Assembly: GCA_024644015.1 (NCBI GenBank)
Contig: JAHELV010000023.1
Location: 9,036 to 41,545 of the forward strand
Length of the DNA stretch: 32,510 bases
Origin: Nitriliruptorales bacterium
Lineage (GTDB): Bacteria > Actinomycetota > Nitriliruptoria > Euzebyales > JAHELV01
Reading direction: 5' to 3'
This document shows positions 1 to 32,510 of the stretch, one piece after another (positions within the stretch are counted from its first letter, which is position 1; every line of letters starts with the position of its first letter). Below the pieces are notes generated by a model that had not been told where the DNA came from, made no database searches, and saw only the letters and a program-made list of their open reading frames with translations. A program made the position numbers and the translations under genes.

Positions 1-1
1 C

Positions 2-2038
2 ATGACCGCCGCAACCAAGGGAATCGTGCCGTTCCTGATGATCGGCGCGGTCCTGATGATGGTCGTGCCCATCCCACCATCGATGATGGATCTGATGCTG
101 GCGGTCAACATCACGCTCGCGGTCGTGGTGTTGCTGGCGGTCCTGACGGTGCGCGACAACCTTGACCTGTCGGTCTTTCCCTCATTGCTGCTGCTGTCGA
201 CGTTGCTGCGCCTCGCGCTGAACGTGTCGTCGACGCGGCTCATTCTGCTGAACGGGTACGCCGGCAAGGTCATCGAGACGTTCGGTGGGTTCGTCGTCGG
301 GGGTTCGCTGGTCGTCGGACTGGTCGTCTTCCTCATCCTGGTGGTCATCCAGTTCGTCGTGATCACCAACGGTGCGGGCCGCGTGGCGGAGGTCAGCGCC
401 CGCTTCTCGCTCGACGCGATGCCGGGCAAGCAGATGGCGGTCGACGCCGACCTGTCCGCCGGCCTGATCGATGAGCGCGAGGCTCTGGACCGCCGCCGCC
501 GCATCGGCCGCGAGGCTGACTTCTACGGCGCCATGGACGGCGCGTCGAAGTTCGTGAAGGGTGACGCGATCGCTGGCATCGTGATCGTCGCGATCAACCT
601 GCTCGGCGGCTTCACGATCGGCGTCGCGCAGCTCGGTCTGAGCCTCGGCGAGGCGCTGTCGCGGTTCTCGCTGCTGACAGTCGGTGACGGGCTGGTCAGT
701 CAGATCCCGGCACTGCTGATGTCGATCGCGACGGGCCTGCTGGTCACGAAATCCAGCGACGAGCACGAACTGGCACCGCTGTTGGCGAAGCAGCTGCTGT
801 CGAACCCTCTGGCGCTACGGATCGGGTCGCTCGTCATCGGCGCGATCGGTCTGCTGCCGGGGCTGCCGAAGATCCCGTTCCTCGCGATCGCGGGTGGCCT
901 GTGGCTGCTGTCGACCCGGGCCGCCGACGCCGACGCCGAGCCTGACATGACCGAGGCGCCGGTGCTGCAGACGTCGCCGGACGACCCTGAGGCCCTCGTC
1001 GGACAAATGCGGATCGAACCGCTCGAACTGCACCTGTCGTACGACACGCTGGATCTCATCGACCCCGGCCGGGGAGGCGATCTGCTCGAGCGGGTGCGCG
1101 CACTGCGCCGTCAGATCGCCCTCGAGCTGGGGATCATCATGCCGTATGTGCGCACTCGCGACGACGTCGCGCTGCCGTCAGCCACCTACGTGATTCTGCT
1201 GCACGGCGTCGAGGTGGGCCGTGCCAGCGCTCCGTCGGGCCGCGCACTCGCGCTGCCGGCCGACGACGGCAGCTCACTGATCGCCCTGGGCGGTCAACAG
1301 ACCACCGAGCCCGTGTTCGGGCTGACCGCGTTCTGGATCGCCGACGAGGTCCAGGCGGCCGCCGCAGCCACAGGTGCGACCGTCGTCGACCGCGGGTCGG
1401 TCATCATCACGCACCTGGCCGAGGTCGTCCGGACGAACGCCGCGGACCTGCTGTCGATGCAACAGGTGCAGACGTTGGTCGAGGGCATGCGGACCGACGA
1501 ACCACTGCTGGCCAACGAGGTCGGCGGCGAGCACGTGTCGCTCGGCCTGCTTCACCGCGTGCTGCAGGAGCTGTTGCGCGACCGGGTGAGCATCCGCGAT
1601 CTGGCGCGGATCGTGTCCGCCGTCGCGGTACGAGCCAGGCAGAGCCAGTCGCTGGAGCAACTGGTCTCGGGGGCGCGCGAGGCGGTGGGTTCAGCGATCT
1701 GTGCAGCGGTCGCGCCGGACCGGACAGTCGATCTCGTGACCCTCACGCCCGGGCTCGAAAGCTATCTCCACGAACGGTTGCGCGAGATCGACGGTGCGCT
1801 GCACCTCGTCACCGAGCCGGAGCAGACGCGACACATGGTCGACCAGGTCATGGCGCACATGAAGCATGCGGAGGGACGGCCGTTGGCTGTTGTCTGCGGT
1901 CAGCTGCTGCGGCGCCCGCTGCAACGGCTGCTCAGCGCCGCGTCGGTATCCGTGCCGGTGCTGGCGTATCCCGAGCTCGCCCCGAACCTCGACATCCGTC
2001 AGCAGGGAGTGATCGACCGTGTCACAGTCGATGCCTGA
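2..2038 (+). CDS. flhA: FlhA, flagellar type III export gate protein
   Basis: FlhA is the large membrane subunit of the flagellar type III export gate; its cytoplasmic domain docks export substrates and chaperones. The 678 residues match the usual length. The N-terminal half carries the family's hydrophobic segments and signatures: FPSLLLLSTLLRLALNVSS (about 59-77), then the FHIPEP-region block with LDAMPGKQMAVDADL (about 138-152), and READFYGAMDGASKFVKGDA (about 170-189). The C-terminal half is the soluble docking domain. The ATG lies at the second base of the window, so its ribosome site cannot be seen and a slightly earlier start is possible, but the N-terminus aligns with the usual beginning of the family. 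The 3' end overlaps the next gene by 20 bases, so this is the distal part of a flagellar operon that begins upstream. Confidence 0.97.
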   Translation: MTAATKGIVPFLMIGAVLMMVVPIPPSMMDLMLAVNITLAVVVLLAVLTVRDNLDLSVFPSLLLLSTLLRLALNVSSTRLILLNGYAGKVIETFGGFVVGGSLVVGLVVFLILVVIQFVVITNGAGRVAEVSARFSLDAMPGKQMAVDADLSAGLIDEREALDRRRRIGREADFYGAMDGASKFVKGDAIAGIVIVAINLLGGFTIGVAQLGLSLGEALSRFSLLTVGDGLVSQIPALLMSIATGLLVTKSSDEHELAPLLAKQLLSNPLALRIGSLVIGAIGLLPGLPKIPFLAIAGGLWLLSTRAADADAEPDMTEAPVLQTSPDDPEALVGQMRIEPLELHLSYDTLDLIDPGRGGDLLERVRALRRQIALELGIIMPYVRTRDDVALPSATYVILLHGVEVGRASAPSGRALALPADDGSSLIALGGQQTTEPVFGLTAFWIADEVQAAAAATGATVVDRGSVIITHLAEVVRTNAADLLSMQQVQTLVEGMRTDEPLLANEVGGEHVSLGLLHRVLQELLRDRVSIRDLARIVSAVAVRARQSQSLEQLVSGAREAVGSAICAAVAPDRTVDLVTLTPGLESYLHERLREIDGALHLVTEPEQTRHMVDQVMAHMKHAEGRPLAVVCGQLLRRPLQRLLSAASVSVPVLAYPELAPNLDIRQQGVIDRVTVDA

Positions 2039-3200
2039 GGTCACCGAGTTCGACGACCGAATCGTCGTCGAGGCACCCTCCGCCGAGGCTGCGTTGGAGG
2101 CCGTGACCGAACGGCTCGGTACCCGCGCGCGCATCGCCAAGGTCGAGCACGTCCGCCGCGGTGGTGTGGCCGGGTTCTTCGCACGCGAGCTCGTCCAGGT
2201 CGTGGCGACCCCGCGGACCGGTGTGACGCCACCCGCCGACCGCAGGTCTGCGTCCCAGACGGTCGACAACACACACGCCCCTACGACACCGTCCGCCGCC
2301 GTTCCCAGTGGCCCACGGTCCGAGGACGCGAGCGACGCCCTCGATGCCCTGGCAGGCATCGACTTCGCGAGCGTGCTGCGACAGCACCTGCCGGCTGACT
2401 CGCCGGCTCCGGCGACCGAGGACGGCCCGCGTGCGGAAACCGCCCCGCCGGCCCCGGTGAACACGACTGGGGACCCGTCGCGTGCGGACGTTGCCGCACC
2501 CGCCACCCGCGTCGAGCGCACGCCATCGTCGGCCGACGCAGCCATCCGGGACGCCGGCCGGCCGGCCGGCGTCGCAACCAACGACGTGCGCCCTGCCGAC
2601 CGCCGAGCGGCTGGTACGACGTCGCGGTTGCACTCGTCGGCGCCGCAGCAGCCTGGAACGCCGCGGTGGACGGTCGACAACCTCTGCCGGCTGGGGCTGC
2701 CGCGCCCGCTTCTCGAGGCGGTGGCCGGCCTGGAGCCGACCGACGACGCGGGCTGGACCTACGCGCTCGCGCGATGTCTCGAACGGCTCTGCACGCAGGT
2801 GCCACCGCAAGCCGACGTGATCGTCGGTCCGGAAGCGACGCGCCTGGCCGTCGCTTTCGACCTGCCAGTGCGCTGGCCCGGCGAGGCTCCGCCGATCGGC
2901 ACGTTCGTCGCGCCGATCGGTGACGGCCCGATGGAGCGCGCGTGGCTCGCCGCAGTGCGCGGCGACCGCAGGCTGCATCTGGTGGTTGGCGGTGAGTGCT
3001 GGCGCGGCCTGTTGTTCGAACGTCCCGAGATGCTGTCGTCAGCCGGGGCCACGAGCCTGTGTGAGACGCTGCGTCTCGCGGCCGAGCTGGACGTCGCGGT
3101 CGGTGTGACGCGGCTGTCGGAGGACCACTTCGGCCGTCCGAACCCGGTCGCGCTCGCTGTTGCCGTCCGTGCGCAGCTGCCGGTCGTCGAGCGCGGGTAG
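2019..3200 (+). CDS. FlhF-like protein with degenerate GTPase domain
   Basis: Starts at GTG with an AGGGAG ribosome site about 10 bases upstream, inside the end of flhA, the usual position of flhF. Residues 8-64 resemble the FlhF N-terminal domain: a region around EAALEAVTERLGTRARIAKV followed by RRGGVAGFFARELVQVV. Residues 65-215 are a long Pro/Ala-rich linker. Residues 216-393 look like a worn SRP-type NG domain: LCRLGLPRPLLEAVAGL resembles the N subdomain, VIVGPEATRL (267-276) lies where the P-loop GPTGVGKTT should be, and TRLSED (364-369) lies where the TKLDE motif should be. No Walker A lysine is present, so GTP hydrolysis is unlikely. FlhF normally helps place flagella at the pole. This protein may keep a binding or scaffold role. 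The family call rests on position and the N-terminal domain, and the pseudo-GTPase reading is inference. Confidence 0.65.
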   Translation: MSQSMPEVTEFDDRIVVEAPSAEAALEAVTERLGTRARIAKVEHVRRGGVAGFFARELVQVVATPRTGVTPPADRRSASQTVDNTHAPTTPSAAVPSGPRSEDASDALDALAGIDFASVLRQHLPADSPAPATEDGPRAETAPPAPVNTTGDPSRADVAAPATRVERTPSSADAAIRDAGRPAGVATNDVRPADRRAAGTTSRLHSSAPQQPGTPRWTVDNLCRLGLPRPLLEAVAGLEPTDDAGWTYALARCLERLCTQVPPQADVIVGPEATRLAVAFDLPVRWPGEAPPIGTFVAPIGDGPMERAWLAAVRGDRRLHLVVGGECWRGLLFERPEMLSSAGATSLCETLRLAAELDVAVGVTRLSEDHFGRPNPVALAVAVRAQLPVVERG

Positions 3201-3215
3201 GAGGTGCGAGAGCAG

Positions 3216-3464
3216 ATGGGCTCCGGACCACTCCGCCAGGCGGTTGCGATCGCAGGCCTGATGGCGTTGATCCCGACCATGGCGTCCGTAGCGCTCGGCC
3301 GGCTCACACCCGAGGTCGGCGCCGTACGGGCGCTGGCGACGCTCGTTGGGGCGATCGTGTTCGGCCGCGTCTGTGCCGTGGTCATGCGCTACTACGCGCA
3401 CGTCGTCGAACGGGCGCGACCGGATGGCCGCGAGCGGCGTGCGCGGCGGGGGACCGACCAGTGA
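3216..3464 (+). CDS. Small membrane protein in flagellar operon
   Basis: An 82-residue protein with a first hydrophobic stretch (AVAIAGLMALIPTMASVAL) and a second one containing ALATLVGAIVFGRVCAVVM, followed by a very basic tail rich in Arg. This suggests two membrane segments with a cytoplasmic tail. I chose the ATG at 3216 because AGGAGG at 3199-3204 stands 11 bases before it; an in-frame GTG at 3204 lies within that ribosome site and would give 86 residues. The gene begins just after the FlhF-like gene and its stop overlaps the start of the peptidase gene (GTGA), so the genes are translationally coupled. I do not recognise the family. Its position, where flhG might be expected in other operons, suggests a part in flagellar assembly, but nothing in the sequence shows it. 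Confidence 0.75.
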   Translation: MGSGPLRQAVAIAGLMALIPTMASVALGRLTPEVGAVRALATLVGAIVFGRVCAVVMRYYAHVVERARPDGRERRARRGTDQ

Positions 3465-4054
3465 CGGTCGAGCCCGTCTCCGCTGCGCACGTGCACCCTG
3501 TCGGCCGCGCGCCGGCCAACGGTCCGGCGTTCGCGGCCATGCTGCGCGACCGTCTGGAGACACCGGGGACGCTGCCGACCGTGACGTTCGGCGAGATGAC
3601 CGGCGTGCAGCCGGCGCCGATCGAACCAGCTCTGCCGGCGCCGCCGGTCACGGTGAGCAGCCCCGGCGGCGGACTGCGCTGGCCGGTCCGTGGTCGGATC
3701 ACGTCGGAGTTCGGTCCGCGCCATCACCCTGTGCTCGGTACCACCCGTGACCACGACGGACTGGACATCGCAGCGCCGACCGGTACACCGGTGCTGGCTG
3801 CCGCCGGCGGCACGGTCACCTTTGCAGGCAGTCGCGGCGGCTACGGCAACATGGTCATCGTCGCGCATCCCAACGGGCTGGAGACACGGTACGCGCACCA
3901 GCATCAGCTGACGGTCAGCGCCGGCCAGTCCGTGCAGGCAGGCCAACGCATCGGCTCCGTCGGTTCCACCGGCATGTCCACCGGCCCGCATCTGCACTTC
4001 GAGGCTCGGCGTGGCGGCACGCCGGTCGATCCGCGGGCGCTGCTCGCTCGCTGA
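3461..4054 (+). CDS. M23/LytM-family peptidoglycan peptidase, flagellar operon
   Basis: A 197-residue protein whose C-terminal two thirds are a peptidase M23 (LytM) domain, a zinc endopeptidase that cuts peptide cross-links in peptidoglycan. The zinc ligands are visible: the HxxxD motif in DHDGLDIAAPTGTPV, and HLHFE near the C-terminus, preceded by GSTGMSTGP. The domain begins at LRWPVRGRITSEFGPRHHP. The first 60 or so residues are Pro/Ala-rich and contain no hydrophobic segment, so no Sec signal peptide or membrane anchor is visible. The start GTG overlaps the upstream stop by four bases. Its place in the flagellar operon suggests that it opens the cell wall for the growing rod, the job done by the muramidase domain of FlgJ in other bacteria; that role is inferred. 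Confidence 0.88.
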   Translation: MTVEPVSAAHVHPVGRAPANGPAFAAMLRDRLETPGTLPTVTFGEMTGVQPAPIEPALPAPPVTVSSPGGGLRWPVRGRITSEFGPRHHPVLGTTRDHDGLDIAAPTGTPVLAAAGGTVTFAGSRGGYGNMVIVAHPNGLETRYAHQHQLTVSAGQSVQAGQRIGSVGSTGMSTGPHLHFEARRGGTPVDPRALLAR

Positions 4055-4065
4055 ATCGTTCAGCG
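4049..4065. terminator. Hairpin between convergent operons
   Basis: CGCTGAA and TTCAGCG form a perfect seven-pair stem around a TCG loop, overlapping the stop codon of the M23 gene. It lies between two convergent operons, the right place for a terminator serving the rightward operon, and it is symmetric for both strands. There is no T-run, so termination is not certain. Confidence 0.4.
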
Positions 4066-4087
4066 CCCGGTCGTCGCGGCGTCGTCC

Positions 4088-4345
4088 TCAACCGCGATGC
4101 GTTGGTGGCGCATCCGCCGCGCGACGACTGTGGGTGCGCAGGATCTCTGTCGCACTCTGTGCGTTGCGGACGGCCTCGGCGTTCTCCCGGACGATCTGCT
4201 CGTAGATCTCGTCGCGGTGCACCTGGATGTCGCGCGGTGCGTCGACGCCGATGCGCACCTGGCCGTTGCGGACGTCGACGACCGTGACGACCACGTCGTT
4301 GCCGATGACGATCGACTGCCCGGCGCGGCGGGTCAGCACGAGCAT
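4088..4345 (-). CDS. csrA: CsrA, carbon storage/flagellar translational regulator
   Basis: CsrA is a small dimeric RNA-binding protein that blocks ribosome sites, classically that of flagellin mRNA in Bacillus. The 85 residues open with the standard MLVLTRRAGQSIVIG, and continue through VRIGVDAPRDIQVHRDEIYE, which includes the conserved RNA-contacting Arg. The tail is 20 or more residues longer than a minimal CsrA and rich in Arg and His. The ATG overlaps the TGA of fliW by one base (TGATG), so the two proteins are translationally coupled, in keeping with their partnership: FliW binds CsrA and relieves repression. A longer open frame upstream in the same phase is only the shadow of fliW. Confidence 0.96.
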   Translation of the reverse strand: MLVLTRRAGQSIVIGNDVVVTVVDVRNGQVRIGVDAPRDIQVHRDEIYEQIVRENAEAVRNAQSATEILRTHSRRAADAPPTHRG

Positions 4346-4797
4346 CAGCTGCGCTCCAGCTCGATGATGGCGCGTAGCGGCAGATCGTCGCCGAGCACCA
4401 CCTGCCGGCCGTGGTTGGTACGGGCGTTGACCACGAACGGGCCTCGCAGGTTCACGTACAGGCGCCTGGCCTCGGCGTCGATCGAGACCGGGCAGAACAC
4501 GACGGCCTCCTCGGCGCGTTCGAGGCCCAGTTCCTGCTGGTCGCTGTCGTCGAGCACTGGCGCGTAGTCGGGGAAGAACAGCCACGGCACGGTCACGACC
4601 ATCGACACGGAGTCGTCGTCCAGGCTTGTCAGCAGCTGAAAGCCGCTGTCCTCGACCAGCTCGTGGAGCTTGAACCGGCGCTCGTCGGGAAAACCCGGAA
4701 TGCCCGCCGGGAAACGCAGCACGCCATTGGCGGTGTCGGGAACGTCGGTGTCGGTCACGGGCCGTCCTGCCTCGGTCAGTGCGTCGGGTAGCTGCAC
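4345..4797 (-). CDS. fliW: FliW, flagellar assembly factor and CsrA antagonist
   Basis: FliW binds both flagellin and CsrA; when flagellin is exported, free FliW sequesters CsrA and flagellin translation resumes. The 150-residue protein shows family hallmarks: RFPAGIPGFPDERRFKL near the N-terminus, FQLLTSLDDDSVSMVV in the middle, and LYVNLRGPFVVNARTNHG followed by QVVL toward the end. The start is a GTG with a GAGGA sequence about 12 bases upstream, a rather wide spacing. It stands 24 bases downstream of flgL and overlaps csrA, giving the flgL-fliW-csrA order familiar from Bacillus. The flagellin gene itself is not in this window. Confidence 0.94.
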   Translation of the reverse strand: MQLPDALTEAGRPVTDTDVPDTANGVLRFPAGIPGFPDERRFKLHELVEDSGFQLLTSLDDDSVSMVVTVPWLFFPDYAPVLDDSDQQELGLERAEEAVVFCPVSIDAEARRLYVNLRGPFVVNARTNHGRQVVLGDDLPLRAIIELERS

Positions 4798-4821
4798 AAC
4801 TACGCTTGGTCCTCGGCGATC

Positions 4822-5721
4822 CTAGCTGAGGAACATCGCAAGTCCGGGAGGCAGGCTGCGGGCCGTGGCCGCGAGCGCGGTCTGGTAGGCGGTCTCCTCG
4901 GTGCGCAGGCGCACGATCGCCTCGGCCAGGTCCACGTCGGCCAGCTCACTGCGCTCGGTGGCCAGGGAGGCCGCAAGTTGGTGTGTCCGCACGGTCGCCG
5001 TGTCCACGCGGTTGGTGCGGGCGCCAACGGCCGCAAGCTGCCGGCCGATCTGGTCCATGCCGGCGTCGACGGCGTCGAGCCCGGCCGCGACCATCGCGGT
5101 GTCGCCGTTGGCGACGGCGGCCGACATCTGACCTACGAGTGCGAACACGTTGTCGGCGAATCCCGCCGGCGGCGTGAACCAGAACGCGTCCTGGGCCGAC
5201 GTGTTGACCTGGACGACCTCGGTTGCTCCGACCTTCCGTTGCACCTGCCCTGCGTCGCCGGTGTAGGTGAACGCGATGCCCGAGCCGGCGACCGCGTCGC
5301 CGGCGACATCGCCACCGAACAGGGGTCGGCCGTGGTGCCGCGTGTTCGCGATGCCGACCAACTCCTCGGCGATGGCATCGAGCTCCGCCGAGATGGCCGT
5401 CCGATCGCCGTCGGGCCGTGTGGTGGCCGCGGACACCATCAGTTGGCGCACCCGCTGCAGGCGGGACATGGCGGTTTGCAGGCTGGCATCGGTGGCGTTC
5501 AACCAGCTCGTGGCATCGGCTGCGGCGCGCAGCTCGCGTTGGTGTCCGCGGTCGGCGGCGTCGAGCGTCATGACCCGGCTCATCGCCGCGGGGTCGTCTG
5601 ACGGACGTCGGAGGCGGGTGCCGGTCGTGGCGTCGTCGGTCGCCTGCTGCAGTCGCGTGAAACGCGCGGAGATCCGCTCGATCGAGCGGGTCGCGATGGC
5701 AAGGTTCGTGATGCGCGTCAT
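4822..5721 (-). CDS. flgL: FlgL, flagellar hook-filament junction protein
   Basis: FlgL (HAP3) joins the hook to the filament and is secreted by the flagellar export machine. The 299-residue protein has the flagellin-like ends of the family: an N-terminal helix with MTRITNLAIATRSIERI and LQQATDDATTGTRLRRPSDD, and a C-terminal coiled coil with ERSELADVDLAEAIVRLRTE followed by YQTALAATA. The middle (about 130-230) is the variable exposed domain. There is no N-terminal signal peptide, as expected for a type III substrate. The ATG follows the flgK stop after a single base, so the two genes are coupled. Confidence 0.94.
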   Translation of the reverse strand: MTRITNLAIATRSIERISARFTRLQQATDDATTGTRLRRPSDDPAAMSRVMTLDAADRGHQRELRAAADATSWLNATDASLQTAMSRLQRVRQLMVSAATTRPDGDRTAISAELDAIAEELVGIANTRHHGRPLFGGDVAGDAVAGSGIAFTYTGDAGQVQRKVGATEVVQVNTSAQDAFWFTPPAGFADNVFALVGQMSAAVANGDTAMVAAGLDAVDAGMDQIGRQLAAVGARTNRVDTATVRTHQLAASLATERSELADVDLAEAIVRLRTEETAYQTALAATARSLPPGLAMFLS

Positions 5722-5722
5722 G

Positions 5723-7096
5723 TCATCGTCCGACGATGCCGGTGCGGTTGATCAGGACGTCGAGCGCCTCGTCGAGCGCGGTCATTGCCCTCGACGCGGC
5801 CTCCAGGCCACGCTGGTGCTGCAGCAGCGACACCATCTCCTCGTCGAGGTTGACGCCGTGTGCGGCTTCTCGGGCCGACACCGCGCCGGAGTGCAGCCCG
5901 TTATGGGTGCTGGCGGCAGCCGCCGCGATCTTCGTGGCATCCCCCATGCCGATCACCAGAGTGCGCAGCCGGCTGGCGAGCGGAGGCGAGCCCAGGCCCG
6001 GTGGATCCTGGTCACGCAGAGTCCCGAACCGCTGCGCGTTCGTCGCGTCGTGCAGCGCGTGGTTGCCCAGACCGGCGGTTGCGATGTCAAAGCCGTCGAT
6101 ACCGGCCGCGAGTGCGATGTCGTCGGCGCCGGTAGCTGCGAGCAGTGGCGGGCCGCCGTCGGTCCATGAGGCACCGCCGGGGTCGTCTGCCGCCGACCCG
6201 GCGGCGTTGACCGCGTTGACGGCGTCACGCAGGTCGAGCGCGAACCGATCGAGTTTGGCGCGCAGCGAGGGGAGGTCACTGGTCGCGGCGAGGTGGAGAC
6301 CTCCGACTTCGCCTCCGGCGCTGACCTGGGTGGCCGGGCTGGAGACCGTCACGCCTGTGGTCGGATCGTACGACAGCGTTCGTACGCTGGGCACTGCCGG
6401 CGTCTGCACGATCCGCTGGCCGTCGAGCAGCACATGGACTGTGCCGTCGGCCTGTGGCTCGGTGGTGACGCCGACGATCTGCGACAGCTGGTCGATCAGC
6501 AGGTCCCGTTCGTCCATCGCCGCGTTGAGCGGTGTGCTGCTGGTGGAGATGGCGCGGTTGAGCTCATCGAGGTTCGCCAGCAGCTGGTTGGCCTCGGTGA
6601 GCGACAGGTCGATCTGCTGCGTGGCTTCGTCGGCCAACGTCGTCCACCCCGCCGCGGTGGCGCGGACAGTCCCGGCGAGGCTGTCCAGCGCCCGTACCAC
6701 GGCGTCGCGGATCGCGGGGTCAGCGGGGTCGAGGGCCAGCTCGTCGAAGCTGTCGAACAGACCGAGTAGCGCCTGCTGGATGCCATTGCCGGGCTCACCG
6801 CTGAGCTCTTCCGCCTGTTGCAACATCGACGCCCGCGCGGTTGTGTACGAGGCGGTGGCGCCCGTTGACCGCACACGGGTGTCGAGGTGGCCTTCCCGCA
6901 GGCGGTTCACGGCCAGGACGTCGACACCCATACCGATCTCACCGAAGTTGCGTTGCCACGGCGGCATGGTCCCGAGGTCGGCCCGCTGGCGGGTGTATCC
7001 CGGGGTGGTGGCGTTGGCGACGTTGTTCGCGGCCGTGTCCATGCCGACCTGGCCGGCACGGATGCCGCTCAGTGCGATCTGCAGGCCCTCGAACAT
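5723..7096 (-). CDS. flgK: FlgK, flagellar hook-associated protein 1
   Basis: FlgK (HAP1) sits between hook and FlgL. The N-terminus has the rod/hook/HAP signature: MFEGLQIALSGIRAGQVGMD, then NNVANATTPGYTRQRADL. The C-terminal helix carries GVNLDEEMVSLLQHQRGLEA followed by ALDEALDVLINRTG, the standard ending. At 457 residues it is shorter than most FlgK proteins (roughly 500-550), so the variable outer domain is small. It begins 17 bases after the flgN-like gene and its stop is one base from the flgL start. Secretion is expected through the flagellar type III apparatus, with FlgN as chaperone. Confidence 0.95.
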   Translation of the reverse strand: MFEGLQIALSGIRAGQVGMDTAANNVANATTPGYTRQRADLGTMPPWQRNFGEIGMGVDVLAVNRLREGHLDTRVRSTGATASYTTARASMLQQAEELSGEPGNGIQQALLGLFDSFDELALDPADPAIRDAVVRALDSLAGTVRATAAGWTTLADEATQQIDLSLTEANQLLANLDELNRAISTSSTPLNAAMDERDLLIDQLSQIVGVTTEPQADGTVHVLLDGQRIVQTPAVPSVRTLSYDPTTGVTVSSPATQVSAGGEVGGLHLAATSDLPSLRAKLDRFALDLRDAVNAVNAAGSAADDPGGASWTDGGPPLLAATGADDIALAAGIDGFDIATAGLGNHALHDATNAQRFGTLRDQDPPGLGSPPLASRLRTLVIGMGDATKIAAAAASTHNGLHSGAVSAREAAHGVNLDEEMVSLLQHQRGLEAASRAMTALDEALDVLINRTGIVGR

Positions 7097-7113
7097 TCAG
7101 TTCACCACCTTCA

Positions 7114-7620
7114 TCACAACGCCCAGTCGAGCCGCAACGGTCCTGCCGGGGCGCGTTGGCGCAGGCCGCTGTCGGTGTAGACGTCGACGGAGTCGCTGCC
7201 GGCGACCGAATCCAGCAGCATCTGGATGTTGCGCAGTCCGCTGTCGGCCAGCCGTCGGTTCTCGCCCATCACGCGCTCGATCTCGTCGGTTGCGGTTCGA
7301 AACGCAAGCTGCAGTTCGCGGAACGATCTCGCGCTTGCCGGGGATGCGTCTTTCGCGAGGCGGGCCAGCGACAAGCTCTCGACCGGCACACCCCAGTCCG
7401 ATGCCACGGCGCTCAACGCGCGCGTCCGGTGCTCCTCGGCCACGCGAAGGCGCTCGGTGACCCTGTCGACCTCCGCGGTCGCCGGCTCGACCCAACGCCG
7501 CTCGTCCGCGGCCAGCAGCAGATTCAACGTGACCACCTTGAACAGCAGGTACTCGACGACCTGCCGCTCGGCGTTGAGCGTCTCCAGCAGGGTGTCGATG
7601 GCCGCCGTCTCTGGTTGCAT
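7114..7620 (-). CDS. flgN: FlgN-family flagellar export chaperone
   Basis: A 168-residue, almost wholly helical protein at the head of the flgK-flgL operon, where FlgN is normally encoded. FlgN-type chaperones hold FlgK and FlgL in an unfolded state for export. The sequence shows the family pattern of an amphipathic N-terminal helix (IDTLLETLNAERQVVEYLLF), a long charged middle, and a C-terminal helix ending in NIQMLLDSV before a short Tyr-containing tail. Sequence conservation in this family is weak, so the call leans on length, helical character and position. The start codon follows a sigma-28-like promoter so closely that the mRNA is probably leaderless or nearly so. Confidence 0.78.
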   Translation of the reverse strand: MQPETAAIDTLLETLNAERQVVEYLLFKVVTLNLLLAADERRWVEPATAEVDRVTERLRVAEEHRTRALSAVASDWGVPVESLSLARLAKDASPASARSFRELQLAFRTATDEIERVMGENRRLADSGLRNIQMLLDSVAGSDSVDVYTDSGLRQRAPAGPLRLDWAL

Positions 7621-7627
7621 GGCACGG

Positions 7628-7654
7628 TCGTCGGCCGCGGCAACTGGCGCTTTA
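7628..7654 (-). promoter_or_regulatory. Sigma-28 (FliA/WhiG-type) promoter for flgN operon
   Basis: Read on the minus strand, TAAA (7654-7651), 15 bases, then GCCGACGA (7635-7628). The flagellar sigma-28 consensus is TAAA-N15-GCCGATAA, so the -35, the spacing and six of eight -10 bases match. The expected transcription start is at or within a few bases of the flgN ATG (7620). It places flgN-flgK-flgL-fliW-csrA in the late flagellar class. The rest of the gap up to 7851 shows no other feature I can support. Confidence 0.6.
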
Positions 7655-7851
7655 GTGCTTCGCGGTCCGGATGAGGCACCGGCGACGATGATGCGCTGCA
7701 GTCACCACCGCACGCGCACGCGGCGGCGGCTGGTCAGGAAGGCGCAGGCGTACCGACCGCATACGAACGTGCGGCGGATCAACGGGCGATAGACACGTGC
7801 GCAGCGGCCAGGCCCGTGGTGGTGGGCTGCCGGGTGTTCTGCTCCGGGGAC

Positions 7852-9393
7852 TCAGAAGGGGAGTGGGTCCCGGGAAAGCGTGGGTTCGGTCTGCCGGCTG
7901 TTGTCCTGGTGTTCCGGGGGGTGCCGGTAGTCGGGATCGCCGGGGCGCTCGGTCGGGAGCTGGCGTCGGGCCGGTCGTCCACGCGGCGGTGGTGTCGTGG
8001 GTTGGAGGTGTTGTGCGGCGCGTGGCTGGGAGACCAGTGTGGTGGCGCGGCGGGTCACGGCCATCGTGGCGTCGGGATTGAGCCTTGCGTGCCAGTTGCC
8101 TTCGTGAACCGCGTGGTGGTGAGCGGCGCAGAGCAACGCGAGGTTGCCCAACTCGGTTCTGCCACCGCGGGACCGTGGGATGATGTGGTGGTGCTCGCAG
8201 CGGTCGGCCGGCTGGTGACAGGCGGGGAACCGGCAGCCGCCGTCGCGGACGACAAGAGCGGCCCTCATGGTGGCCGAGACCTTGGGGTGGGTCGCACCGA
8301 CACCGAGCGGGATGGATCCGTCGACCAGCACGACTCGCAGCGTGGCATCGCAGGCGAGCCGTTGGGCGGCCTGGGCGGTCAGCTCGACAGGGGCACGGGC
8401 GGTGCGCCAAAGCAGGTGCGCCGCGGCGTTGGCGATGACGTCGCCGGCGGTGTAGGCCGTGTCGACGAGGGTGGCGATGTCGGCAACGACCTCCATGGAC
8501 GGGCGTGCGATCGACGGTGCCGCACCGCAGCGGCAGCGATCGTCGGTCCTATCGTCGCCGGCGGCCCCGATGCCGGCATCGGTCCCGGCGCGGTCGGTGT
8601 CGATCGGCCGGCTGCGGGTCACGCGCTGCTCGCACAGGGCCTTGAAGGTGTCGACATTGGTGCGCCGGCGATCGCACCGGCCGTCGCTGGCGCTGCTGTC
8701 CTCGGGCGCGGTGTCTCGGGTGTCGGCGTCGGGCGTGGACACGGTGTCGAACGCCTGAAGCGCGGCGGCGGCGGTCTCGGCGTCGAGGTCGCCGTGGATG
8801 CGCGCGGTGCCGTCGAGCGCGGGCTGTATCGCGAGGTAGCGGCGGGCGAACGCGCGGTCGGCTCGCTCACGGTGCAGATCTGGTCTGGCGGTGTTCGCGA
8901 GCCGGTCGACGGCCGCGGCGATCTGGTCGCCGTCGAGGCTGGCGATGGTGTGGCGCTGCTCGGCCAGGGTGGAGTCGACCCAGCGACGCTGGTCGCGGGT
9001 CAGGGTCCGAGTGGCGGAAACGATCGCACGCACCGTGCCCCAGCTCAGGATGCCGTCAGAGAACCAGGATGTGACAGCGGGCATGTCGGCGAGGCGCTCG
9101 GCTGCGGCCAACAGCATCCCAGCGTCGGCACCGGTCCGGCCGGCAACGGCGCGCAGCCACGTGTCAGTGGTTATCCCGTGGTTGGCGATGACATCGCTGA
9201 TGGCAGTGCGCTGCAGGATCCTGACGACTGCCGCGATCATCCGGTCGACGGCGTCCAGCAGCATGCTGGCAGCCGCCAGGCCGGAGGCGTCAGCATGCTC
9301 GGTGGCCGCGACGATCTGGTCGGCGAGCGTGTCGGCCGTGCCGGCCAGCGCCGGCAGCTCAACTGTGGTGAGGTCGGGGGCTGCGGTGGTCAT
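7852..9393 (-). CDS. DUF222/HNH endonuclease (13E12 repeat type)
   Basis: A 513-residue protein of the large actinobacterial DUF222-HNH family (REP13E12-like in mycobacteria). The N-terminal 200 residues are helical DUF222 sequence with LADQIVAATEHADASGLAAA, TDTWLRAVAGRTGADA and WGTVRAIVSATRTL. The C-terminal HNH nuclease motif is clear: CRFPACHQPADRCEHHHIIP, then GGRTELGNLALLCAAHHHAVH, with paired cysteines and the His-Asn-His pattern that binds the catalytic metal. A Pro/Arg-rich tail of about 60 residues follows. An in-frame start 26 codons earlier was rejected because it would translate through the SOS box and promoter. The true cellular role of this family is unsettled; a link to DNA damage is suggested by the operator. 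Confidence 0.9.
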   Translation of the reverse strand: MTTAAPDLTTVELPALAGTADTLADQIVAATEHADASGLAAASMLLDAVDRMIAAVVRILQRTAISDVIANHGITTDTWLRAVAGRTGADAGMLLAAAERLADMPAVTSWFSDGILSWGTVRAIVSATRTLTRDQRRWVDSTLAEQRHTIASLDGDQIAAAVDRLANTARPDLHRERADRAFARRYLAIQPALDGTARIHGDLDAETAAAALQAFDTVSTPDADTRDTAPEDSSASDGRCDRRRTNVDTFKALCEQRVTRSRPIDTDRAGTDAGIGAAGDDRTDDRCRCGAAPSIARPSMEVVADIATLVDTAYTAGDVIANAAAHLLWRTARAPVELTAQAAQRLACDATLRVVLVDGSIPLGVGATHPKVSATMRAALVVRDGGCRFPACHQPADRCEHHHIIPRSRGGRTELGNLALLCAAHHHAVHEGNWHARLNPDATMAVTRRATTLVSQPRAAQHLQPTTPPPRGRPARRQLPTERPGDPDYRHPPEHQDNSRQTEPTLSRDPLPF

Positions 9394-9398
9394 GAATA

Positions 9399-9428
9399 GA
9401 ACGTACGTTCGATGAACGATGCAGTCAA
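9399..9428 (-). promoter_or_regulatory. Leaderless promoter with embedded LexA (SOS) box
   Basis: On the minus strand, TTGACT (9428-9423), 17 bases, then TACGTT (9405-9400), six bases before the HNH gene ATG. GAACGTACGTTC (9399-9410) is a perfect 12-base palindrome and fits the Gram-positive LexA consensus GAACRNRYGTTC at every position. The -10 hexamer lies inside the palindrome, so bound LexA would block the polymerase. No ribosome site is present, which fits a leaderless mRNA. The operator match is seen directly; LexA regulation is inferred. Confidence 0.75.
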
Positions 9429-9511
9429 TCTCATTCCAGTATCTGTGGACAACTCTACCCATGATCTGCATGTCTTCAGATCATTTCGTGGGCCTGCCCG
9501 ACGAACAGCGT

Positions 9512-9820
9512 CTAGAGCGACGTTCCGATGCCTCCGGTCATATCGGATAGGTGGCTGGCGCCCAGTCCCGAACCCTGTTGGTCGATGACGGTGTGTGCTG
9601 GAGGCACCCGCGTGAGCGGCGAAGGCTCCTCACCGGCGACCAGCGGGACCCGCGTCCGCAGCCACACGACCGCCGGTCCCAGCTCCATGAACCCGCCCGA
9701 CACGAAGCGTGACTCGATGCTCGCGCCGTAGTGGACGTCGGCACCGACGTCGAAGAAGTCGCGATGCACGCCGTCCTCGGGGCCTGGCGGCGGAGTGGGC
9801 GGTGCACCGCGCGTCGGCAC
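9512..9820 (-). pseudogene. Remnant of TesB-like acyl-CoA thioesterase
   Basis: An open frame of 102 codons containing the middle of a TesB-like (hot-dog fold) thioesterase: ESRFVSGGFMELGPAVVWLR, then PLVAGEEPSPLTRV. In intact members of roughly 260 residues, a Gly/Ala/Asp-rich stretch and the start of the second hot-dog domain follow. Here the sequence jumps directly to SGLGASHLSDMTGGIGTSL, which looks like the far C-terminal part. The first hot-dog half is also missing, replaced by a Pro-rich start. About 60% of the protein therefore seems to be lost through deletions at both ends of the central block. It is probably inactive. A short genuine protein cannot be excluded. Confidence 0.5.
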
Positions 9821-9873
9821 CTCGAACGAAGAACAGGTCGCTCATGGCGCGCACCACCTGAAACGAACCGCAG

Positions 9874-10605
9874 TCACTCGTCCCGGACGTCGAGTATCGC
9901 GCCGGATTCGGCGTCACCTTCGATCAGTGCCCAGATCCGCTCGGCGCTGTCCGTGGGGTCGAGCAGCTCGCCGTCGCGGTGCAGCCGCCGGAAGCGCTCG
10001 ACGTTGGGGAAGTCGCGTTCGTCCATCGACCGGATCTGCTCCTGCATCGTCGTGGCGACCACGCCGGGCGCAATCGCCAGCACACGACGGCCGTTGCCGC
10101 GGCGGATCTGTTCCGCGCCGGCCGTGCGCACCCACATGTCCTGGCCGGCCTTGCCCGCGCAGTACAGCGACCAGCCCTCGATCGGCCGCTGCGCCGCACC
10201 CGACGAGATGAAGATCAGGTCCGCGGTGCCGTCGAACGTCGCTGCGTCGAGCGCGCCGAGGAACAGATCGCCGAGTACAAGCGGCGCAGCAGCGTTGAGC
10301 AACGCGGTCCGCCGGTACGCGTGGTGATCGACCTCGCCGGCGAACCCAATCGGGTCCAGCGCGGCGGCCGCATGGATGAACACGACGTGTTCGCCGTCGA
10401 ACTGCTCGAGCTTGGCGTGGAAATGGGGGCCGACAACGCTCCAGCCGGCTGGATCCGACAGGTCCGCCGGCAGGTGCTCGGTGCCGGCGGTGCCACCGGA
10501 CCGAGAGATGTCGATGACGTGTACGTCGTCATACGGAACGGTTCGCACGAGCGCGGCGCCGATACCCGACGACGCACCCGAGATCCACACGAGCACGGCG
10601 GTCAC
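9874..10605 (-). CDS. Short-chain dehydrogenase/reductase
   Basis: A 243-residue classical SDR. The Rossmann cofactor motif SGASSGIGAAL stands at residues 9-19; VFIHAAAALDPIG corresponds to the NAG strand region; the catalytic Ser lies in LIFISSGAAQRPIEG, and YCAGK supplies the Tyr and Lys of YxxxK. VIDISR after the second strand (an acidic residue then Arg) leaves NAD versus NADP preference open. The N-terminal pattern resembles the sepiapterin/benzil reductase branch, but the substrate cannot be read from the sequence. The start is a GTG with GGGAGG four or five bases upstream. It is divergent from the exonuclease gene, 64 bases away. Confidence 0.88.
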   Translation of the reverse strand: MTAVLVWISGASSGIGAALVRTVPYDDVHVIDISRSGGTAGTEHLPADLSDPAGWSVVGPHFHAKLEQFDGEHVVFIHAAAALDPIGFAGEVDHHAYRRTALLNAAAPLVLGDLFLGALDAATFDGTADLIFISSGAAQRPIEGWSLYCAGKAGQDMWVRTAGAEQIRRGNGRRVLAIAPGVVATTMQEQIRSMDERDFPNVERFRRLHRDGELLDPTDSAERIWALIEGDAESGAILDVRDE

Positions 10606-10634
10606 GGGACCTCCCTGTTCTGACGCCGGTCAGG

Positions 10635-10662
10635 GTGACGATCCCACCCGGGCGCCTAGGCT
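10635..10662 (+). promoter_or_regulatory. Leaderless-type promoter for exonuclease gene
   Basis: GTGACG (10635-10640), 16 bases, TAGGCT (10657-10662), then seven bases to the ATG at 10670. The hexamers resemble vegetative sigma sites (four of six at -35, TANNNT at -10). The spacing predicts transcription starting at the ATG, and no convincing ribosome site is present. Confidence 0.45.
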
Positions 10663-10669
10663 ACGCCTG

Positions 10670-11539
10670 ATGAGCCACCTGCTGCTGCTCGACACGTCCA
10701 GCCTCACCTATCGCGCGTTCTTCGCGCTGCCCGCGACGATCACCGACGCGGCCGGCAGGCCAGTGAACGCGGTCCGCGGCTATCTCGACATGACCGCGCG
10801 TCTGATCGTCGACCACGGACCCGACGAGGTCCTGCACGTCTTCGACGCCGACTGGCGGCCCGCGGACAGGGTCGCCGCCTACCCGCAGTACAAGGCCGAC
10901 CGTGCCCCCGACCCCGAAGGCCTGCCTGAGCAGTTCCCGCTGCTACGGCAGGTTCTCGACACGCTCGGCCAGGAATGTGTAGAGGCGCCGGGTTGGGAGG
11001 CCGACGACGCGCTCGCCGCGCTGTGCGCCCCCGTCGCAGCGCCGGACCGCGTCGACATCGTGACCGGTGACCGTGATCTGATCCAGCTGGTCAGTGATCC
11101 GGTGGTGCGGGTGTTGTACACCGTACGTGGGGTCTCGGAGCTGCTGGTGTTCGACGCCGAGGCGGTGTGTGCCCGCTACCACGTGCCACCCGAGCGGTAT
11201 GCCGACTTCGCGATCCTGCGCGGTGACCCGTCGGACGGTCTGCCGGGTGTGCCCGGCGTCGGGGAGAAGACCGCGCAGCGCCTGATCGGGCAGTACCCGA
11301 CGCTCGATGCGCTGCTCGCAGACGCTGGTGCGCAGACGCCGAAGCTCGCACAGCGCCTCACCGACGCCGCCGGCTACATCGCAGCGATGCGTGCGGTCGT
11401 GCCGCTTCGCGCCGATGTCGGGTTGACACGCCTTGTCGGCGCGCGCGACGACGAGGCGGCCGACCGGCTGGCTGCCGAGCGCAACCTGGACGGACCGGTC
11501 GGACGGTTGCGTGCGGCGATCGACGGGACCGCAACGTGA
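10670..11539 (+). CDS. 5'-3' exonuclease, PolA N-terminal-domain type
   Basis: A 289-residue stand-alone relative of the 5' nuclease domain of DNA polymerase I, expected to remove RNA primers or flaps. It shows the family blocks in order: LLLDTSSLTYRAFFALP (first metal Asp), FDADWRPADRVAAYPQYKAD with the helical-arch basic residues, GWEADDALAAL (metal-binding acids), VTGDRDLIQLV, and the H3TH block ILRGDPSDGLPGVPGVGEKT. No polymerase domain follows. Many actinobacteria carry such a protein besides PolA. The open frame extends 98 codons upstream, but those codons overlap the divergent reductase gene, and homology begins at this ATG. Its stop overlaps the next start (GTGA). Confidence 0.92.
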   Translation: MSHLLLLDTSSLTYRAFFALPATITDAAGRPVNAVRGYLDMTARLIVDHGPDEVLHVFDADWRPADRVAAYPQYKADRAPDPEGLPEQFPLLRQVLDTLGQECVEAPGWEADDALAALCAPVAAPDRVDIVTGDRDLIQLVSDPVVRVLYTVRGVSELLVFDAEAVCARYHVPPERYADFAILRGDPSDGLPGVPGVGEKTAQRLIGQYPTLDALLADAGAQTPKLAQRLTDAAGYIAAMRAVVPLRADVGLTRLVGARDDEAADRLAAERNLDGPVGRLRAAIDGTAT

Positions 11540-11997
11540 CCATCGACGAGCTACGCCAGTTGTGCCAGGAGGCTGCACGCGACCTGCTGGCCCGGCATGG
11601 CTCACCACTGCCGGCCGCCGTCGTCCTGCCGTTGTCCTCGCAGACGCAGGTCGCCACGCTCGGGGACTTCCCGGCCGACGACGATGACCGCTTCCTCGCG
11701 CTGTCGCACTTCGCGGCGGACCGGATGGTGCCGGCCGGCGCCAGCTGCTTCGGATTCGTCGCGGAAGCCGAGCTGTCGGCCGACGGCAGCGCGATGGATG
11801 TCGTCGTCGTGGCGTTCGGGGCACGACAGCGTGGGACCTGGGTGACCGCCGCCCAGATCGAGCACGGCGGGCTGGGACAGTTCAGCGAGGCCGAGCAGCT
11901 CGAAGCCGCGGCCCTGCCGTTCCTGCGCCCACTGCAGCATGCCGCCGACATGGCGACAGCCGCCGGGAGCGGAGACGACGTCCTCGGTCTGCCGTGA
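11536..11997 (+). CDS. Conserved hypothetical protein, exonuclease-coupled
   Basis: A 153-residue acidic protein translated from a GTG that overlaps the exonuclease stop by four bases. An N-terminal helix (TIDELRQLCQEAARDLLARH) is followed by alternating hydrophobic strands such as AAVVLPLSSQTQVATLG and AMDVVVVAFGARQRGTW, suggesting an alpha/beta fold. There is no signal peptide, membrane segment or metal-binding cluster. I do not recognise the family. The coupling with a DNA repair nuclease is the only hint to function. Confidence 0.75.
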   Translation: MTIDELRQLCQEAARDLLARHGSPLPAAVVLPLSSQTQVATLGDFPADDDDRFLALSHFAADRMVPAGASCFGFVAEAELSADGSAMDVVVVAFGARQRGTWVTAAQIEHGGLGQFSEAEQLEAAALPFLRPLQHAADMATAAGSGDDVLGLP

Positions 11998-12016
11998 CCC
12001 CAGGTGGAGTCAGGCG

Positions 12017-12364
12017 CTACCTACCCAGGGTGATCAGCACCAGCCCCAGTGCCAGCACGACCAGGGCGATGCGCAGCGTTGCCGTGGTGAACGCGGTGCG
12101 GAAATCGCGCTGGTGATGTGAGTAGGCGGGCGGCGCGGGGCGCGGTCGCGCGGGGTCCAGACGTGTCGAGGCCCCAGGATCGGGTTCACGCCGCCCGATC
12201 CGCTCCCACGCCTGGTTCAACTGACGGGTCCGCTCCTCGGCGGCCGCATCGCCGGGACGCAGATCGGGATGGTTCTCGCGCAGTTGGGCCAGATAGGCCT
12301 GTCGCAGCTCCGCGCTGTCGGCATCGCGGTCGACACCGAGCACCCGGTACGGATCTTCCGCCAT
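12017..12364 (-). CDS. J-domain protein with C-terminal membrane anchor
   Basis: A 115-residue protein. Residues 4-60 form a DnaJ (J) domain with DPYRVLGVDRDADSAELRQA and the diagnostic HPD in NHPDLRPGDAA, which stimulates Hsp70/DnaK ATPase. A Pro/Arg-rich linker leads to a C-terminal hydrophobic helix, ALRIALVVLALGLVLITLG, that would anchor it in the membrane with the J domain in the cytoplasm. It lacks the Gly/Phe and zinc-finger regions of full DnaJ, so it is a class C co-chaperone recruiting DnaK to the membrane. The start at 12364 is preceded by TATTCT six bases upstream, fitting a leaderless message. The longer frame to 12808 is the shadow of the divergent gene. Confidence 0.88.
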   Translation of the reverse strand: MAEDPYRVLGVDRDADSAELRQAYLAQLRENHPDLRPGDAAAEERTRQLNQAWERIGRREPDPGASTRLDPARPRPAPPAYSHHQRDFRTAFTTATLRIALVVLALGLVLITLGR

Positions 12365-12370
12365 CGCCGA

Positions 12371-12426
12371 AGAATAGGCCGATCGCCAGGCGGCCGCCGG
12401 GCGCGCGGGGCGACTGCGGATAGGTT
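12371..12426. promoter_or_regulatory. Divergent -10 elements between J-protein and SDR genes
   Basis: Minus strand: TATTCT (12376-12371), six bases before the J-domain ATG. Plus strand: TAGGTT (12421-12426), seven bases before the ATG at 12434. Both hexamers fit TANNNT at the distance expected for leaderless transcripts, and neither gene has a clear ribosome site. No good -35 hexamers were found for either. Confidence 0.4.
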
Positions 12427-12433
12427 TGTGTTC

Positions 12434-14011
12434 ATGGGACGTCCGATGCGAGTGCTCGTGCTGGGTGCCACCGGGTATGTGGGTGGTCGCCTGGTCCCCC
12501 TGCTGCTGGAGGCCGGCCACGAGGTGCGATGCCTCGCGCGCGATCCCGGAAAGCTGGGCGGCGCGTCGTGGGCACCCAAGGTCGAGATCGTCGAGGGTGA
12601 TCTGTTGTCCGCGGAGGCGCTTGACGAGGCCTTCGAGGACATCGACGTCGTGTTCCACCTGGTGCACTCGATGGCCGGCGGCACCGACTTCGCGCGGCAC
12701 GACCGCCAGATCGCGGCGACGGTGGCGCGTGCCGCGGCCGCCGCCGGTATCGGGCGCATCGTCTATCTCGGCGGCCTGACCAGCGACGACGCGCACAGCT
12801 CCGAGCACATGCGCAGTCGCGCCGAGGTGGCCGACGTTCTACGCGACGGCTCGGTGCCGGTGACCGAGCTACGCGCCGCGGTGATCATCGGATCGGGCAG
12901 CGCGTCCTTCGAGATGCTCCGCAACCTGGTCGAGGTCCTTCCGGTGATGGTGACGCCACGGTGGGTCGAGTCACGGGTTCAGCCCATCGCGATCCGTGAT
13001 GTGCTGCGGTACCTCGTCGGCGTGCTGGTCGTCGACGACGACGAGGACCACATCTACGACATCGGCGGCCCCGACGTGCTGACGTACCGCCAGATGATGC
13101 GGACCTACGCCGAGGTGGCACAGTTGCCCCGCAGGATCATCATCGGCGTGCCGCTGCTCACGCCTCGACTGTCGAGCCATTGGGTGGGACTGGTCACGCC
13201 TGTGCCGCCGTCGATCGCGAAGCCGTTGGTCGACAGCCTCGTTGTCGACGCGGTCGCCAAGGGCGGCACGTCAGAGATCGAACGACTGGTTCCCGGCGAG
13301 CTCCTGGACTATCGCGGAGCGCTCCAGCTCGCCCTGGCGCGCGTCCGTGATCACGAGGTCGAGACCTCGTGGCGTGAAGCCGACCTCGCCGGTCGGGGAC
13401 CGGCCGGGCCGGAGCCGGGTGACCCTTCCTGGAGCGGTGGGACGCTGTACTCCGACGTCCGCAGCGCACGGTCGACCGCTTCGGCGGCCGAGTTGTTCTG
13501 GGCGGTATGCGGAGTCGGCGGCGACCGCGGATGGCCGAGCCTGAACTGGGCGTGGCGACTGCGTGGCATGCTGGACCGCATCGTCGGAGGCATCGGCCTG
13601 CGTCGGGGTCGGCGCGACCCCGACACCCTGCGGGTCGGCGATGCGCTGGATTTCTGGCGCGTCGTGGCCGTCCGAAAGCCTGCGGCGGGGCAGCCGGGGG
13701 TGCTGCGCCTGTTCGCCGAGATGCGGCTGCCCGGCAAGGCGTGGCTCGAGTTCCACGTCGTGTCCGACGGCCACGGCTCACGGTTGCGACAGCGCGCCCT
13801 GTTCGCACCGAAGGGACTGCTGGGCCGTCTGTACTGGTGGTCGCTGGCGCCGTTCCACGGGATGATCTTCCCAGCGATGGCAAACACGTTGGCTCGCAGT
13901 GCCGAGCGCACCGCTACCAGTAGCGGTGCGCCGACAACGCAGCCCGTGGTGCGCGACGACGCCCCCGCGGCAGCAGACCGCGACCGACCGCGCGAACGAC
14001 GAGCCGGATGA
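12434..14011 (+). CDS. NAD(P)-binding SDR with C-terminal DUF2867
   Basis: A 525-residue two-part protein. The N-terminal half is an extended/atypical SDR (NAD(P)H-binding, NmrA/complex I 39-kDa-like): MRVLVLGATGYVGGRLVPLL carries the GxxGxxG dinucleotide loop, then CLARDPGKL, VEGDLLSAEALDEAF and VVFHLVHSMAGGTDF. The C-terminal part resembles DUF2867, with WRVVAVRKPAAGQPGVLRL and MRLPGKAWLEFHV, then LYWWSLAPFHGMIFPAM. This architecture matches the YbjT-type proteins. The substrate is unknown; a role in lipid or quinone chemistry would be a guess. An alternative start lies four codons downstream (ATG 12446). The last 98 bases overlap the convergent glycosylase gene, and the C-terminal 30 residues are low-complexity. 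Confidence 0.85.
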   Translation: MGRPMRVLVLGATGYVGGRLVPLLLEAGHEVRCLARDPGKLGGASWAPKVEIVEGDLLSAEALDEAFEDIDVVFHLVHSMAGGTDFARHDRQIAATVARAAAAAGIGRIVYLGGLTSDDAHSSEHMRSRAEVADVLRDGSVPVTELRAAVIIGSGSASFEMLRNLVEVLPVMVTPRWVESRVQPIAIRDVLRYLVGVLVVDDDEDHIYDIGGPDVLTYRQMMRTYAEVAQLPRRIIIGVPLLTPRLSSHWVGLVTPVPPSIAKPLVDSLVVDAVAKGGTSEIERLVPGELLDYRGALQLALARVRDHEVETSWREADLAGRGPAGPEPGDPSWSGGTLYSDVRSARSTASAAELFWAVCGVGGDRGWPSLNWAWRLRGMLDRIVGGIGLRRGRRDPDTLRVGDALDFWRVVAVRKPAAGQPGVLRLFAEMRLPGKAWLEFHVVSDGHGSRLRQRALFAPKGLLGRLYWWSLAPFHGMIFPAMANTLARSAERTATSSGAPTTQPVVRDDAPAAADRDRPRERRAG

Positions 14012-14885
14012 TCCGCCCCCGCTGCCCGCGGAACGGCTCGAGCAGTTCGAGCATCAACTGGTCGGTGCAGTCGTCGCCCTGCGCGCCGGCCAGCGCGCGG
14101 CAGACCACACCGGGCAGGTGGTAGTCTCCGACGCTGACGGCGTCGGCGTCGCCGAGAGCGAGCCGCGTCTCGGCGCTCGTCCACAGCCCGATGCCGGGCA
14201 CCGCCCGCAGCCGGCGGTCGAGTGCGTCGAAGTTGTCACGAACGCGCTCGAGCTGCGGGTCGTCGAGCGCGCAGCGGTGGATTGCGGTGGCGCCGCGCAG
14301 GCTGATGCCGCAGCGACGCATGGCGTACGCCGGGGTGTGGCCCAGTGCGGTCGCCGTCGGCCAGCACCACAGGCCGCCACTGGCCGGCGTACCCGCCAAC
14401 GCTGCGAGCTGTGCAGTCGATCGTCGCGCCTCGACGGCCTGGACCAGCTGGCCGAGCACGGCCCTGCCGACCGACTCCTGGACCCGGGGCATGCGCGACA
14501 GCCGGACCGGACCGAGCTGACATGCGACCCGACGCAGCCCGGGGTGGTCGGCTGTGAGCTCTGGCAGGTCGGGCTGGTCGTCGTACCAGCCGATCCATCC
14601 GCGCGCGCGGTGCAGGGCACCGTCGCGTGCCGCGGGCGGCGTGCGATCGCCGCCCCACACCGAAACGTCAACCCGGTCGTCGCGCTGGATCGCCTCGTAG
14701 ATCAGCGGCCCGCAGGGCCCGCAGTCGGCGCGGCGGACGACACCCGGTCGCGGTCGGGTCGCAACCGAGCCGCGGCGCGATCGGTCGGTCACCGGCACGA
14801 CATCGACCCGGTCGCCGATGCGCAGCTGGTCGGTCGCGAGCAGCGTGAGGTGCTGTGCAGCGGAGTCGGCGGTCACCCTCGGCAT
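13914..14885 (-). CDS. AlkA-type DNA-3-methyladenine glycosylase (HhH-GPD)
   Basis: A 323-residue HhH-GPD superfamily protein, predicted to excise alkylated bases. The helix-hairpin-helix signature is RLRAVPGIGLWTSAE, followed at the usual distance by SVGDYHLPG, whose Asp matches the catalytic residue of AlkA. Upstream, GPVRLSRMPRVQESVGRAV and QLVQAVEARRS fit the domain's first helices. The N-terminal 100 residues, including RRADCGPCGPLIYEAIQRD, correspond to the AlkA N-terminal beta domain only loosely. No ogt or ada gene is adjacent. The 3' end overlaps the convergent SDR gene by 98 bases. The terminus SAHRYW looks like a natural family ending, so the overlap seems real. Confidence 0.85.
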   Translation of the reverse strand: MPRVTADSAAQHLTLLATDQLRIGDRVDVVPVTDRSRRGSVATRPRPGVVRRADCGPCGPLIYEAIQRDDRVDVSVWGGDRTPPAARDGALHRARGWIGWYDDQPDLPELTADHPGLRRVACQLGPVRLSRMPRVQESVGRAVLGQLVQAVEARRSTAQLAALAGTPASGGLWCWPTATALGHTPAYAMRRCGISLRGATAIHRCALDDPQLERVRDNFDALDRRLRAVPGIGLWTSAETRLALGDADAVSVGDYHLPGVVCRALAGAQGDDCTDQLMLELLEPFRGQRGRIIRLVVRAVGRGLLPRGRRRAPRAALSAHRYW

Positions 14886-14921
14886 TCGTCGGAGGATGCC
14901 ACGAACCGACGGGCAAAGGAA

Positions 14922-14953
14922 ACGACCCGCAGCCCTCGCAGGCTGCGGGTCGT
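14922..14953 (-). terminator. Rho-independent terminator of the sigma-factor gene
   Basis: A perfect 13-pair stem (14922-14934 with 14941-14953) around a six-base loop lies 16 bases beyond the sigma-factor stop. Read on the minus strand it is followed by TTTCCTTTG, a reasonable T-rich tail. It separates the sigma gene from the glycosylase gene downstream on the same strand. Confidence 0.85.
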
Positions 14954-14969
14954 ACGTGCCGTGTGCGGC

Positions 14970-15878
14970 TCAGGCAGCGATGGTGACGCCCAGCTCCTCC
15001 TGCAGGCGCGACAGCGCCTGGTTCTCGATCTTGCGGACCGACTCGCGGGACAGGCTCAGCTCCCGACCGAGTGCATCGAGCGTCAGGGTCTGCCGCCCAT
15101 CGAGCCCGTAGCGGCGCTGGAGGACGTACCAGCTGCGGTCGTCAAGGCGGTCGCGCGCCAGTTCGAACAGATCCTGCATGAAGGTGCGCTCGACCACTTC
15201 GTCAGCCGGTGAATCGTCCGAGATCGCGACGAATTCGCCGAGGTCGCTCGCGTCACTGTCGAAGCCCACGGGGCGATCCAGCGACGTCATGGAGTGGTCG
15301 CCTTCGAGTGCACGCTGAACTTTGTCGGTCGTCAGACGCGTTGCCTGAGCCAGTTCGTCGACCGTCGGCTCGCGCCCGGTCTCGGCCTCCAGGCGCGCAC
15401 TCGCGGCGCGCACCTTCACCAGCGCGTCGTGCAGAGCGACGGGCAGACGAATCGTCCGCTCGGACCCGGCGACGCCACGCTGGATCGCCTGGCGGATCCA
15501 CCAGGTGGCGTACGTCGAGAACTTGTACCCACGTCGCCAGTCGAACTTCTCGACCGCGCGCAGCAGGCCAAGGTTGCCCTCCTGGATCAGCTCGCCGAGG
15601 TCGAGTGTCGACCGCTTGGAGAACTGCGCGGCCACGCTGACGACCAGCCGCAAGTTGGCTGCCACGAAGTGATCGAACGCAGCCTGGCCGTCCCGCACCT
15701 TCTGCTCCAACCTGACCCGCTCGGCACGCTCCGTGACCTCACCCGAATCAAGGCGCTCCTGCGACTCTCGGCCCGCCTCGATCGTCTTGGCAAGTCTGAC
15801 CTCGTCTTCAGCGGTCAGCAGCCGTACTTTTCCGAGTTCGGAGAAGTAGAGGTCAAGGAGGTCCTCGGGGACATCCAT
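14970..15878 (-). CDS. RNA polymerase sigma factor, group 2 (SigB/HrdB-like)
   Basis: A 302-residue sigma-70 family protein with regions in order: 1.2 ([20 protein letters not shown]), 2 ([49 protein letters not shown]), 3 ([16 protein letters not shown]) and the region 4 helix-turn-helix ([20 protein letters not shown]). It lacks the long acidic N-terminal extension of the principal sigma, so it is a group 2 paralogue like mycobacterial SigB or Streptomyces Hrd proteins, usually serving stress or stationary phase. I chose the ATG at 15878, with AGGA eight bases upstream. The longest frame begins at 15962, but that start lies upstream of the predicted promoter, and homology begins near 15878. 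Confidence 0.92.
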
Positions 15879-15923
15879 GACACGATCCTGTCTACGCCTT
15901 GTGCTCGTCTTCACAATCTGTCC

Positions 15924-15950
15924 AACACCTGTGTCTGCTAGGTTGTTCCC
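15924..15950 (-). promoter_or_regulatory. ECF-type promoter for the sigma-factor gene
   Basis: On the minus strand, GGGAAC (15950-15945), 18 bases, GTT (15926-15924). This fits the GGGAAY-N18-GTT pattern of actinobacterial SigR/SigH/SigE-type ECF sigma factors. Transcription from it would leave a leader of about 35-40 bases before the ATG at 15878. In mycobacteria, sigB is read from such a promoter, which agrees with the protein class. Confidence 0.5.
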
Positions 15951-15988
15951 ATTAGCGGGCATTCTGCCCAGAAATTCTTACCTTGACC

Positions 15989-16016
15989 TTAAGAGCCTAC
16001 CCGAACGCAGTAGAGT
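15989..16016 (+). promoter_or_regulatory. Weak candidate promoter for the dap operon
   Basis: TTAAGA (15989-15994), 16 bases, TAGAGT (16011-16016), giving a leader of about 29 bases before the dapC ATG with AAGG upstream of it. The -35 matches only half of the consensus. TTGACC at 15983 is a better hexamer but would be 22 bases from the -10, too far. Confidence 0.3.
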
Positions 16017-16051
16017 TTCATGCTTTCCCCGGGATAGCAAGGCGAATCCTG

Positions 16052-17230
16052 ATGAATCCCGTCCTCTCGGAGCTCGGTGGGTACCCGCTCGCTGCATACC
16101 AGGACCTCAAACGCGAGCTGGCGGCGGACGGCGCGCCGTTGCACGACTTCTCCATCGGCGATCCGATCGAGCCGACGCCAGCGTTCGTTCGGCGCGCTCT
16201 GGTCGACGGATTGCCTGAGATCAGTCAGTATCCGACCGCAGCCGGGCTCCCCGAGCTCCGTCAGGCGATCGCCGACTGGGTCGAGCGTCGGTTCAAGGTG
16301 GACCTGGACCCGGACCGGGAAGTGCTCCCTACGGCCGGAAGCAAGGAGGCCATCTTTCATCTGCCGCTGGGCGTGCTCGATTCGCGCGGCCAACGCACGA
16401 GCGTGTTGTGGGGCACACCCGGCTACCCGGTGTACGAACGAGGCTTCCGGTTCGCGGGGGGAACCAGCGACCCGGTGAGCCTCGACGCCGAGAGCGGTTG
16501 GCGGCTGGACCTCGGCGCACTCGAGCAGGACCGGCTCGATCGGGCGTGCCTGGCGTGGTTGAACTACCCGCACAACCCGACCGGTGCGGTGGTCGACGTC
16601 GACTTCTACCGTGAGGCGCTCGGTGTCGCGCGCGACAACGACATCGTGCTCGCCAGCGACGAGTGCTACGTCGATGTCCATCCACCCGCCGCCGTCCCGC
16701 CGGGGTCACTGCTGCAGGCCGCCGCCGACGACCGCACGGGCGTGGTCGTCGCGTTCAGCCTCTCGAAACGCTCGGGGATGACCGGGTATCGCAGTGGGGC
16801 CCTCGTCGGCGATGCCGACCTGATCGCCGCGCAACGCATCCTGCGCCCCAACATCGGGACCGCCAGCCCCGAGTTCGTGCAACGGGCCGCTGTCGCTGCA
16901 TGGTCTGACGACTCCCATGTCGCCGACCGCCGCGAGATCTTCGAGCGCAAACGATCGATACTGCTGGAGTTCGCGGCCCGCACGGGCCTCCGGGTCAGCG
17001 GCAGCGACGCCACCTTCTACATCTGGCTCGCCGCACCCGGCGGCGACGACCTGGCCTACGCGCAGGCGCTGCTGGCCGAGCGCGTGGTCGTGTCGCCCGG
17101 ACGCGCCTTCGGACGTCCCGGCCGTGGGTGGCTGCGATTGGCGCTCGTGCCGTCTGCGGACGGCTGCCGCGCGGCCGTGGAGGCCTGGACCGCCGCGATC
17201 ACGGCCGGACGTCTTCCCGGCCACGACTGA
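16052..17230 (+). CDS. dapC: N-succinyldiaminopimelate aminotransferase
   Basis: A 392-residue class I/II PLP aminotransferase. The cofactor lysine is in FSLSKRSGMTGYRSG; LNYPHNPTGAVVD and SDECYVDVHPP are the Asn and Asp/Tyr blocks that hold PLP, and the C-terminal WLRLALV holds the substrate-carboxylate Arg. The specific call rests on its place directly before dapD and dapE; the reaction would convert N-succinyl-2-amino-6-oxopimelate to N-succinyl-LL-diaminopimelate with glutamate. The open frame could begin at TTG 15983, but MNPVLSELGGYPLAAYQDLK is the natural family start and has AAGG upstream. It is divergent from the sigma-factor gene. Confidence 0.88.
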   Translation: MNPVLSELGGYPLAAYQDLKRELAADGAPLHDFSIGDPIEPTPAFVRRALVDGLPEISQYPTAAGLPELRQAIADWVERRFKVDLDPDREVLPTAGSKEAIFHLPLGVLDSRGQRTSVLWGTPGYPVYERGFRFAGGTSDPVSLDAESGWRLDLGALEQDRLDRACLAWLNYPHNPTGAVVDVDFYREALGVARDNDIVLASDECYVDVHPPAAVPPGSLLQAAADDRTGVVVAFSLSKRSGMTGYRSGALVGDADLIAAQRILRPNIGTASPEFVQRAAVAAWSDDSHVADRREIFERKRSILLEFAARTGLRVSGSDATFYIWLAAPGGDDLAYAQALLAERVVVSPGRAFGRPGRGWLRLALVPSADGCRAAVEAWTAAITAGRLPGHD

Positions 17231-17305
17231 CCGCACGCCAGGTGGCGGCGAGCCACCAGTACGCCTGTCCACGAGGGCGGGCCCGGACCGAGGCATCGAG
17301 AGACC

Positions 17306-18145
17306 GTGAGTGACATCGACCGACTACGTAAGATCATCGACGACGCCTCCGAGCACGGCGGCCACGACCGGCCCGAGGCGATCGAGGCGGTCGACGCCGC
17401 CCTCGAACTGCTCGACCGCGGTGAGCTGCGGATCGCCGAACCCACCGAACCCGAGTCCGACGGTGCGTCGCGGTGGATCGTCAACCAGTGGTGCAAGCGG
17501 GCGGTGCTGCTGTCGTTCCGCCAGCGCTCGATGCGCACGATCGAGGTCGGCCCCTACGAGTACCGCGACAAGGTGCCGCTCAAGCGCGGCTATGAGCAGA
17601 GCGGCGTCCGGGTCGTGCCGCCGGCGGTCGTCAGGCACGGCGCCTTCATCGAGTCCGGCGCGGTGCTGATGCCGTCATACGTCAACATCGGCGCATGGGT
17701 CGGCAGTGGCACCATGGTCGACACGTGGGCGACGGTCGGTTCGTGCGCGCAGATCGGGCGCAACGTCCACCTCGCCGGTGGCGTCGGCATCGGCGGTGTG
17801 CTCGAACCCGAGGGCGCGCGCCCGGTGATCGTCGAGGACGACGCGTTTCTCGGTTCGCGCTGCGTGGTGACCGAAGGCGTGATCGTCGAGCGCGGTGCGG
17901 TTCTCGGCCCTGGCGTTCGTCTGACGGCGTCCGTACCGATCATCGACGTGACCGGCTCCGAGCCGGTGACCTACCGGGGTCGTGTACCCGCGGGATCGGT
18001 CGTGCTCCCGGGCACCCGCCCGAAGCAGTTCCCGGCTGGTGAGTTCCATCTCAGCTGCGCGCTGATCGTCGGCCGGCGCTCTGCATCGACCGACACGAAG
18101 ACGTCGCTCAACGACGCGCTGCGCGACCACGGCGTTGGCCAGTGA
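17306..18145 (+). CDS. dapD: Tetrahydrodipicolinate N-succinyltransferase
   Basis: A 279-residue DapD, which transfers succinyl from succinyl-CoA to tetrahydrodipicolinate. The N-terminal helical domain is followed by a left-handed beta-helix of hexapeptide repeats with the family blocks MPSYVNIGAWVGSGTMVDTW, ATVGSCAQIGRNVHLAGGVG and DDAFLGSRCVVTEGVIVERG. Length and sequence are of the Escherichia coli type rather than the longer, divergent form typical of Mycobacterium and Streptomyces. It starts at GTG, 75 bases after dapC, with GAGAG upstream, and its stop overlaps the dapE start (GTGA). Confidence 0.95.
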   Translation: MSDIDRLRKIIDDASEHGGHDRPEAIEAVDAALELLDRGELRIAEPTEPESDGASRWIVNQWCKRAVLLSFRQRSMRTIEVGPYEYRDKVPLKRGYEQSGVRVVPPAVVRHGAFIESGAVLMPSYVNIGAWVGSGTMVDTWATVGSCAQIGRNVHLAGGVGIGGVLEPEGARPVIVEDDAFLGSRCVVTEGVIVERGAVLGPGVRLTASVPIIDVTGSEPVTYRGRVPAGSVVLPGTRPKQFPAGEFHLSCALIVGRRSASTDTKTSLNDALRDHGVGQ

Positions 18146-19266
18146 GCGCTCGAGCAGGGGCAGGCACGATCGAGGCCGCGACCGAGCGACTGGTCGCTCT
18201 CCTGGTCCAACTGGTGGACATGCCCTGCGTGACCGGCGATGAGGACCGCATTGCCGGTTGGCTGGTCGACCGGTACAGCGCCCGTGGCGAGCAGGTCCAG
18301 CGGGTCGGCAACTCGGTCGTCGTGGGCGACCGGACCGACGACCGGCCCGTCGTCCTACTGGTCGGTCACACCGACGTGGTGCCGCCGACCGACGGCGATC
18401 TGCCGGCCCGGGTCGATGGCGACCGGGTGTACGGGCGCGGCACCAGCGACATGAAGGCCGGGCTCACGGTCGCCATGGACGTGTTCGAGGACCCAGCACT
18501 GCGCAACGGACCCGTCCAGCTGCAGCTGGTGGCCTATGCGGGCGAGGAGGGCCCCCACGCCGGCAACGAGCTCGCGCCGCTGCTGGACGCCCGTCCCCAG
18601 CTCACCGACGCCGCGCTCGGAGTCGTGCTGGAGCCGACCGATCTGGATGTGCAGCTCGGGTGCCTGGGCGGGCTGCACGCCCGCATCACCGTGCTCGGGC
18701 GCGCAGCACATTCGGCACGGCCATGGGAGGGCGACAACGCGCTGACCGCAGCCGCCCAGTTGCTGCGCGCCCTCGGAAGTCAGACGCCGGGTGAGCGCAT
18801 GGTCGACGGCCTGATGTTCCGTGACGTCCTGTCCGCCACACAGGCATGGACCGACAACGCCCACAACATCGTGCCGGACCGCTTCACCGTCAACGTGAAC
18901 TATCGCTTCGCACCCGACCGGACGCTCACACAGGCCGAGGCCGAGCTCCGTGCCACCATCGAGCGCCTGGCCGACACGGAGGTGTCTGTCGCCGTGGTCG
19001 ATCGCGCACCCCCGGCGCCGCCCTACCGCGACAACCCGCAGGTGCGGCAGATGATCGCTGCGGCCGGCGGGCGGGTGGCCGCCAAGCAGGCCTGGACCGA
19101 CGTCGCCCGTCTGGCCGAGGTCGGTGTACCCGCCCTGAACTACGGTCCCGGTCTGACAGGCCAGGCGCACCAGTCCGGCGAGTACGTTCCGGTGGCCAAC
19201 CTCGAGCGGGCGCGCTCCGTGCTGGCCGGCTTCCTCTCAACCGGTGCGCCAGGCCGGTCCAGGTAG
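18142..19266 (+). CDS. dapE: Succinyl-diaminopimelate desuccinylase
   Basis: A 374-residue M20-family dinuclear zinc hydrolase that releases LL-diaminopimelate from its succinyl form. Metal ligands are visible in order: His in LLVGHTDVVPP, the bridging Asp in YGRGTSDMKAG, the catalytic Glu-Glu in AYAGEEGP, and the last His in GLTGQAHQSGEYV. The dimerization (lid) domain lies around GCLGGLHARITVLGRAAHSA. Overlap with dapD by four bases and the preceding dapC make the substrate assignment secure compared with other M20 enzymes. Confidence 0.94.
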   Translation: MSARAGAGTIEAATERLVALLVQLVDMPCVTGDEDRIAGWLVDRYSARGEQVQRVGNSVVVGDRTDDRPVVLLVGHTDVVPPTDGDLPARVDGDRVYGRGTSDMKAGLTVAMDVFEDPALRNGPVQLQLVAYAGEEGPHAGNELAPLLDARPQLTDAALGVVLEPTDLDVQLGCLGGLHARITVLGRAAHSARPWEGDNALTAAAQLLRALGSQTPGERMVDGLMFRDVLSATQAWTDNAHNIVPDRFTVNVNYRFAPDRTLTQAEAELRATIERLADTEVSVAVVDRAPPAPPYRDNPQVRQMIAAAGGRVAAKQAWTDVARLAEVGVPALNYGPGLTGQAHQSGEYVPVANLERARSVLAGFLSTGAPGRSR

Positions 19267-19343
19267 GTGCGGCGTCGCCGACGAACCCTCTGCTCCTGGC
19301 TCCGGCCGCAGGAACACGACGAACGAGGATGAGGTGATCCGCA

Positions 19344-19526
19344 ATGGCATCTGACGATCACGAGCCGTCATCCACCGAGAAGGACGCGGCCGACACCGCG
19401 TCGTTCCAGCGCTTCATGGATGAGCACGACCACCCCAGGACCGACGACAACCGCACATTCCGGCTGGTGACGCTGCTCATCGGCCTGGTCGTGCTGGCCG
19501 GGGTCATCTACCTGCTCCTGCAGTAG
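19344..19526 (+). CDS. Small tail-anchored membrane protein
   Basis: A 60-residue protein: a highly charged, acidic N-terminal 40 residues rich in Asp, His and Glu, then one C-terminal hydrophobic helix (LVTLLIGLVVLAGVIYLLLQ) ending at the stop. A good GAGGTGA ribosome site stands seven bases before the ATG. It follows dapE by 77 bases on the same strand and precedes a hairpin, so it may be the last gene of the dap operon. I do not recognise a family. Confidence 0.65.
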   Translation: MASDDHEPSSTEKDAADTASFQRFMDEHDHPRTDDNRTFRLVTLLIGLVVLAGVIYLLLQ

Positions 19527-21689
<2,163 letters not shown>

Positions 21690-21927
21690 CTCGTCAGGGT
21701 CCGGCGCCGTTCGCAGCGCGCCCATGGCGACGTCGGGAGGTGTGAAATCACCGGAGACAACACGGGGGCGCTGATGATACGCTCCAGGCGCCGTATCGGG
21801 GCCGGGGTGAGAAACGCCCGTCGCGCAGGATCTCGACGGGCCTGCCGTCGCCGGTCATCGCGGCCCAGCCAGGGGGCTGACGGGGCGTCACGCACTCGCC
21901 GGCTCCACCGAGTGAGACGAGGCAGCG
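21690..21927 (+). other. Structured intergenic leader upstream of BCCT transporter
   Basis: A 238-base gene-free gap. GGTG-TGAAAT-CACC (near 21740), GATACG (21776-21781) with CGTATC (21792-21797), and CACTCG with CGAGTG (about 21892-21914) could form three short hairpins, the last just before the ribosome site GACGAGG of the transporter gene. I looked for the conserved cores of glycine, c-di-AMP (ydaO), guanidine and cobalamin riboswitches and did not find them. No convincing promoter hexamers were seen. Confidence 0.3.
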
Positions 21928-23682
21928 ATGGTCGACAGGAACCTGACGGAGCTCGAGCTGCAATACCGCCAGCTCGAGGAGGAGGAGCGCCGCCTCCGAC
22001 GCGAGGCGATCGTGAACCGCCGCCGGTTCGAAGGCCTCCAGGTCGACCCGGAGGTCGACTTCTATCCCGAGGTGGCCGACCGCGAGCCCGGTGACACGAA
22101 CATCGTGAAGTGGGGCTTCGATCTGCACCCGCAGGTGTCGCTGTGGTCGGCGCTGCTGATCACGCTGTTCATCGTCGCGACGGTCGTGTTCCCCGACGAG
22201 GCGGAGTCGGCCTTCGGCGCCGGGCTCGCGTTCGTCAACTCGGCCTTCGGCTGGTTCTACATCCTCGCGGCCAACGTGTTCGTGCTGGTCGGGCTGTTCT
22301 TCGCGTTCAGCCGGTTCGGCAAGATCCGGATCGGCGGTCCTGCCGCGGTCCCGGAGTTCTCGACCGGCGCGTGGTTCGCGATGCTCATCAGCGCCGGCAT
22401 GGGAATCGGACTGATGTTCTGGAGCGTCGCGGAGCCGATCTTCCATCTGGACGCACCGCCGCCGATCTTTGGGGTCGATCCGGGCACGCAGGACGCCGGG
22501 AAGGTCGCGCTGGCGACCACCTTCTTCCACTGGGGGATCCATCCCTGGGGCATCTATGCGCTGGTCAGCCTGGCGCTGGCGTTCTTCGCCTACAACCGCG
22601 GGCTGCCGCTGACGTTCCGCTCCGTCTTCTACCCGCTGCTGGGCAAGCGGATCTACGGTCCGTGGGGCAACGCGATCGACGTCCTGACGGTGCTGGCGAC
22701 GCTGATCGGCCTGGCGACATCACTGGGGTTCGGCGTCGGTCAGGCCGCGGCGGGACTGAACTTCCTGTTCGGCTGGCCGCAGGGAACCGGGTTCCAGGTC
22801 CTGCTGATCGCGGTCATCACCGCCATGGCGACCCTGTCGGTCATCGCCGGCCTCGACGCGGGCGTCAAGCGGCTCAGCCAGATCAACATGTTCCTGGCAG
22901 GCGGTTTCCTGCTGTTCATCGTGCTCGTCGGCCCGACGCTGTTCCTGCTGTCGGCGTTCATCCAGGGCATTGGCTTCTACGGGCAGGTGCTGCCCGAGCT
23001 GTCCTTCTGGAACGAGGCGTTCAGCGAGGGTGGCTGGCAGGGCAGTTGGACGGTCTTCTACTGGGGCTGGTGGATCTCGTGGTCGCCGTTCGTGGGCATG
23101 TTCATCGCGCGCATCTCCAAGGGGCGTTCCATCCGGGAGCTGATCCTCGGCGTGATCATCGTCCCGTCGCTGCTGTCGTTCCTGTGGATGGCGGTGTTCG
23201 GCGGAGCGGCACTGCGACTGCAACTCGAGGGCGTCGCTGACATCTCGACCGCCGTCAACGAGAACGTCGCCACCGCGCTGTTCGCGATGCTGCAGGCGTT
23301 TCCGTTGACCGAGTTCACATCCATCGTCGGCATCCTGCTCGTCGTGTCGTTCTTCGTCACGTCGTCGGACTCCGGGTCGCTTGTCGTCGACCACCTGACG
23401 TCGGGTGGCAAGCTCGACTCGCCCAAGCCGCAGCGCGTCTTCTGGGCCACGATGGAGGGTCTCGTCGCCGCCGTGCTTCTGCTCGGCGGCGGGCTGAGCG
23501 CGCTCCAGACGGCGGCAGTGATCACGGGCCTGCCGTTCGCCATGATCCTGCTCGTCATGTGCTGGAGCATGTACCGCGCCTTCCATGAGGAACTCGACGT
23601 GCTCGTGGAGTACTACGAAGCCGCGGAGTTCCGGTTGCGCCATCCGTCGCTGGCGGGTTCGGAGTCGACGACCGATGAGTGA
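21928..23682 (+). CDS. BCCT-family glycine betaine/choline transporter
   Basis: A 584-residue secondary transporter of the betaine-carnitine-choline family, which takes up trimethylammonium osmolytes. A charged cytoplasmic N-terminal helix (residues 1-36, rich in Glu and Arg) precedes twelve membrane segments. Family markers are GMGIGLMFWSVAEP (157-170), where the GMGIG form marks Na+-coupled members such as BetP, TSLGFGVGQ (264-272), and the tryptophan signature YWGWWISWSPFVGMFIARIS (378-397). The C-terminal tail (about 555-584) is acidic rather than the basic osmosensing tail of BetP. Its last 8 bases overlap the binding-protein gene, so transporter and binding protein are co-translated. 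Confidence 0.95.
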   Translation: MVDRNLTELELQYRQLEEEERRLRREAIVNRRRFEGLQVDPEVDFYPEVADREPGDTNIVKWGFDLHPQVSLWSALLITLFIVATVVFPDEAESAFGAGLAFVNSAFGWFYILAANVFVLVGLFFAFSRFGKIRIGGPAAVPEFSTGAWFAMLISAGMGIGLMFWSVAEPIFHLDAPPPIFGVDPGTQDAGKVALATTFFHWGIHPWGIYALVSLALAFFAYNRGLPLTFRSVFYPLLGKRIYGPWGNAIDVLTVLATLIGLATSLGFGVGQAAAGLNFLFGWPQGTGFQVLLIAVITAMATLSVIAGLDAGVKRLSQINMFLAGGFLLFIVLVGPTLFLLSAFIQGIGFYGQVLPELSFWNEAFSEGGWQGSWTVFYWGWWISWSPFVGMFIARISKGRSIRELILGVIIVPSLLSFLWMAVFGGAALRLQLEGVADISTAVNENVATALFAMLQAFPLTEFTSIVGILLVVSFFVTSSDSGSLVVDHLTSGGKLDSPKPQRVFWATMEGLVAAVLLLGGGLSALQTAAVITGLPFAMILLVMCWSMYRAFHEELDVLVEYYEAAEFRLRHPSLAGSESTTDE

Positions 23683-24838
23683 GTCACGAATGCCGACGTT
23701 CACGCCGGCCGCCGACGAGCGGAGCGGCCGCAGGGTTGCCGATCGGCGCGCAGCGCGGGGCCGTACCACTCGGCTGGTCGCGACACTTGCCGTCGCGGCG
23801 CTGCTCGCCGTCGGCTGCGGCACCGCAACGGAGGTCGCAGGCGGCGACGGCGGCCCGGCCGCGGGTGCCGAAGAGGGGCAGCAGACGGAGCAGGTCAAGA
23901 TGGCGCGGGCGACGTGGGACACCGGCTTCATGCAGGCCGAGATCTACCGCCAGCTGCTCACCGAGCTGGGCTTCGACGTCTCGGATCCCGCCGCGGCGAC
24001 CCGCCTGCCCAACGTGTTCTACCCGGCGCTCGCCCGTGGCGATTTCGACTTCTGGGCGAATGGCTGGTTCCCGCTCCACGACATCTTCCTCGAGCGTGAG
24101 CTCATCACGGGTCAGCAGGACGAGGCGCCCGTCTCGCCGGTCGGGTTCGAGGTCAGGGCCGGCGCGCTGCAGGGCTACCTCGTCGACCGGGCGACCGCGG
24201 AGGAGCTGCAGCTGACGTCGATGTCGGACTTCACGCGCGACGACGTCGCCGCGGCGTTCGACGACGACGGCGACGGCAAGGCCGACCTCATCGGCTGCAA
24301 CCACGGGTGGGGCTGCAACCTGGCCATCAACGAGCACATCGAGCAGCTCGACTGGGGACCGAACGTCGAGCAGATCGTCCGCGACTATCCGTTCCTCTTC
24401 GAGGACGTGATCCGCAAGGTCGAGGCCGGCGAGCCGGCGTTGTTCTACACCTGGACACCGAACTGGACGGTCGATGTGCTCGTCCCCGGGACCGACGTCG
24501 TGTGGTTGGAGTCGCCGTCACTGCCCGACGAAGAGGGCATGACGTCCGTCGAGGGGCTGCAGGGGTGCCCCAGCGACCCGTGCAACCTCGGGTGGGTGGT
24601 CAACGACATCCGCGTCGTCGCCAACAACGACTTCCTAGACGCGAACCCAACGGCGGCGGCGCTGTTCGAGGCGGTCGAGATCCCCCTCGGCGACATCCAG
24701 GCGCAGAACGCCAAGATGCGCGCGGCCGGCAACTACACCGACGCGAACATCGTCGACGACGCGGCCGCGTGGATCGCGGAGAACCGCGACACGGTCGACG
24801 GCTGGCTGGAGCAGGCCCGTGCGGCCGGCGAGAGCTGA
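23675..24838 (+). CDS. Glycine-betaine-type (OpuAC/ProX) binding lipoprotein
   Basis: A 387-residue substrate-binding protein of the OpuAC/ProX class for quaternary ammonium solutes. A basic N-terminus leads to a hydrophobic segment and lipobox LAVGC (Cys48), so it is a membrane-anchored lipoprotein. The mature domain runs from about 75: RATWDTGFMQAEIYRQLL, DFDFWANGWFPLH, CNHGWGC, LFYTWTPNWTVDVLVPG and VVNDIRVVANNDFLDANP, with the many Trp residues that form the aromatic cage in this family. DDDGDGKADL (196-205) resembles an EF-hand calcium loop. No ABC permease or ATPase gene is present nearby; the partner in the operon is the BCCT transporter. The ATG at 23675 overlaps the transporter's end by 8 bases; an ATG at 23690 is an alternative. 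Confidence 0.9.
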   Translation: MSESRMPTFTPAADERSGRRVADRRAARGRTTRLVATLAVAALLAVGCGTATEVAGGDGGPAAGAEEGQQTEQVKMARATWDTGFMQAEIYRQLLTELGFDVSDPAAATRLPNVFYPALARGDFDFWANGWFPLHDIFLERELITGQQDEAPVSPVGFEVRAGALQGYLVDRATAEELQLTSMSDFTRDDVAAAFDDDGDGKADLIGCNHGWGCNLAINEHIEQLDWGPNVEQIVRDYPFLFEDVIRKVEAGEPALFYTWTPNWTVDVLVPGTDVVWLESPSLPDEEGMTSVEGLQGCPSDPCNLGWVVNDIRVVANNDFLDANPTAAALFEAVEIPLGDIQAQNAKMRAAGNYTDANIVDDAAAWIAENRDTVDGWLEQARAAGES

Positions 24839-24848
24839 CCGCCGCCGT

Positions 24849-24887
24849 GGCCGGCTGGTGGCGCGCGTCCGCCACCGCGGTCCGGCC
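24849..24887. terminator. Bidirectional hairpin between convergent osmolyte genes
   Basis: Nested perfect stems: GGCCGG (24849-24854) with CCGGCC (24882-24887), and inside it GGTGGC (24857-24862) with GCCACC (24871-24876) around an eight-base loop. It fills most of the 58-base gap between the binding-protein gene and the channel gene, so it could end transcription from both sides. No T-run follows on either strand. Confidence 0.55.
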
Positions 24888-24896
24888 CCGCCCTGG

Positions 24897-27023
24897 TCAG
24901 CCGCCGACCGCCGCGGTGCTGCCGAACCAACGGTCGCGCAGTTGGTCGTAGGCGCCGGACTCGATCAGTTCGAGCAGGGCGCCGTTGATGCGTTCGCGCA
25001 GTGGGCTGTCGATCGGTACGGCGAGCCCGTAGCGCACCTGCTCGAACACCGGCCCGACCACTCGGACCTCGCCGTTGCCCTCGTGCGACGCGTGGAACTG
25101 CAGCACCGGCGCGTCGAAGGCGATCGCATCGGCGTCGCCGCTGTCGAGCTGGGCGTAGGCGTCCTCGACGCGCCCGACCGTGACCGGGCCGACACCCTGC
25201 CGTGACAGGTAGTCCTCGGCCGCAGTGCCCGCCACGGTAGCGACCTTGTGACCGACCAGGTCGTCCGGGCCGTTGATGGCCCCACGCAACTCCTCCACCG
25301 CGAGCGTGGACGTGAGGCTTGCGGTGAACGACGCGAACACGAAGTACCCGGCGATCATCCACAGCAGTGCCCAGCCCCGACCCAGGTGACCCTTGGGCGC
25401 CTTGTCGCCGTACCCGACGGTGGTCACCGTCACAGCGGACCACCAGAACGAGTCCCAGATGCCCTGCCGGTAGTTGCTGTGGAAGTCGGGATTGTCGCGG
25501 CGCTCGAACCACCACACGAGGTGCGCGGACAGCGCCAGCGTGGCGAAGAAGAGGACCACCATCCACAGCGCGTTGCTGCGCAGCAGCAGGCCCCCGATGC
25601 GTCGTAGCTGCGTGACCGGCCCGCCGGTCTCGGCGGCCGGCACCATCACCTGCAGGCCCGTCTCGAAGATCGAATGGGTGAAATCGACGCGCTCCTCGCG
25701 ATCCGCGGTCACACCGAGGCCGGCGATCGCCACGTCCGCGGCGCCGCGATCGACGTCATCGAGCTGCTTGGCGATGCTGTTGACCCCGTAGAGCTCGTAA
25801 TCGACCCCCAGCTCCTCTGCGATCAGGTCGACCAGTTCGACCTCGAAGCCGCCGAACACGCGGTTCTCGTAGATGACGAACGGCGGGAACGAGCGCGCGG
25901 CGACGCGCAACGTGTCCAGCTCACGGTCACGTGTGAGCGCCCGGGCCCCATCCCCTGACTCGGGCACGGACGCAGGGTCGGCTGCGCTGAGCCAGCCGTC
26001 GACCAGGCCGGGATGGCCGCTGATCCATGCCCGGGCCTGCCGCTCGATGTCGGCGAAGTCACCCTCGCCGGCCGCCATGCGGGCGTTCTGGTCGAGGATG
26101 TCGTTGAGCGGGATCTCGATCGCCTCGAGCAGCCGCGCCGCAGGCGGGTTGGCGTCCAGGAAGCCACGGTTGGCCACGACCTGGATGTCGTTCGCCGGCC
26201 AGCCGGTCTGGCACGGGTCGGCCGGACAGCCCGCAAGACCCGCGATCTCGGTGCTGCCCGGCGCCAGCCGCTGACCGCGCGGGCGACTCGGGAACGGCGT
26301 CTCCAGCCAGCGGACGTCGCGACCCGGCACGAGCTCACCGACGGTCCAGTTCGGCGTGAACGTGTAGAACAGAATCGGCTCGCCCGCGGTGTGGCGGTCG
26401 ACCGTCTCGCGCATCAGCAGCGAGTAGTCGCCCTGGATCTGCTCGACGGTGTCGCCGAGCCCGTACGCCTCGAGGTGGTGGTCGATGACGTCGGCGCACG
26501 CCCACTCGACGTTGCAGCCGATCAGGTCGGCCCTGCCGTTGCCGTCGACGTCGAACAGTTCCGCGATGTCGGGGTCGCGCAGCGCCTCCAGATTGGTGAC
26601 GCCGTGCCGCTCCGCGGTCGCCTGATCGATCAGATACCCCTGGAGCGCGCCGGCTTCGACCTGGGTGCCGACGACCTCGATCGCGTCGGCGATGCGGTCC
26701 TCGCCCAGATACTGCTGGTGGAGCGGAAACCACCCGCTCGCCCAGAAGTCGACGTCGCCCGCGGCCGCCGCGCGATAGAACTCCTCGTTGTCCATCGTGC
26801 GCGGCCCGCTGACCTCGTAGCCCAGGTCATCGAGCAGCTGGCGGTAGATCTCGGCCTGGAACCAGCCGGTGTCCCACGTCGGCCGTGCCATGCTGATGGT
26901 GGCGTCGGGCTCCGTCTGCGCCAGGGCCGCCGCGCCCGTCGACAGGGTGAGCAGGACCACGGCGATCGCAACCAGCCGCCACGAGCGGTCGCGGCGGGTG
27001 CTGCCGGGCGAACGGATCACCAT
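24897..27023 (-). CDS. OpuAC-domain fused to GluR0-like K+ channel
   Basis: One uninterrupted frame of 708 residues. Residues 1-36 are a Sec signal peptide ending AALAQ, with no lipobox cysteine. Residues 42-345 are a glycine-betaine (OpuAC/ProX) binding domain, clearly paralogous to the neighbouring lipoprotein (PTWDTGWFQAEIYRQLL, DVDFWASGWFPLH, YTFTPNWTVGELVPG, DVDGNGRADL). After a linker, residues 369-462 are lobe S1 of an ionotropic-receptor ligand domain, with the carboxylate-binding Arg442 in TADREERVDF. TM1 is about 485-505, the pore loop 521-540 holds the K+ filter TVGYGD (535-540), TM2 is about 550-572, and S2 is 574-700 with Thr600 (AGTAAEDYL) and Asp637 (AFDAPVL). It is predicted to be a ligand-gated K+ channel with an extra osmolyte sensor. 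The upstream extension of the frame to 27860 overlaps parC and was rejected. Gating and ligands are inference. Confidence 0.88.
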   Translation of the reverse strand: MVIRSPGSTRRDRSWRLVAIAVVLLTLSTGAAALAQTEPDATISMARPTWDTGWFQAEIYRQLLDDLGYEVSGPRTMDNEEFYRAAAAGDVDFWASGWFPLHQQYLGEDRIADAIEVVGTQVEAGALQGYLIDQATAERHGVTNLEALRDPDIAELFDVDGNGRADLIGCNVEWACADVIDHHLEAYGLGDTVEQIQGDYSLLMRETVDRHTAGEPILFYTFTPNWTVGELVPGRDVRWLETPFPSRPRGQRLAPGSTEIAGLAGCPADPCQTGWPANDIQVVANRGFLDANPPAARLLEAIEIPLNDILDQNARMAAGEGDFADIERQARAWISGHPGLVDGWLSAADPASVPESGDGARALTRDRELDTLRVAARSFPPFVIYENRVFGGFEVELVDLIAEELGVDYELYGVNSIAKQLDDVDRGAADVAIAGLGVTADREERVDFTHSIFETGLQVMVPAAETGGPVTQLRRIGGLLLRSNALWMVVLFFATLALSAHLVWWFERRDNPDFHSNYRQGIWDSFWWSAVTVTTVGYGDKAPKGHLGRGWALLWMIAGYFVFASFTASLTSTLAVEELRGAINGPDDLVGHKVATVAGTAAEDYLSRQGVGPVTVGRVEDAYAQLDSGDADAIAFDAPVLQFHASHEGNGEVRVVGPVFEQVRYGLAVPIDSPLRERINGALLELIESGAYDQLRDRWFGSTAAVGG

Positions 27024-27034
27024 CTGCGCGTTCC

Positions 27035-27066
27035 CGGTGTCGACGGCAGGTGAGCGCCCGACACCG
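27035..27066 (-). promoter_or_regulatory. Inverted repeat just upstream of the channel gene
   Basis: CGGTGTCG (27035-27042) and CGACACCG (27059-27066) are perfect eight-base inverted halves separated by 16 bases, starting 12 bases before the channel ATG. It could be an operator or a structure in the mRNA leader. The rest of the gap to parC (27067-27272) shows no convincing promoter. Confidence 0.35.
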
Positions 27067-27272
27067 CCGAGCGGCCGAGGCCGGCGGGGCGCCGAACCAC
27101 CTCCACAGGATACGTGGGGGTCCGTCCGATCGGTCCCGCGTGCCGGGCGCGGCTCGCCGCCAGCCGTGCGACGCAGGGTGAGCCCATGCGGCGTTCTGCG
27201 CGACCTGAACGTCATCGCCGCGCCCACAAGGCACAATCGATGCGCAGGTACCTCATGACCGTGGAGTGCGCG

Positions 27273-29690
27273 ATGACCCGGCAGCCCAGTCTGCTCGATT
27301 CGTCGGCGGGTGGATCCGGCCGCGGCATCCGCCCGGTCAACATCGTCGACCGCATGCAGCAGGCGTTCCTCGACTACTCGATGAGCGTCATCGTCGGTCG
27401 GGCGCTGCCGGACGTCCGCGACGGGCTCAAACCGGTGCAGCGCCGGATCCTGTACGCAATGTGGGAGGCCGGTCTGCGCCCCGACCGACCGCTGCGCAAG
27501 TGTGCACGCGCCGTGGGTGAGGTGATGCAGAAGTACCACCCGCACGGCGACACGTCGATCTACGACGCGCTCGTGCGCATGGCGCAGGACTTCACGATGC
27601 GCGCGCCGCTGGTCGACGGACACGGCAACTTCGGGTCGATCGACGGCGACAACGCGGCCGCCATGCGCTACACCGAAGCGCGCCTGTCCGAGATCGCGAT
27701 GGCGCTGCTCGACGGCATCGACGAGCAGACCGTCGACATGGTCGCCAACTACGACGGCGACGACGACGAACCCGTCGTGCTGCCGGCGCGTCTTCCCAAC
27801 CTGCTGCTCAACGGGTCGACCGGCATCGCCGTCGGCATGGCGACCAACATCCCCCCGCACAACCTCGCCGAGCTGGTCGAAGCGTGCCTGCTGCTCATCG
27901 ACCGTCCCGAGGCGACCCTCGACCAGCTGCTCGACAAGGTGCCGGCGCCCGACTTCCCGACGGGTGGCCGCATCGTCAGCACCGATGGGATACGCCAGGC
28001 CTACGCCACGGGCCGCGGCGCGATCACCGTCGAGGCGATCGCGACCACCGAGATGCGGTCCGGCGGCATGCCCCGCATCATCGTGACCGAGATCCCGTAC
28101 CAGGTGAACAAGGCGACGCTGCTGGAGCGGATCGCCGAGCTCGTCAAGACCAAGAAGATCGACGAGATCCGCGACCTGCGCGACGAGTCGTCACGTGACG
28201 GGATGCGCATCGTCATCGAGCTCAAGCGCGGTGAGGATCCCGCGCGGGTGCTGGCCAAGCTGTACCAGCGCAGCGACCTGCGGACGAACTTCAACGCCAA
28301 CATCGTCGCGCTCCACGGCGGGCAGCCACGCACGCTGGGCCTGCGGGACTGCCTGCTCGCGTACGTCGCGCATCAGCGGACCGTGCTCACACGGCGCACC
28401 ACCTACCGCCGCGATCGCGCTGCGGCCCGCGCGCACGTCCTTGCAGGGCTGCTGATCGCGCTGGACCACCTCGACGAGGTGATCGCGCTGATCCGGGCCG
28501 CCCCCAGTGCCGACCACGCGCGCACCGAGCTGATGGCGCGCTACGACCTGTCCGAGATCCAGGCGACCGCCATCCTGGACATGCAACTGCGTCGCCTCGC
28601 ACAGCTCGAGCGGTCCAAGATCGCGACGGAGCACGCGGAGCTGCAGGCGATGATCGCCGAGCTTGAGGCGATCCTTGCGGACCCCGCGAAGCTCGATCGC
28701 CTCCTTGCGACCGAGCTGCGGGCGCTGCGCAAGGCACACGCCGATCCGCGCCGCAGCCGGCTCGACGGCCGGGAACCGGGTGACGACGACGCGGACGAGG
28801 CGCTGCCCCAGCTCGAAGCGCAACCGGTCACCGTCTACGTCACGGCCGGGGCGGTCGTGAAGGCCGTTGCCCGGCGCCGCACCAGCACACCTCACCGCGA
28901 CGCGCGCGATCCGGTCGTGGCGGTCGTGCGGGCAACCACGGCTGACGACCTCCTGCTGGTCGACGCCGAGGGCGGCGGGTACCGCGTGGCACTGGGTGAC
29001 GTGCCGGTGGTGCCGGCTCGCCAGCGCGGCGTGCCGATCGTGCAGCTGTACGGCTCGCCGCCGGACGCGCCGATCGTCGGCGCGGTCGCACTGGTCGAAG
29101 GCGCTGACATCGTGACACTGTCCGCGCAGGGGTTGATCAAACGCTCCGCGGTCGCCGAGTACCGCGGGCGGACCCAGCAGATGATCGCCGCGGGCGTACG
29201 CGATGACGACGAGCTGGTCGCGGTGGCACGCTGCACCGACAGCGACGAGATGATGGTGGGGCACGACGGCGGCCTGGTCATCCGCTACGCGGCCGACGAC
29301 GTCCGCACCATGGGACGCCCGTCGTTCGGCGTGGCCGCGCAGCAGCTCCCCGAGGGCGCGCGCTGCGTCGCACTGTCGATCGTCACGCCGGCCGACGCCG
29401 GCCAGGCGGTCGAGGTCGTGACCATCGACCCGGCGGGCGCGGCAAAACGCAGTCCGCTCGATGACTACCCGTCACAGAAGCGCGGTGGCAAGGGCGTGCT
29501 GTCGGGCGCTGCACCCCTGGCGTGGTGCGGGCTCGCCACCGACGCCCACCTCGTGACCGAGGAGGGGCCGCAGGTCGTACGGGCGGCGCAGCTCGATCAG
29601 GTCGGCCGCACCGGTCGGCCGGTACCGACCGTGCCCGCGTTGACCGGCCAGGTCGTCCCCGAGCCGCGCACGGACGATGCAGTTCGCTGA
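27273..29690 (+). CDS. parC: Type IIA topoisomerase subunit A (ParC/GyrA)
   Basis: The DNA-cleaving subunit, partner of the parE-like gene. The winged-helix/tower part shows [40 protein letters not shown] and [14 protein letters not shown] with the catalytic Tyr; the quinolone-pocket position equal to E. coli GyrA Ser83 is Thr and the Asp87 equivalent is kept. [20 protein letters not shown] and the tower follow. The C-terminal beta-pinwheel has QKRGGKG about 80 residues from the end, a GyrA-box-like motif in a late blade instead of the first one. I chose the ATG at 27273 with GGAG six bases upstream (805 residues); ATGs at 27240 and 27255 are possible. It overlaps the next gene by 14 bases. 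Confidence 0.9.
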
Positions 29691-30276
29691 CGTCGTGGAC
29701 CGCCGCCGCATGGTGCGGCGGTACCGGCCCGATCCGGTCGACCCGGCGGTCATCGCGCAGGTTGTCGAGACGGCACGTCGAGGTCCCAGCGCCGGCTTCG
29801 CCCAGGCAACCTCGTTCGTGGTCGTCACCGACCGCAGCGTGCGCGACCGTGTGGCGCGAGTGTGCGACGAGCCGGCGTACGTCGCCCGAGGCCTCCAGCC
29901 CTGGGTGTCGGTCGCACCCGTGCACGTGGTGCCGTGCGTGCGACCCGACGACTACCGTCGGCGCTACGCCGAGCCCGACAAGGCGCGCAGCCGCGGGCCC
30001 GAGGGGTGGGCGGTGCCGTTCTGGTGGGTCGACGGGGGAGCGGCGGTCATGCTGCTGCTGCTCGCCGCGGTGGACCACGGTCTCGACGCCGGGCTGCTCG
30101 ACGTCGCCGACCGCGACGGCCTGCGCGACCTCCTCGAGATCCCACCCGACGTCGAGCCGCTCGGTCTCGTCACCATCGGCCATGCGGCGGCGACCCAGCC
30201 GCGGTCGTCGGCCGGTCGTCGGTCGCGTCGGCCGCTGGCCGACCAGTTGCACTGGCAGCGCTGGCACCGCGCGTGA
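29677..30276 (+). CDS. Nitroreductase-family flavoprotein
   Basis: A 199-residue protein of the FMN-dependent nitroreductase superfamily. The N-terminal block [20 protein letters not shown] and [20 protein letters not shown] match the FMN-phosphate-binding Arg and SAGNxQ regions, and [20 protein letters not shown] is the hydrophobic core helix. [10 protein letters not shown] is the usual C-terminal strand before the final basic segment. Some members activate nitro compounds and others modify F420 or flavin; the substrate cannot be told here. The ATG lies within the end of parC (14-base overlap), so it is co-translated, though no functional tie to topoisomerase is known to me. Confidence 0.85.
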
Positions 30277-30285
30277 CGGTGACCG

Positions 30286-30340
30286 GCACCATCGTGGTGC
30301 GAACGACACCAATCCTGGTGGCCCTCGCGCAACGATGGTG
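30286..30340 (+). terminator. Cluster of hairpins with CACCA/TGGTG arms after the nitroreductase gene
   Basis: GCACCA-TCG-TGGTGC (30286-30300) and CACCA-ATCC-TGGTG (30306-30319) are two perfect small hairpins starting ten bases after the nitroreductase stop. Alternatively CACCATCGT (30287-30295) can pair with ACGATGGTG (30332-30340), nine perfect pairs enclosing the second hairpin. It lies before the proS promoter, so it more likely terminates the parC operon than regulates proS. No T-run is seen. Confidence 0.4.
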
Positions 30341-30365
30341 TGCGTCGGGCATCACATCCGACCGG

Positions 30366-30401
30366 TAGGCTCGGGCGTCCCACTGGTCGAGTCCCTAGGA
30401 G
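30366..30401 (+). promoter_or_regulatory. -10 element and ribosome site of proS
   Basis: TAGGCT (30366-30371) fits TANNNT and would give a leader of about 30 bases. TAGGAG (30396-30401) stands eight bases before GTG 30410 and decides that start over the in-frame ATG at 30422. No convincing -35 hexamer was seen, and no T-box motif (AGGGTGGNACC) is present. Confidence 0.45.
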
Positions 30402-30409
30402 TACCTGCT

Positions 30410-32173
30410 GTGGCGCTGCGCATGTCGACGTTGTTCCTACGGACCCTGCGTGAGGACCCGTCGGACGCGGAGGTCCCGAGCCACCGCCTGCTGGTGCGAG
30501 GCGGCTACGTCCGGCGCGCCGCGCCCGGCATCTTCAGCTGGTTGCCGCTCGGGTGGTTGGTGTACCGCAACGTCGAACGCATCGTCCGCGAGGAGATGGA
30601 CCGGGCGGGCTTTCAGGAGGTGCACTTCCCGGCGCTGTTGCCCCGCGAGCCGTACGAAGCGACCAGCCGCTGGACCGAGTACGGCGACACCCTGTTCCGC
30701 CTCCGGGACCGGCGGAACGCCGACTACCTGCTGGGACCGACCCACGAGGAACTGTTCACCCTGCTGGTCAAGGACCTTTACAGCTCGTACCGGGATCTGC
30801 CGCTGTCGCTGTACCAGATCCAAACCAAGTACCGCGACGAGGCGCGCCCACGGGCAGGAGTGCTGCGTGGCCGTGAGTTCGTCATGAAGGACTCGTACTC
30901 GTTCGACATCGACGACGCCGGTCTCGACCGGTCCTACGAGGCACACCGCGCCGCGTACCTGCGGACCTTCGACCGCCTCGGGTTGAGCTACGAGATCGTC
31001 GATGCCATGTCGGGCGCGATGGGCGGTTCCGCCTCGGAGGAGTTCCTCGCGCCGACGCCGGTCGGTGAGGACTCGTTCGTCCGCTGCACCACCTGCGGGT
31101 ACGCCGCGAACGCCGAGGCCGTGCAGATCGCTCCGGCCAAGCCGGTGGACGCGACCGCCGTGCCCGCCGCGCACGTGGAGGACACGCCGGACACGCCGAC
31201 GATCGCGACGTTGGTCGATCTGTTGAACTCGCGCGAGGATTTGGCCCGCGACGACCGTCCCTGGGCGGCTGCAGACACGCTCAAGAATGTGGTCGTGACG
31301 TTGCGTCATCCTGACGGGACGACCGAATCACTGGCGGTCGGGGTGCCAGGCGATCGAGATGTCGATCTCAAGCGCCTGGAGGCCGCGGTGACGCCGGCCG
31401 AGGTCGAGCCGTTCACCGACGACGACTTCGCCGCGCGGCCGCAGCTGGCCAAGGGGTACATCGGCCCGGGCGCGCTTGGTGCCGAGCACGGGATCCGCTT
31501 TTTGCTGGACCCGCGGATCAGCGACGGCACCCGCTGGGTCACGGGCGCCGACGTGCACGGACGGCACGTGGTCGACCTGGTCGTGGGGCGCGACTTCACC
31601 GCGGACGGCACGATCGACGTGGCCGACATCCGAGACGGCGACCCGTGCCCGTCGTGTGACGGCACGCTGACGCTTGCACGGGGTATCGAGATCGGACACA
31701 TCTTCAAGCTGGGCCGGCGCTACGCGGAGGCGCTGGACCTGACCGTGCAGGACGAGGCCGGTGGCCAGATCACCGTGACCATGGGCTCCTACGGCATCGG
31801 TGTCACGCGGGCGGTCGCGGCGATCGCCGAGCAGACCCACGACGACGCCGGCCTGTGTTGGCCCCGGTCGGTGACGCCCGTCGACATCCACGTGGTCGCG
31901 ACCGGCAAGGACGACACGCCGTTCGACGCCGCCGAGGCGGTGATCGGTGAGCTCGAGGATGCCGGGTTGTCCGTGCTGTACGACGACCGTCGCGTGAGCG
32001 CGGGCGTCAAGTTCAACGACGCCGACCTGCTGGGTGCGCCGACGATCGTGGTGCTCGGCCGCGGGCTGCAGCGCGGCGTCGCTGAGATCAAGGACCGCGC
32101 CACGGGCGACCGCACCGACATCGACCTGGCCGAGGTCGCCACCTACCTGACCGACCTGGTGCGGGCCGGCTAG
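30410..32173 (+). CDS. proS: Prolyl-tRNA synthetase, bacterial type
   Basis: A 587-residue class II aminoacyl-tRNA synthetase charging tRNA-Pro. Motif 1 lies around [20 protein letters not shown], motif 2 is [20 protein letters not shown], and motif 3 is [36 protein letters not shown] with the following [14 protein letters not shown] marks the bacterial form, and residues about 225-400 form the insertion domain (YbaK-like) that hydrolyses mischarged Ala-tRNA-Pro. The C-terminal anticodon-binding domain begins near [13 protein letters not shown] and includes [20 protein letters not shown]. The longer open frame to 29522 runs through parC and the nitroreductase gene and is spurious. Confidence 0.96.
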
Positions 32174-32317
32174 CACCTCCGAAGGCGCCCTACGCGGCGG
32201 CGGCGATCCCGGTGTCGTGAACGTCGAGTGTTGGCTCGAGCGTGCGGACGTTCAGCGTGACGGTTGGCTGCCTGTGGGGTCGCTGCGGGTCGCTGGGCGC
32301 GTGGCATGCTGCGCGCC

Positions 32318-32510
32318 ATGGCCCACGTCGACGTGTCGCACCTGCGCTATGTCCTGCCCAACGGGCGGGTCCTGCTCGATGACGTGTCGTTCCGGGTGGC
32401 CGACGGTGCGAAGGCGGCGCTGGTCGGCGCCAACGGCATGGGTAAGACCACGCTGTTGCGAATCCTCGCCGGCGACCTGTTGCCCGACGCGGGGACAGCG
32501 GTGTCCAGCG
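32318..32510 (+). CDS. ABC-F family ATPase, N-terminal fragment
   Basis: The first 64 codons of a gene that continues past the window: MAHVDVSHLRYVLPNGRVLL, then VSFRVADGAKAALVGANGMG with Walker A GANGMGKTTLLRILAG and DLLPDAGT. The sequence is the usual opening of soluble ABC-F proteins, which act on the ribosome or in antibiotic resistance and have two ATPase domains; a transporter ATPase is less likely given the GANGMGK form and the absence of a permease. The ATG has no clear ribosome site; CATGCT ends seven bases before it, like the other leaderless-type starts in this window. The 144 bases between proS and this gene show nothing else. Confidence 0.8.
   Translation, partial: MAHVDVSHLRYVLPNGRVLLDDVSFRVADGAKAALVGANGMGKTTLLRILAGDLLPDAGTAVSS

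Follow-up and report, generated by a model that had tools for sequence, protein, structure and literature searches.

A complete ProX-type substrate-binding domain heads a GluR0-type ion channel in a family of bacterial proteins recovered from 14 genomes. The domain order, its conservation across these genomes, the conserved filter and ligand pockets and, in all 12 Actinomycetota concerned, a linkage to BCCT and ProX genes are directly supported by the analysis. The favoured reading, to which a probability of roughly 0.5 is assigned, is that of a GluR0-type K+ channel with a dual input, betaine and an amino acid, which would link K+ flux to the betaine outside the cell; that ligands bind and that they gate the pore are inferences, made in the absence of binding or electrical data.

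The stretch of DNA analysed, hereafter the window, spans 32,510 nucleotides of a Nitriliruptorales genome. An earlier note, compiled from sequence alone, had described a 708-residue frame at 24897-27023 without stating its strand. The frame is confirmed: an open-reading-frame check returns a single frame of 708 aa on the minus strand, with an ATG at 27023, and the plus-strand frame over the same interval is interrupted by stops. The gene is organized as follows, with the supporting evidence in brackets.

24897..27023, minus strand: whole gene, ProX-GluR0 fusion channel, 708 aa (frame, Pfam, NCBIfam, PDB sequence search)
26916..27023, minus strand: signal peptide, residues 1-36 (sequence and hydropathy)
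25980..26900, minus strand: N-terminal ProX/OpuAC clamshell, residues 42-348 (profile, sequence and fold matches)
25914..25979, minus strand: linker from the ProX domain to S1, about 20 residues (349-370), unconserved and of low pLDDT (alignment and model)
25623..25913, minus strand: S1 half of the amino-acid-type ligand-binding domain, residues 371-467, with invariant T439 and R442 (Pfam, PDB, alignment)
25503..25577, minus strand: TM1, residues 483-507 (hydropathy and model)
25401..25472, minus strand: pore helix and K+ filter loop, residues 518-541, TTVGYGDK (sequence, alignment, model)
25287..25388, minus strand: TM2, residues 546-579 (Pfam and model)
24915..25286, minus strand: S2 half of the ligand-binding domain, residues 580-703, with invariant D637 (PDB and alignment)

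The signal peptide displays a hydrophobic core at about residues 14-32 and an AxA-type end (ALA-Q), and is devoid of a lipobox. The ProX domain that precedes S1 is 307 residues long and is recognized by several searches: Pfam locates OpuAC at residues 42-334 (1.5e-47; 162.8 bits against a gathering threshold of 21.2), NCBIfam assigns residues 20-351 to the ProX equivalog with 341 bits, well over its cut-off of 215, and the first half of the protein matches Escherichia coli ProX in the PDB (1r9l, 1.1e-63). In the second half, Pfam reports SBP_bac_3 at 374-701 (5.1e-24), split by the pore, Lig_chan at 484-593 (4.4e-15) and Ion_trans_2 at 506-574 (9.7e-13). The corresponding PDB match is 2pyy (9e-43), the ligand-binding domain of a bacterial iGluR homologue which is here taken to be from Nostoc, followed by animal and plant iGluRs. 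The codons for TVGYGD occupy 25404-25421 on the minus strand, and TM2 carries an iGluR-like gate segment, SFTASLTSTLAVEEL. Hydropathy discloses no hydrophobic segment after S2, and the further transmembrane segment of eukaryotic iGluRs is thus absent.

An AlphaFold2 monomer model, built from a nine-row alignment, comprises two clamshells, TM1 at 483-507, a pore helix at 518-534 and TM2 at 546-579. Mean pLDDT is 73.6 and pTM 0.43, with low confidence for the linker at 351-367; at this pTM the predicted placing of the two clamshells relative to each other is unreliable. Foldseek retrieved ProX 1r9l as top match (TMt 0.83), with LBD-TMD chains of AMPA receptors next. The earlier proposal of a signal peptide, an OpuAC/ProX domain and an S1-TM1-pore-TM2-S2 channel is therefore upheld by profile, sequence and fold searches and by the model. 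Failure of the N-terminal domain to match OpuAC by profile had been named as a refuting outcome and did not materialize. The statement that the N-terminal clamshell of animal receptors belongs to another family (LIVBP) also holds, the window domain being OpuAC in Pfam.

The architecture search over actinobacterial genomes that the earlier note had suggested found the fusion in 12 Actinomycetota belonging to two classes; two cyanobacteria complete the set of 14. Within the class of the window, Nitriliruptoria, full copies are confined to three of 66 genomes, namely that of the window, G008 and the named strain Salsipaludibacter albus AS10 (G035). As most species of this class lack the channel gene, it is an optional part of osmoadaptation. 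The second actinobacterial class harbours the fusion in 9 of 198 sampled genomes, and the cyanobacterial sample in 2 of 386 (G584, an uncultured cyanobacterium MAG, and G757), with the plain channel present in many more. No fusion was encountered among 398 sampled genomes of Pseudomonadota, many of which encode both halves as separate proteins; plasmids yielded separate ProX only and no place covering 80% of the window protein. A scan of contigs relied on two short peptide patterns (GIWDSFW and WMIAGYF) and, for this reason, was blind to the second actinobacterial class, which came from a later genome search. Five other fusions, drawn from three phylum- or class-level groups, were submitted to Pfam and all five contain OpuAC, SBP_bac_3, Ion_trans_2 and Lig_chan.

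This distribution bears on the possibility that the protein does not function as a channel or that two genes were wrongly joined during assembly. In favour of it stands a truncated copy in G001, a genome of the same genus (L082 10586-11467), from which the ProX domain and about 80 codons across TM1 are missing while the remainder stays in frame; this short copy may be a decayed gene or may reflect an assembly fault in that MAG. Against it stand 13 further full-length copies, including that of the named strain, which are approximately 40-62% identical to the window protein. The joining of two genes by misassembly, a further refuting outcome named at the outset, is ruled out by these copies from 13 other genomes, and the explanation as a whole is all but excluded.

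The pattern of conservation indicates that the added domain has been kept under constraint. Compared with the window protein, the other fusions are on average 59% identical in the ProX domain, a value at least as high as those for S1 (48%) and S2 (55%), and 77% identical in the pore loop, whereas the linker retains only 18%. The K+ signature TVGYGD, already recognized in the earlier note, is part of a filter, TVGYGDK, that is invariant in all 14 fusions. By contrast, a GluR0-like protein in a Hyphomicrobiales MAG (L028 5917-6996) reads MGGFEN where others have TVGYGD; it is a prokaryotic iGluR that is possibly not K+-selective.

The betaine box of E. coli ProX includes W65 and W188 (Schiefner 2004, cited in PMC8601584), and W140 and H69 are taken to be box residues of the same work. 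In the alignment W65, W140 and W188 correspond to W98, W174 and F222 of the window protein and H69 to H102, so that the box differs by a single, still aromatic, change from Trp to Phe at 222. The W65 and W140 positions are Trp in every one of the 14 fusions; the W188 position is Trp in ten and Phe in four (the window protein and three others), and the H69 position is His in 13, with Gln in G550. The residue that follows W140, G141 in E. coli, is Gly in 25 of 26 stand-alone ProX proteins, but Ala, Ser, Thr or Val in 11 of the 14 fusions. Together with Phe at 222, this replacement suggests that affinity or specificity may have shifted, and a tuned affinity is one possibility. Betaine binding by the N-terminal ProX domain is regarded as likely, although it is inferred without binding data.

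A purely structural role, in which the ProX clamshell would serve assembly, dimer pairing or stability without ligand control, needs to be considered at this point. N-terminal domains of animal iGluRs have such roles, and the linker is unconserved and of low confidence. Nevertheless, the ProX ligand contacts are strictly kept (W98 and W174 in 14 of 14, H102 in 13 of 14), which would be needless for pure structure, and the linkage to betaine transport described below also speaks against this view, rendering it unlikely. The condition of the linker does imply that loose coupling fits at least as well as tight control.

In the ligand-binding domain of the channel, T439 and R442 of S1 and D637 of S2 are invariant in all 14 fusions; R442 and D637 align with 2pyy, and an S1 Arg and an S2 Asp are named glutamate contacts (Ger 2010, PMC2950845). 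Amino-acid binding by S1/S2 is likely on these grounds, again by inference and without binding data. An alternative is that S1/S2 no longer binds an amino acid and that betaine is the sole gating ligand. Parts of S1 do differ between the fused actinobacterial and the plain GluR0-like channels, but the invariance of the three presumed alpha-amino-acid contacts makes this alternative very unlikely.

The neighbourhood of the channel gene, which was not reported in the earlier note and was added by the follow-up analysis, provides a link to betaine uptake. The relevant genes are listed below.

21928..23682, plus strand: BCCT-family (betaine/choline/carnitine) transporter (Pfam, NCBIfam)
23675..24838, plus strand: ProX-type protein with a lipobox-like signal, LAVGC (Pfam, NCBIfam)
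BCCT-ProX pair loci: window 21928-24838; L010-L016, L019, L020, L062, L071-L078

The two genes overlap by 8 bases. The neighbouring ProX is a paralogue of the N-terminal domain of the channel (55% identical), and its gene meets the channel gene tail-to-tail across a gap of 58 bases. The channel gene adjoins a BCCT gene and a separate ProX gene in 12 of 12 actinobacterial genomes, in two arrangements: tail-to-tail with ProX in four (window, S. albus, G008 and G480) and head-to-head with BCCT in eight. Persistence of the linkage despite rearrangement points to a functional connection, and the adjacency to a betaine uptake unit makes an osmotic job the likeliest. In the two cyanobacterial genomes, G584 and G757, no BCCT or ProX gene adjoins the fusion, and this absence counts against the main reading. 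Around the channel gene the window contains genes for BCCT, ProX and type II topoisomerase, none of which encodes an ABC permease or ATPase partner for the ProX domain; elsewhere in the same genome there are ABC-type betaine systems, with ProV-like ATPases above cut-off on other contigs.

In these Actinomycetota a BCCT gene repeatedly overlaps or closely precedes a ProX gene, also where the channel is missing. Two genomes of the same genus, G002 and G003, contain BCCT-ProX with no channel found nearby, the G002 contig ending close by. A binding protein partnering a BCCT transporter would be unusual, and no paper on such a partnership was found in the full-text literature searched. The BCCT-ProX(-channel) module is situated between genes for type II topoisomerase subunits B and A (gyrB-like and gyrA-like; window 19572-29690), a placement common to G001 and G003 (L081, L082) and an unusual site for an osmolyte module. 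Flagellar genes at the left end of the window (2-7096: FlhA-type FHIPEP, flagellin and FlgK) suggest a motile organism. A scan for promoters and terminators was uninformative.

Phylogenetic trees shed partial light on the origin of the fusion. In the ProX-domain tree a single clade (support 97/93) unites 13 of the 14 fused domains and excludes the BCCT-linked ProX proteins; the remaining domain, that of G584, is a long branch, and one clade for all 14 is not rejected (p-AU 0.41). This separate clade rules out that the channel recently acquired a copy of the ProX gene beside it. In the tree of the channel part the actinobacterial fusions constitute one clade (100/99), whereas the cyanobacterial fusions group with plain cyanobacterial channels (96/94), although one clade for all is again not rejected (p-AU 0.11). 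Two scenarios remain possible and both fit: either the fusion arose a single time long ago, passed between phyla and was followed by loss of the N-terminal domain, or it arose twice.

The gene linkage and the trees also bear on a capture-and-hand-over model, in which the ProX domain would bind betaine but serve mainly to concentrate it for the adjacent BCCT transporter, a task that the separate ProX may also perform, with gating of the pore left to the amino-acid domain alone. The 12 of 12 linkage, the conserved betaine box and a flexible linker are compatible with it. However, a separate ProX already adjoins and could do the job without a channel, the fused ProX clade is distinct from the neighbouring ProX, and the cyanobacterial fusions have no adjacent BCCT; the model is deemed unlikely.

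Under the preferred reading, that of a dual-input K+ channel, the protein would assemble as a tetramer around a K+-selective pore and expose both binding domains on the extracellular side, as inferred from the family and, for that location, also from the signal peptide. An alpha-amino acid bound to S1/S2 would open the pore, and glycine betaine or proline betaine would close the ProX domain and shift gating via the short linker, by analogy with the N-terminal domains of NMDA receptors, which modulate gating. Background for such a role comes from two sources. GluR0 of Synechocystis conducts K+, enables E. coli to take up K+, exposes both termini on the outside and alters cell-volume responses in high KCl (PMC13099474). 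After hyperosmotic upshock K+ rises and is then replaced by compatible solutes such as imported betaine (PMC8844918). When external betaine is present and imported, the channel may let K+ move and so help to swap the emergency solute, K+-glutamate, for betaine. The betaine-dependent gating of a K+ pore put forward in the earlier note accordingly has circumstantial support only, from the BCCT-ProX linkage and the conserved betaine box, with binding and gating both inferred. Whether betaine modulates gating at all could fall either way in the absence of electrical data, and the choice of opening over closing is a guess with only the slightest lean.

A bolder reading portrays the protein as a coincidence detector, in which external betaine and an external amino acid, for example released glutamate, would jointly control one K+ pore. 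The balance tips slightly against it. If true, the change from K+-glutamate to betaine would be governed directly by ligand gating, and the channel would be the first of its kind, as no earlier channel is known to sense betaine via a binding-protein domain; bacteria would also have arrived independently at the layout in which neuronal glutamate receptors carry an N-terminal domain.

Among known systems the closest are GluR0 of Synechocystis (Chen et al. 1999) and the prokaryotic iGluRs of Group 1 (Ger et al. 2010, PMC2950845). The window channel likewise has the order S1-TM1-P-TM2-S2, and the GYG K+ filter, the S1 Arg and the S2 Asp are common to both, as is, by inference, an external S1/S2. 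GluR0 has no N-terminal domain (PMC6385376), which bears out the earlier statement on known channels of this type; the fusions possess, in addition, a complete ProX domain and, among Actinomycetota, BCCT-ProX neighbours. By every tested feature save the added domain the fusion is a GluR0-type channel, a variant and not a plain member, with K+ conduction, amino-acid gating and extracellular termini inferred from the family and the signal peptide. The 2010 survey looked for and reports S1-TM-P-TM-S2 forms (PMC2950845), and a physiological role for a prokaryotic glutamate-receptor channel was first reported only in 2026 (PMC13099474). No report of OpuAC, ProX or betaine joined with a glutamate-receptor channel was found in the open-access literature searched, most subscription papers lying outside it; within that scope the third refuting outcome, an existing characterization of the architecture, did not arise and the claim that the architecture is undescribed holds.

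Measured against E. coli ProX of the ProU system (PDB 1r9l), the N-terminal domain of the fusion qualifies as a complete ProX in profile, sequence and fold, with the aromatic box kept. It differs in heading an ion channel, where E. coli ProX serves an ABC importer, in forming its own clade, and in the replacement of W188 by Phe in some fusions and of G141 in most. ABC importers with fused substrate-binding domains (OpuA type, GlnPQ) likewise join a binding protein covalently to a membrane protein, but they are transporters, whereas the partner here is a channel pore. What distinguishes the present family is an independently acquired sensor of known ligand class encoded, in Actinomycetota, beside a transporter for the same class; this gives a testable role, osmotic solute exchange, and may offer a scaffold for betaine-controlled K+ channels.

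Animal and plant iGluRs (AMPA, NMDA, GLR) share the plan of an N-terminal clamshell, a ligand-binding domain and an inverted K+-channel-like pore, a SYTANLAAF-like gate segment and, for the AMPA LBD-TMD, a fold match. They differ in their LIVBP/ANF N-terminal domain, in a further transmembrane segment after S2 and in mostly lacking a GYG filter. Since the N-terminal domain of the fusion derives from another binding-protein family, the common layout was reached independently, and the family constitutes a natural experiment on how an added clamshell gains control of an iGluR pore.
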